In this document: positions 1 through 38,355 of the stretch, piece after piece
Layout: every line of letters starts with the position of its first letter
How positions within the stretch are numbered: the stretch's first letter is position 1
Source: a virus
IMG/VR virus record: IMGVR_UViG_3300040801_000659
Coordinates: 1-38,355 of that record
Length of the DNA: 38,355 bases
Reading direction: 5' to 3' (one strand)
The notes under the pieces: model-generated
Databases searched by the model: none
What the model was told of the DNA's origin: nothing
Seen by the model: the letters and a program-made list of their open reading frames with translations, nothing else
Program-made: the position numbers and the translations under genes

Positions 1-214
1 GTTCCTTACCTAATAATTCGATATAATGCTCAACTGCTTCTTTATATTCTTCAAGATTTGCCCAACTGTCAGCACTCAGCTTTTTTTTGGGTTGGTTCTC
101 TTCGATAAACCTATCAACAGCCTGCTCATCGCATGAAAACGTTTCGCTGGTCATCTTCTTGAAGTTCTCGTAGGCTATTAATATTTCTTTCAGCGTACTT
201 AAATCTTTGTCCAT
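1..214 (-). CDS. Small acidic protein, paralogue of the 37716-38162 gene, cut by window edge
   Basis: The ATG is at 214 and 71 codons run to the left edge without a stop. The first ~45 residues (MDKDLSTLKEILIAYENF...) are almost identical to the start of the 37716-38162 product, with only a few substitutions, and the tails then differ (here ...EAVEHYIELLGKE). If the window is circular, the frame continues across the junction as one Leu codon and then TAA, giving a 72-aa protein. No domain is recognised. It is mostly helical and charged, and probably cytoplasmic. The gene follows a 76-bp repeat that also lies upstream of its paralogue, so gene start and upstream region appear to have been duplicated together. 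Function unknown. Confidence 0.75.
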   Translation of the reverse strand, partial: MDKDLSTLKEILIAYENFKKMTSETFSCDEQAVDRFIEENQPKKKLSADSWANLEEYKEAVEHYIELLGKE

Positions 215-232
215 TTTTCTGTGAAGTTTTGT

Positions 233-308
233 GTATACTTACGTTACGTAATTTTACGCATTTGCACGTTCATATTTCTAATCCGTTCACGTATTCGTGA
301 ACATTATA
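233..308. repeat. 76-bp repeat copy 1, upstream of the left paralogue
   Basis: It matches 38280-38355 at 75 of 76 bases (C at 288, A in the other copy). It contains several TTACG words, the palindrome TTACGTAA, and an inverted repeat GTTCACG-TATT-CGTGAAC at 285-302 that is perfect only in this copy. It lies 18 bp upstream of the ATG at 214, so it may carry the promoter or an operator; no TTG-N20-TAnnTTT promoter is visible in it. The rest of the 215-359 gap holds only a small inverted repeat (GTACT-GTG-AGTAC) near 328-340. Confidence 0.8.
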
Positions 309-359
309 TTTATCCGGTTATTGGTACTCACAGTACTTAAATTAGAACTTATTTAATGT

Positions 360-629
360 TTACTCGGTTTCTGACCTTAATTTACCAAACTTTATCTTCC
401 TGTCCTTGCGGTTCAGCTTACCCATAGCAGAATAGAACGCTTCTATGTATTCAGGCTTCTCCTCGTCAAACCTGTACTTACGGCTTGCCTCCCTGTACCC
501 CTTCAATATCCCCATCCCGTGGTCGGGTCGGTCATCTCCACACATAAAGTCTGCAAAGTGCCGGGTAATGTGAGCCATCACATATACCTCCAACTCTGTA
601 AATGCTATTGGATATTTCTTTTGTTTCAT
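360..629 (-). CDS. Hypothetical 89-aa protein
   Basis: Product begins MKQKKYPIAFTELEVYV. It is soluble, basic and probably helical, with no signal peptide or membrane segment. A central stretch with FADFMCGDDRPDHGMG and a following Arg/Lys-rich half are the only notable features. The start is fixed by an ATGA overlap (626-629) with the stop of the DUF7666 gene upstream, so the two are probably translationally coupled. It is the last gene of the leftward operon before the 215-359 gap. I do not recognise the family. Confidence 0.7.
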   Translation of the reverse strand: MKQKKYPIAFTELEVYVMAHITRHFADFMCGDDRPDHGMGILKGYREASRKYRFDEEKPEYIEAFYSAMGKLNRKDRKIKFGKLRSETE

Positions 630-1387
630 GAATACTTACTTATTTTACTCCACTTGCTTTCTGTATAGCCAGGAAGCGTGTTAACGTTACGGAAATCATG
701 AGCCTTCACCTCCTTTAAAACAGTCATATACTTCCTGTAAAACTGCATTAAACTCATGCCTGTTTTCACATTAAAGCAACAGCAGTTATCTTTTTCTCCT
801 ATAAATGAGGTATAGTTAAACACGCCAACAGAGTAAGAGCCATAATTATAAATACCGCTGTTGCCTGAGCCTCTGTTGTATGAGCCGCTGTTGTCTGAGC
901 CTCTGTTGTCTGAGCCTCTGTTGTATGAGCCCATGTTGTATGAGCCGCTGTTGTCTGAGCCTCTGTTGTCTGAGCCTCTGTTGGATGAGCCGCTGTTGGA
1001 TGAGCCGCTGTTGTATGAGCCCATGTTGTATGAGCCTCTGTTGGATGAGCCCATGTTGTATGAGCCGCTGTTGTATGAGGTAAACAAGTTAAGTAAATCC
1101 AAAACTTCAGGCAATTCAAGTCTTCGTATTATCTTAAGTTCAGAACATACCGTCTTGTCTTCCTCGTCTATAATATTACCGCTACCCTCTACCTCGTAAA
1201 CGGGATTTTTGTAATCAAACCCGTAATAATTATAACAGTCTTTTAGCTCTTTGCAGAAGTGAAAACCAGTATTACACATGGATATATTACCATCATGCTT
1301 GTAGGATTTGCCTTCTTCATACTTAAACCCACGACACGTTGAGTCGGGATTCATTACCTTGTAACCTTTAATTTTTTGTGCGCTCAT
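626..1387 (-). CDS. DUF7666-like protein with C-terminal pentapeptide-repeat array
   Basis: The first ~95 residues (KIKGYKVMNPDSTCRGFKY..., then GFHFCKELKDCYNYY) look like the phage-associated DUF7666 domain, whose function is unknown. Next come about 18 five-residue units of the form (Y/S/D)N(S/M/R)GS, like the NxGxx repeats of the Pentapeptide_2 type, which would form a right-handed quadrilateral beta-helix. A C-terminal domain of ~60 residues follows (MQFYRKYMTVLKEV). ATG 1387 (MSAQKIKG) is preferred over ATG 1408 because it begins at the domain edge, follows an A-rich stretch, and halves the overlap with the upstream gene. The role is unknown; pentapeptide proteins can mimic DNA or act as protein scaffolds. 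The repeat number may vary by slippage. Confidence 0.75.
   Translation of the reverse strand: MSAQKIKGYKVMNPDSTCRGFKYEEGKSYKHDGNISMCNTGFHFCKELKDCYNYYGFDYKNPVYEVEGSGNIIDEEDKTVCSELKIIRRLELPEVLDLLNLFTSYNSGSYNMGSSNRGSYNMGSYNSGSSNSGSSNRGSDNRGSDNSGSYNMGSYNRGSDNRGSDNSGSYNRGSGNSGIYNYGSYSVGVFNYTSFIGEKDNCCCFNVKTGMSLMQFYRKYMTVLKEVKAHDFRNVNTLPGYTESKWSKISKYS
851..1075 (-). repeat. Fifteen 15-bp tandem repeats inside the DUF7666 gene
   Basis: On the plus strand the unit reads close to TGAGCC(G/T)CTGTTG(T/G), with changes mostly in two positions. Fifteen in-register copies give 225 bp, and three weaker units continue to about 806. Each unit encodes one XNxGS pentapeptide, so gain or loss of a unit keeps the frame. 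The near identity at DNA level is greater than protein conservation alone would need, which suggests recent expansion or gene conversion. Confidence 0.85.
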
Positions 1388-1571
1388 TGTGTTTCTGTTT
1401 TGTTTCATTTTTAGTGACTTTCGGAATTACTTCTACCTCTGCCCATGCCTGAAGGTGAACTACCTCATCTCCCTGGGTGCAGTAAGAATACATCCCGTCA
1501 ACGTGGTGAAAGAAATACTCCTCACCCTCGAAAAGTATTCTGATGTTTTGTGGTACTTTGTAAAGTTTCAC
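1368..1571 (-). CDS. Hypothetical 67-aa protein, GTG start
   Basis: The product starts (M)KLYKVPQNIRILFEGEEYFF and has an acidic, beta-rich N-terminal two thirds and a basic tail (KNETKQKHNERTKN). The start is a GTG at 1571 that overlaps the TGA of the zinc-ribbon gene upstream (GTGA), which is good evidence for coupled translation. Its 3' end overlaps the DUF7666 gene by 20 bp. I do not recognise the family; it is probably a small soluble phage accessory protein. Confidence 0.65.
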   Translation of the reverse strand: MKLYKVPQNIRILFEGEEYFFHHVDGMYSYCTQGDEVVHLQAWAEVEVIPKVTKNETKQKHNERTKN

Positions 1572-1720
1572 AGTATGCGTTTTACAAGTTGCGAATCATA
1601 AACGTTATTCGGGTTCAGTGCCTCGGTGAGTGCCGTCCAGACATCCAACCGTAAACACTCCTCACATATTTCATAGCGGGGGTCAACGTCCCTGCTGTTG
1701 CCACACTTTATACATTTCAT
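1568..1720 (-). CDS. Small zinc-ribbon protein, 50 aa
   Basis: The sequence begins MKCIKCGNSRDVDPRYEICE and has two CxxC pairs (C3-C6 and C19-C22), the signature of a small zinc ribbon, followed by a helical tail (DVWTALTEALNP). The start forms ATGA with the stop of the DnaA-like gene (1717-1720) and the stop forms GTGA with the next gene, so the ORF fits without gaps into the operon. The motif suggests binding of zinc, and possibly nucleic acid or a protein partner. The specific role is unknown. Confidence 0.75.
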   Translation of the reverse strand: MKCIKCGNSRDVDPRYEICEECLRLDVWTALTEALNPNNVYDSQLVKRIL

Positions 1721-2157
1721 AGCTCGTTAATTATGCGTTCAACCTTCGCTGCGTAACCCTTGTCCCACTCAATAGCGTTTTTAATAGTCTTCACTGAATG
1801 TATTGTCGTTGCGTGGTCTTTGCGTCCTATTATGAAACCTATCTCCTCAAGTGATAAACTTGTGTACCTACGTAACAGGTAAGCTAACAACTGGCGGTAT
1901 TCAACTAACGCCCTGTCCCTGCACTTGTAGTCGTGTTTCTCATCAACCCCGGTGAATTGCGTCAGAACCAACCGTATCCTTTCTACCCGCTCCTGGTCGT
2001 TTAATAACTCAAAGTCTGTAAAGCTGTCAACCTTTACCCGTGTCCGTGACTCAAGTTGCGGCATTAGCATTCTCTCTAATTGGCCGCGTTGGTATAGGGT
2101 GTTTAACGAACTGAGAAAAACACTGCCTACTGAATAATCCTGTTCTGCGTTTTTCAT
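1717..2157 (-). CDS. Stand-alone DnaA domain IV-like DNA-binding protein
   Basis: The C-terminal ~80 residues match domain IV of the replication initiator DnaA: a basic helix (CRDRALVEYRQLLAYLLRR), the LSLEEIGFIIGRKDHATTIHS signature helix-turn-helix that reads DnaA boxes (DnaA: GGRDHTTVLHA), and a final helix with regularly spaced Lys and Ile. The AAA+ ATPase domain of DnaA is absent; the N-terminal ~65 residues are unrelated and of unknown fold. ATG 2157 is chosen because it forms ATGA with the upstream stop, whereas an in-frame ATG at 2184 would overlap more. Together with the replisome-organizer-like protein at 2996-3724 it suggests a replication module that recruits or interferes with host initiation. 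It could instead be a transcription regulator. Confidence 0.85.
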   Translation of the reverse strand: MKNAEQDYSVGSVFLSSLNTLYQRGQLERMLMPQLESRTRVKVDSFTDFELLNDQERVERIRLVLTQFTGVDEKHDYKCRDRALVEYRQLLAYLLRRYTSLSLEEIGFIIGRKDHATTIHSVKTIKNAIEWDKGYAAKVERIINEL

Positions 2158-2507
2158 GGTGTCGGTTCTGTTAATTTCATCCAATACTTCGCGGTGTGTG
2201 TGCTTTCGGGGTCACCATCGTCACCCGCAAAACACCCCTTTAAGTAGTCGAAAACGTCAATATGAAACCGGGTACTGCGAAATACCAGCACCTCTTCACT
2301 CCACCTTAAAGTATCAGTTTCAAAATCTTTGTAAAGACATTCTGGTGTCTCCTGCTCAATGTCTATCCATGCGAATTGCAGTAGTGCTTGTTTTAACTCC
2401 TCCATGAATGTAAAGCTAACCGAAAACTCATCTTTGCCCGGCCATGCGCTTTCATGGAGTTTCATGAGGTTGTCTAACCTCTGGATAACTGTTTTTAGTG
2501 TTGTCAT
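2154..2507 (-). CDS. DUF551-like hypothetical protein
   Basis: 117 aa. The C-terminal half (EEVLVFRSTRFHIDVFDYLK, then YWMKLTEPTP) resembles the end of DUF551 phage proteins, which typically finish with a W-M-P-L-P-E-P motif. The N-terminal half is helical. Members are common in phage early operons, but their function is not known. ATGA overlaps link it to the genes on both sides (2504-2507 and 2154-2157). Confidence 0.7.
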   Translation of the reverse strand: MTTLKTVIQRLDNLMKLHESAWPGKDEFSVSFTFMEELKQALLQFAWIDIEQETPECLYKDFETDTLRWSEEVLVFRSTRFHIDVFDYLKGCFAGDDGDPESTHTAKYWMKLTEPTP

Positions 2508-2782
2508 TTATATACGCTCCTTTCATTCCGTAACCGTTCCAGGTTGCGGGTTATTAAATTGTCTATGTCCTTTAACGGTATCTCCTTTATCTCGTAGTCG
2601 TGAGTGTTGTGTTGTGACTTCTTACCGTTCCAACAAATGTAAATGTTGTCACTGTTCTCTGGGTAAACGTCCTTCACCCACTGCGGGGACTTGTCCCACG
2701 TCCCGACGCTTACCTTCTTCCACCGCTTAATATGTGGTAAACGCTCTATTAAAATGTCGTGTAGTCTGCTAATTTTTTCCAT
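2504..2782 (-). CDS. Hypothetical 92-aa protein
   Basis: Begins MEKISRLHDILIERLPHIKR. Contains a Trp-rich central part (VSVGTWDKSPQWVKDVYPE, IYICWNGKK) and a basic helical end (LITRNLERLRNERSVYK). No signal peptide or membrane segment. The stop overlaps the next ATG as ATGA, and the start overlaps the upstream gene by 14 bp. The family is not recognised; position in the replication operon is the only hint of role. Confidence 0.65.
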   Translation of the reverse strand: MEKISRLHDILIERLPHIKRWKKVSVGTWDKSPQWVKDVYPENSDNIYICWNGKKSQHNTHDYEIKEIPLKDIDNLITRNLERLRNERSVYK

Positions 2783-2972
2783 ACCTCACAATTTGAATAC
2801 CCATTAAATACGTTACACTCCCGAAGCTCAACTTACGTCGTCTGTAAATTGGCAAAAGCTGCTTTAAAGTGTTCGCAAGGGTTTGTCTTGCTCTTCGGTG
2901 TTTTAGCGTTCTTGACCTTAACCGGGTATAGCTTACACCTCCATTTTCGTTCACATAAAATATCGTTTCCAT
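2769..2972 (-). CDS. Hypothetical small basic protein
   Basis: 67 aa, METIFYVNENGGVSYTRLRS, then a strongly basic stretch (RTLKHRRARQ, YRRRKLSFG). The charge suggests nucleic-acid contact, but no motif is recognised. It sits 23 bp downstream of the replisome-organizer-like gene and overlaps the next gene by 14 bp, consistent with one operon. Confidence 0.55.
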   Translation of the reverse strand: METIFYVNENGGVSYTRLRSRTLKHRRARQTLANTLKQLLPIYRRRKLSFGSVTYLMGIQIVRYGKN

Positions 2973-2995
2973 TGTATTTGAATTTACCTGTGCAG

Positions 2996-3724
2996 TTATT
3001 CATTTCCTATGTTGTTAAAGCGTTTTCGTAATGAGTCCGGCATCGGGGTTGCAGTCTTTGAAGGTTTACCGTAGTCCTTCGGGACTGGTGGTGCTGCGTT
3101 CGTCCTGGAGGCCGTCACTGAAGACTTTATTTTTAACTTGCCGTCCGCTAAGTCGCGTCGTGCAAAAGTGCGTATGGTAGCTAACCAGTCTTTACGCATC
3201 TCTCCCTTGCTGTCGCTCCAGTCCATTGCAGCTTGAAAGTAGTATTTATAGTTTGCTGTTTTTAAGTCGTCCGTTCTTTCAAATGCTTCTTTTACCTGTT
3301 CAAGTGTTAAACCAGAATTCTTCATTAAACATTTTTTTGCGCGCGGAGTAGTACTTACATTTCTATTTACATCTTCATTTTCATTTTCATTTTCCATATG
3401 GGACTCCATATGTGTCTCCATATGTGTCTCCATATGGGAGCTTTTACTTTTGAAGTTTTTTCTTCTACTCTCACAATACTTAGTACGTTTTACAGTCTCC
3501 TCTTCGAGACGAGGGTTGTAGAAGTTACCCTGCTCGTCCCTGGTAAACTTCTCAATTAAGTCCTCGTCACCCTCCGCAATTTTATTAAACTCCTTCGCTT
3601 TAATACGTCCTTTCTGGTGCTGGTAGCACATTAAACGAATGTATTTACCAACCTGTTCGTCGGACATTAAATACGTCCCGGTGAGAAAGTCTGAACTGTA
3701 AAATAAAAAAGCGGGGTCTTTCAT
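2996..3724 (-). CDS. Replisome-organizer-like replication protein (DUF1376-like)
   Basis: 242 aa. Residues 1-75 (MKDPAFLFYSSDFLTGTYLM, then DEQVGKYIRLMCYQHQKG) look like the winged-helix N-terminal domain of DUF1376/phage replisome organizer proteins, which bind the phage origin. Residues ~97-118 form a repetitive linker (HMET x2, HMES, then ENENENED). The C-terminal part (YKYYFQAAMDWSDS...WLATIRTFARRD) resembles the conserved C-terminal motif of these initiators, thought to contact helicase or loader. The start forms ATGA with the stop of the 3721-4272 gene. The linker is encoded by a 12-bp repeat array that may itself be the origin, as in lambda O. Confidence 0.75.
   Translation of the reverse strand: MKDPAFLFYSSDFLTGTYLMSDEQVGKYIRLMCYQHQKGRIKAKEFNKIAEGDEDLIEKFTRDEQGNFYNPRLEEETVKRTKYCESRRKNFKSKSSHMETHMETHMESHMENENENEDVNRNVSTTPRAKKCLMKNSGLTLEQVKEAFERTDDLKTANYKYYFQAAMDWSDSKGEMRKDWLATIRTFARRDLADGKLKIKSSVTASRTNAAPPVPKDYGKPSKTATPMPDSLRKRFNNIGNE
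3375..3436. repeat. Tandem CATATG repeats next to an AT-rich tract; candidate origin iterons
   Basis: Four CATATG palindromes start at 3395, 3407, 3419 and 3431, exactly 12 bp apart, in units close to CCATATGTGTCT. They are flanked on the low-coordinate side by repeated ATTTTC (3375-3394), which is AT-rich and easily melted. The array lies in the middle of the replisome-organizer-like gene, the position of the lambda origin within gene O. The repeat is plain; its role as origin is inferred. Confidence 0.6.
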
Positions 3725-4272
3725 GGTTTATATATAAATATCGGTTTGTTATTCTTGTCAAATGTAGTCCATGATACAACATAAAATTCTGCTTGCCCGT
3801 TTTGGTTGATGCCTGTATGCTTTGTAGTACATTCTCCAATATCAATTAACTCAATTATATCCTCTGTTTTAGCTACGGCAAACGACAATAAAGATTCTTC
3901 TTCATCTAAATAGGCCTGCATGGTGTAATAAGGATAAAACAATTCTCCCCCACTTTCAATAGCTTCTTTTCTCTTTTGATATTCTGTTTTAACTCCACTT
4001 TCACGACTCTTTCTTACGGTAAATGTGTTCCAGCTTTTTTTACATTTCGGTTGTATTCTACTTGCTAATCCTCCCATCCCTGTGGAGTTAGAAAAAAATG
4101 CATCCACCCCAACATTTACATCTAACATATACGCTAACTCCTCGGTACTATTAGCTTCAACACTTGTAACGGTTTTAAACTTATTGTACCTTTGAAGTAA
4201 AGGCTTTACTAACTCCTCAAAATGCCTTGCGGTATCACTTAAACAATCCTTAAATTTCCTTCCTGCATCCAC
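3721..4272 (-). CDS. Hypothetical protein, possible PD-(D/E)XK-type nuclease
   Basis: 183 aa, soluble. A core region reads DVNVGVDAFFSN (D57) followed by GLASRIQPKCK (Q74-x-K76), which fits the D...(D/E/Q)xK active-site spacing of PD-(D/E)XK nucleases, and then FTVRKSRESGVKTEYQKR. These features match a family of uncharacterised phage proteins I recall only loosely. It overlaps the DNA methyltransferase gene by 23 bp, so a modification/cleavage pairing is imaginable, but a target-recognition domain is not visible. The stop overlaps the next start as ATGA. The nuclease assignment is inferred and weak. Confidence 0.5.
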   Translation of the reverse strand: MDAGRKFKDCLSDTARHFEELVKPLLQRYNKFKTVTSVEANSTEELAYMLDVNVGVDAFFSNSTGMGGLASRIQPKCKKSWNTFTVRKSRESGVKTEYQKRKEAIESGGELFYPYYTMQAYLDEEESLLSFAVAKTEDIIELIDIGECTTKHTGINQNGQAEFYVVSWTTFDKNNKPIFIYKP

Positions 4273-5329
4273 GTTTTTCAGCTATTTGTATTGCGTCTTC
4301 ATCTATATCACATCCGGCAGCAAAACGACTGTATTCACTCGCTGCTAATAAGAAAGTACCAGTACACGCAAAGGGATCTATAACTTTGTCCCCCGGTTTG
4401 GTTGTGTGTGTTATTAACCTTTCAGCTAACTTGTCTGGTTTCTGCCAAGTATGGTATCTATCACCTATGCGCCCATCAGGTGCATTAATATCCTGGACTG
4501 AAAACATTTCATTTGTTATTCTATTGTCCAACGGTAAAGATGTTTCTTTATATAGGTGAAGTATTACCTGATAGTTTAAATTGTATTTCATCTTTGGAGT
4601 TTGCCCTAATGTATTACGATAAGTCCAAATTAAAGGGTTATCTACTATCCAATCAGTTTCTAATAAATACCCCAAATAAGTATACATTTCAATAGGGTAA
4701 GCACCTATGCATATAAAAGCCCTGCCGGTATCTTTCACCTTTGAGAGCGCGTCATATAACCAAGTGTCAAGAAATGAGGGCAAGTCTTCAATATCGGTTG
4801 AGTATGGGGGATCAGTTATAAGTAAGTCAATACTTTTATCTTCATACCTCGTCAAAAATTGCGTACAATCTTCATTATATATAGAAGGTGCTTTTGCCTT
4901 TCTTTCTGCATCTCGTTCGGCTTGTGCCTCATCTATTTCTTTAGCTTTTATAGCCTCTCGTAAAGCAGACACGCTCCAACGTTGTTCAACCGCCTCCCTT
5001 AAAAAATACTCTTGCTGTTCTGGCGAGAGTTTAGCGACTTCATGGTGGTGTGAATAAGGCAATTCGTTTAGACGTCTAAACCTTTTAATAGCATTGCAAA
5101 CATAAACATATGTTTTCAACGTCTGCTTCTCTATCCCCGTAAGCTCTGCCACCCTGTCGTAAATGCCGCGCTGAATGTATCCCTTGCCCTCACCTTCAAG
5201 AATTTTATCACCTATAAAAAACTGTACGTGTCTTTCAATAGTGCCTAAATTAATAAGCTGAGACTCCCATTCTTGTCTCGAATTAGCCTCTATCCTCAAA
5301 GGTAAGCTATCTTGTGTTTGTGTCTCCAT
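4250..5329 (-). CDS. DNA N6-adenine/N4-cytosine methyltransferase with N-terminal ParB-like HTH
   Basis: 359 aa. Residues ~20-135 form a helical domain (YDRVAELTGIEKQTLKTYVY, HHHEVAKLSPEQQ) like ParB/KorB-type or DUF3102 helix-turn-helix regions. The catalytic domain has motif IV DPPY (173-176), QKP (296-298, in HTWQKPDKLAERLI) and the SAM-binding motif I DPFACTGT (318-325). This order, IV before X/I, marks the beta class of amino-methyltransferases. It probably methylates phage DNA in the cytoplasm, either to evade host restriction or to mark the origin; its HTH domain may supply specificity. The start overlaps the stop of the upstream small ORF as TAATG. Confidence 0.9.
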   Translation of the reverse strand: METQTQDSLPLRIEANSRQEWESQLINLGTIERHVQFFIGDKILEGEGKGYIQRGIYDRVAELTGIEKQTLKTYVYVCNAIKRFRRLNELPYSHHHEVAKLSPEQQEYFLREAVEQRWSVSALREAIKAKEIDEAQAERDAERKAKAPSIYNEDCTQFLTRYEDKSIDLLITDPPYSTDIEDLPSFLDTWLYDALSKVKDTGRAFICIGAYPIEMYTYLGYLLETDWIVDNPLIWTYRNTLGQTPKMKYNLNYQVILHLYKETSLPLDNRITNEMFSVQDINAPDGRIGDRYHTWQKPDKLAERLITHTTKPGDKVIDPFACTGTFLLAASEYSRFAAGCDIDEDAIQIAEKRGCRKEI

Positions 5330-5481
5330 TAATTCAATGATGTTTTAATATATTCTTCTAACCGTATTTCGTTAAGGTAGAAGTCCGTAATTAAGAATCC
5401 CCCGTTTTCTAAACAATTAAAATCAGACTCCCAAGTATCGGACTCTACCATCCGCAGATCCTTCTTACCCCTGTATAGCAT
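5329..5481 (-). CDS. Small acidic protein, 50 aa
   Basis: MLYRGKKDLRMVESDTWESD..., ending EEYIKTSLN. The TAA forms TAATG with the methyltransferase start, and the 5' end overlaps the upstream gene by 17 bp, so it fills an otherwise empty gap in the operon. An internal in-frame ATG at 5451 would give a 40-aa form. No family recognised; it could be a coupling ORF or a small regulator of the methyltransferase. Confidence 0.55.
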   Translation of the reverse strand: MLYRGKKDLRMVESDTWESDFNCLENGGFLITDFYLNEIRLEEYIKTSLN

Positions 5482-5692
5482 TTTTAATAGCAGCTCTTAT
5501 CTCTGTTATTAACTCGCTTTTGTTCTTCGCATACCTGTCCCAGTACCATATATAACTCCCGGTTGTCTGCGTTAACTCATTGTGTTTTGCAAGGTAGTCG
5601 ACTTTGACAGCGTCAAGTACAATTTTGCCGTCCGCGTCATTTACATTTTCGTCACCCGTAAGCGGGTACATTTCTAAAATTTCTATCTCCAT
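5465..5692 (-). CDS. Hypothetical acidic 75-aa protein, first gene after the structured RNA
   Basis: The product begins MEIEILEMYPLTGDENVNDA and ends IRAAIKNAIQG. ATG 5692 is preferred over the in-frame GTG at 5713, which would lie inside the terminator-like stem at 5711-5720. It is acidic and probably alpha/beta; no family recognised. It is the first gene of the leftward replication operon after promoter 5811-5839 and the 113-nt RNA, so its expression probably depends on read-through of that structure. Confidence 0.65.
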   Translation of the reverse strand: MEIEILEMYPLTGDENVNDADGKIVLDAVKVDYLAKHNELTQTTGSYIWYWDRYAKNKSELITEIRAAIKNAIQG

Positions 5693-5693
5693 A

Positions 5694-5806
5694 CTAAAAA
5701 AATTAAAGCCCACCAGGGGGTGGTAACGTTAGCACTTAGAAAAGTGGTAAGTCCCCCCGGTGAGCTTGTATTAATAATTAATTTGTGCATTTCGCTAACG
5801 TTACCC
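5694..5806 (-). ncRNA. Candidate structured leader or small RNA with interleaved stems and U-tract
   Basis: Read on the minus strand. Stem A pairs 5805-5794 (GGTAACGTTAGC) with 5733-5722, 12 perfect base pairs. Stem B pairs 5762-5753 (CACCGGGGGG) with 5720-5711 (CCCCCTGGTG), 10 pairs including one G-U. A small hairpin CACTT-TTCT-AAGTG occupies 5746-5733. The order A-B-A'-B' means A and B form either a pseudoknot or two alternative folds. Stem B is followed by GGCTTTAATTTTTTT, as in an intrinsic terminator, and then by ATG 5692. The expected start of transcription (about 5806-5804) coincides with the first base of stem A. It may be an attenuating leader or an independent RNA. No known Rfam family comes to mind. 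Confidence 0.55.
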
Positions 5807-5810
5807 AATA

Positions 5811-5840
5811 CAAATATAGTAATTTATTTTATAATTCAAA
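5811..5840 (-). promoter_or_regulatory. Bacteroidetes-type promoter for the structured RNA and replication operon
   Basis: On the minus strand: TTTG (5840-5837), 18 nt, TATATTTG (5818-5811), matching the Bacteroidetes -33 TTTG / -7 TAnnTTTG pattern. The spacer is two bases shorter than in the five other promoters noted here. The -33 TTTG is the end of the T-tract of the upstream terminator, so the two elements overlap. The predicted +1 is at 5806-5804, at the start of stem A. Confidence 0.75.
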
Positions 5841-5976
5841 AAAATGGGGGTAGGACTTTTTGAACAAACAAAACAAAACAAACGCCTAACTGCCTACCCC
5901 CGGAGTTATACAGGGGTACTTAGGTTTTTGGACTTCTGCCTTTCGGTACAAGCCTCACTCAACCATATACCCCTAT
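5838..5976 (-). terminator. Terminator with alternative upstream hairpins (attenuator-like)
   Basis: On the minus strand GGGGGTAGG (5901-5893) pairs with CCTACCCCC (5854-5846), followed by A and seven T (5845-5838): an intrinsic terminator with a long 38-nt loop. A competing hairpin pairs 5918-5912 with 5901-5895 (plus 5924-5920 with 5889-5885), and an earlier one pairs 5976-5967 with 5919-5910. Each excludes its neighbour, which is the 1:2, 2:3, 3:4 logic of an attenuator. It ends the SSB-like operon. No leader peptide is evident. Confidence 0.6.
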
Positions 5977-5980
5977 TTTT

Positions 5981-6232
5981 TTAAAAAGGTAAATCAGACT
6001 TATCTTCTTCGCTCAACTCCTGGTTCTGCTTCACAAGTATTTTAGCGTTACCCAGAATAGTCCCTTTGTTGCCAGCTTCGCGCTCCTCTTTAGTGGTTTC
6101 TTCGACTATCATGTAGTCGCTGTGTTCGCTGTTGGGTGTCTCAATGAGGACTGCATTTAGGTACACTCCCTTTTCACCCTTAAACAGCTTGTCTTTGTCA
6201 ATTTTCTTAACGTCAATTTGTAACTTAATCAT
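5981..6232 (-). CDS. Small SSB-like protein with DLPF C-terminal tip
   Basis: 83 aa, MIKLQIDVKKIDKDKLFKGE..., beta-rich, with an acidic tail ending EEDKSDLPF. That tip resembles the C-terminal peptide of single-stranded DNA-binding proteins, which recruits host SSB partners. Bacteroidetes phages often carry small proteins of this kind beside replication genes. It may bind ssDNA or only mimic the SSB tail; an OB fold cannot be confirmed by eye. The start forms ATGA with the 41-aa ORF upstream. It precedes the attenuator-like terminator. Confidence 0.6.
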   Translation of the reverse strand: MIKLQIDVKKIDKDKLFKGEKGVYLNAVLIETPNSEHSDYMIVEETTKEEREAGNKGTILGNAKILVKQNQELSEEDKSDLPF

Positions 6233-6354
6233 CTTATCTTTTTTAAAAATTCACTATTCTTTTTTACTGCGGGTTGTATAACCTCCCCCGTGTTCGGGTC
6301 TGCAATATCCTGGTCAATAGCCATCTTCATTAACTGCTCACGCGCTTTCCTCAT
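6229..6354 (-). CDS. Small ORF, 41 aa, possibly the 3' part of a frameshifted gene
   Basis: MRKAREQLMKMAIDQDIADP..., ending KKNSEFLKKIR, with ATGA overlap to the SSB-like start. The same frame is open further upstream (QSKRFEA before the ATG) until a TGA at about 6379. In the other frame an ATG at 6395 (MNHMTIDS) lies 15 bp after the previous gene. A single missing base near 6375 would join both parts into one ~54-aa protein, so either a sequencing error or a real frameshift is possible. No family recognised. Confidence 0.45.
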   Translation of the reverse strand: MRKAREQLMKMAIDQDIADPNTGEVIQPAVKKNSEFLKKIR

Positions 6355-6409
6355 GGCCTCAAAGCGTTTGGACTGTCAATTGTCATGTGATTCATATCTA
6401 AAGAAATTA

Positions 6410-6586
6410 CTAAAGTCCTGCTAATTTTTTATATAAAATAGCGTGTTGTTTTAATTCTTCATGCGTATATCCATTCACCTTTTTACCTGTTGAGAATGCT
6501 TTGTCCCTTAATCTTACAAGCCCCTTGTAGTTTTCAAAATACTGTGCTTGCATTTGTTCTGGTGTAAATTGCTCGAAAAAGTTCAT
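6410..6586 (-). CDS. Small hypothetical protein, 58 aa
   Basis: MNFFEQFTPEQMQAQYFENY..., ending HAILYKKLAGL; aromatic-rich and helical, TAG stop at 6412-6410. It is the first gene after promoter 6615-6645, with a leader of about 22 nt and an A-rich stretch before the ATG. It probably heads a short operon with the 41-aa ORF and the SSB-like gene. No family recognised. Confidence 0.65.
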   Translation of the reverse strand: MNFFEQFTPEQMQAQYFENYKGLVRLRDKAFSTGKKVNGYTHEELKQHAILYKKLAGL

Positions 6587-6614
6587 AACGTTTGTTTTTT
6601 AATGTTTGTTGAAG

Positions 6615-6645
6615 TAAAGATATATTTTTAAACAACACGTGTCAA
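6615..6645 (-). promoter_or_regulatory. Promoter, TTG-N20-TATCTTTA type
   Basis: On the minus strand TTGACACGTGTTGTT begins at 6645 and TATCTTTA ends at 6615, with exactly 20 nt between TTG and the -7 box. The upstream half matches the promoter at 28722-28752 at all but one of 15 bases (TTGACACGTATTGTT there), suggesting common control. It drives the 58-aa/SSB-like operon. Confidence 0.8.
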
Positions 6646-6665
6646 GTTTTTTAACACTTTTTTTC

Positions 6666-6697
6666 AAAAAAAACACCCCCTGCCGAAACAGAGGGTG
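6666..6697 (-). terminator. Intrinsic terminator after the HNH gene
   Basis: On the minus strand CACCCTCTG (6697-6689), loop TTTCGG, CAGGGGGTG (6682-6674), then eight T (6673-6666). The stem has 9 pairs with one G-T. It lies 20 bp after the HNH stop and about 20 bp before the next promoter, so it separates the lysis/exonuclease/HNH transcripts from the SSB-like operon. Confidence 0.9.
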
Positions 6698-6717
6698 CAA
6701 AACAAGACAAAGAAACA

Positions 6718-7224
6718 CTAAACCCATGCCCAATTTCTACCAGTCTTTATGTGAAAAATAGACTGTTTAGTTACGCCATATTTTTTAGAAATAACGCCAA
6801 GACTGATCCCTTTTGAAATAAGTTGTTTTATTTTAACAACGTCCTTTTCTGTTATTTTAGAAGCCCAGCATCTCGATCCATTGCAAAAATTAATCTTAGA
6901 AACGTCTTTGAGTCCATTGTCAAAAGCATGTTTGTTGTTTTCTGAATGCGTGACCCATTCTAGGTTTTCAATAGAGTTATTTAATTTATCTCCGTCCTTA
7001 TGGTTTATGCAGGGTTTATTATCAGGGTTTGGTATAAACGCCAAAGCAATTAGCCTATGAAGTTTGAATGTTTTGTGTTTCCCGTTGTAAACCGATAACA
7101 CTTTGTACCCGGTTTTTCCTTTCACCGTTTTTAAAATATTCCCAGTCTGTATGTTTCTTGCCCTGGCATAATTACTAATTTGATACTTACCCTCGTAACC
7201 ATCAATATCTTTCCATTTTTCCAT
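6718..7224 (-). CDS. HNH homing endonuclease with NUMOD4 and C-terminal HTH
   Basis: 168 aa from ATG 7224. Residues 1-30 (MEKWKDIDGYEGKYQISNY) are a NUMOD4 DNA-binding motif. The centre carries an HNH_3 domain (LHRLIALAFIPNP, CINHKDGDKLNNSIENLEWV) with the His-Asn-His nuclease core. The C-terminus (SLGVISKKYGVTKQSIFHIK) is a helix-turn-helix. Free-standing genes of this type spread by cutting alleles that lack them. The longer frame to 7314 would run through the promoter, so the domain-edge ATG is preferred. It has its own promoter, a structured leader and a strong terminator, as expected of a mobile cassette. Confidence 0.9.
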   Translation of the reverse strand: MEKWKDIDGYEGKYQISNYARARNIQTGNILKTVKGKTGYKVLSVYNGKHKTFKLHRLIALAFIPNPDNKPCINHKDGDKLNNSIENLEWVTHSENNKHAFDNGLKDVSKINFCNGSRCWASKITEKDVVKIKQLISKGISLGVISKKYGVTKQSIFHIKTGRNWAWV

Positions 7225-7311
7225 AAAAAATATCCTCACGCTTTCCCCGTGGCGGCGGGTACTAACGCAAGGATTTAATAAGTTTATTAGAGCCCGCCAA
7301 CTCATAATATA

Positions 7312-7342
7312 CAAATTTATATTTTATTTTTTGAATATGCAA
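7312..7342 (-). promoter_or_regulatory. Promoter of the HNH gene, with structured 5' leader
   Basis: On the minus strand TTG (7342-7340), 20 nt, TAAATTTG (7319-7312). The predicted leader is about 80 nt; in it GGCGGG (7298-7293) can pair with CCCGCC (7259-7254) around a 33-nt loop. Such leaders can restrict translation of homing endonucleases. The promoter sits just after the exonuclease stop at 7359. Confidence 0.75.
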
Positions 7343-7358
7343 ATAGAATAGATTTAAA

Positions 7359-8255
7359 TTATACAGGACAACTGCCCAATAAAGATTTGTTTTTATTTTT
7401 TGTTATTGCCGACTCCCTCGCCCTGCCTATTGCCCCGCACTCATCACAACGAACAACTGAATATTTATTTAATGGAGTAGCATAACACTTGCCATCTTCC
7501 CATGTTAGATTTTCAGATCCGCATACGCGGCATCTAATGCCATCATCATTATAATAAAGCCCTAAGTTTGGATGGTTTTTTATCCAGGGACGCAGCTTTA
7601 AATAAACCTCTTCAGTGACGTTTATATCTTCCCTATTGTATTCCTCCATTAATAACAAACTATCCTTTTCTCCATGTATGCAGCCCTTCCAGGTATTAAA
7701 CCCACCGTCATCCATTTTTACAGGAGTACCTAAAACCCTTGCAATAAAATCAAGTTTATTTGAAGAAAACAAAAACCGTTTTTTAGCCTCTTTCTTAGTG
7801 TCTACGGTTCTATATGGTGATGGAGGGTTGATGCCGTGTATAAGCCATCTTGTGTTTAATTTTGGCATATCGAAAGCGTCCACGTTATGACCTATAATGA
7901 CATCGGCGTGATCTACAAACTCCCACATACTTTTACTTATCCGCTCGTCATCCTCGCTTAACGACTCTTCAGGTGTCAACACATCGCTAAATATCTCTGA
8001 GTCAAAGAGCCACTTAGCAGCCCATGATAACATAAACCAATCGCTTTCAACCTGGTCAATGTAAACGTTTTGTTTCCATAGCCTCCAGACATACCCCTGA
8101 ACCGGGGCTGTCTCTATGTCGAGTATTAATATCTTTGGGATGGTGGTTTCTTCGGTTGTCTGTTTGTGGTGTCGCTGTCTGCCACTTTTTTCTCTTGCGT
8201 TAAGTATTAATTTATATTCTTCTTGTGTTATTCTTGGGCGTATTTTATTTACCAT
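7359..8255 (-). CDS. DEDD-family 3'-5' exonuclease with C-terminal zinc ribbon
   Basis: 298 aa. Exo I is ILILDIETAP (D46, E48), Exo II is IIGHNVDAFDMPKL, and Exo III is YNREDINVTEEVY (YxxxD), so all metal-binding acids of an RNase H-fold, DnaQ/PolB-like exonuclease are present. The C-terminal ~60 residues hold a CxxC...CxxC zinc ribbon (CRVCGSEN, CDECGA). No polymerase domain is attached. It probably degrades or processes DNA in phage replication, recombination or host takeover. The start forms TAATG with the zinc-ribbon ORF upstream. Confidence 0.85.
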   Translation of the reverse strand: MVNKIRPRITQEEYKLILNAREKSGRQRHHKQTTEETTIPKILILDIETAPVQGYVWRLWKQNVYIDQVESDWFMLSWAAKWLFDSEIFSDVLTPEESLSEDDERISKSMWEFVDHADVIIGHNVDAFDMPKLNTRWLIHGINPPSPYRTVDTKKEAKKRFLFSSNKLDFIARVLGTPVKMDDGGFNTWKGCIHGEKDSLLLMEEYNREDINVTEEVYLKLRPWIKNHPNLGLYYNDDGIRCRVCGSENLTWEDGKCYATPLNKYSVVRCDECGAIGRARESAITKNKNKSLLGSCPV

Positions 8256-8401
8256 TATTTTACTTTTTCTCCACAGTCAGGACAATAATGTACTGCCGTG
8301 TAAGTTAATAATCCTTTTTTTATTTCTTTGTGAATCTCGGTGTCTGCGAAATAGCCAGACCAACCGCAAGAACAATAATAAAGTTGACTATGATTTACCA
8401 T
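8255..8401 (-). CDS. Small zinc-ribbon protein, 48 aa
   Basis: MVNHSQLYYCSCGWSGYFAD..., ending YCPDCGEKVK. C10-x-C12 and C40-x2-C43 form a likely zinc site. The TAA overlaps the exonuclease ATG (TAATG) and the start overlaps the upstream gene by 7 bp, so it fits the operon without gap. It may act with the exonuclease, which has its own zinc ribbon. Confidence 0.7.
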   Translation of the reverse strand: MVNHSQLYYCSCGWSGYFADTEIHKEIKKGLLTYTAVHYCPDCGEKVK

Positions 8402-8982
8402 TTAAGTATAGGTATGCCCGCTTCTACAAATACATAGTTGCGGGTGAAGTCGTAACCAATGCCGCCTATAAACCTTTCATTCGCGTAATCCAGGGACAGG
8501 GCAAACCCCGCGTCAGCAGAGTTACCATATATCCGCATTTGCGCAAAAACAAAGTGCTGGTTCTTGTGTTGCGTTATTACCTCCGTAGGGGACAGTATTT
8601 GATACGAAAAGTCCCGGTGGGTGATGCGGTTGAACTGTACCCGTTCGTGTAAATACGCGCGTAATTTAGCATCCTGGAGGGTGTCGTAATATACTCGCTC
8701 AGTCTGCCACTCTGCAAAAATAAAAACCGTATCCGTAAGCGGGATGGTATCATGCTTTATTACCTCCACTTCTACCGGATACGGCTGGTGAATATATAGA
8801 GTATCAGCTACGGGTATCTCAGTTGGTATCTCGTATATTACCGTATCGTAAATATACGTAGTATCTGCCTGTGGGGTGTCCCCCTGGCATATCATCTGTT
8901 TAGCGAACAGCGCGCCCAGCACGAAGGCCACTAAAAAAACGGCAAGTAATATTAACCCCGCACGGTCTTTGCGTAACCCCAT
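8395..8982 (-). CDS. Membrane-anchored protein of the lysis module (DUF6808-like?)
   Basis: 195 aa from ATG 8982 (MGLRKDRAGLILLAVFLVAF). One N-terminal membrane segment (residues ~8-28) is followed by a long extracytoplasmic part with repeated DT(V/L) motifs (TTYIYDTVIYEIP, ADTLYIHQPYP, LTDTVFIFAEW) and a beta-rich C-terminus (YANERFIGGIGYDF...GIPILKW). Such anchored proteins are common next to Bacteroidetes phage endolysins; a spanin-like role in outer membrane disruption is possible. The ORF extends to 9021, but the first 13 codons overlap the previous gene heavily. Family assignment uncertain. Confidence 0.65.
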   Translation of the reverse strand: MGLRKDRAGLILLAVFLVAFVLGALFAKQMICQGDTPQADTTYIYDTVIYEIPTEIPVADTLYIHQPYPVEVEVIKHDTIPLTDTVFIFAEWQTERVYYDTLQDAKLRAYLHERVQFNRITHRDFSYQILSPTEVITQHKNQHFVFAQMRIYGNSADAGFALSLDYANERFIGGIGYDFTRNYVFVEAGIPILKW

Positions 8983-9161
8983 ATTGCAAATCCTATCATT
9001 AAATATGCCCATGCTGACCATGTGCCAAGAATTTCAACTGATAAGAGAAACAGCAGAACGGTCATCCCTGCGAAGTACCAAACGGGCCATTGCAGTTTTG
9101 ACTTTACCGTGTTACCAAATTGGGTAACTTTTAACTTTAAAAACTCGAATAGTGCTTTCAT
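8952..9161 (-). CDS. Small membrane protein, holin candidate
   Basis: 69 aa with a short amphipathic N-terminus (KALFEFLKLKVTQFG) and two hydrophobic segments (YFAGMTVLLFLLSVEIL and AWAYLMIGFAIWGYA) joined by a short turn, ending in a basic tail. Size and topology suit a class II holin, but several candidates exist in this module. ATGA overlap (9158-9161) links it to the gene upstream. Confidence 0.6.
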   Translation of the reverse strand: MKALFEFLKLKVTQFGNTVKSKLQWPVWYFAGMTVLLFLLSVEILGTWSAWAYLMIGFAIWGYAKTVRG

Positions 9162-9346
9162 TTGAATCCTGTTTTTTTTGTTGCTCTTTTGTTTGTTATA
9201 TTACAATCCTTGCGAAACCTCCTTTTGTAGTAAGGTATCCCAAGAAACTTTTTAACCTTAATAAATGACTCATAGGTAATCTGTGCATCGTCAGGGTTGT
9301 TATATTCGACGTAGTCACACTCCCATTGACTGAATAATGTTTTCAA
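9158..9346 (-). CDS. Hypothetical 62-aa basic protein
   Basis: MKTLFSQWECDYVEYNNPDD... with a strongly basic C-terminus (YYKRRFRKDC, NKRATKKTGFK). Soluble, no motif recognised. It lies between the endolysin and the small membrane protein, and is separated from the endolysin stop by a 30-bp AT-rich gap. Confidence 0.55.
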   Translation of the reverse strand: MKTLFSQWECDYVEYNNPDDAQITYESFIKVKKFLGIPYYKRRFRKDCNITNKRATKKTGFK

Positions 9347-9376
9347 TATTACGTAATTTATTTGAATAAACCAAAT

Positions 9377-9826
9377 TTAATTTACTTGGTAGTGGGGATA
9401 GTCCAACCATCGCCACGTACCACCCCACTCAACGGGCCTCTGAATGTCCCCGTATTTAATAAGCTGCTCCATAACCCCCATGACGTAAGCACCGAAAGAA
9501 CGCATCCCATCGAAGTCGTCCCATCGGATGTGAGGTTTAACACCATACCACGGCATAACGTCGACAGCGTGTGAGGGTTTCATATTGTGTTTGCTGAGTC
9601 TCTCGTACCCGTCCATGTAAGTAACTACGTGTTGAGGTTTAACTACCTTCCACCGCCCGTCTATGAAGCTCCTCCCCTTTTTGAATAACTCAAATTGATA
9701 CTGAGGAGAGCGGTAGCCGTGAATGATGGTGCAGTCCCTCCCCTTTATCACCTCGTTGAACAGGGTTTGAAGATCCGGGTGACAGGTTGCAAGTTTGTCG
9801 CGCGATGCTTTACTGAACTTTGGCAT
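9377..9826 (-). CDS. Endolysin, M15-family L-Ala-D-Glu/D-Ala-D-Ala peptidase
   Basis: 149 aa. Contains the M15 zinc-site motif HNMKPSHAVDVMPW (SxHxxxxAxD type), preceded by TIIHGYRSPQYQ, with the third ligand in DYPHYQ near the C-terminus. These peptidases cut cross-linked or stem peptides in peptidoglycan. There is no signal peptide, so release needs a holin. ATG 9826 forms TAATG with the upstream membrane-protein gene; the ORF could also start two codons earlier. Confidence 0.9.
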   Translation of the reverse strand: MPKFSKASRDKLATCHPDLQTLFNEVIKGRDCTIIHGYRSPQYQFELFKKGRSFIDGRWKVVKPQHVVTYMDGYERLSKHNMKPSHAVDVMPWYGVKPHIRWDDFDGMRSFGAYVMGVMEQLIKYGDIQRPVEWGGTWRWLDYPHYQVN

Positions 9827-10062
9827 TAGCAAGATGTTAAAAATACCGCCATGAAAAGAAATATAATAACTATAAGGGTTGAGTTTATAATAGAATGAGT
9901 TTTGTTATTTATTGCCATCTGCCATGTGGGCGCAACACTTTTAAAGCGATTGTCAATGTGGTCTAATATATCCTGTTTATCCTGGTCGGTTTTCTTTTTT
10001 ACAAGTTCAAACAGTTTCTGAGGACACTCCTCCCTTGATTCAATTTTCCATTCATCACTCAT
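9826..10062 (-). CDS. C-terminally anchored small membrane protein of the lysis module
   Basis: 78 aa: a charged, helical cytoplasmic part (ECPQKLFELVKKKTDQDKQD) and a single C-terminal hydrophobic segment (STLIVIIFLFMAVFLTSC). Tail-anchored topology next to the endolysin suggests a holin, antiholin or accessory role. TAATG joins it to the endolysin and an 8-bp overlap joins it to the preceding gene. Confidence 0.65.
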   Translation of the reverse strand: MSDEWKIESREECPQKLFELVKKKTDQDKQDILDHIDNRFKSVAPTWQMAINNKTHSIINSTLIVIIFLFMAVFLTSC

Positions 10063-10312
10063 GGCTTTTTTCTATTACAGTTATCCGCACCTCGTGCGAA
10101 TCAAGTTTAACATCGTGTTCTTTTATCTCTTTCTTAGCTTCATACAGTATGTCCTCCTGTGCCATCATAGTAGCCCTCAACCCCGATACCGTACCGCTCA
10201 GTTTCTCATTCGATGCTGAAAGGCCGTCTAACGACTTATCCAACCGTCTGAATATGTACGCCACCAACCCCAGAACTATGGGGGTTACTATACCAACTAT
10301 TATCCACTCCAT
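10055..10312 (-). CDS. N-terminally anchored coiled-coil protein, XhlA/spanin-like
   Basis: 85 aa. One membrane segment (EWIIVGIVTPIVLGLVAYIF) then a long heptad-patterned helix (LSASNEKLSGTVSGLRA, EDILYEAKKEIKEHDVKL). This resembles haemolysin XhlA-type or inner-membrane spanin proteins, which accompany holin and endolysin. No lipoprotein partner is encoded next to it. Confidence 0.65.
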   Translation of the reverse strand: MEWIIVGIVTPIVLGLVAYIFRRLDKSLDGLSASNEKLSGTVSGLRATMMAQEDILYEAKKEIKEHDVKLDSHEVRITVIEKSHE

Positions 10313-10495
10313 TTACTTTCTGCTATCTATCATTTGTTTCCCGGTTATCAAAAACACTACGAACGGTATGGAGAACATAAACACCGTGCCGCTTTTGTCT
10401 GCTAATATGTCAATGGTAAAGGCAAGGGATATGACAATAAGTGCCATTATCTTACTCCATGTTAACGTTACTGAGAAATTAAAAAAACTTTTCAT
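10313..10495 (-). CDS. Small membrane protein, probable holin
   Basis: 60 aa with two hydrophobic segments (KIMALIVISLAFTIDILA and GTVFMFSIPFVVFLITG), a basic start and a charged tail, as in class II holins. It is the first gene of the lysis set after the fibre genes; its start overlaps the beta-helix gene stop as ATGA. Confidence 0.65.
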   Translation of the reverse strand: MKSFFNFSVTLTWSKIMALIVISLAFTIDILADKSGTVFMFSIPFVVFLITGKQMIDSRK

Positions 10496-11907
10496 TGTCG
10501 TATTATTAATGTTTTACCGTTGTGTCTTAATGGGTTGCTACCTCCTAATGTAAATCGGGTTGGGGGAGTGTATTCAAATGCTCCTATGTCGGGGGCTGTG
10601 CCGGAGTAAGATAAACCTACGTCTGTGCCTGCGTCTATAAGGTCGGAAGTAGAAGCAAGTTTAAAGTAATCGCCAATGTCGGGTAATGAGCCATCAGAAC
10701 CACGATCAGCACCCAATATAGTAGCACATTCAGCTTTACTTGATGGTACGCTTATAAAGTCTGAAGTGTTTACATTTGAAGGACTGTCGAAATAGCTTCC
10801 ATAACAAACGGTATGAAATGGGCAGTCAAATGAATTGTATTCGTGTAGGGTTATAGAGTCCTGAATTTGTAAATCATACGTACCATTATCAAATACTAAA
10901 TTATTCTTATATATGTTTTCACGGGAAGTCCCACCAGTTGGATAATTTGTTGATAATATCCCTCTGCTTGAATTATTATAAATAGTATTACTATAACAGT
11001 TAAAATTAAACTTGTATCCACCTGAAGAGGTGTTCTCGTTTATACCATAAATATTAAAAGCAGAAATACACCTTTGCATGGTTATAGGGGTGTTCGAGTC
11101 GAATCCTAAAGCGGGCTTAAATCCATTGCCCGTACCGCTGGTATAACCCTCTGACTGTAACTCATTGTCCCACGCCCAACAACTGTCAAGTATAGCTACA
11201 TTACCGTGAAGGGTTTCAATCCCTTGATCTGCGTTTTGCCAAAACCTGCAACCAATCACCTTCAGTGTATCAGTAAAACTATCAGTAGTGGCAAAATATA
11301 TAATTCCTACGCCTGCATTTCCTGGGTCAGCATCCTGAGGATCAGCACACCATGAGAAATCGCAATTTCTGAATGTTGCTGTTCTACTATTATACCCCTG
11401 TATGCCTCGCCCGGCTATACTGTCTATAACAAGCCAATCAAAATACAATTCATCGCAGTTTTGAAAATACATACCGTGTGCCCTACCTTGGTCTGTGTCA
11501 ATAGCGAGTAACCTTCTCAAGGAAAATCTTTCAAACTTTAAATAACTCTGGTTAATAGCGTAAATGCCGTATAGAGATTCAGACGGAGTGGTGGATTGAG
11601 GGTAATTATTAAAATCAAATACTACTGAATCTGGGTGACCTGCTTCTGAAATAAGCACTATATAATTGCCAGACGTTCCGCTTACATTAACCGTCTGTTG
11701 AGAGTCGTAATCGTATGTGCCGGATAATGCGTAAACCGTATCGCCCGCTGAACATTGGTTCATGGCATATCCCACATTAAACCACGGATTTGATTTACTT
11801 CCATCGCCAGTATCATCATCTCCATTAGTACCAACATAATAAGGCTGTCCTGTAAGAACAATCGGGATTAACAATAATATTAATCCTATATATTGTTTAA
11901 AATCCAT
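10492..11907 (-). CDS. Secreted right-handed beta-helix protein (pectate-lyase-like fibre or depolymerase)
   Basis: 471 aa from ATG 11907. Residues 1-20 are a Sec signal peptide (MDFKQYIGLILLLIPIVLTG, then Q). The mature N-terminus has YYVGTNGDDDTGDGSKSNP, the cap motif of PL9/DUF1565 beta-helix proteins, followed by repeated short strands with Asn ladders (FRNCDFSW, VIGCRFWQN, YKNNLVFDNG). The C-terminus is a small basic module (RFTLGGSNPLRHNGKTL). It may be a polysaccharide-degrading spike. The same cap motif occurs in the 14143-16368 gene, which has no signal peptide. Export of a fibre protein is unusual. Confidence 0.8.
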   Translation of the reverse strand: MDFKQYIGLILLLIPIVLTGQPYYVGTNGDDDTGDGSKSNPWFNVGYAMNQCSAGDTVYALSGTYDYDSQQTVNVSGTSGNYIVLISEAGHPDSVVFDFNNYPQSTTPSESLYGIYAINQSYLKFERFSLRRLLAIDTDQGRAHGMYFQNCDELYFDWLVIDSIAGRGIQGYNSRTATFRNCDFSWCADPQDADPGNAGVGIIYFATTDSFTDTLKVIGCRFWQNADQGIETLHGNVAILDSCWAWDNELQSEGYTSGTGNGFKPALGFDSNTPITMQRCISAFNIYGINENTSSGGYKFNFNCYSNTIYNNSSRGILSTNYPTGGTSRENIYKNNLVFDNGTYDLQIQDSITLHEYNSFDCPFHTVCYGSYFDSPSNVNTSDFISVPSSKAECATILGADRGSDGSLPDIGDYFKLASTSDLIDAGTDVGLSYSGTAPDIGAFEYTPPTRFTLGGSNPLRHNGKTLIIRQ

Positions 11908-12661
11908 ATTTTTCTTTAAAGTAGTTATAAATTTCGGTCTCAGTTTCCGCACTTGTAGCCACACTTACAACCCCAGCTTTGAATGTCATACGTGTAAATG
12001 CAACTGACCCATCGTTAACATTGCCAACAGAAAACGCATCAGGATTACTCGAACCCGCATCCCCTGACACTTCGGTAACATTATTAATCTTCATGTAACT
12101 ATTTGCTCCATCCCACTTAAACGTACCAATAACCCACGTTCCATCCGGTATATCTCCCCCTGTGGCTGTAAGTGTAGCCCCGGAGTACATCGCAGGTCTA
12201 TCACTTGACCTTAGATATACCTTCCCTACCGCCGTATTGTTGCCGCCAAATAAAGCCTGGTTATCCGTTTCAAACCACTTTCTAAATACTGCATAATATG
12301 TAACAGGTTGATCAGCCGCAGCTATATTGACCCCTATATACTGACCTACCCCATCAAACGAAAGACTATCACTCCCAGGCTCATAATAAGGTGCAGCACC
12401 CGTTCCATCGGATGCGGTCAAGTGATTATCATTCCCGCTTAAATCATTGAGTTGCGTACAACTGTCCTGTCCGTCTGTGGTTATATTAGCAGAAGCGACT
12501 TCCCACCAGCCAAGTGTGCTATCCGTATTAGTTAATACATCGGGAACAGTAACCCCACCACTCTCATAAGTCGCCCTATTGCCGTTGTGCATTACGTTCA
12601 TCCCCTGCCCGTATAATATACCAGGCAGTATAATACTAAGAAGTATAAATAGTTTTTTCAT
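11897..12661 (-). CDS. Secreted concanavalin/LamG-like protein
   Basis: 254 aa from ATG 12661. A signal peptide (MKKLFILLSIILPGILYG, then Q) precedes a LamG/concanavalin-like domain marked by LNDLSGNDNHLTASDG, DSLSFDGVGQYIGV and WVIGTFKWDGANSYMKINN, as in carbohydrate-binding phage tail proteins. Its end (TETEIYNYFKEKYGF) is also typical of this group. TAATG joins it to the upstream fibre gene. It probably binds a surface glycan; whether it enters the virion or the cell surface is unknown. Confidence 0.8.
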   Translation of the reverse strand: MKKLFILLSIILPGILYGQGMNVMHNGNRATYESGGVTVPDVLTNTDSTLGWWEVASANITTDGQDSCTQLNDLSGNDNHLTASDGTGAAPYYEPGSDSLSFDGVGQYIGVNIAAADQPVTYYAVFRKWFETDNQALFGGNNTAVGKVYLRSSDRPAMYSGATLTATGGDIPDGTWVIGTFKWDGANSYMKINNVTEVSGDAGSSNPDAFSVGNVNDGSVAFTRMTFKAGVVSVATSAETETEIYNYFKEKYGF

Positions 12662-13767
12662 TAGTATGCTGCGTTTTTGCGATACCCGCAAAGCGTTACA
12701 CTTATATAGGTAGCCGCTGTGTTTATAGTCGGTGTTTCCATCCATACCCACACGCCGGGCGGAATCTCCGAATTATCAAAAGTCGTATCGCTGTCCCCAG
12801 TGGTGGTGCTTGTTATTGTCGGTGCGGTGGTGTTTAAGTCAGTAGCCGAACCGCTGTTAAACGTTGCGTGCCACTGTACGTCAACGGTTACACTCGGAGT
12901 CGTACCCTGAAGCACCGCCCGCATTTCTGTTACTACTAAGGTGTCGCTGCCTCCGTTATAAAACGAACCGTAGAACCCCGTTGCGGTGGTGGTGTCCTTG
13001 CTGAACGAACCTAATACAATGGTGTCGGCTAACATCCATACTTGCGTATTTGCCGCAATGGTGTCAGCTTCGTTTAACTTTCCGTCTATCTGCGTTTGAA
13101 TAGAAGAAGTAACCCCATCAACGTAGTTTAGTTCTGTGGTGGTTAGCGTTGCCCCGTCCAGGATCTCAAGTTCAGCCTCCGTAATAGCTGCTGAACCGAT
13201 AGTAAAGCCCGTACCCGTTACAGTGCCATCAACGGTTAAATTATCCCCGTCAAATGTCAGGTCAACGTCACCCTCTAAAGTACCGTCACCTGTCCAAATG
13301 CCCACCTGGTTATCAACGGGAGTGCCCACCTTTGAAACGTCCCCACTCCCGGCAGGGGTTGACCAAGTAGGTATTGAACTTGCGCCCTGACTTTGTAAGT
13401 AAGTACCCGAAGCACCTAACGCTATTTCTGTAACGTCCCCGCTTGCGTCCGTATAGAACAACCTCCATGCTGTACCGTCTAACAAGGTAGCCGCATCGGC
13501 TGGCTCTAAGAACTGACTAACATCTGACAAGGCAGAATACAAACCCGCTTCGTTGTTTAGCTCACCCTCCCAAAGTGCGTCAAGGTCTGACACAAGCATA
13601 GTGAACGTGGTGTCATCCGCAGGGTCAGCCGCAATAACAAGTATCTGTACTGAGTCCTTGGTTAAAATAGAATCTGCCGGGAGATAGGTGTAACTATGAT
13701 CCCAGCTCTGCCCCAATAAATAAACTGAGGACAGAATTAATGTAATTGTGAATAATAACTTTTTCAT
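12661..13767 (-). CDS. Tail-fibre-like protein with signal peptide
   Basis: 368 aa. Begins with a Sec signal peptide (MKKLLFTITLILSSVYLLG, then Q). The middle has phage fibre repeats (DVTEIALGASGTYLQSQG, TLEGDVDLTFDGDNLTVDG, TTTELNYVDGVTSSIQTQID) that form trimeric shafts in many phages. The C-terminal ~120 residues form a separate beta-rich domain (TEMRAVLQGTTPSVTVDVQ), possibly receptor binding. It is the first of three consecutive genes with signal peptides. Confidence 0.8.
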   Translation of the reverse strand: MKKLLFTITLILSSVYLLGQSWDHSYTYLPADSILTKDSVQILVIAADPADDTTFTMLVSDLDALWEGELNNEAGLYSALSDVSQFLEPADAATLLDGTAWRLFYTDASGDVTEIALGASGTYLQSQGASSIPTWSTPAGSGDVSKVGTPVDNQVGIWTGDGTLEGDVDLTFDGDNLTVDGTVTGTGFTIGSAAITEAELEILDGATLTTTELNYVDGVTSSIQTQIDGKLNEADTIAANTQVWMLADTIVLGSFSKDTTTATGFYGSFYNGGSDTLVVTEMRAVLQGTTPSVTVDVQWHATFNSGSATDLNTTAPTITSTTTGDSDTTFDNSEIPPGVWVWMETPTINTAATYISVTLCGYRKNAAY

Positions 13768-13787
13768 TGTGTTTATTTATTAAGGTA

Positions 13788-14138
13788 TTAACTTCCATAT
13801 GCGCCATACCCGGCTATTAATTTGCCGTCGAATAGCATTTTATTATCTGTTGTATTTTCTAAGTCATGGTAGTAACTGCGCTCCGTTATACCGCTTATAG
13901 CGTCTATTGTTATGGTTACAATATTATTACTTGCCCCGCTTATTACTATTTCACTTGCCGTTGTTGCAGTGTCTATTGCTGTGCCACTGTCAGTTGAACG
14001 TACAGAGTAAACAAGCGTCTTTCCTGACAAGTCAACCGCCACCCCGCTATCGGTGATAGTCCCCTGCCATACAAACGACTCGTTAATATTGTATTTAATG
14101 TCTACGCTCGCCGCCCTTCTTATGTCATGTGTTGCCAT
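13788..14138 (-). CDS. Small beta-rich baseplate protein, BppU-like
   Basis: 116 aa. The arrangement NINESFVWQGTITDSGVAVD, LSGKTLVYSVRSTDSG, a beta-strand pair and a final KMLFDGKLIAGYGAYG resembles N-terminal domains of phage baseplate upper proteins and small Ig-like tail proteins. No signal peptide. It is separated by four bases from the large beta-helix gene upstream and by 20 bp from the fibre gene downstream. Likely a connector in the tail tip; confidence in the family is modest. Confidence 0.6.
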   Translation of the reverse strand: MATHDIRRAASVDIKYNINESFVWQGTITDSGVAVDLSGKTLVYSVRSTDSGTAIDTATTASEIVISGASNNIVTITIDAISGITERSYYHDLENTTDNKMLFDGKLIAGYGAYGS

Positions 14139-14142
14139 ATTT

Positions 14143-16368
14143 TTAACTTATATATGCCCCTGCGTCCCAGGGTGCGGTTTGTTGTTTAGTAACTATTACA
14201 GGTATTGTGCTTGTATCTCCATAGTCGGTTGTTTCATCCAAACCATCATCATAAGTAGCCGCCAGAGTTTCACCTGCTTCTATTGCCTCGCTACCACTTG
14301 CAAGTGAGAAATCTTCGTTGTCCTCATCCGTAAATAATGCCGCAGCCTGCACCGAAGTAAGCTCTACCGAATTAGCGTCATACCCTAAACTCTGCCATTG
14401 TGCAAAAGTAGCATCCCTCATATCAGTACGCCAACCATACGCTCCATTAGCTGAATACATAACATTGTAATCAAACGTCAGCACATCCGCACCCGTTAAA
14501 GAAGCTGCTAAAAATATTAAATGGGTTGTCGCATTTGTTGAAACGTCTACTATAATGTTATTTTTTACTACTGTGTTTTCGGGGTCGTCCCCTCCTAAGT
14601 TGGGCAATAAGTAAAGTGAATGCTGATTCGTTGCGCTCCTAATTGCATTTTCATTCCAGATGGTGTTATTATAAACCAACACCCCTTCAATAGCTTTAAT
14701 CATTATACCATTTTCGTAAGCATCTATGGTGACATTTCCATAAATAGCGGCTGTACCTGTTGAGTCCGTACCCGTTGAACCCTTATAAATAATATTAATA
14801 CCACCACCATTAACATAGTTGTATCGAATAATTGCGTCTTTCTGAAAACCTACATAAAGTGAGTGCGTTATTATCTCTTGTGAAGAATCAAAGTACCTGT
14901 GGCAGAAAATAGCATTGTTTTCTATTACTATATTCTGAACCTGGTTATCTCCTGCATCAGGTTCTTCTGTACCTACGCTGAGAACGTGCGTCCAATGTGC
15001 ATAATCTATTATATAGTTATTGTAAATATCACAACTCGTTGTGATTGTGCCCGCCTCACCGAATACATCAATAGCAATAAAACTATAAATACTGTCAATA
15101 TTAATATAGTTGTACCCAATATCTACCGAAGTAGCCCCCACGACATAAACAGCACGTTTATCCATTACCTGGTTATGGGAGTTGGTGCTTATAAATGTAT
15201 TGTATTTATAGTCAACATCCGCACCCGTAGAATAAAACCCAGATACAAAATAATTGCTGCCCGAATATAGTTGTTTATTATAGTGGTGTTGCAATACGTT
15301 TACGTTAATACCATCGTAGGAGTTATCCGCAATGAAACATCCTGTAACTGTTGAAACAGGGTTGTTTGTTTTGCCAGTTGTAGTTATTGTAGCCCTACCT
15401 GAAGCCTCCGCTAATCGTGAGCTGATAAATACACAGTCTGTATAATTAGATGTTGAAGAGGTAGCAGAAATTGATACCGCATCTATTGAATAATTATAAA
15501 ACTTACATTTCGTAAAGTTCACCTCATACCCGTCAAGTCCGGGGTTATCTGTGAAACACCTATTGGTTAACTCCTGGCAGTCAAATGTTACACGTTCAAA
15601 GTTCAAGGTTATGGCCCCAATGTTTGCATATCTCGCAGTGTATGCCGCACCCGTTGAACGCAATACAACATCCCCAATACCTTTAATTGTTAGGGGTTTT
15701 AACAAACTCAAATACGTACCCTCCGTATAAGTCCCCGTCTTAACGTAAATAGTGTCATTGTTGCTCGCTGCGTTATGCGCTGCCTGAATAGTTAAATACG
15801 GACTTCCCTCGCTACCGTCGCCCGTATCATCATCCCCGTCTTTAGCTACCCATTGAACATTTGAAGTCTCTTTTGTCGGGACTCCATAGTTGTCATTTGC
15901 CTGTGAAAGTGCAGCACCTGTCAGAACATTTTCATAAAGTACAATATTTTCTAAGTGAGGAGCAACGTTTTCAGTGCTGTCTGCGTTTGTTGTCCTTGAA
16001 ACTATCTTACAAAACAGCTTATCTTCATAGTCCACATTTTGAAAGAACTTTACTAATGGTATCTCATTCGGTGTACCGTCAGTATAAAGAAAACTATTAA
16101 CGTCTGCCGCTATCAATGTTGCATCTCCTGCCGGGGCTGAAATTGTTGCCGCTGTTTTAAACGGGACGTAACTGCCTGTAAAGTCCTTACCTGTTATAGT
16201 GAAGTGCCTTGCCTTGCCTGTTATATCTAATAACTGAGATCCCGAAACAGTTGTTAACCAAAACAGCATCCCATCAAACGGGTCTACCTCAGTTTCAGTC
16301 ACTGTGTAACTCTGCTGCGTATTCGCTATTGAATATTCCTGTGTGCTATGTGTTATATCGTAACTCAT
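14143..16368 (-). CDS. Large right-handed beta-helix tail spike
   Basis: 741 aa, no signal peptide. An N-terminal ~165-residue domain (MSYDITHSTQEYSIANTQQS; PFDGMLFWLTTVSGSQLLDI) probably attaches it to the tail. Then VAKDGDDDTGDGSEGSPYLT starts a DUF1565/PL9-type beta-helix with many Asn-rich coils (YNNYIIDYAHWT, VVKNNIIVDVS). A short C-terminal domain ends TAPWDAGAYIS. It is likely the receptor-binding or depolymerase spike. ATG 16368 overlaps the stop of the upstream gene. Confidence 0.85.
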   Translation of the reverse strand: MSYDITHSTQEYSIANTQQSYTVTETEVDPFDGMLFWLTTVSGSQLLDITGKARHFTITGKDFTGSYVPFKTAATISAPAGDATLIAADVNSFLYTDGTPNEIPLVKFFQNVDYEDKLFCKIVSRTTNADSTENVAPHLENIVLYENVLTGAALSQANDNYGVPTKETSNVQWVAKDGDDDTGDGSEGSPYLTIQAAHNAASNNDTIYVKTGTYTEGTYLSLLKPLTIKGIGDVVLRSTGAAYTARYANIGAITLNFERVTFDCQELTNRCFTDNPGLDGYEVNFTKCKFYNYSIDAVSISATSSTSNYTDCVFISSRLAEASGRATITTTGKTNNPVSTVTGCFIADNSYDGINVNVLQHHYNKQLYSGSNYFVSGFYSTGADVDYKYNTFISTNSHNQVMDKRAVYVVGATSVDIGYNYINIDSIYSFIAIDVFGEAGTITTSCDIYNNYIIDYAHWTHVLSVGTEEPDAGDNQVQNIVIENNAIFCHRYFDSSQEIITHSLYVGFQKDAIIRYNYVNGGGINIIYKGSTGTDSTGTAAIYGNVTIDAYENGIMIKAIEGVLVYNNTIWNENAIRSATNQHSLYLLPNLGGDDPENTVVKNNIIVDVSTNATTHLIFLAASLTGADVLTFDYNVMYSANGAYGWRTDMRDATFAQWQSLGYDANSVELTSVQAAALFTDEDNEDFSLASGSEAIEAGETLAATYDDGLDETTDYGDTSTIPVIVTKQQTAPWDAGAYIS

Positions 16369-17261
16369 TAAGGTATTTGTATATCATTCCCTTCGCTATC
16401 TTTTACGTTTGTTCCTTCACTGTCTGTCATATATGAACCTGATGCGGCCGTTGTCGCTGTTATATATGTTGTAAACGCTGTATATATTGCACCTAATTGC
16501 GACGCGGTAAGTGAACCACCAACAAACGCCAATCCGTATTGTCTGGCTGAATGAAACCCGGGAGAACCATTATTTAAGCAACCTAAATACAAATCTCTAT
16601 TTGTCACCCCTGCGCTGGCTATACCTGAGTGAACATCCTCATCAACCCCATTGATATTATTAACCAACTCATCATTCGCCCTACGCACCGCAACCCTCAA
16701 CCCACTGCCGTCCGTTTCTATATCTGAGAGAGTTGACAGGCAATTTATACGCCCATAACGAGTTCCCCCGGTGCGCGCTGCTATTGCCGACCACCCATTG
16801 ACTGCATCTATTGCTCCCATGTCCCAATCACCTGAATTATCTGATGAGGTATAGGTATAAAAACCGATACTACCAGAATTCTGAGTAAAGTTAGTGGCAT
16901 CAGTAGTCGGGTTGTAGTTTAGGTTTAAATACGAGTTTGTACCGTTCGTAGTGAATCCCTCGTCCGCTGTAAACGTCGGAGAGTTTACTATCGTAGCATC
17001 AAACGTGCCGGGGCTAACCCAGTTTAACAACGCTTCACTCGCTGCGTTAGAATGTTGTCGCAAGAACCAAAGACCATCCAACTCATCCCAAACGCCAGCC
17101 GAAACAAGTGAAGTGACAAACGCCCTTTGTAACGCTTCTTTTGAACTTGAAGGCTTATTTGTCATTGCATCATATACCGCCTGATAAGGGTCTAACCCTC
17201 CCCCTGCGTTTGCAAAAAAGGCGTAATAAATGGCCCTATCTATGTTGTTTGTTAAATCCAT
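16368..17261 (-). CDS. Tail protein with concanavalin-like domain
   Basis: 297 aa. The N-terminus (DLTNNIDRAIYYAFFANAGG...LQRAFVTSLVSAGVWDELDG) is typical of tail proteins in Bacteroidetes phages. It is followed by a lectin-like jellyroll (FTTNGTNSYLNLNYNPTTD, GSIGFYTYTSSDNSG, LAFVGGSLTASQLGAIYTAF) and a short hydrophilic tail (TDSEGTNVKDSEGNDIQIP). Probably part of the tail tip or a side fibre that binds sugars. Function inferred from domain type and position. Confidence 0.7.
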   Translation of the reverse strand: MDLTNNIDRAIYYAFFANAGGGLDPYQAVYDAMTNKPSSSKEALQRAFVTSLVSAGVWDELDGLWFLRQHSNAASEALLNWVSPGTFDATIVNSPTFTADEGFTTNGTNSYLNLNYNPTTDATNFTQNSGSIGFYTYTSSDNSGDWDMGAIDAVNGWSAIAARTGGTRYGRINCLSTLSDIETDGSGLRVAVRRANDELVNNINGVDEDVHSGIASAGVTNRDLYLGCLNNGSPGFHSARQYGLAFVGGSLTASQLGAIYTAFTTYITATTAASGSYMTDSEGTNVKDSEGNDIQIP

Positions 17262-17280
17262 ATCTTTTGACTTAATGTTG

Positions 17281-19449
17281 TCATAGTCCGTATGCCTCCT
17301 GTATTGTTATATCCGTTATCGTAAGGTCGCAAAGGTTACCTGAACTGTGGCTGCAAAAGTCGTTGTGTACGCTCTGCGTTGTGGTAGCAATTACCTCCTG
17401 TTCGTTGTAACCTAATGCACGCGTTAATGAAGTGCCACCTAAAGCCATCTGTGGTAAGTTAGACGTGCCACTGTTATCAATTATAGTGAAACATATCTTA
17501 TACCTCGTCCCAGCCGTTACCGAAGTGCCTGAAAGCGTTACCAGATCGTTATCTCCTATCGTGGTTTTAGTTATGTCAAATTCGCCCGATGTGGTGGAAA
17601 AAGAGTCATACTGGTTAGAAGCCATGTAACCGTTAATGAACGTCCCCGTTATGTCATCACCCCACCCGGTTTTTATCTCTATCCATTCGCCTTGTAGCTC
17701 GGATGGTGCAAAGTGTTTAGTTAATGACACCGGGAAAAACGGTACACTGTCGCTATCCGTTAGCACATCCAGGTAGTCAATCTCGCCTTTTACCGTGCCC
17801 TGTATTTTCTTTGAGGTCGTTTCATGCTGTGCCTTATAAACATCAGCGCATAGCTGTTGTATCTCATCCTCCGGACTGCCAGCGTTGGACTGCCACGCGC
17901 TTGTTGCGTTGCCGCTTACCCTGTAATTACCAAGCATTAACTCAACGCCAGATTCACCATATTGAGAATCGCCATGCGCCACCTCTATGTCAGATGGCTC
18001 TTCAAGGTTTGAGGTACTTATTGACTCCGATAAATCATTATAATCCGGCACTGTGCCCCTGTAACAAGCCTGAACAGAAAACTCTTTCCAGTACGTTAAA
18101 AAACTGGTGGGGCTTGATATACCAGTGGGGGCATATAATCGAACCGTAACCGTGCCATCGTGAGTGAACACATCAGATATAATCTCACCACTCGCATACT
18201 GACCATCAGTGACATCTATATACGTCAACGCGGTAGAGTCCCAACTTCCGTCAGCCTGTAAATAATTGAATGTCCCCGCGCCATCGTCGTTAATTATAGA
18301 GAAATTAAGCTGTGGCGTTCCCGTACCGGATCCATAAGTTGTCATTGCATTGTATGTCACATACAAGCAAAGGTTATCTGAAGCGTCCACGTCAAATGTG
18401 GTGTCATAGGTTACGTATGTTGAGGCTGGAGACCCAGAATGTGTAACCTTCAAAAGACCTCCGTCAAGCGCTTCAAAACCGCCATACATTGAAGGCAACT
18501 CAAATACCTGCTCAACAAGCCCCGCGCCCGTCTTAGTCCAAAAGTCAGTATAGGTAAAAGGTATATCAAAATTACCGTTATAGATAAGGTTCTTAGACCC
18601 GTGGTCTTGAAAAAAGTTTAAGTTCTTCCATGAAGGGGCGGCCATCAATATCCCCGAAAGCTCCATTATATTAACCCCCGATAGTGCCGTTGTGGTGTCC
18701 TCCGTGCCGTCGTCTATGTTTGTAGAAGACGAGTTGAATACCCTGTAATAATGTGAACGCGCCATATCCGGTACGCGGCATATATTCCACACGCCCGACT
18801 CCTGCATCAATATTGCATTTAACGGGAGCAGCTCCCTTTCAAGAACCTCGTAACAGCTTAACCCTACGTGGTCATCATCAAGGTGTGACTGTGGGTAAAC
18901 GTAAGCCTGTTCAAGCGGCGAGTCATCAGATGCGGACAACATGCTGTCCTCGTAAATATTCACCCTCTCTTTTACGTTCAGACCAAATCCCGTTTCACTG
19001 AGACACGCATTAATAACTTCTATTATCTTTATCGGAGTGCCTGAGCTGCCGTCGTATTCTATGTCCTGCAAATATCCTAAATCATACGCCTTGAAAGATA
19101 CCGGGTACGGTGTCGGCAACAGTGCTTGTTGGTGTTCTCCAACCATAACGTAACCCGTCCAGTAAAGCGAGGCAGACACATAAACCTCCATTTTGAACTG
19201 TTTCTCTGTGGCGTTAAAAAACTCACTAAACTGGTCTGTTGTCTGTGCATAAACATTTAACGTGGCAAGACCGCCCCTGACGGGTTTAAATAGATCACTT
19301 CTTTCGCCACGCCATTCTATCTTTAACGGGTCATCTGTTGGCGTTACGCTCGTTACGGAACCGGAATAGCCATCTTTCAACAAATCAACCTTAATGTCGT
19401 TGTCGTAAAAGTCCTTAAACTCAATCCTGTATTTAGCTCCGTAGGCCAT
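17281..19449 (-). CDS. Distal tail / baseplate hub protein
   Basis: 722 aa. It directly follows the tape measure gene (ATG overlaps at 19449), where siphoviruses encode Dit or tail-associated hub proteins. The first ~150 residues (KYRIEFKDFYDNDIKVDL, EVYVSASLYWTGYVMVGE) are beta-rich and look like a hub N-terminal domain. The rest holds several beta-sandwich stretches and no recognised lysozyme or peptidase motif. It probably forms the tail tip on which fibres sit. Confidence 0.75.
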   Translation of the reverse strand: MAYGAKYRIEFKDFYDNDIKVDLLKDGYSGSVTSVTPTDDPLKIEWRGERSDLFKPVRGGLATLNVYAQTTDQFSEFFNATEKQFKMEVYVSASLYWTGYVMVGEHQQALLPTPYPVSFKAYDLGYLQDIEYDGSSGTPIKIIEVINACLSETGFGLNVKERVNIYEDSMLSASDDSPLEQAYVYPQSHLDDDHVGLSCYEVLERELLPLNAILMQESGVWNICRVPDMARSHYYRVFNSSSTNIDDGTEDTTTALSGVNIMELSGILMAAPSWKNLNFFQDHGSKNLIYNGNFDIPFTYTDFWTKTGAGLVEQVFELPSMYGGFEALDGGLLKVTHSGSPASTYVTYDTTFDVDASDNLCLYVTYNAMTTYGSGTGTPQLNFSIINDDGAGTFNYLQADGSWDSTALTYIDVTDGQYASGEIISDVFTHDGTVTVRLYAPTGISSPTSFLTYWKEFSVQACYRGTVPDYNDLSESISTSNLEEPSDIEVAHGDSQYGESGVELMLGNYRVSGNATSAWQSNAGSPEDEIQQLCADVYKAQHETTSKKIQGTVKGEIDYLDVLTDSDSVPFFPVSLTKHFAPSELQGEWIEIKTGWGDDITGTFINGYMASNQYDSFSTTSGEFDITKTTIGDNDLVTLSGTSVTAGTRYKICFTIIDNSGTSNLPQMALGGTSLTRALGYNEQEVIATTTQSVHNDFCSHSSGNLCDLTITDITIQEAYGL

Positions 19450-21425
19450 TATCCAACTCTATTATATATATCTGTTGCGTGGTCGCTTGATGTTTTTATG
19501 TCGTTGCCGTATAATATACTTTTATGTTTCGTTGAAAAGTATTTATCTGTTGGTATTGGCGTGAATGAACTGCCCGAAGAACCACCGCCAGAGAAGCCAC
19601 CCGCACTAACAAAAGAACCAAACCCCTTTAAAGCAAGTCCACCTAAAACAAGTGCAACCCCCTGCGGAGTAGCAATCATTTTAAGACCCGCCATTATCAT
19701 TATGTCGCCAGCCGCCTGTAATATCATTGCCCCTATGTCTTCAAGAGTGTCTTTTAAATCCTGAGTCCCGGCTGCAACTTGCCCCATGCTTTCAGCGAAA
19801 GAAGAACCTATTTGAGAGAAGGCAACCGCAAGAACATCTGACAAACTTTCTGACTCATCTTTAATGCCCCTGAATTGTAATTTAATAGCATCGTGCAGGC
19901 TCTTAACGTCCTCCGGTGTATTATTTGACAACTCCCGAAAACTTGCCGCCAGGTCAGCATTTATTTGCATCATTAACGACCCATCGTTATACAAATCATC
20001 TGAAAACATGAATCCCATAACGTCGGACGCTATCTCTCCCCATTCAGATGAGGTCATATCAAAATCAGATATAATGCGAAGTTTAGCAGGAATTTTAACG
20101 TTTTTATCACCACTACCAAACAGTCCCCCATCTTGACCATCCCATGCGTTCCACCATCCATCTTTTTCGTCAGTACCGCCACCACCAAAGCTGCCAGCAC
20201 TACCCGTCCACTCTTTATCTCCCGTTAGTTTTTTCAACTGCCGCCATAAAGGTATCTGGTTTTTAAGTGAAGTATATAACCCTACGTTGTAATCTAAGAC
20301 GGCCTTCATGGGCAACATTAAATCCTGAAACGCCTTTATAACACCCTTACCACCTTTTTCACCCGTTATTATTTGGGACTGCGTTTGTAGCGCGTCCGAA
20401 GCCAGGTCAACCGCGCCTTTTAGATTACCCGTACCTCCCGCTTCATCAGCGATGGTTAATATTAACCCCTCATAACTTGACTTCAATATAGCGAGACTAC
20501 CGCGCAGCGTGTCTAACTGAACAGTGGCCATCTCTTTGGCCGCCCCCTTTGCGTTATTGTATGCCTCTGTAAGTTTTGGGATGGTGTCTATTTGCTTACC
20601 CAATACAAGTAACGCAGTCTTTGCCCTTTCGCCTACCTCATCCTGTGCGTTAGCAAGCGTTATGCCCTTAGAAGATAAATCACGTAGCTTCTCCGAAAGC
20701 GTACCTCCTTCGCTACCCAACTCACTCATTATCTTCTTGAGCGAAGTACCCGCCATCGAGCCGCTTATACCAGCATCAGCGAGTACAGAAAGCATTGCAG
20801 TTGTCTCCTCAATACTAACCCCCGCAGCCCTCGCAACCGGAGCAACATATTTCATGGACTCTTTGAACTTCTCAAGGTCTAAAGCTGAAGAAGTGAATGA
20901 ACGCGCCATGAGGTCAGTAACACGCCCCGCCTCTGCCGCATCAAGTCCGAAACCGCGTATAGTTGTACCCGCTACCTCTGCCGCCTCTGCAAGCTCTGAA
21001 CCTGTCGCTGCCGCCAAATCAAGCGTAGCCTCCGAGGCTTTTAGTATCTCCTCAGTGGTGAAACCTAACTTAGCATATTCTTTTTGGAGTTGTGCAACCT
21101 CTGACGCGGTAAACTTAGTTGAACCCCCCAGTTTTTTAGCGGAGTCTTCAAGCTGCTTAAACTCCTCATCGGTCGCCCGTGTAATCGACTTAACGTCTGC
21201 CATAGACTGCTCGAAGTCCATGATAGTCCTGCCCGCACCACGCATAACAGAAGTCAGTCCCGCAATACCAGCCGTGACACCAAGAAACGGAGTGAGGCCA
21301 GCACCCATTTTGTTAATGCTTTTACCGAACCCCTTCATTGAAGCCTTCGCCCCCGCTAACCCCTGCTTAAACTTGGTATTGTTCGCGGTTATTATCGCTG
21401 ATAAATATGCCGGTGTGTTAGCCAT
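19449..21425 (-). CDS. Tail tape measure protein
   Basis: 658 aa. Residues ~60-270 match the TP901-type phage tail tape measure domain (DFEQSMADVKSITRATDEEF, EVAGTTIRGFGLDAAEAGRV, VLADAGISGSMAGTSLKKIM). The C-terminal half has hydrophobic segments (MIMAGLKMIATPQGVALVLG) that may enter the host membrane. At about 1.5 angstrom per residue its length predicts a tail near 100 nm. It overlaps the GT reading frame by 8 bp. Confidence 0.95.
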   Translation of the reverse strand: MANTPAYLSAIITANNTKFKQGLAGAKASMKGFGKSINKMGAGLTPFLGVTAGIAGLTSVMRGAGRTIMDFEQSMADVKSITRATDEEFKQLEDSAKKLGGSTKFTASEVAQLQKEYAKLGFTTEEILKASEATLDLAAATGSELAEAAEVAGTTIRGFGLDAAEAGRVTDLMARSFTSSALDLEKFKESMKYVAPVARAAGVSIEETTAMLSVLADAGISGSMAGTSLKKIMSELGSEGGTLSEKLRDLSSKGITLANAQDEVGERAKTALLVLGKQIDTIPKLTEAYNNAKGAAKEMATVQLDTLRGSLAILKSSYEGLILTIADEAGGTGNLKGAVDLASDALQTQSQIITGEKGGKGVIKAFQDLMLPMKAVLDYNVGLYTSLKNQIPLWRQLKKLTGDKEWTGSAGSFGGGGTDEKDGWWNAWDGQDGGLFGSGDKNVKIPAKLRIISDFDMTSSEWGEIASDVMGFMFSDDLYNDGSLMMQINADLAASFRELSNNTPEDVKSLHDAIKLQFRGIKDESESLSDVLAVAFSQIGSSFAESMGQVAAGTQDLKDTLEDIGAMILQAAGDIMIMAGLKMIATPQGVALVLGGLALKGFGSFVSAGGFSGGGSSGSSFTPIPTDKYFSTKHKSILYGNDIKTSSDHATDIYNRVG

Positions 21426-21708
21426 TACTTTTTTTGTTATGTTCTCGCATCTCTTGTTTTAACCTGTCTAAATCTTCCTGCGTCACCTCGACCGTCTCGT
21501 TGTCCCACGGTAACGGTAGCACCTTTTTTGCATCCTGCGGCCTGTGTTTATAACCATAGACAGGTTTGTTTACTACCGCTGTCAATATTATCCTGGTCTG
21601 CTCCCAACTCTCTTTTAATTTAGTCTCCTCCCTTTGGACAAAACCCCCGACTGCATTGAAAAACTGACGGGGGGTTAAGTCTAAAAACTCAATTAAATTG
21701 TAACCCAT
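21418..21708 (-). CDS. Tail assembly chaperone, T part of the G/GT frameshift product
   Basis: 96 aa if started at the ATG at 21708, but the frame is open upstream to the slippery run at 21747-21755, adding ITYDDIEALAFGQ. The fold markers WEQTRIILTAVVNKP and LPLPWDNE are typical of the C-terminal part of GT proteins. It is therefore probably made mainly as a -1 frameshift fusion with the 21744-22070 product, which links the tube protein to the tape measure during assembly. Independent translation from 21708 cannot be excluded. Confidence 0.8.
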   Translation of the reverse strand: MGYNLIEFLDLTPRQFFNAVGGFVQREETKLKESWEQTRIILTAVVNKPVYGYKHRPQDAKKVLPLPWDNETVEVTQEDLDRLKQEMREHNKKSNG

Positions 21709-21743
21709 CTGACCGAAAGCTAACGCCTCTATGTCATCGTAGG

Positions 21744-22070
21744 TTATTTTTTTTTATCCGTTTCGTTACCCTCCTTCTTTGAACTCATATCCTCAGCGAA
21801 ACACTCAATAGCCTTCGCCAAAATACTACTGTCCTCATCCAGCAAGTCACCGACTGCCTCAATGCTTTCAACCTTGCACTCCTCCTTGTTCAGTCTCGCA
21901 CCCTCAACAAACCCGAAGTAAACGAACGTAAACGTGTCGCCTATCTTGCGGTTCATTAAGTCAAACGAAAGCATGTCATTCATACTAAGTCCAAGCTCAT
22001 CACCGATCAACCTGAGTGCGTTCCAACTATACCTGATAGGGAGGCTCCCCCTTGTCGTTTCTATTCTCAT
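21744..22070 (-). CDS. Tail assembly chaperone, G part
   Basis: 108 aa, MRIETTRGSLPIRYSWNALR, helical, like gpG-type chaperones between tube and tape measure genes. It ends ...ETDKKK-stop, and the three Lys codons are nine consecutive A (21755-21747), the slippery site for -1 frameshifting into the T frame. ATGA with the tube gene upstream. The 0-frame product should be the more abundant one. Confidence 0.85.
   Translation of the reverse strand: MRIETTRGSLPIRYSWNALRLIGDELGLSMNDMLSFDLMNRKIGDTFTFVYFGFVEGARLNKEECKVESIEAVGDLLDEDSSILAKAIECFAEDMSSKKEGNETDKKK
21747..21755 (-). promoter_or_regulatory. Programmed -1 frameshift site (A9)
   Basis: Zero frame reads GAT AAA AAA AAA TAA. A one-base backward slip on A-AAA-AAA gives ATA ACC TAC GAT and stays open to the stop at 21418. 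The +1 frame closes after four codons at a TGA. This is the direction expected for lambda-type G/GT expression. Confidence 0.85.
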
Positions 22071-22450
22071 GACGTTGCAGGATTACCGCTTAATTGGATT
22101 GTGTAAGAACCTGTTGAAAGCGCATCAGATAAACCGCCCGTCACGCTTAACGATGTAATCACCCCGTCACAATCAATGAACTCCGTGGAATTACGCTCAA
22201 CGGTTACCGCGAAACTTGTTCCTGCGTTCATCTCTGTAAACAGTGTAGAGAAATTTGCCCCGTCAGAGGCAAGTAGAAAACTACCCGAAGCCGTACCAGA
22301 AACCTTACCAGGTATAAACGTGGCATTCAGCCCGCTGCTCTGTGATGTGGTTTCTAACGCCTCGGCAGATAAATCAATTGATACGTCAGTGGATTCCGCA
22401 ATGATCGTATCATCAATTTTCAATACTAAAAGATCTGCTCTTAATGCCAT
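22067..22450 (-). CDS. Major tail tube protein paralogue 2
   Basis: 127 aa, MALRADLLVLKIDDTIIAES..., with GTASGSFLLASDGANFSTLF and GSYTIQLSGNP. Closely related to the neighbour at 22462-22860, sharing MALRAD, AESTDVS, SEALETTSQ-type and FIDCDGVITSL blocks. Both resemble TP901-1-type tail tube proteins. One copy may be the tube and the other a decoration, terminator or minority tube subunit. Confidence 0.8.
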   Translation of the reverse strand: MALRADLLVLKIDDTIIAESTDVSIDLSAEALETTSQSSGLNATFIPGKVSGTASGSFLLASDGANFSTLFTEMNAGTSFAVTVERNSTEFIDCDGVITSLSVTGGLSDALSTGSYTIQLSGNPATS

Positions 22451-22461
22451 TTTTTTCTTAT

Positions 22462-22860
22462 TTAAGCAAGGTTATCACTCAGTTGAATTGTATAACTGCC
22501 CGTTGCAAGTGCATCGCTCAATCCCCCGGTGAGGCCAAGTGATGTAATCACACCGTCACAGTCAATAAATTTGGTTCCGTCTCTCAATATCTCAACCTCA
22601 ACAACCACCCCCGCATTCATGTGTGCAAAGAGGTTTGTAAACTGCTCGCCCGTGGCCGCCAACAGATAGCTTCCGCTCGCCGTACCTGTTACCTTCCCGC
22701 CGATGTATGCAGCGTTCAGTGCGCTTGTTTGAGATGATGTTTCAAGTGCTTCGGAAGATATATCAAGGCTGACATCCGTAGACTCAGCGATGATCTCATT
22801 CACACTCCCGGAAGAATGCTGCTGTACTTTAATTACGATTTTGTCAGCTCTTAATGCCAT
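22462..22860 (-). CDS. Major tail tube protein paralogue 1
   Basis: 132 aa, MALRADKIVIKVQQHSSGSV... It carries a five-residue insertion near the N-terminus relative to the other copy and otherwise aligns along the whole length, including GTASGSYLLAATGEQF and FIDCDGVITSL. Located directly after the DUF3168 tail-completion gene, the usual site of the tube gene. Tandem duplication with clear divergence. Confidence 0.8.
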   Translation of the reverse strand: MALRADKIVIKVQQHSSGSVNEIIAESTDVSLDISSEALETSSQTSALNAAYIGGKVTGTASGSYLLAATGEQFTNLFAHMNAGVVVEVEILRDGTKFIDCDGVITSLGLTGGLSDALATGSYTIQLSDNLA

Positions 22861-22861
22861 T

Positions 22862-23218
22862 TTATGTAAATTTTAATTTATACTCTTGTGTTATATTTAC
22901 TTTGTCTAACTGGGGGATATAATCTTCCGACTCTGCCGCCCAATTACATATTATTAATGTCTCACTGTCATACGTACCGCTCGCACCCTCTAAACCTGTA
23001 AATATGGCAGTGGCCAACGTTACCGCCTCGTCAAAGGTGTTAGCGTATATCTCAAGGGTTAATTCTACCTCTGAATAGTAGCCGTCCTGTGTCCGCGTCG
23101 GTTCTTGCCTCATGCTGTAAACAATATAAGGGTCGGTGGTTTCTTGCGGTGCATACAAAGGGTAAACATCCGCTTCAACGTCGTTTAGTAAATCATATAT
23201 CGCGGCCCTTATGCTCAT
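22862..23218 (-). CDS. Tail completion/terminator protein, DUF3168
   Basis: 118 aa, MSIRAAIYDLLNDVEADVYP, then TTDPYIVYSMRQEPTRTQDG and a strand-rich end with FDEAVTLATAIFTGLEG. This is the DUF3168 (HK97 gp11 / lambda gpU-like) arrangement: it caps the tail tube and joins head and tail. ATGA overlap with the gp10-like gene upstream supports the position. Confidence 0.85.
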   Translation of the reverse strand: MSIRAAIYDLLNDVEADVYPLYAPQETTDPYIVYSMRQEPTRTQDGYYSEVELTLEIYANTFDEAVTLATAIFTGLEGASGTYDSETLIICNWAAESEDYIPQLDKVNITQEYKLKFT

Positions 23219-23715
23219 GCTAACCTACTCTTATTAAATTTCTTCCACTCCCTTTCGATAATGGTTTTGACGGACTTTATAAAGTGTTTTTCAGCCCTCG
23301 GTAAATCTCTTTTCATAGAGGCTAACATTCTCCCCGTCCCTACCTTTGCCATCACGCCCCTGTTGTATCCCTTTGCCGTTTTTCTGTTTACCCCCTTGTT
23401 AAATTCAACTATCTGCGCTAACCATCCGCTATGTGTGCCGCTCTGCTTTTGCTTCTCTGTCTGAAACCTGTACGGCTTCATGCGTGGCCCGACAAACGCA
23501 GCGGCAACCCTCGTGCTTCTCCCCGTCTTCACCCCTATTGACTTTTGAATCTGTTGGTAGGGGTGTGCCTTTTTTAACCCAGGCTTGAATACCTTTGTGC
23601 CTATGTCGCGGGTTATCTTCTTCAGCGTCTTATGTTGTGTCTTATACTCAAGGTTTGAAAGCACTTTTAGCAGCTCCTCCGCGCCCATGAGTTGTATATT
23701 CACATCATTCGTCAT
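23215..23715 (-). CDS. HK97 gp10-like head-tail joining/tail protein
   Basis: 166 aa. MTNDVNIQLMGAEELLKVLS, then a basic stretch (IGTKVFKPGLKKAHPYQQIQ; RSTRVAAAFVGPRMKPYRFQ) typical of the HK97 gp10 family. Position between the head-closure protein and DUF3168 is the expected one. It takes part in tail completion or head-tail connection. Confidence 0.85.
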   Translation of the reverse strand: MTNDVNIQLMGAEELLKVLSNLEYKTQHKTLKKITRDIGTKVFKPGLKKAHPYQQIQKSIGVKTGRSTRVAAAFVGPRMKPYRFQTEKQKQSGTHSGWLAQIVEFNKGVNRKTAKGYNRGVMAKVGTGRMLASMKRDLPRAEKHFIKSVKTIIEREWKKFNKSRLA

Positions 23716-24019
23716 CGTTACGCACCGCTATTAATTCAGTCTTCAACCTGTTTTTGTGTGAAACGCTTGTTATGTAATATTTCCCACCGTCGTAACTTAT
23801 CCGCATCTTCGGGGTGACGTTCTGCCCGCTCGTATAATAAACAATGAACTTTTTAATGTCATAATAAACTGTCATCTCAGACACGAAGTTCTCGTTACCG
23901 CTCAACTGCTCCACATCCGCAAACACCGTTTCAAGGGTACTCCATGTATCAACTACCGCACCCGTTGAACTCCGCGACTCCGTTACCTGCTCAATTACTA
24001 TTTGGTAATTCATTGCCAT
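23705..24019 (-). CDS. Head closure / head-tail adaptor protein
   Basis: 104 aa, beta-rich: MAMNYQIVIEQVTESRSSTG, VDTWSTLETVFADVEQLSG, MRISYDGGKYYITSVSHKNR. These are the strands of phage head-tail joining proteins (SPP1 gp16 type). It overlaps both neighbours by about 10 bp. It closes the portal channel after DNA packaging. Confidence 0.85.
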   Translation of the reverse strand: MAMNYQIVIEQVTESRSSTGAVVDTWSTLETVFADVEQLSGNENFVSEMTVYYDIKKFIVYYTSGQNVTPKMRISYDGGKYYITSVSHKNRLKTELIAVRNDDE

Positions 24020-24555
24020 GCGCGGTGGTCTCTCACAATTCTGTCTACGAAACTTAACCTTTCACTTACCGGGTCATCTGGGTGTACGTACATCCTCCAT
24101 ACAAGCATCTTAATAGCCAGAAGTATATCGTTCGGGACGGTATCGTACCCCGCTAAAAATGTTATACTCATAGCGTCGTCCCGTTCATAGGTAGTAGGTG
24201 GGTCGTCGAATATCAACGAACCCGGCCTACCATCTATAAAACTTATATAGTCATCCTGCGAGTTAGTTAAACTCTGCACCGCGTTATCCGCGTCGTAGTA
24301 CGTAATAGAGCTAAACCCCAATATAGGGTACTTGAATATCTCTACTCGCTCAACTACTTCAGAGTCGTCCAGGGTCAGTTTCCACGTCTGCGGCATTATA
24401 CACTTATTAGTACGCTGCTCAAACAACTGAACTGCCGCCTCAATGTAACCCTCAATCAACCCATCCAGGTCGGGAGAAGTCTCCCGCAAATGGGTCTTCA
24501 TGTCGGCCACGCTAACGGGCAGTGAACTCGCTGGTGTAACTATCTTATACTTCAT
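24010..24555 (-). CDS. Head-tail connector, gp6/gp15-like
   Basis: 181 aa. The N-terminal part (VADMKTHLRETSPDLDGLIE, YIEAAVQLFEQRTNKCIMPQ) is the helical core of the HK97 gp6 / SPP1 gp15 DNA-packaging adaptor, and AIKMLVWRMYVHPDDP is its final helix. It forms the ring below the portal. Start chosen at ATG 24555, overlapping the small gene upstream by 11 bp. Confidence 0.85.
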   Translation of the reverse strand: MKYKIVTPASSLPVSVADMKTHLRETSPDLDGLIEGYIEAAVQLFEQRTNKCIMPQTWKLTLDDSEVVERVEIFKYPILGFSSITYYDADNAVQSLTNSQDDYISFIDGRPGSLIFDDPPTTYERDDAMSITFLAGYDTVPNDILLAIKMLVWRMYVHPDDPVSERLSFVDRIVRDHRAWQ

Positions 24556-24763
24556 CTTTCTTCTTGCGTCTTACGGGACGTTTTACAACATCCTCAACTA
24601 CCGCAGTTTTTACTTCCGGTTCTTTTACTTTCTTTTCGGGCGCGACCGGAACGGCTCTGCCAGCTTCTATAAGAAACTTGGCCTGGTCAGCGGGCAGGTC
24701 ATACGTACCCGCCCGATAACCAAAACCTAAGTCTAAACACCCTCTGAGAATCTTAACTACCAT
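24545..24763 (-). CDS. Small head-module protein
   Basis: 72 aa: a compact beta-rich half (MVVKILRGCLDLGFGYRAG, TYDLPADQAKFLIEAGRAVP) and a charged Lys/Glu/Val-rich tail (PEKKVKEPEVKTAVVEDVVK, then RRKKKDEV). Small proteins of this shape are usual between capsid and connector genes; their role is not established. Five bases separate it from the capsid gene. Confidence 0.65.
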   Translation of the reverse strand: MVVKILRGCLDLGFGYRAGTYDLPADQAKFLIEAGRAVPVAPEKKVKEPEVKTAVVEDVVKRPVRRKKKDEV

Positions 24764-24768
24764 AAATA

Positions 24769-26568
24769 TTAGTTTTCAAGTCCGGCAATAGCTGCAAACG
24801 CTTTCGGCTGCTTAACAGCAACGTCATAGTATCCTGCAACAACTACGCGAACAGTTCCGTAAGTGTCAAGTGAGTAAGGGTTAACAATAAGGTCAACAGC
24901 TCCGAACTGGCCGATAAGCAACTGACTCCAGTCACCGAATATCAAAGCAGAGCAGTTGTTATTTGTACCCCTGGTGATGCCGTTAGAAATGGTATTGGTG
25001 ATATAAGCATCATAACCATTAATCATACCTTTTGTCAGTGGTGTGAACATCTCCCAAATGTAGCCGCCCTGGTAGGTTGACTTCAGCGTGGTCTTCATCT
25101 TACCAGCAGCAGTTGCGTTGGTAATATAAGCCATCTTAGCCGCCATACCATTATCGGTTGCCACCATGCTCTCAAGCTGAACAACGTTTGCCCAGCTAAG
25201 AATAGTACCATTTGAGCCGTGGTCACCGTCGTTAACACCGCTGGCGTTCAGAATACCTGTGGGCTGGTTTGAACTTCCACTACCGGAGTAAACAGCAGTC
25301 TCAAGAGCGTTAGCGATACTGTAAAACAGTGTGTCGCGAACCTCTGCCTCAACGTCAATACTTGACTGACGGAGCAACTGGTGTGTGAACTCGGTGTGAG
25401 TTGTCAACCTTTTGGGGGTCAGAGTGACCTGCTCATAGGTAGGATCTGACTGGGTTGAAACCCCGCCTTCACTTCTCCAAGTGGCTGCGCTGTCAGTAGC
25501 CCTGCGTGGCATTGTAACATCACCCTGAAGTCCGGTTAGTAACTTAGCACCTGCGTTAACAGAAGCCATGTTGTTTCTCAGCGTCGGGATAAGTCCCTGC
25601 ATTTCGGTTGCTACGGTGTATCCACCAGATGCGTCAACGCTCGCCTTCAGGTCAGCCCTTGAGTGAATAATTGAAGGTATTCCCAAGCCCTGAAGCTCCA
25701 TCTTACCTTGTTTCATCTCCCTTTGCGCCTCCTGGTGCATCTCAAGTTCGATGCCATCCAGGTTTCTGCGTGGGTCAGCAAAAGTCAAAATAGCTTTTGC
25801 AATAGAGTATTTACTGAGGTCTTTTTTGTCCTTCTCAGACAGATCCCCAGCACCAGGACCCGGTATATTCAAGTCCCTCAGTTGTTCAACAGTCTCACCC
25901 AGCTTCTCAATACTCCTATCAAGTGCCTCGGTGTTTACTTTTACTTCGACCTCCTGTTTAAGGCCGTCTCTTTTTTCGTCTTCCATTGTGTTATTGGATT
26001 TTTGATTATTAATATCGACCTCAGAACTAAGGTCTGATTTACTGTATTTGGGTGCTTCGGTAGCTGTAACTGCCTCAAACCCCCTGTACATTAACGCCTC
26101 CGGGTTACTCGGTACGGTTACAAGTGAAATTTCTAACAACTCCACCTCATCAAAGTAGTAGGTGTTGGGGTCTTCTTTATCCTCCTCGTCGCCCCAGTGT
26201 CCGCTAATTTCTCTAAACCCAACTGATACCGCGTTCAATGTGCCGTTCTTCGCTTTCTTATACAGGGTGTCAGCCAGGGGGTTAATATCCGCTGGCTCAA
26301 AGTCTACCGTGCCAACCAACTTGCCGTCCTTCACCCACGCTTTCGCTGGCCCTATAATATTATCGGGGTCGGGGTCACCGTATGCCCGATGCTGCCAGCT
26401 TGCAATGCCATTTTTATTAAAGTTCTCCAACCGCCACCCGTCAGGGTTTATAATTGTGCCGTGACGGTCACGCGCCCCGGTGGAGAATATAAACATGAGT
26501 TTACGGTCTTCCGTCTCGGTTGCCCGCACCTCACCAAATTGTCTTTCAATTTTCTGTTGTACTTCCAT
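24769..26568 (-). CDS. Fused prohead protease and HK97-fold major capsid protein
   Basis: 599 aa from ATG 26568. Residues 1-165 are an S78 (HK97 gp4) prohead protease with likely catalytic H60 (SWQHRAYGD), S115 (LNAVSVGF) and E147 (ELLEISLVTVPSNP). A linker (INNQKSNNTMEDEKRDG) and a coiled, scaffold-like delta region (~200-245) follow, then the HK97-fold capsid domain (ASGGYTVATEMQGLIPTLRN, LTPKRLTTHTEFTHQLLRQS). ATG 25986 (residue 195) has an A-rich upstream region typical of starts in this genome and could make a separate capsid protein. The start overlaps the portal gene by 23 bp. Confidence 0.9.
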   Translation of the reverse strand: MEVQQKIERQFGEVRATETEDRKLMFIFSTGARDRHGTIINPDGWRLENFNKNGIASWQHRAYGDPDPDNIIGPAKAWVKDGKLVGTVDFEPADINPLADTLYKKAKNGTLNAVSVGFREISGHWGDEEDKEDPNTYYFDEVELLEISLVTVPSNPEALMYRGFEAVTATEAPKYSKSDLSSEVDINNQKSNNTMEDEKRDGLKQEVEVKVNTEALDRSIEKLGETVEQLRDLNIPGPGAGDLSEKDKKDLSKYSIAKAILTFADPRRNLDGIELEMHQEAQREMKQGKMELQGLGIPSIIHSRADLKASVDASGGYTVATEMQGLIPTLRNNMASVNAGAKLLTGLQGDVTMPRRATDSAATWRSEGGVSTQSDPTYEQVTLTPKRLTTHTEFTHQLLRQSSIDVEAEVRDTLFYSIANALETAVYSGSGSSNQPTGILNASGVNDGDHGSNGTILSWANVVQLESMVATDNGMAAKMAYITNATAAGKMKTTLKSTYQGGYIWEMFTPLTKGMINGYDAYITNTISNGITRGTNNNCSALIFGDWSQLLIGQFGAVDLIVNPYSLDTYGTVRVVVAGYYDVAVKQPKAFAAIAGLEN

Positions 26569-27733
26569 TGCTTGTAGTATTTGGGTTCTCGTACACATCC
26601 CCACCGTCGCGGGGGTTCATATTTTCAAGTGCGCGTACCTCGTTAGGTGACATCCACCTGTTCTGAATGGCCTGGGAGTAATACCCCGTTCTTGTCGCGG
26701 TATCACCCCTCAGTATGCCATCCAAATTGAAGCGCACATATTTACTAAGGTTATTGGGAAAGAGTTTAACCTCTAACTCCCTTTCGTATCTCTTTACCAT
26801 AGGCCGCAACCCGTACTTTACAAACTGTATGTCGCTATGCTCTACATTGCTGAAGGTTGAACGTGACAGCTCACCCAGCAAATGCGGTGGTATATGGTAA
26901 ATGCGTGAAATATCCTGTATCTGAAACTGACGGGTAGAAATTAACTGAGCGTCTTCATGCGAGATGCTCAACTCTTTGTACTTCATCCCGTATTCAAGTA
27001 GCGGTGTGCCGTGGTCTTTGTTCTTGTCCCACGACTTTTTGAAAGCGTCGAAACTTTCGTCGTCCAGGTTGCCATCCATTTCAATGACTCCCTTAGAGTG
27101 TCCCTTGTTGTTAAAGAATGAAGCTGCAAACTCCTCCGCTGCGAGTCCCAACCCTATCGCCTCGGCTGCCTCACGTATCGGGGACTTGCCCTTTATGCCG
27201 TCCGTGGAGAACCCTTTGAAGTGGAGAATGTCTTTAGGTAGGTACTCTGGTTTTAACCCCTTCTTTTCGAAGTCGGTAATTTTGTAAATGAGGCCCTTTG
27301 AATTTACTAACGGTTCAACCGCTGAAGGGTGAACGGGAGAAAGCGCGACGGGGTTACTACCGCGCCACGTTATTACTGCATACGCATTGCCCCACAAGTC
27401 AAGGTGGTTGTTTAACAACTCCCAGAAGTTGTAAGCGTTCATCCAGGGGTTGGGCTGTCGGGCAAGTAAAAGGGTTACGGGGTCTTCAGGTAGCTCGTTT
27501 CGTCCTTCGGGAATCTTCTCGAATGTCATCACTGGCATTGAAGCGAGAAGTATAGAACGCAAGTCAACAGCAGCACGCAACCCCGCAAACTTAGTAGCGG
27601 TTTCTTCGTTTACGCTCTGCCCTGAACTTGTGCTACCTCCTAATACGTCGATAAGCCACTGCTTCGGGGTTTTTAAATCCGTCGTGCTGGTGGCTCTTTT
27701 TTTAGAAAATAAAAAGCGTGGTCTTCTGGCCAT
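26546..27733 (-). CDS. Portal protein, HK97 family
   Basis: 395 aa. Typical portal blocks are present: KFAGLRAAVDLRSILLASMP, NPWMNAYNFWELLNNHLDLW, GNAYAVITW, and ISRIYHIPPHLLGELSRSTF. It forms the dodecameric DNA channel at the capsid vertex. The gene heads the structural operon, 17 bp after the -7 box of its promoter, which leaves a leader of only about 10 nt. Confidence 0.95.
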   Translation of the reverse strand: MARRPRFLFSKKRATSTTDLKTPKQWLIDVLGGSTSSGQSVNEETATKFAGLRAAVDLRSILLASMPVMTFEKIPEGRNELPEDPVTLLLARQPNPWMNAYNFWELLNNHLDLWGNAYAVITWRGSNPVALSPVHPSAVEPLVNSKGLIYKITDFEKKGLKPEYLPKDILHFKGFSTDGIKGKSPIREAAEAIGLGLAAEEFAASFFNNKGHSKGVIEMDGNLDDESFDAFKKSWDKNKDHGTPLLEYGMKYKELSISHEDAQLISTRQFQIQDISRIYHIPPHLLGELSRSTFSNVEHSDIQFVKYGLRPMVKRYERELEVKLFPNNLSKYVRFNLDGILRGDTATRTGYYSQAIQNRWMSPNEVRALENMNPRDGGDVYENPNTTSNGSTTEN

Positions 27734-27749
27734 GAAACTAACTTTGTGC

Positions 27750-27780
27750 CAAAAGTACTACGCTTGTGTTTTTAAGTCAA
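27750..27780 (-). promoter_or_regulatory. Promoter of the head-tail operon
   Basis: On the minus strand TTGACT starts at 27780 and TACTTTTG ends at 27750, with 20 nt between TTG and TA. Expected +1 is near 27744, about 10 nt before ATG 27733, so the transcript is nearly leaderless. Probably the main late promoter. Confidence 0.8.
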
Positions 27781-27788
27781 TTAGTTTT

Positions 27789-27826
27789 CTTTAGCCCTGA
27801 CTAAAATAAACTAAATCCTGGCTAAG
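27789..27826. promoter_or_regulatory. Inverted repeat upstream of the late promoter
   Basis: CTTTAGCC (27789-27796) and GGCTAAG (27820-27826) can pair around a 23-bp centre. Imperfect direct repeats TTAG(C/T)CAGG lie within. No T-tract follows, so it is more likely an activator or repressor site than a terminator. The gap 27734-27842 holds nothing else that I can see. Confidence 0.45.
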
Positions 27827-27842
27827 TAAACTTAAACCTATG

Positions 27843-28427
27843 TTAAATGGAGTGTATTTTATGGTTGGTTTTTTCTGAAATGTAATAAAGTACCTCGTTT
27901 ATATAAGAACGATTAATACAAAACCATTCTCCCTCTAAACGCTTCACATATTCAAATTCATCTAATATTTCGTGTATCCTCTTTTCTAAACCCTGAATAC
28001 TGCGAACTGAGTCATCCGCTTTAATATATCTGTAAATTTTTAGTTCAAATGGGCAATATACCCGCAACGACTTAAGTCTTTTCTCTATTGAATCCTCAAC
28101 ACTCCAATAATTACCCCTAACTAAACCCACCTTTAATATGTAATCTTCTGTGTATGGGTCATCCATTTGAATAAAATATATACCTCCTGCCCCTCTCTTA
28201 CTATATACCTCCTTGAGCTTACGCAACAAATCATCGCTTATCTCTGACATTAAATAATCACCCTTTCGTATCCTTCTAAGTACGTCTAACTTGTCGTGTG
28301 GTTCTAAATCCTGGGTTGATGCAATGATACTGCCATTCTCAACGAATACGGATATTTCATTTTCTTCAGACTCGCCCTTAAACAATAAATTGTACTTGCC
28401 TGTGGGTATTTCTTTAAATTCTGTCAT
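27843..28427 (-). CDS. GIY-YIG family nuclease-like protein with N-terminal domain shared with its neighbour
   Basis: 194 aa. The C-terminal ~115 residues (GGIYFIQMDDPYTEDYILKV, then GLVRGNYWSVEDSIEKRLKS, EKRIHEILDEF and GEWFCINRSYI) fit T5orf172/MUG113 GIY-YIG domains. The N-terminal ~60 residues (SIIASTQDLEPHDKLDVLRR) align with the whole 64-aa product of 28500-28694 (SIIESSHELTRYDEIGVLSK). The gene begins right after an intrinsic terminator, so its expression needs read-through or an unseen promoter. It may be a homing endonuclease or an antiphage/regulatory nuclease. Confidence 0.75.
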   Translation of the reverse strand: MTEFKEIPTGKYNLLFKGESEENEISVFVENGSIIASTQDLEPHDKLDVLRRIRKGDYLMSEISDDLLRKLKEVYSKRGAGGIYFIQMDDPYTEDYILKVGLVRGNYWSVEDSIEKRLKSLRVYCPFELKIYRYIKADDSVRSIQGLEKRIHEILDEFEYVKRLEGEWFCINRSYINEVLYYISEKTNHKIHSI

Positions 28428-28440
28428 TGTACTAACCTTT

Positions 28441-28465
28441 AAAAACCCCCTCCGTTAAGAGGGGG
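28441..28465 (-). terminator. Intrinsic terminator between the small paralogue and the GIY-YIG gene
   Basis: On the minus strand GAGGGGG and CCCCCTC (28459-28465 with 28446-28452 in plus coordinates) form a 7-bp GC stem with loop TTAACG, followed by TTTTTAAAGG. It lies 14-38 bp before the GIY-YIG start codon. Confidence 0.85.
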
Positions 28466-28499
28466 CTACTAACTAAACCAAACCTATGAAAAGAAACTA

Positions 28500-28694
28500 C
28501 TAAACTAAATCTCCATCTTTAATTTTGGATAACACTCCAATTTCATCGTATCTTGTTAATTCGTGTGAGGATTCGATTATGGATTCATTTTTTAATTTAA
28601 CCACTACCATCTCCTTTCCTTCTTCAAAATCCAAATCGTTATTAAAATTTATCATAACCTTGTAGGTTCCGTCGGCTGTCTTTGTTGCGTTCAT
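28500..28694 (-). CDS. Small protein, paralogue of the GIY-YIG N-terminal domain
   Basis: 64 aa from ATG 28694: MNATKTADGTYKVMINFNND, then VVVKLKNESIIESSHELTRY and VLSKIKDGDLV. It aligns end to end with the N-terminus of the GIY-YIG protein. ATG 28694 is preferred over 28742 because the latter lies in the promoter. It has its own strong promoter and a terminator just after it, so it can be expressed alone. It might regulate, inhibit or target the nuclease, but no function is known. Confidence 0.7.
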   Translation of the reverse strand: MNATKTADGTYKVMINFNNDLDFEEGKEMVVVKLKNESIIESSHELTRYDEIGVLSKIKDGDLV

Positions 28695-28721
28695 CTCGTT
28701 TTGTTTTATTGTTTGTTTATG

Positions 28722-28752
28722 TAAATATACAACAAACAACAATACGTGTCAA
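28722..28752 (-). promoter_or_regulatory. Promoter, TTG-N20-TATATTTA type
   Basis: On the minus strand TTGACACGTATTGTT starts at 28752 and TATATTTA ends at 28722. It has the same spacing as promoter 6615-6645 and nearly the same upstream half. The leader to ATG 28694 is about 20 nt. Confidence 0.8.
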
Positions 28753-28770
28753 GTATTTTAGCAATTATTT

Positions 28771-29493
28771 TCACTTTTTTACCAATTTTTTTATCCTATC
28801 TGTCATCTCCGGGGTGCAAGCGTTGTCGTCTATTATTAAAAACTTGCGCGAAAACTCCCTATCCAGGTCGATATTCGGCCCCATTACGTCTACATGACTC
28901 CTTATCCCGTCGTTTTTACTCAAATTAACCACCTTTTCAGCGAATATTGCGGGGTAAAGTGAAGTAAAAAGTAAGTTACTTTTGTGTAAATCGTACTCTT
29001 TTATGAGCCATTTCACCCGCTCAGACACCAAATAACGCGGCATATGCGTCTCATAATCGTATAATTTATCCGTAATTTGCGCCACTTTCTTGTAAGTATT
29101 GCGCCATAAACGGGTATAAAGCATCCCCCCCTTGCGCACATACGTGCTTAAATCCTCTATTTCACATAAAACATACGTCTTTTTTAACTCAGAGAGTCGA
29201 ATCTTACGTAAAAAGTAAATATCATCGTACATCCACACGAATTTATCGAAATGCTCCGTCGCTATCTCAAGTTTGCGCATTATGTCTGCATGACGGTAGT
29301 CCACCAGGTCGTTAACTTGTACCTGCTTCGCGGGTATGTGTTCAACGTCCAGTTTCGGGTCGTCACCTATAACAACAACCTCCGCACCGGGGTAAAACTT
29401 ACGAACCGTCTGAATAGACCAGTCAAGTTCATAGAATTGTCCTGACTTAGCCCACCAGGACGGCCCGTAAATGTAAGGGTAAACGAATGTCAT
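28771..29493 (-). CDS. Glycosyltransferase-like / stealth-type sugar-phosphate transferase
   Basis: 240 aa. TFVYPYIYGPSWWAKSG at the start, GAEVVVIGDDPKLDVEHIP, and FDKFVWMYDDIYFLRKI resemble the acidic donor-site motif of GT-A and stealth capsule proteins. C-terminal IRSHVDVMGPNIDLD is of unknown role. It is the last gene of a four-gene glycosyltransferase group and overlaps its neighbour as ATGA. Substrate unknown: phage protein, host surface glycan or nucleotide sugar are all possible. Confidence 0.65.
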   Translation of the reverse strand: MTFVYPYIYGPSWWAKSGQFYELDWSIQTVRKFYPGAEVVVIGDDPKLDVEHIPAKQVQVNDLVDYRHADIMRKLEIATEHFDKFVWMYDDIYFLRKIRLSELKKTYVLCEIEDLSTYVRKGGMLYTRLWRNTYKKVAQITDKLYDYETHMPRYLVSERVKWLIKEYDLHKSNLLFTSLYPAIFAEKVVNLSKNDGIRSHVDVMGPNIDLDREFSRKFLIIDDNACTPEMTDRIKKLVKK

Positions 29494-30149
29494 TCTGAAA
29501 TCGGCTTACCGACAAGCTTATTTGCCATGTTGTCGTCGTGAATAACCATATACGCCAGAACATCACGCAGCTTCACACCCGTTATATTTCTGTTACCCTC
29601 CTCAAATGGGTAACCACCCTGTAACTTGTTATGCGGACGGCAGTAAACAGACTTAACCCTGTTCGACGGTTCGACCAATGATATAAAAGGACTGGTACAG
29701 GTGTCCCGTGCGGAGGTGTATTTCTGTCCGTCGCGTATGTCTAACTGATAATAGTCTATGTCAATAGCCATTATCTGAGGACTGAAATTGTCCTGAATAG
29801 TCTTAACAAACCCCGGCTTGTACAGGTCGTCGTTGTCAATGCGTGAGGTAATAACCCATTCTGCGTCTTTAACCGGGTATTCGTCGAAATAGTCCCGAAT
29901 GTCCCCAAAGTAAACGTGCATCCTGTCATCAGTTAACAGCTTCTCTACAAAAGTTGAGGGAGTACGCCCATCTAACGCAATAACCCACTCAAAGTCCCCG
30001 TCCTGAGAAAGAACGCTCTCACGGGTGGCCTTAAACAGTTCATACCTGTCCTTCATCCACTCCTTCGCGTCTTCGCGTTCGTAAATACCGTTGTTATACC
30101 TCGTCAGTATAACGTGCTTGAATTTTTTTAATTTGCTCATCTCTTTCAT
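29490..30149 (-). CDS. Putative rhamnosyltransferase-like glycosyltransferase
   Basis: 219 aa. KHVILTRYNNG at the start and DAEWVITSRIDNDDLYKPGF in the middle match the pattern of the putative rhamnosyl transferase family (PF11316), in which the D-N-D-D is a likely metal/donor site. It overlaps the GT2 gene upstream by 56 bp; a later ATG (30140) still leaves a 47-bp overlap, so both frames really appear to be coding there. Confidence 0.7.
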   Translation of the reverse strand: MKEMSKLKKFKHVILTRYNNGIYEREDAKEWMKDRYELFKATRESVLSQDGDFEWVIALDGRTPSTFVEKLLTDDRMHVYFGDIRDYFDEYPVKDAEWVITSRIDNDDLYKPGFVKTIQDNFSPQIMAIDIDYYQLDIRDGQKYTSARDTCTSPFISLVEPSNRVKSVYCRPHNKLQGGYPFEEGNRNITGVKLRDVLAYMVIHDDNMANKLVGKPISE

Positions 30150-30714
30150 TTTTATTTTGTTGTCTTAACCTTCTGCTTTTCTGTCCACCCCATAACCTGT
30201 GAACGTACACCTCCCTGTTAATGTAACCCGGTTTGTAACCAAGTCCCCACAGTTTTAGGTGCATGTCATACTCTTCGCCCGTCCATAACTCCTCATCCAT
30301 GCCCCCAAACCCCTGAAGTATTTCAGTGCGGTAGAGGGTAGTGCCTCCATGTATGCGGTTTGTATTCAAGTTCTCGCTGAAGTTCATAAAGTCGTCGGAG
30401 TAGTCACCGGGACGGTAAACCCATTTACTGCCGTCGGGGTTATGCTGGATGGCGTTTGCGAATATCCACGGGTGGTCTTTAATGCCTACCTGTAAAGAGT
30501 TTAATGCGGACGGTGGTAAGTAGTCATCTTCACAGACGAACTTACAGAACTCACCCTTCGCCTTTTCGAGTCCCCTGTTGAAGTTATACGCCACGCTGTT
30601 CTCACTTTGCGAGAGTATCAATTCAAAGTCCGCACCCGTTTGGGTTTGTATGGACTCAATGCACTGCCCCAGGTATCCCCGGTCTTCGTTGTACGGTACA
30701 ATTACGCTAATCAT
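30094..30714 (-). CDS. Family 2 glycosyltransferase
   Basis: 206 aa. MISVIVPYNEDRGYLGQCIE is the GT2 N-terminal strand-helix, FCKFVCEDDYLPPSALNSL holds the EDD (DxD-type) metal site, and WTGEEYDMHLKLWGLGYKPG is the acceptor-side ED motif. All parts of a GT-A catalytic core are present, although the protein is short. It overlaps the upstream gene by 8 bp. Confidence 0.9.
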   Translation of the reverse strand: MISVIVPYNEDRGYLGQCIESIQTQTGADFELILSQSENSVAYNFNRGLEKAKGEFCKFVCEDDYLPPSALNSLQVGIKDHPWIFANAIQHNPDGSKWVYRPGDYSDDFMNFSENLNTNRIHGGTTLYRTEILQGFGGMDEELWTGEEYDMHLKLWGLGYKPGYINREVYVHRLWGGQKSRRLRQQNKNERDEQIKKIQARYTDEV

Positions 30715-31552
30715 AATATTCTGTATTTAACCATTTCTCGTCATCATGTACAAACTCACGCGCCTCCTCTGCCAACAGCTTTGAAGGGTGCGCCATGTTA
30801 TTCATTATTAACTCAATTATATTTATCAAATCTGAACTGGACATCCGCTTTTTTCGTATCTCCGGTTCATAGGTGTAAGTCTCCCGCGCATCGTCGTAAA
30901 GTATCGCACCCGGCACATTGCCGTTGAATATCGACGGCCGACCCATTAACGCCATCTCTATAACACTCAACGCCATGTTATCATGTTCGGTTAACCGCAC
31001 CCCAATAAAACAGCTTTTGTATATCTCGTACAGTTCATCCTGGTTATACCCGTTGTGGTTTGTAATTATAACCTTCGGGTGCAGCTTGCTTTTCTCCCAC
31101 CGCCTGCGAAGATCCTGCATAACGTCAGTGCCGTAATACCACAACCGTTCTTTTGCACCATAATGGTACACGTTGTTACCCGCTTTATCCTCGAATTTAA
31201 AACGCGATAGGTCAGCAGGGAGAACCACCCTGTCGATATATTCTAACCCGAAATGTTCTAAGTCGCGTTGTATCCACCACGAGTGCGCTATGTGAAAAAC
31301 CCTATGTGCGTTCTGTTTGCACCATGCTACAAAGTCCGTATGCTCATGCAAACGCAGGGAGTCCGAACCGCTCCACACTATTACCATCAGTCCCCTGTGG
31401 TTCATCGCCTGGTTTTTGGCCATTATCCCGTACATACCGAAGAACACCACGGGGGCATCACGGTCAAGGTAGGCCGTAAACCCGTACTTCTCAACCAGTC
31501 GCGGCTTGAAGAAGTCCGCACTCCAACGACAGTCAAGTTGCCTTATTCTCAT
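30707..31552 (-). CDS. GT4/GT1-like (GT-B fold) glycosyltransferase
   Basis: 281 aa from ATG 31552 (MRIRQLDCRWSADFFKPRLV). The C-terminal half contains LYEIYKSCFIGVRLTEHDN and VIEMALMGRPSIFNGNVPGA, the nucleotide-sugar binding part of GT-B enzymes. The N-terminal half is less typical. The longer frame to 31615 would overlap the upstream gene by 83 bp. It opens the glycosyltransferase group. Confidence 0.75.
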   Translation of the reverse strand: MRIRQLDCRWSADFFKPRLVEKYGFTAYLDRDAPVVFFGMYGIMAKNQAMNHRGLMVIVWSGSDSLRLHEHTDFVAWCKQNAHRVFHIAHSWWIQRDLEHFGLEYIDRVVLPADLSRFKFEDKAGNNVYHYGAKERLWYYGTDVMQDLRRRWEKSKLHPKVIITNHNGYNQDELYEIYKSCFIGVRLTEHDNMALSVIEMALMGRPSIFNGNVPGAILYDDARETYTYEPEIRKKRMSSSDLINIIELIMNNMAHPSKLLAEEAREFVHDDEKWLNTEYYD

Positions 31553-31745
31553 TGCGCTCTTTTTGGTACATTGTCTGATAAAAACTGTTGTAGTCCGCAT
31601 ACCGAAAATAACCAAAGTAATTATAGTATTCGCGTTCTAACATATTGTAAGCATATAAACCTGAAGCACCATCGCCTACCAGCTTGCGGTACTCCTCAAT
31701 AAAACCGTCCGTTTTGTTTAGTTTTCTTGCTCGTTGTGGTATCAT
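31533..31745 (-). CDS. Hypothetical 70-aa protein
   Basis: MIPQRARKLNKTDGFIEEYR, then a Tyr/Phe-rich stretch (MLEREYYNYFGYFRYADYN). ATGA with the terminase stop and a 20-bp overlap with the GT-B gene place it at the junction of packaging and glycosylation genes. It may be a partner of the glycosyltransferases or a small head protein. No family recognised. Confidence 0.6.
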   Translation of the reverse strand: MIPQRARKLNKTDGFIEEYRKLVGDGASGLYAYNMLEREYYNYFGYFRYADYNSFYQTMYQKERNENKAT

Positions 31746-33385
31746 ACGTATCTTACGCCTTTAATTTGTATTGGGCCATCGTTGTTTATCTCCTCGGCAA
31801 AGCTCATAGCCATTGCCACAGAACCGTCTATCTTTTCAACCGCCTTCGACTTGTTGAACTTCACGCCTCCGAAAGTGTCGTGATATAAGACAGTGTTCTG
31901 AACGTTCCACCTGAGTATCGGGTGTCCTTCATGGTTTATCTTCTGAAGAAGTATCTCCTCCTCCATTTTACGAATTGACCGTTGCAACTCCCCGGTGGTT
32001 TGTTTAATAGGATGCAGTTTAGAGGTTGGGTAACCCATGTCTATCATTGCCTGAATAACCGCCTCACCGATACCCCACTTATCATAACTCATGCCCATGA
32101 CATTGTACCGCGATAATATTTTTAAAACGTCCGTCGCTAACTCCTGGTGGTTAATAGCATCACCCCCAATGACATTTATAAACCCCTCTTTCTTCCACAC
32201 CCAGTAGTCAACGTGGTCTTCCTTCTCCCTCACCTTTTTCTCAGGTATCCAGAACCACGACTTAACGTGCCGCGTGCCGTCCTTCAACGGGAAATTTATA
32301 ACCATAGCACACAGGTCTTTTGTTTCGGCAAAGTCCGCACCCACGTAACAGGGTATCTTTCTTAACTCCTCATCTTTCACCTCGCCAGCGCACCGCATCC
32401 AGTCGTCGTCCTTCAACCACATATCCACGGAGTCCGTCCATACGTTCAACCGCAAATTCTTAAACCCCGTCTCCGCGTGCGCAAAGTCGATAGCCTCCTG
32501 TGCCTCGTCTTTAAATTCAATGTGGTTTAACATATTCCAGGACGGGTTTACCTTCTGCCATACCTCCGGACATTTCCAATCGTCTTCTTCGTCTGGGGTG
32601 TAAATAACAGAGAACAAATTGTCCTGCTTGCTTATCCCCCGCAATACCTCAACGCACCGACGACGGTAATTATAACACGCGCTGTTTCTATTCGTCCCTG
32701 CCGTTGTAATTATCAATACCAACCCCTGTTGCCTCGCACCGAAAGCGGTCTTCATCTTGTTGAACATCTCGTCATCCGGGTGCGCGTGAAATTCATCCAG
32801 CACCACAAGCGACGGGTTTAGTCCGTCCATCTTTTCGGGGTTGTATCCCACCGCCTCCATGCTGCCGTTTCTGCCGGGGTACTCAATCGACGTTTTATAT
32901 ATCTGTAACCTGTTGCGTAGCTCCGGGGTCATATTCGCAATACCCCGCGCATCCTTCAGACACTCTAACGCCTGGGTGTACTTCGTGGCCGCGAAATAAA
33001 TGTGCGGTGTGTTCTCGTTATCCTTCATCAAATGGTAAAGCGCAATGCCACCCATAAACGTTGTTTTGCCGTTCTTGCGCGGGACTTCAATATAAACGTA
33101 CTTGAACCTTCTCAAGTCATCCTCCTTACGCTTCCACCCAAATATCATATATAGACACCACGCTTGCCATGCCTCCGGGACAAACGAACGTCCCGCCCTT
33201 TCACCCTCGTAGAGTTTGAGCATGTGAAAAAAGCGGATGGGACGCAACCCCGCCTGTTCATCAAAGTAATACTGCCAGTCCTTTTTCAGGTCGGCTTCGT
33301 GTCGTGCTACCGCTAAACGTACGTACTCAGGTACTTCTAATTTACCATTCAGAATGTCGTCAGCGTATTGGGTGGGGTCTATCAT
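31742..33385 (-). CDS. Terminase large subunit (Terminase_1/YmfN type)
   Basis: 547 aa. ATPase domain: Walker A PRKNGKTTF (102-110) and Walker B LVVLDEFHAH (193-202), with the coupling region LVLIITTAGTNRN. Nuclease domain: first acidic residue in VGADFAETKDLCA (D351), further acidic motifs to the C-terminus. It powers DNA packaging and cuts concatemers. ATGA overlaps with TerS upstream and the small gene downstream. Confidence 0.95.
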   Translation of the reverse strand: MIDPTQYADDILNGKLEVPEYVRLAVARHEADLKKDWQYYFDEQAGLRPIRFFHMLKLYEGERAGRSFVPEAWQAWCLYMIFGWKRKEDDLRRFKYVYIEVPRKNGKTTFMGGIALYHLMKDNENTPHIYFAATKYTQALECLKDARGIANMTPELRNRLQIYKTSIEYPGRNGSMEAVGYNPEKMDGLNPSLVVLDEFHAHPDDEMFNKMKTAFGARQQGLVLIITTAGTNRNSACYNYRRRCVEVLRGISKQDNLFSVIYTPDEEDDWKCPEVWQKVNPSWNMLNHIEFKDEAQEAIDFAHAETGFKNLRLNVWTDSVDMWLKDDDWMRCAGEVKDEELRKIPCYVGADFAETKDLCAMVINFPLKDGTRHVKSWFWIPEKKVREKEDHVDYWVWKKEGFINVIGGDAINHQELATDVLKILSRYNVMGMSYDKWGIGEAVIQAMIDMGYPTSKLHPIKQTTGELQRSIRKMEEEILLQKINHEGHPILRWNVQNTVLYHDTFGGVKFNKSKAVEKIDGSVAMAMSFAEEINNDGPIQIKGVRYV

Positions 33386-33723
33386 ATCTCATCGAATTTA
33401 TCAGTCCTGTTCTTTTGCTCTTTGAACTTCAACATCCGCTCCCGGTCTTTCGGACTCAACCCGAACTTCTCGGAGAACTTTAAGAAATTAGCTTTGCATT
33501 TCTCCATAACGGTAAAGTAACCCGTGATAGCAGTGTAACCGTTCGGAGTGGTCTGCACTCCCCCGTTATCCTCGCACTCACTTCGGGCGTTATAGTACAA
33601 TGCCAAATCATTTGCCATCATCGTTAAACCAAATTCATCGACATCCTCCAAAGCATCAACGTTGTTTAGGTGTTTCTTTATGATGTCGTAATACCTGGCT
33701 GCGTCTTTTTTTAATGTACTCAT
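33382..33723 (-). CDS. Terminase small subunit, P27 family
   Basis: 113 aa, helical. DEFGLTMMANDLALYYNARS and NGYTAITGYFTVMEKCKANF, then FGLSPKDRERMLKFK, follow the P27 family pattern. It recognises phage DNA for packaging. The 57-bp gap upstream has direct repeats of TCGTGA (33764-33779) and no convincing promoter. Confidence 0.85.
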   Translation of the reverse strand: MSTLKKDAARYYDIIKKHLNNVDALEDVDEFGLTMMANDLALYYNARSECEDNGGVQTTPNGYTAITGYFTVMEKCKANFLKFSEKFGLSPKDRERMLKFKEQKNRTDKFDEI

Positions 33724-33780
33724 TCTATTACTAGTTTTATAGTTATACCCCTTATGAAATTAGGTCGTGAAAAATCGTGA

Positions 33781-34683
33781 CTATGAGGCGCGGTTTGAAG
33801 CGTCAGCTGGTACGATAGGATATACCCCGGAGTGCCTGTGTATCAGGTTGTTATGTTCGCATATATCTATCAATGTATCCGCAGTCAGCCTCCTCCACTC
33901 ATTATCAGCACTTGTTGTGTATTGTATTGTTGATTCATGTAATAGGTTTTCATAATCTAATGACTCCTGCTCTGTGTTAAATTCAAATATTCCATATTCA
34001 TTTAATAACATTGGGTTTGACGTTTGTATTGAGTCAAGCCTATGAGTTAAATTATTGCCTGAAGTTTTTCCTATCTTGACCAAATAAATACCAGGTTGTT
34101 CTTCATGCCCGAATAAATAAACGACGTACTTCAAGGTTTTATAATATTTACTCCTTTCTTTAAATACATCTAAACATCCAGTTGAGCAAAAATAATTTCG
34201 GTTGCTATCTGACTCAAATAGCTCATGACAACATCTGCAAACCTTTTTATATTTCTTTGCTTCTGGTTTATAATATCTGCTGTGTTTCTTTGAAGAACAT
34301 CTTTGACTACAATATATCCTCTGACCTCGCGCCAACACCTTCCCGCATTCTGCACAATTTGTATTGCGTTTTACTCCAGTCTCCTTTTCTCTTTTTGCCC
34401 TGCTCTTACATAAACTCGAACAATACTTTTGAAGTGAATTGTGTTTGTAATTAAATTCATTGCCGCAATAGTCACACATTCCTTTATCGTACTTCGTCTT
34501 ATATCCGTCCTTCTTTCTTCGTTTTATGTATGATTTCTTATAGCTGACGTAATCTTTCAATACCTTACTCTCTGCCCTGCACATATCACTACAATAGTGC
34601 TGGCTATAATGCACCGCCTCAAACTCTTCACCGCAGTTGTGACATGGTACTTTGTCGCCTGGTTTAACTTTGTTGTAGTTCAT
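33781..34683 (-). CDS. GIY-YIG nuclease-like protein with four zinc fingers
   Basis: 300 aa. Four Cys-rich fingers occur in tandem: CHNCGEEF...YCSDMC (~14-35), CDYCGNEF...YCSSLC, CAECGKVL...YCSQRC and CRCCHELF...FCSTGC (to ~170). The C-terminal ~100 residues (VYLFGHEEQPGIYLVKIGKT, THRLDSIQTSNPML, YENLLHESTIQYTTSADNEW) fit a T5orf172/MUG113 GIY-YIG domain. Probably a homing-type endonuclease with zinc-finger DNA binding, sitting between HNH and terminase genes. Start forms ATGA with the gene upstream. Confidence 0.8.
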   Translation of the reverse strand: MNYNKVKPGDKVPCHNCGEEFEAVHYSQHYCSDMCRAESKVLKDYVSYKKSYIKRRKKDGYKTKYDKGMCDYCGNEFNYKHNSLQKYCSSLCKSRAKREKETGVKRNTNCAECGKVLARGQRIYCSQRCSSKKHSRYYKPEAKKYKKVCRCCHELFESDSNRNYFCSTGCLDVFKERSKYYKTLKYVVYLFGHEEQPGIYLVKIGKTSGNNLTHRLDSIQTSNPMLLNEYGIFEFNTEQESLDYENLLHESTIQYTTSADNEWRRLTADTLIDICEHNNLIHRHSGVYPIVPADASNRAS

Positions 34684-34949
34684 TTCGTTTTCTTTTGTGG
34701 TGTTCTATATTTCAATGTGTCTATATTTATCTCGTCACCCAGGATAGTCTCACCGCGTCCAGTCTTGTAACAGCAGAAGACTAACCGTCTACCTCTGCCC
34801 ACATGAAACGTACCTTGTTGAGTAAACCATGCCATCGCTTCGGGTAGTGTGTCAAATGTGCCAGAGTATCGTTCAAGTTCGTCTGCTTTGTTTACTACTT
34901 TGAATGAGTAACTGCCGCGTAATACTCGTGTGTTGTCAGGTATTATCAT
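34680..34949 (-). CDS. Hypothetical 89-aa protein
   Basis: MIIPDNTRVLRGSYSFKVVN, TFDTLPEAMAWFTQQGTFHV, and a basic C-terminus (YRTPQKKTK). Beta-rich, soluble. ATGA joins it to the zinc-finger nuclease and a 14-bp overlap joins it to the HNH gene. No family recognised. Confidence 0.6.
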   Translation of the reverse strand: MIIPDNTRVLRGSYSFKVVNKADELERYSGTFDTLPEAMAWFTQQGTFHVGRGRRLVFCCYKTGRGETILGDEINIDTLKYRTPQKKTK

Positions 34950-35370
34950 TTCTCTTCTTTATTATTGTTCGTGCGTCTCTGTTAGTCTTGCGTGTGTGGT
35001 GTTCGTGACACAACAACTGTAAGTTATCTACGTCAAGCGGTGCGCCCCACCCTTTACTGTCAAGTGCGTTCGACGGGTTAACGGGTTCTTTATGGTCTAC
35101 CTCTGTCCCTCTGTTTACTGTGGTGTAAGCATCTGCCTTGAATAGTCGGTAGCATGTTTCACATATCGGTACTTGACTGAGTAAGTATGTTACCTTGTGT
35201 GTGTCCAGGTGTTGAATGTCTTCATACTGGTGGTTAGTTAAGTCCTGAATGTATTTAGCCCGTAGTCCACGCCATGACTTAGAGGTGTAGAACTTATTGT
35301 TTGAGTGTGTGCGCTTACGTCGCTTAAACTTGCGCGGCTCTCGTTTCTTATTTGACGTGGGGCTTTCCAT
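34936..35370 (-). CDS. HNH endonuclease
   Basis: 144 aa. Very basic N-terminus (KKREPRKFKRRKRTHSNNK), then a zinc-binding CETC pair, EVDHKEPVNP (first His), DNLQLLCHEHHTRKTNRDA (Asn and second His). HNH genes beside terminase often assist DNA packaging, as HK97 gp74 does. Start joins the small ORF upstream as TAATG. Confidence 0.85.
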   Translation of the reverse strand: MESPTSNKKREPRKFKRRKRTHSNNKFYTSKSWRGLRAKYIQDLTNHQYEDIQHLDTHKVTYLLSQVPICETCYRLFKADAYTTVNRGTEVDHKEPVNPSNALDSKGWGAPLDVDNLQLLCHEHHTRKTNRDARTIIKKRNDNT

Positions 35371-35501
35371 TACTTCATTATTGCGTCTATGATAATATTT
35401 ATTTTATCGTTCAACAATTCATTTGCTTCATGGAGAAGTCGCAACCTTTCTTCGTAGTTGTTGAGTGTTTTGTAAATGTACTCCTTTTCGTGTTGTTTCA
35501 T
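35370..35501 (-). CDS. Small coiled-coil ORF, 43 aa
   Basis: MKQHEKEYIYKTLNNYEERL..., ending INIIIDAIMK. Heptad-like pattern predicts one amphipathic helix. ATGA with the HNH gene upstream and TAATG with the HNH gene downstream make it an exact fit in the operon. It could bridge or regulate the two nucleases. Confidence 0.6.
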   Translation of the reverse strand: MKQHEKEYIYKTLNNYEERLRLLHEANELLNDKINIIIDAIMK

Positions 35502-35740
35502 CGCTTCAGTATTGAGTCGTTAAGTGTAAATGTTTCTCCCTTGTCGTGTATGGCCGCGTGGCAGTCGTGACATAATGCTGCGAGGTTTTCAATGTTGTCT
35601 CCTCCACCGTGCGACCTGAATACTATGTGGTGTATTTCAAAACTTATCGCTGCCCGTACCTTGCCGCAACGTTCGCAAATCCAACTATCCTGCTCACCTA
35701 TGCCGAAATGCTCAATGTAGGTCCTGGTGTACTTTTTCAT
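35498..35740 (-). CDS. Small HNH endonuclease
   Basis: 80 aa, nearly only an HNH core: CERCGKVRAAISFEIHHIVF, then GGGDNIENLAALCHDCHAAI. Two zinc CxxC pairs flank the catalytic His-Asn-His. It may nick DNA during packaging or act with the larger HNH protein. ATGA links it to the methyltransferase upstream. Confidence 0.85.
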   Translation of the reverse strand: MKKYTRTYIEHFGIGEQDSWICERCGKVRAAISFEIHHIVFRSHGGGDNIENLAALCHDCHAAIHDKGETFTLNDSILKR

Positions 35741-36372
35741 TGGAATAGCGTTTGTTGTTGTGTCTTCTCGCTTGTCTGTATGTCCCTGGCGCGGTTTAGA
35801 ATGTGTAACCCTGTTTCGGGGTGTACGCAGTTTCTTAGTATCTGGTCTTTACGGTTGTCTATCTTGTAACCCGAAATATCAAACCCATGAAGCGCCTGCC
35901 ACTCGTCGCGCTTACCGTCTTTAATGTCGGCCTCTTTGTATAATATTGTTGGTATATTGAAATTAGACCAGAATAAATGTCTGCCTAACTTAGTTGAGGG
36001 GGTTATTAGTGGTTCATAGTATGGGTTGACGTTTTCAACTACCCACTTACCGTCAAAGTAATATTGTAGAAATAGTATCTCTTGGTAAATACTCATATCG
36101 GGGTATTTAAATTCTACCCTATCATCGTTCTTCCACCCCCATAGTCTCGCCCGTGAATGTGTCTGGCATGGTGGCGAACTCCAAATAAAGTCATACTCCT
36201 TATAATGATCTAAAAGGTATTGGTGTGCGTCTCCAATTATTAACTCATCTTCGGGGAAGTAGTCAGCGTAAACCGCAGCTATCTGAGGGTTTAATTCAAC
36301 CGCTGTTACCTGAACATTCGTCCACAATTTACGGTTACCGCCTATCCCTGCATATAAGTTGAGTACTTTCAT
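35737..36372 (-). CDS. C5-cytosine DNA methyltransferase
   Basis: 211 aa from ATG 36372. Motif I MKVLNLYAGIGGNRKLW (SAM binding), motif IV SSPPCQTHSRAR with catalytic Cys69, motif VI VVENV and a C-terminal VHPETGLHILNRARD are present. It is shorter than host enzymes and has a small target-recognition region. It probably protects phage DNA from restriction. The ORF extends to 36432, but ATG 36372 forms ATGA with the small membrane ORF upstream and begins at the domain edge. Confidence 0.9.
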   Translation of the reverse strand: MKVLNLYAGIGGNRKLWTNVQVTAVELNPQIAAVYADYFPEDELIIGDAHQYLLDHYKEYDFIWSSPPCQTHSRARLWGWKNDDRVEFKYPDMSIYQEILFLQYYFDGKWVVENVNPYYEPLITPSTKLGRHLFWSNFNIPTILYKEADIKDGKRDEWQALHGFDISGYKIDNRKDQILRNCVHPETGLHILNRARDIQTSEKTQQQTLFQ

Positions 36373-36509
36373 AACTGGTTTATCCCTATTAGCAATATTG
36401 TCACCACTGCGATAAAAGCAATTAGTAACCACATAGCGCAGCCCTGTCCTTCAGGTGGTGGTACTCTGCGCGGTTCGTCGTCTATGTCTACAAAGTCAGT
36501 GTATTTCAT
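36369..36509 (-). CDS. Small single-span membrane protein, 46 aa
   Basis: MKYTDFVDIDDEPRRVPPPE, then a membrane segment (AMWLLIAFIAVVTILLIGIN). ATGA with the methyltransferase and TAATG with the DUF1367 gene place it exactly in the operon. Function unknown; membrane remodelling or superinfection exclusion are possible. Confidence 0.65.
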   Translation of the reverse strand: MKYTDFVDIDDEPRRVPPPEGQGCAMWLLIAFIAVVTILLIGINQL

Positions 36510-36916
36510 TACATATACGAAATTAGTTCTAACTGAATATCCTCTTCTTTAATATCCAAGAATTTGCAAACCTCATCCAGAACGCTGCTATAAACCTCTT
36601 CAAACTCCTCTTCACTCATATTGCTAAACGCTATGCTCTTTGGTTGAAACATCTGCCCTGTGGGTGTTACTACCCTTTTGTAGTGCCCTGCCTTCATTAT
36701 TAACCACTGACGAAGTTCGTCGAAGTTGTTAAAATGCTCCTGGTTGTCGTAGGTGAGTTTAAGTAGTGCGAAGAATTTACGGTGAAAAGCAACGTTTCGC
36801 GGTTGTGAAATACTAACCTTATACGTGGTGTCCGGCTTTAACTTCGCAATCTTGTCGTAGTCGCTGGCGTATTCTGGTAACAGCTTGCCGTTCTTTATTT
36901 GAGTGTAAAACTCCAT
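36509..36916 (-). CDS. DUF1367 family phage protein
   Basis: 135 aa. PRNVAFHRKFFALLKLTYDN and MFQPKSIAFSNMSEEEFEEV are the conserved blocks of DUF1367, found in early/recombination regions of many phages. Biochemical role unknown. It is the first gene after promoter 36928-36958, whose +1 is only about 5 nt before the ATG. Confidence 0.85.
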   Translation of the reverse strand: MEFYTQIKNGKLLPEYASDYDKIAKLKPDTTYKVSISQPRNVAFHRKFFALLKLTYDNQEHFNNFDELRQWLIMKAGHYKRVVTPTGQMFQPKSIAFSNMSEEEFEEVYSSVLDEVCKFLDIKEEDIQLELISYM

Positions 36917-36927
36917 CTTTGGTTCTG

Positions 36928-36958
36928 TAAACTTAAACTATCTTTATCTAAAATGCAA
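36928..36958 (-). promoter_or_regulatory. Promoter of the DUF1367/methyltransferase operon
   Basis: On the minus strand TTG (36958-36956), 20 nt, TAAGTTTA (36935-36928). Predicted +1 at about 36921, so the mRNA would be leaderless or nearly so at ATG 36916. It overlaps the end of the gap after the small membrane protein gene. Confidence 0.75.
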
Positions 36959-36967
36959 ATAAAGTTA

Positions 36968-37168
36968 TCAACGTCGGTGTTGCCACTCCTTAAAGTCTGC
37001 GTAATCGTCTACTATCTGCCAGAGATCCTGCTCAAGCTCCAGGGTGCGTTTATACTGTTTCACTGTGGTAATTACTGAAGCGGTTGTAAGCAGGACCAGA
37101 AATATAATAATGCAGAGCCTTACCCTCTTCGCCCTCCGTATGTAACGCTTTAGCTTTTTGTTTTTCAT
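36968..37168 (-). CDS. Small membrane protein with coiled-coil tail
   Basis: 66 aa: basic N-terminus (KNKKLKRYIRRAKRVR), membrane segment (LCIIIFLVLLTTASVITTV) and a periplasmic-side helix (LELEQDLWQIVDDYADFKEW). N-in, C-out topology by the positive-inside rule. It follows the lipoprotein gene by 2 bp. The pair could be an i-spanin/o-spanin set or a superinfection-exclusion pair, although it lies far from the endolysin. Confidence 0.65.
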   Translation of the reverse strand: MKNKKLKRYIRRAKRVRLCIIIFLVLLTTASVITTVKQYKRTLELEQDLWQIVDDYADFKEWQHRR

Positions 37169-37170
37169 CT

Positions 37171-37464
37171 CTATTCGTTTATTAAATATTCCATAATCTG
37201 ATTTTGACGCTTGATTATCTCATTTTGATATTCTATTGTCTGATTCAGGTTTTTATTAACTTTAACAAGATTATCAGCAAGCTCGTTATCCTGCTTACTT
37301 AATCTCAATACCTCGTTTTCAAGGTCTTCTATTCTCTGATAGAGGTATGTTTGAGCGTTTATCCTTTTAGCAAGTTTAGCCCCTTGAATAGCAGGGTCTG
37401 TTTCATTTACTTCTGCGCAACCAGAGAGCAGAATAGCGATTAAAATGATAAGTGTCTTTTTCAT
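37171..37464 (-). CDS. Lipoprotein with coiled coil
   Basis: 97 aa. A lipoprotein signal peptide (MKKTLIILIAILLSGC, lipobox LLSGC) is followed by a heptad-rich helix (RIEDLENEVLRLSKQDNELA, then NQTIEYQNEIIKRQNQIMEY). It should be attached to the membrane by Cys16. Possible roles: outer-membrane spanin component or receptor-blocking protein. Confidence 0.75.
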   Translation of the reverse strand: MKKTLIILIAILLSGCAEVNETDPAIQGAKLAKRINAQTYLYQRIEDLENEVLRLSKQDNELADNLVKVNKNLNQTIEYQNEIIKRQNQIMEYLINE

Positions 37465-37466
37465 CT

Positions 37467-37712
37467 CTATTTGTTTAAGTATTCAACGTTTACAGCATTG
37501 GTCAAATATGAAAACAGTTTATTACCTTCTGAGTCGTACCCGACATAAACCTCCACAAGGTCAGTGTTTGGCGTTCCTCGTATCTCTGCAACAATCTTGT
37601 CTACAATAGGTGAATTGTCATTATAATGATCAAGTTTACTACCTACAAATATTGATCTTGGCTGCATACTGAAAGCCTCTGTTATTTTGATTATTGTTTC
37701 TTTTGTTTTCAT
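37467..37712 (-). CDS. Hypothetical 81-aa protein
   Basis: MKTKETIIKITEAFSMQPRS, IVDKIVAEIRGTPNTDLVEV, YVGYDSEGNKLFSYLTNAVN. Alpha/beta, soluble. Two to three bases separate it from the genes on both sides, consistent with one operon. No family recognised. Confidence 0.65.
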   Translation of the reverse strand: MKTKETIIKITEAFSMQPRSIFVGSKLDHYNDNSPIVDKIVAEIRGTPNTDLVEVYVGYDSEGNKLFSYLTNAVNVEYLNK

Positions 37713-37715
37713 TCT

Positions 37716-38162
37716 CTATTTGTTTAAGTGGTTTAGTAAGTCCTCAACGAGTTGATGCAGTTCAGCATAACTGAAGTCTGTTTTACTTTGAAGGTTATAA
37801 TTGAATAACCATTCCTGTAAATACTCCTCAATTTCATGTTCGTTCATTATTTCATCTTCCTCACTCACTTTTTCTTTGGGTTGGTCGGAGAACAACTCAA
37901 GTATTCTATTGCCTAAAATATCACAGGCATCTGACCACCCTTCATTGTATTCTGAAAACGAATCCCTGTTACCCGATTCCTTGTAGGGGTGCATATCTTC
38001 AACCTGTTCAATTATCTTTTCAACGCTCAGCTTTTCTTTGGGTTGGTCTTCGATAAACCTATCAATAGCCTGCTCATCGCATGAAAACGTTTCGCTGGTC
38101 ATTTTCTTGAAGTTCTCGTAGGCTATTAATATCTCTCTCAGCGTACTTAAATCTTTGTCCAT
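37716..38162 (-). CDS. Acidic 148-aa protein, paralogue of the 1-214 gene
   Basis: The N-terminal ~45 residues (MDKDLSTLREILIAYENFKK) are nearly identical to the 1-214 product. The remainder is longer and acidic (SEYNEGWSDACDILGNRIL, EEYLQEWLFNYNLQSKTDFS), with QPKEK appearing twice as a short repeat. Start ATG 38162. It opens the operon of small early genes. Function unknown. Confidence 0.75.
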   Translation of the reverse strand: MDKDLSTLREILIAYENFKKMTSETFSCDEQAIDRFIEDQPKEKLSVEKIIEQVEDMHPYKESGNRDSFSEYNEGWSDACDILGNRILELFSDQPKEKVSEEDEIMNEHEIEEYLQEWLFNYNLQSKTDFSYAELHQLVEDLLNHLNK

Positions 38163-38355
38163 TTTTTCACATATTTAAGTTATACTTGTGAATTTCGTTT
38201 ATACCTCGTGAATTTCGTTTAGAAATTATATGTAATTAGTATCGTTTTTCGCTACTTTTCTCAAATTATATCTGTTTACGTATACTTACGTTACGTAATT
38301 TTACGCATTTGCACGTTCATATTTCTAATCCGTTAACGTATTCGTGAACATTATA
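38163..38355. promoter_or_regulatory. Upstream control region with repeats at the right edge
   Basis: 193 bp without a gene. It contains two copies of GTGAATTTCGTTTA (38188-38201 and 38208-38221, 20 bp apart) and the second copy of the 76-bp repeat (38280-38355) with TTACG words and an imperfect GTTAACG-TATT-CGTGAAC inverted repeat. No promoter with the TTG-N20-TAnnTTT pattern is visible. The array suggests binding sites for a regulator or replication protein. Confidence 0.55.

Follow-up and report, generated by a model that had tools for sequence, protein, structure and literature searches.

A candidate attenuator RNA with interleaved stems at the head of a phage operon, and a probable class of such leaders in phages of Bacteroidetes

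Background

Regulatory RNAs of Bacteroidetes phages have hardly been described so far. On the minus strand of a viral genome (IMG/VR record IMGVR_UViG_3300040801_000659, positions 1 to 38,355; this whole stretch of 38,355 bases is called the window below), a promoter, two interleaved stems and a U-rich tract follow one another directly ahead of a gene start. An initial annotation, based on the letters of the window and its open reading frames, had seen here either a riboswitch-like attenuator or a compact small RNA. The locus raises the question of whether this arrangement is a genuine structure, whether it recurs in other phages, and how it could act on the gene behind it. In this work we address these points through chance tests, a search for relatives by layout, covariation analysis and comparison with known regulatory systems.

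Results

Architecture of the element

The locus sits on the minus strand between the gene for an 83-aa protein (6232-5981) and the gene for a 75-aa orphan protein, and it is composed of the following parts:

5811..5840, minus strand: Bacteroidetes-type promoter, TTTG (5840-5837), 18 nt, then TATATTTG (5818-5811); direct reading and consensus match
5793..5805, minus strand: arm A5' of stem A, GGTAACGTTAGC (5805-5794), at the predicted 5' end of the RNA
5753..5767, minus strand: arm B5' of the terminator stem, AAGCTCACCGGGGGG, forming 15 contiguous pairs with 5720-5706
5733..5746, minus strand: small hairpin C in the terminator loop, CACTT-TTCT-AAGTG, seen in the minimum free energy (MFE) fold
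5722..5734, minus strand: arm A3' of stem A, GCTAACGTTACC (5733-5722), within the loop of stem B
5706..5720, minus strand: arm B3' of the terminator stem, CCCCCTGGTGGGCTT, one base past A3'
5696..5707, minus strand: U-rich tract TTTAATTTTTTT at the end of stem B, predicted intrinsic terminator; direct reading
5683..5790, minus strand: leader ORF of 35 codons, MHKLIINTSSPGGLTTFLSANVTTPWWALIFLVWR and stop, running across both stems and the U tract
5465..5692, minus strand: gene for the 75-aa orphan protein (ATG 5692), first of the presumed controlled operon, with no convincing family match
4250..5329, minus strand: N6_N4 DNA methylase, two genes downstream of the element; family and orthologue search

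The consensus reported for Bacteroidetes promoters places TTTG at -33 and TAnnTTTG at -7 (PMC7366714), and the predicted promoter of the element fits it at the location given by the initial annotation. The same annotation had transcription starting exactly at the first base of stem A, which lies 5 nt past the -7 box. The promoter itself holds up; the exact base, read off the -7 box only, and its identity with the first base of the stem are predictions.

Direct reading bears out the perfect 12-bp stem A (5805-5794 with 5733-5722), which reaches 13 pairs if a G-U at 5793/5734 is counted. Stem B, originally described with 10 pairs, is present and longer, extending to 15 contiguous pairs of which two are G-U. 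The arms follow one another in the order A5', B5', A3', B3', with an A/U-rich stretch of 25 nt separating A5' from B5', so that the two stems interleave as proposed; the last base of hairpin C is also part of arm A3'. The U tract (5707-5696) and then the ATG at 5692 come after the second stem, again as annotated, and a terminator scan marks a shorter CCACCCCCTGGTGG hairpin at the position of stem B and the U tract. By stacking energy stem B is the strongest of the region (-32.9, against -23.8 for A), and the MFE fold consists of stem B alone with A unformed (-35.2). The claim that the RNA must form a pseudoknot or switch between two folds is thus too strong, since it could stay in B alone.

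Further observations concern the surroundings. On the minus strand, immediately upstream of the element and past the 83-aa gene, positions 5976-5842 carry four arms, AUAGGGGUAU, GUACCCCUGU, CGGGGGUAGG and CCUACCCCC, followed by a U tract; the arms could pair first with second and third with fourth, or second with third, resembling a classical attenuator set, and a CCGAAAGG tetraloop hairpin lies inside it. Elsewhere in the window, positions 1-300 and 38055-38355, at the two ends of the record, hold similar, non-identical copies of the end of one gene with intergenic sequence and may represent a duplication or a variant terminal repeat. The protein encoded at 626-1408 has a long repeat of low complexity built from GSYNMGSSNRGS-like units.

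Chance expectation

Shuffled sequence is expected to contain 0.3 perfect 12-bp inverted repeats with a gap of at most 120 nt per window, and the window contains one, stem A; taken alone, stem A is therefore weak evidence. Its combination with stem B is another matter. When B was held fixed and the 62 nt upstream of it were shuffled 20,000 times, no shuffle matched the strength of A, and the interleaved stems with their U tract, scoring -64.3, lie beyond all 400 dinucleotide-shuffled windows searched on both strands, the best of which reached -52.5. A plain fold of the element gives a z-score of -3.6. The structure of the element is well supported.

Recurrence of the layout

The window as a whole has no useful DNA relative in the phage collection, and searches by sequence were of little help. 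Exact 15-mers of the element occur at 44 loci in IMG/VR, none with the second arm close by; blastn of the element against the fetched loci and phages returned nothing useful; no relatives of the 75-aa gene were found; and a DnaA-like alignment was set aside as a query for being too divergent. We fetched relatives of the upstream 83-aa gene and of the downstream methylase and scanned them by layout instead of sequence, a stem having to be followed by a T-rich tract (at least 5 T in 8).

In many of these loci the same parts recur in the same order with unrelated sequence. Six orthologues of the window methylase have an element directly upstream (L010, L011/L167, L013, L014/L170, L016, L017). The usual plan runs from the promoter to a 5' hairpin, then to the terminator hairpin, the U tract and the gene, the loop of the first hairpin (A5') complementing the apical loop of the second (A3'); the window element is a long-arm variant with a long stem A and only a weak 5' hairpin. 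Complementary loops are, for example, AGUAGAGG with CCUCUACU in L170, UGUGCG with CGCACA in L171, or GUGGUGC with GCACCAC in L085. In most members the loop of the 5' hairpin would thus kiss that of the terminator.

A further member lies in the window itself:

7225..7319, minus strand: second class member, with -7 box TAAATTTG (7319-7312), U tract, then ATG 7224

It has the kissing form, with a 5' hairpin GAGU[UGGCGG]GCUC (7303-7290), a terminator stem B at 7274-7264/7242-7232 and, within the terminator, CCCG[CCGCCA]CGGG (7259-7246), which complements the 5' loop. Its score of -47.9 is reached by 11 of 400 shuffled windows. The gene behind it (7224) is HNH/NUMOD4 by Pfam. The HNH frame stays open upstream across the whole of this member, and a sub-threshold Rfam match to cyano-S1 (27.6 bits, cut-off 39.9) covers its start.

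Altogether, 26 members with the same order of parts were listed, and 25 of the 26 A5' arms differ. A -7 box of the TATATTTG type precedes most of the other members; membership is less secure for some of those listed without an exact box (L005, L123, L135, L143, L085). Spacing is confined to 5-20 nt between promoter and A5' (members with an exact -7 box) and to 75-124 nt between A5' and ATG, while the distance from terminator stem to ATG is 6-40 nt in every listed member (n = 26). The longest stems have 22 pairs, and many tracts contain 7-9 T.

Three tests gauge how far the recurrence exceeds chance. In 1.03 Mb of viral DNA, eight sites were picked only by promoter, terminator energy (≤ -15) and following gene, and seven of them carry an A arm at p ≤ 0.05, with 0.4 expected. 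Across 1.07 Mb, a full-model score of ≤ -42 with a following gene was found 28 times on two strands against once on one shuffled strand, an excess due in part to the smaller number of ORFs in shuffled DNA. Finally, 866 kb fetched after the idea had been formed yielded four matches with promoter and gene at ≤ -44 (0.0 per shuffle) and eight at ≤ -32 (1.3 per shuffle). This last set includes clear members in three cultured phages: ahead of P2559S_48 in Croceibacter phage P2559S, ahead of PHG11b_62 in Flavobacterium phage 11b, and ahead of the gene for the replication protein in Polaribacter phage P12002L; the set scanned first holds one in Tenacibaculum phage JQ, which lacks an exact -7 box. No convincing member was seen in phiST (first 50 kb), phi40:1 (first 50 kb), P12024S or B124-14, and 974 kb of one flavobacterial chromosome gave counts at the level of shuffled sequence, with no promoter and gene match at ≤ -36. 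Many scan matches lacking a promoter, in GC-rich or coding DNA, were attributed to chance and not accepted. The class is probably a widespread, undescribed gene switch in phages of Bacteroidetes.

Covariation

The initial annotation had named compensatory changes in both stems as what would support its reading, and such changes are found among class members. The covariation is drawn from these members and not from direct orthologues of the window element, because the window copy has no close relative. Three orthologous loci (L002, L190 and L191) are alignable, with 66-70% identity to L002 across the element. Twelve of their 20 pairs show double-sided changes (8 of 12 in A, 4 of 8 in B), none is broken, and 100% of cells are paired, counts that come from an arms-only alignment fitted to the structure, for which a slide control guards in part: when the partner is shifted by one base, pairing falls to about 41%. 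The arms were aligned on their own since MAFFT, applied to the whole element, placed a gap inside A5'.

The methylase-linked loci L016 and L170 are 93% identical over the 120 nt before the promoter box, and their hairpins are rewritten with pairing kept. Both elements stand before a ParB-methylase gene, where the hairpins and kissing loops between near-identical flanks are completely rewritten, suggesting that the element either diversifies quickly or is exchanged as a module. Two features were also seen in L002. A GIY-YIG-like endonuclease gene (5039-5477) lies between the element and the sequence found directly behind the element in L191 (6474-6653), as if it had been inserted just behind the terminator, and a tRNA-like 3' part (GCAGGTTCGAATCCTGC..., then a T tract) occupies about 4950-4990, downstream of the relative of the 83-aa gene.

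The leader ORF

In the window, the leader ORF, which the initial annotation does not mention, begins at 5790, 3 nt past the 12-bp arm A5', and its stop at 5683 overlaps the start of the 75-aa gene. Of 21 members, 8 have an ORF with its start in the stretch from A5' to B5' and its stop at most 12 nt from the next start, where shuffles predict 1.2; this enrichment is somewhat overstated because the rule was set after the first examples had been seen. L190, L191 and L002 each keep the frame open. Such an ORF is missing from roughly half of the members, so it is not the general trigger but a feature of one sub-type that comprises the window element, L002, L190, L191 and others. Control by a leader peptide was accordingly dropped as a universal explanation and kept for the variant in the window. 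By inspection, no run of one amino acid that could represent repeated regulatory codons is common to the leader peptides.

Discussion

Proposed mechanism

With moderate confidence, we interpret the element as a cis-acting transcription attenuator heading a phage operon, in which pairing of the 5' arm or loop with the terminator loop, and here also translation of the leader ORF, would set the level of read-through. RNA polymerase would start at the TAnnTTTG promoter and produce a leader of about 115 nt, whose 5'-terminal arm A5' would pair with the apical loop of the terminator, A3', just ahead of the gene. This pairing would either compete with terminator stem B or lock it as a pseudoknot, and the balance of A and B would determine the fraction of transcripts that enter the gene. 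In the variant of the window, a timely ribosome at 5790 would keep A and B open, giving read-through with translational coupling; with the ribosome late or absent, A would hide the start region and B would terminate.

The order of synthesis is compatible with this scheme. Pairing of the 5' arm or loop can form first because A3' emerges ahead of the second half of the terminator stem. In a stepwise fold limited to nested pairs, A is complete (12 bp) when the RNA ends at 5720 and B overtakes it at 5711. A can thus precede B and then compete with it or lock it, being complete before most of B3' exists. As B alone is the MFE fold when no pseudoknot term is included, A may matter only transiently. 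Termination, the effect of pairing upon it, the direction of that effect and the role of the ORF are all steps that we infer from the letters, from which the sign of the interaction between A and the terminator is not readable. The complete divergence of sequence between members likewise leaves no ligand or protein site identifiable.

Alternative explanations

Promoter, premature intrinsic terminator and gene follow one another on one strand in the window and in the other members, and any gene transcript from the element promoter must read through the terminator, which is the layout of an attenuator. The main alternative is that the element yields a stable, independent phage small RNA with a pseudoknotted body, about 110 nt long and active in trans, while the next gene depends mainly on read-through or on transcription from upstream. 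It would have its own promoter and terminator and a compact fold; its loops, being self-complementary, might pair with sister copies, or with RNA from other phages, and their divergence between the near-identical phages L016 and L170 recalls plasmid antisense systems. However, the terminator stem ends 6-40 nt before the gene start in every listed member and there is no common target sequence, and it is this short gap between U tract and ATG throughout the class that leads us to favour the attenuator and to regard the small RNA as unlikely. Of the two options offered by the initial annotation, the attenuator type is hence retained; its riboswitch-like character, in the sense of ligand binding, is not supported, there being no conserved pocket sequence.

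Somewhat less probable, in our assessment, is a purely translational switch, in which the stems would hide the starts of leader ORF and gene, expression would proceed by termination and reinitiation, comparable to repY/repZ of IncI plasmids, and the U tract would be an A/U-rich initiation region. The position of the leader ORF in the window, beginning right past A5' and ending across the next start, is what such a switch would look like, and both the excess of leader ORFs among members and the open frame in L190, L191 and L002 agree with it. Yet a stem and T-rich tract are present in all members, even those without an ORF (a consequence of the scan rule), though stems of as many as 22 pairs and runs of 7-9 T occur frequently among them.

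We put at a similarly low level the possibility that the element belongs to a large class of phage leader RNAs that geometry alone defines, in which the 5' loop complements the terminator's own loop, loop sequences diversify quickly among near-identical phages, and terminated leaders also act in trans on sister transcripts, gauging phage copy number or excluding related co-infecting phages. Terminated leaders could act in this manner because the loops are self-complementary and specific, and the idea could be likened to the plasmid antisense RNAs that set copy number and incompatibility.

That the A arms are two palindromic DNA operators, repressor sites at +1 and +72 whose pairing is a by-product, was rejected as very improbable: both arms do contain TAACGTTA, but as an inverted repeat they agree at 12 of 12 positions and as a direct repeat at only 10, the arms of other members are non-palindromic and have other sequences in the corresponding position, and two more copies of TAACGTTA occur elsewhere in the window. 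Chance pairing beside an ordinary terminator, to which the expected frequency of 12-bp repeats would lend itself, is the least credible of all in view of both shuffle tests, the recurrence and compensatory changes in relatives, and the fact that no alignable orthologue has the arms present but non-complementary.

The attenuator reading, if true, would describe a compact terminator switch with freely variable specificity loops, offering a testable route by which phages couple the expression of their genes to translation or RNA dosage. Lying upstream of DNA methylase, primase-like and homing-endonuclease genes, the class bears on the timing of DNA modification and replication.

Comparison with known systems

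The window has no Rfam match at gathering threshold, a permissive search gives only sub-threshold matches at the element, and ten loci with other members return only a tRNA. The class escaped family searches because its pairing plan alone is conserved and not its sequence; any phage genome can be scanned for that plan. No description of the class was found in the literature, where search coverage of subscription papers is poor.

Several known systems share part of the design. Leader-peptide attenuators of the trpL type likewise place a short ORF over alternative stems and a terminator before a gene; their neighbouring hairpins share a segment, whereas the arms of the element interleave, and the element has no common run of regulatory codons, its ORF starting directly past the first arm and stopping beyond the terminator. 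In the repY-repZ system of IncI/IncK plasmids, a leader ORF overlaps the next start and a 5' hairpin loop pairs over a long range with a downstream region; there is no terminator, pairing activates translation under control of an antisense RNA, and the system is not from phage. Both traits, the overlapping leader ORF and the long-range pairing of a 5' loop, are shared with the element, but only the element has a predicted terminator. Type III toxin-antitoxin loci (ToxIN/CptIN) similarly line up a promoter, a pseudoknotted RNA, a terminator and a gene. They were rejected as an explanation, the element having no tandem repeats and the 75-aa protein no family match; across the class, the downstream genes encode methylases, HNH proteins, primase and others instead of a toxin of the ToxN fold. 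A HEARO/omega-RNA was discarded because the HNH gene is of the NUMOD4 type, and a riboswitch with a conserved pocket because members have no conserved sequence in common. In attenuators of the pT181 type, whether the terminator forms is decided through the 5' hairpin loop of the growing leader, which serves for recognition. The partner of that loop is a separate antisense RNA there (PMC3753616), and in the element it would be the terminator's own loop.

Parallel logic is known from the guanidine-IV riboswitch (the mepA motif), which acts as a transcriptional ON switch and sets a leader kissing loop against a terminator: loop-loop pairing hinders completion of the terminator stem and leads to read-through (PMC11611296). 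Most members of the class have, at the level of sequence, a 5' loop that complements the terminator loop, with covariation seen among members, and a comparable competition may take place in them. They differ from the riboswitch in lacking an Rfam match and a conserved ligand-binding sequence, in the genes they precede, in their fully variable loops and, for many, in having a leader ORF. By analogy, the element would work like the guanidine-IV riboswitch, though with no ligand involved, and is not a member of that family. Attenuators based on competition between a loop and a terminator are thus already known, and what appears to be undescribed is a sequence-free version of them in phages, with a sub-type that carries a leader ORF.

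Follow-up and report, generated by a model that had tools for sequence, protein, structure and literature searches.

Transcription attenuators of the trp type are built around three alternative helices, of which the third (3:4) is a terminator. In plasmids of the pT181 and pIP501 type, attenuators at replication genes are driven by an antisense RNA made from the other strand. In the Gifsy-1 prophage, the IsrK locus has its own promoter, and transcription from one start yields both a short RNA that ends at a terminator and a longer read-through mRNA. By experiment, IsrK acts in trans on this longer transcript, which is translationally inactive until refolded (PMC4825925). The same paper describes how the satellite phage P4 combines RNA-RNA pairing with premature termination before its replication genes (CI RNA, seqA/seqC), using a processed RNA that acts in trans and two outlying targets (PMC4825925).

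The DNA analysed here (the window, 38,355 nucleotides) is a whole virus record, IMGVR_UViG_3300040801_000659, in which nearly all genes lie on the minus strand and promoters are of the Bacteroidota type, with the consensus TTTG ... TAnnTTTG (Table 1). Two of its leader RNAs belong to a recurring and apparently unlisted class of phage leader RNAs, for which the comparative evidence is strong. In this class a TAnnTTTG promoter is followed by an RNA of 80-145 nt, in which 6-9 nt of the 5′ hairpin loop are complementary to a second loop, that of a terminator-like hairpin ending, in most members, 0-25 nt before a start codon.

By analogy, IsrK and the P4 CI RNA would be the closest functional parallels. 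IsrK resembles the leaders in its own promoter, its pair of short and read-through transcripts from one start and its prophage locus, and the inactivity of its mRNA is counted as a further likeness; yet its action in trans is experimental, whereas the leaders are known from sequence and have loop-loop complementarity within one RNA as their hallmark. P4 resembles them in coupling RNA pairing to termination ahead of replication genes but, unlike P4 with its outlying targets, the leaders show no excess of loop copies. A P4-like immunity was rejected on this ground (6 extra loop copies within 1.5 kb, against 12 for reversed k-mers) and because the element occurs in phages from a study that reports the isolation of 38 virulent phages (PMC7077304). 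The plasmid attenuators also have a terminator just before a replication gene and use hairpin loops as contact points; their attenuation is driven by RNA from the opposite strand, while the pairing in the leaders lies within one RNA. DUF805b RNA (RF02914) is similar in that a hairpin loop appears, by eye, to pair with the following segment just before a gene, but it is conserved in sequence, only 35 nt long and without its own TAnnTTTG promoter in the three places read. It matches two of the loci analysed for the class, at L207:785-819 (Flavobacterium phage morran9-1) and L174:1239-1271 (a viral contig), both before a gene, and by sequence pattern a place near 5380 in L168.

At Rfam's curated thresholds, the window and 25 loci returned only tRNA and DUF805b, none at an element. 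Below threshold, the highest-scoring match located at an element is to cyano-S1 (27.6 bits, threshold 39.9, E 0.14), which is regarded as chance together with sub-threshold snoRNA, coronavirus UTR and miRNA matches. Open-licence literature on kissing loops with phage terminators, on phages of Bacteroidetes/Bacteroidota and on structured RNAs (including PMC8040213 and PMC2864571) does not describe the class in the excerpts available.

Table 1. Features of the window discussed in the text.
Feature	Coordinates	Strand	Basis or remark
SSB-like gene, 83 aa, C-terminal DLPF	5981-6232	minus	ORF; stop TAA 5983-5981
Segment 1, ATAGGGGTAT, 5′ arm of hairpin 1:2	5967-5976	minus	sequence and fold
Segment 2, GTACCCCTGT, 3′ arm of hairpin 1:2	5910-5919	minus	sequence and fold; 5918-5911 alternatively pairs with 5902-5895
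Segment 3, GGGGGTAGG, 5′ arm of terminator 3:4	5901-5893	minus	sequence and fold; 5902-5895 is the 2:3 partner
Segment 4, CCTACCCCC, 3′ arm of terminator 3:4	5846-5854	minus	sequence and fold
T7 tract of terminator 3:4	5838-5844	minus	sequence
Bacteroidota-type promoter: TTTG 5840-5837, 18 nt, TATATTTG 5818-5811	5811-5840	minus	pattern
Leader RNA, variant kissing-loop copy	5696-5806	minus	pairing; fold z -3.62
75-aa gene	5465-5692	minus	ORF; ATG 3 nt past the end of the leader's terminator-like hairpin and T-tract
DNA methyltransferase gene	4250-5329	minus	downstream of the 75-aa gene and one short frame
MKDPAF replication-type gene	2996-3724	minus	after the DNA methyltransferase gene
Promoter -7 element TAAATTTG of second leader	7312-7319	minus	pattern
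Second leader RNA	7225-7304	minus	both hairpins and loop complementarity of the class present
NUMOD4/HNH endonuclease gene	6718-7224	minus	Pfam PF07463 and PF13392; ATG directly behind T-tract
Ordinary terminator behind HNH gene	6666-6697	minus	sequence/fold

The region directly upstream of the first leader, 5976-5838, lies behind a gene provisionally labelled SSB-like for its acidic tail and after the naming in the earlier note; the gene has no Pfam match, weakly matches a PHROG of unknown function (E 0.00042) and has relatives in four viral contigs, whose best segments share 57-61% protein identity. The earlier note saw here an attenuator-like set of three mutually exclusive hairpins. All four segments are present on the minus strand where it had placed them, apart from small coordinate corrections, segment 3 being real but extending to 5893 instead of 5895. 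Helix 1:2 comprises 10 pairs, two of them G-U. Helix 3:4 comprises 9 pairs (7 G-C) around an unusually long loop of 38 nt, and with its G+C-rich stem followed by A and seven T it has the predicted form of an intrinsic terminator, as had been proposed. The overlap with the -33 element of the next promoter, whose TTTG (5840-5837) is supplied in part by the T7 tract (5844-5838), is likewise as described. Mutual exclusivity holds in part. An 8-bp helix 2:3 excludes both 1:2 and 3:4, and as 2:3 and 3:4 both use segment 3 the arrangement has the antiterminator of an attenuator; 1:2 and 3:4, on the other hand, coexist in the best fold.

Folding of 5985-5836 gives -47.7, compared with -34.75 for shuffles (z -3.21; 2 of 200 shuffles equally good). 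A comparison of the alternative states, which the earlier note had suggested as a check, cuts both ways. The lowest-energy fold of 5983-5838 holds 1:2 and 3:4 together at -47.3 kcal/mol, and under constrained folding the best fold containing 2:3 reaches -42.1 kcal/mol, about 5 worse. When segment 1 is masked, the 2:3 and 3:4 states are tied (-32.0 and -32.3 kcal/mol); in truncated transcripts masked in this way 2:3 is present down to 5850, and the best fold turns to 3:4 at 5846. The 2:3 overlap itself is weakly above chance, at least 7 contiguous pairs arising in 12.4% of trials with both arms shuffled and in 1.3% with random arms of 67% G+C. This complementarity is largely a consequence of base composition, the 5′ arms of both hairpins being rich in G and their 3′ arms rich in C.

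The transcription switch proposed in the earlier note would work through ribosomes finishing the SSB-like gene: masking of segment 1 would let 2:3 form and delay 3:4, so that read-through reports ssb translation. No plausible trigger is apparent other than a ribosome at the stop codon, which could mask segment 1 because the stop codon sits 4 nt before it; the tie between 2:3 and 3:4 and the presence of 2:3 in transcripts truncated down to 5850 fit this reading. With segment 1 free, however, 1:2 plus 3:4 leads by the margin given above, 3:4 wins again as soon as segment 4 emerges, the hairpins are absent behind ssb in all four relatives, and any read-through would immediately face a second terminator-like leader. 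A switch is possible but improbable. The conservation of segments 1 and 2, which the earlier note had named as a test, was not found in any of the four ssb relatives (57-61% identity), nor were G/C-rich hairpins like 1:2 and 3:4 behind their ssb genes; as no close relative is among them, non-conservation does not refute the switch. Sensitive blastn of 6010-5601 against the viral loci collected by then returned no matching element.

The region resembles trp-type attenuators in its alternative helices 1:2, 2:3 and 3:4, the last a terminator, but differs from them in showing neither a leader peptide nor an obvious sensor and in its position behind a gene rather than in a 5′ leader. No leader peptide was seen by eye in the 140 nt of 5976-5838, and Rfam gave no match there at threshold, with weak, chance-like matches below it; a protein site might still act as sensor. 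Membership of the kissing-loop class was considered and rejected for this region: the 3:4 loop finds at most a 6-nt complement upstream (CTTTTT), a length that 72% of shuffled loops reach, no TAnnTTTG lies before the region and no ATG directly behind.

The helices of 5976-5838 are real and most likely form an ordinary boundary terminator of the ssb unit. Terminator 3:4 would set the 3′ boundary of this transcription unit, hairpin 1:2 would hold the terminator stem about 80 nt behind the ssb stop codon, and reuse of the T-tract as the TTTG of the next promoter would mark the border between units. In E. coli, the terminator tR2 is reported to be repressed when close behind a gene and to have full strength at a distance (PMC4824070); given this effect, the spacing by 1:2 means that an ordinary role suffices. 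Cultured Lillamyvirus and Muminvirus phages likewise have a terminator immediately ahead of such a promoter, in their case a simple hairpin. Behind another ssb-like gene, L004:3290-3325 carries AGCC[TTGAGC]GGGCT, whose TTGAG is complementary to a later CTCAA; where the window has its hairpins, this locus may thus form a small pseudoknot.

In the leader that follows, the 5′ segment GGTAACGTTAGC (5805-5794) is complementary over 12 nt to GCTAACGTTACC (5733-5722), which sits inside the loop of a terminator-like hairpin (5767-5754/5720-5706) with a T-rich tail to 5696. The pairing of the class is present, with no clear 5′ hairpin. The 75-aa gene behind it found no relative when used as search bait. 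The second leader has a 5′ hairpin, GAG[TTGGCGGG]CTC, at 7303-7290, and a terminator-like stem (7274-7264/7243-7232) with an inner hairpin, CCCG[CCGCCA]CGGG, at 7259-7246. Its TGGCGG (7299-7294) is the kissing partner of CCGCCA (7255-7250), and its tail ATTTTTT (7231-7225) touches the ATG of the NUMOD4/HNH gene. This leader and the terminator at 6697-6666 frame the HNH gene as a self-contained cassette. The class was first seen upstream of related methyltransferase genes in other phages, and a later scan gave this second copy. No element was found at 10 loci with relatives of the HNH gene, and a collection of genomes by means of the methyltransferase alignment yielded only one locus. Elsewhere in the window, a 260-aa frame at 626-1408 (minus strand) is a low-complexity array with many repeats of the GSYN/GSDN/GSSN type.

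Recurrence was measured by requiring at least 6 nt of complementarity between two loops, one in a 5′ hairpin and the other in a terminator-like hairpin, a strict rule that drops A+T-only and hairpin-less pairings. With redundant loci removed, but with the loci where the motif was first noticed by eye included, 12 strict matches were found at 782 TAnnTTTG sites (51 records, 597,101 bases), whereas the 8,803 sites defined by 11 decoy patterns yielded 6 matches, all re-detections of the same elements. An independent set of 80 loci, picked by replication gene and without reference to the motif (678,610 bases), gave 9 strict matches, 8 of them unique, at 955 sites. Twelve decoy patterns on these loci (9,636 sites) gave 4 matches away from the strict ones, at 3 loci; on inspection they proved to be the same element type directly before the same gene, two with a normal TATCTTTG promoter that the scan had missed.

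A promoter-blind count points the same way. Among 52 unique terminator-like hairpins within 25 nt of an ATG, again after removal of redundant loci and with those first noticed by eye included, 27 find a kissing partner in a hairpin further upstream and 25 have none under the rule; when upstream regions were swapped between genes, the mean was 1.84 partnered hairpins and the maximum 5 (50 permutations). The 27 are not all independent, given the near-duplicates L130/L141 and L159/L199, and comprise 20 distinct loop strings. All 33 listed cases held on re-checking (32 distinct loop sequences); the GCGTAGGA case in L067 was spotted by eye and then checked. A 23-base promoter string retrieved 40 contig stretches, every one with the element, and their loop pairs are TGTGCG (19), TGCAGG (13) and TAGTGG (8), two different ones occurring on one contig; copies within this one phage group thus differ in their loops.

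Several members use the whole of a small apical loop, e.g. GGTT[TGTGCG]AACC with GGAG[CGCACA]CTCC. Ordinary folding, which cannot represent a loop-loop contact, gives both hairpins in the five hairpin-bearing examples folded. Use of the whole apical loop is a geometry that should permit both stems and the contact together, which makes a mutually exclusive switch unlikely for the class. Frames within the elements, read by eye, revealed no common leader peptide. A terminator before the promoter was tried as a class rule and rejected, being frequent but not general (present at 10 of 28 promoters of elements and at 34 of 305 control sites). Strict matches were absent from the scanned regions of phi18:1, phi38:1 (1-50,000) and Tenacibaculum phage JQ (1-22,859).

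The genes behind the elements encode ParB-like/N6-N4 methyltransferases, primase-helicase-like and replication-initiator-like proteins, an HNH nuclease and small proteins without assigned function, several of these names coming from a reading of the translations. The leaders at L048:9902-9962 and L049:7522-7605 have Shine-Dalgarno-like GGAGG/AAGGAG before the ATG, and possibly indicate hosts outside Bacteroidota. Two further arrangements were also seen. At L005:3265-3355 a long inverted repeat encloses the TACCTTTG promoter and has a T-tract at the end of its other arm, so that one palindrome serves both terminator and promoter; at L002:3880-3985 a GGTTCGAATCC-type T-arm, like the 3′ part of a tRNA, stands at an intergenic end and is followed by T8.

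In cultured Flavobacterium phages, the element is carried by morran9-1, lillamy9-1, snusmum6-1, mumin6-1, elemoA 11-9C, elemoC 13-1C and elemoF 6-3D, where it precedes small genes; replication genes follow in the two examined further, morran9-1 and elemoA. Their loops are GTGAGAAG, GTGAGACG, GTGGAACG (twice), GTGAGATG, TGAGAGC and GTGGAGG, and in every case the second loop contains the exact complement. An alignment of orthologous sites from four phages (three distinct rows) has standard pairs at 8 of 8 positions of the kissing helix, 3 of them changed on both sides; over the whole structure in the same alignment, 4 pairs are changed on both sides, against 0-1 in slid controls. Annotated small ORFs overlap the leader in morran9-1 (gp042, L207:2104-2247) and elemoA 11-9C (phanotate21, L208:1787-1906), and may be spurious.

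The reading preferred here, with a probability put slightly above even, is that the leader acts in cis to lock early and replication genes, by premature termination and start-site occlusion. Through the loop-loop contact the leader would adopt a closed, compact fold, in which termination at the 3′ hairpin is favoured and the start site is buried. The gene behind it, be it a DNA methyltransferase, replication initiator, primase-helicase or HNH gene, would be off by default, and the lock would be relieved when some factor opens the fold or when polymerase reads through. Start-site occlusion is weakened as a component by those members in which 39-44 nt separate the T-tract from the ATG.

Two serious rivals draw on the same anatomy. 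The leaders may mainly be stable small RNAs, whose contact would hold the two RNA ends together as protection from RNases and whose closeness to genes would simply follow from compact genomes. Their own promoter and, in most members, a terminator-like 3′ end suit this idea, as do a 5′ segment that starts near the expected transcription start (4-23 nt past the TTTG) and the absence of excess loop copies nearby; it is nonetheless rather unlikely, most members sitting close before the ATG of early or replication genes. Alternatively, the leader could be a 5′ mRNA cap and translation device instead of a terminator, the T-rich tail loading ribosomes and the folded leader protecting the mRNA. The short distance to the ATG agrees with this, and Bacteroidia ribosomes fail to recognise Shine-Dalgarno sequences, according to one study (PMC9976891). 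But terminators usually take just this form, a stem with T4-9 beginning within 0-3 nt of it, and a stable stem beside the ATG would hinder initiation, leaving this device an unlikely explanation. Doubtful to a still greater degree is a self-addressed riboregulator, in which the short terminated RNA would open or close its own read-through mRNA by loop-loop exchange in trans; units would count their own transcripts, and loops would have diverged into orthogonal codes between units and phages.

Taken alone, the proposed switch at 5976-5838 is a small item, and the adjoining leader class is the larger find. It is a compact RNA design of Bacteroidota-type phages, with loop sequences that vary widely yet remain mutually complementary, and if the cis-acting lock is true, it controls entry into DNA replication and modification genes. 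As cultured Flavobacterium phages carry the class, it is directly open to RNA mapping and to tests with swapped loops.
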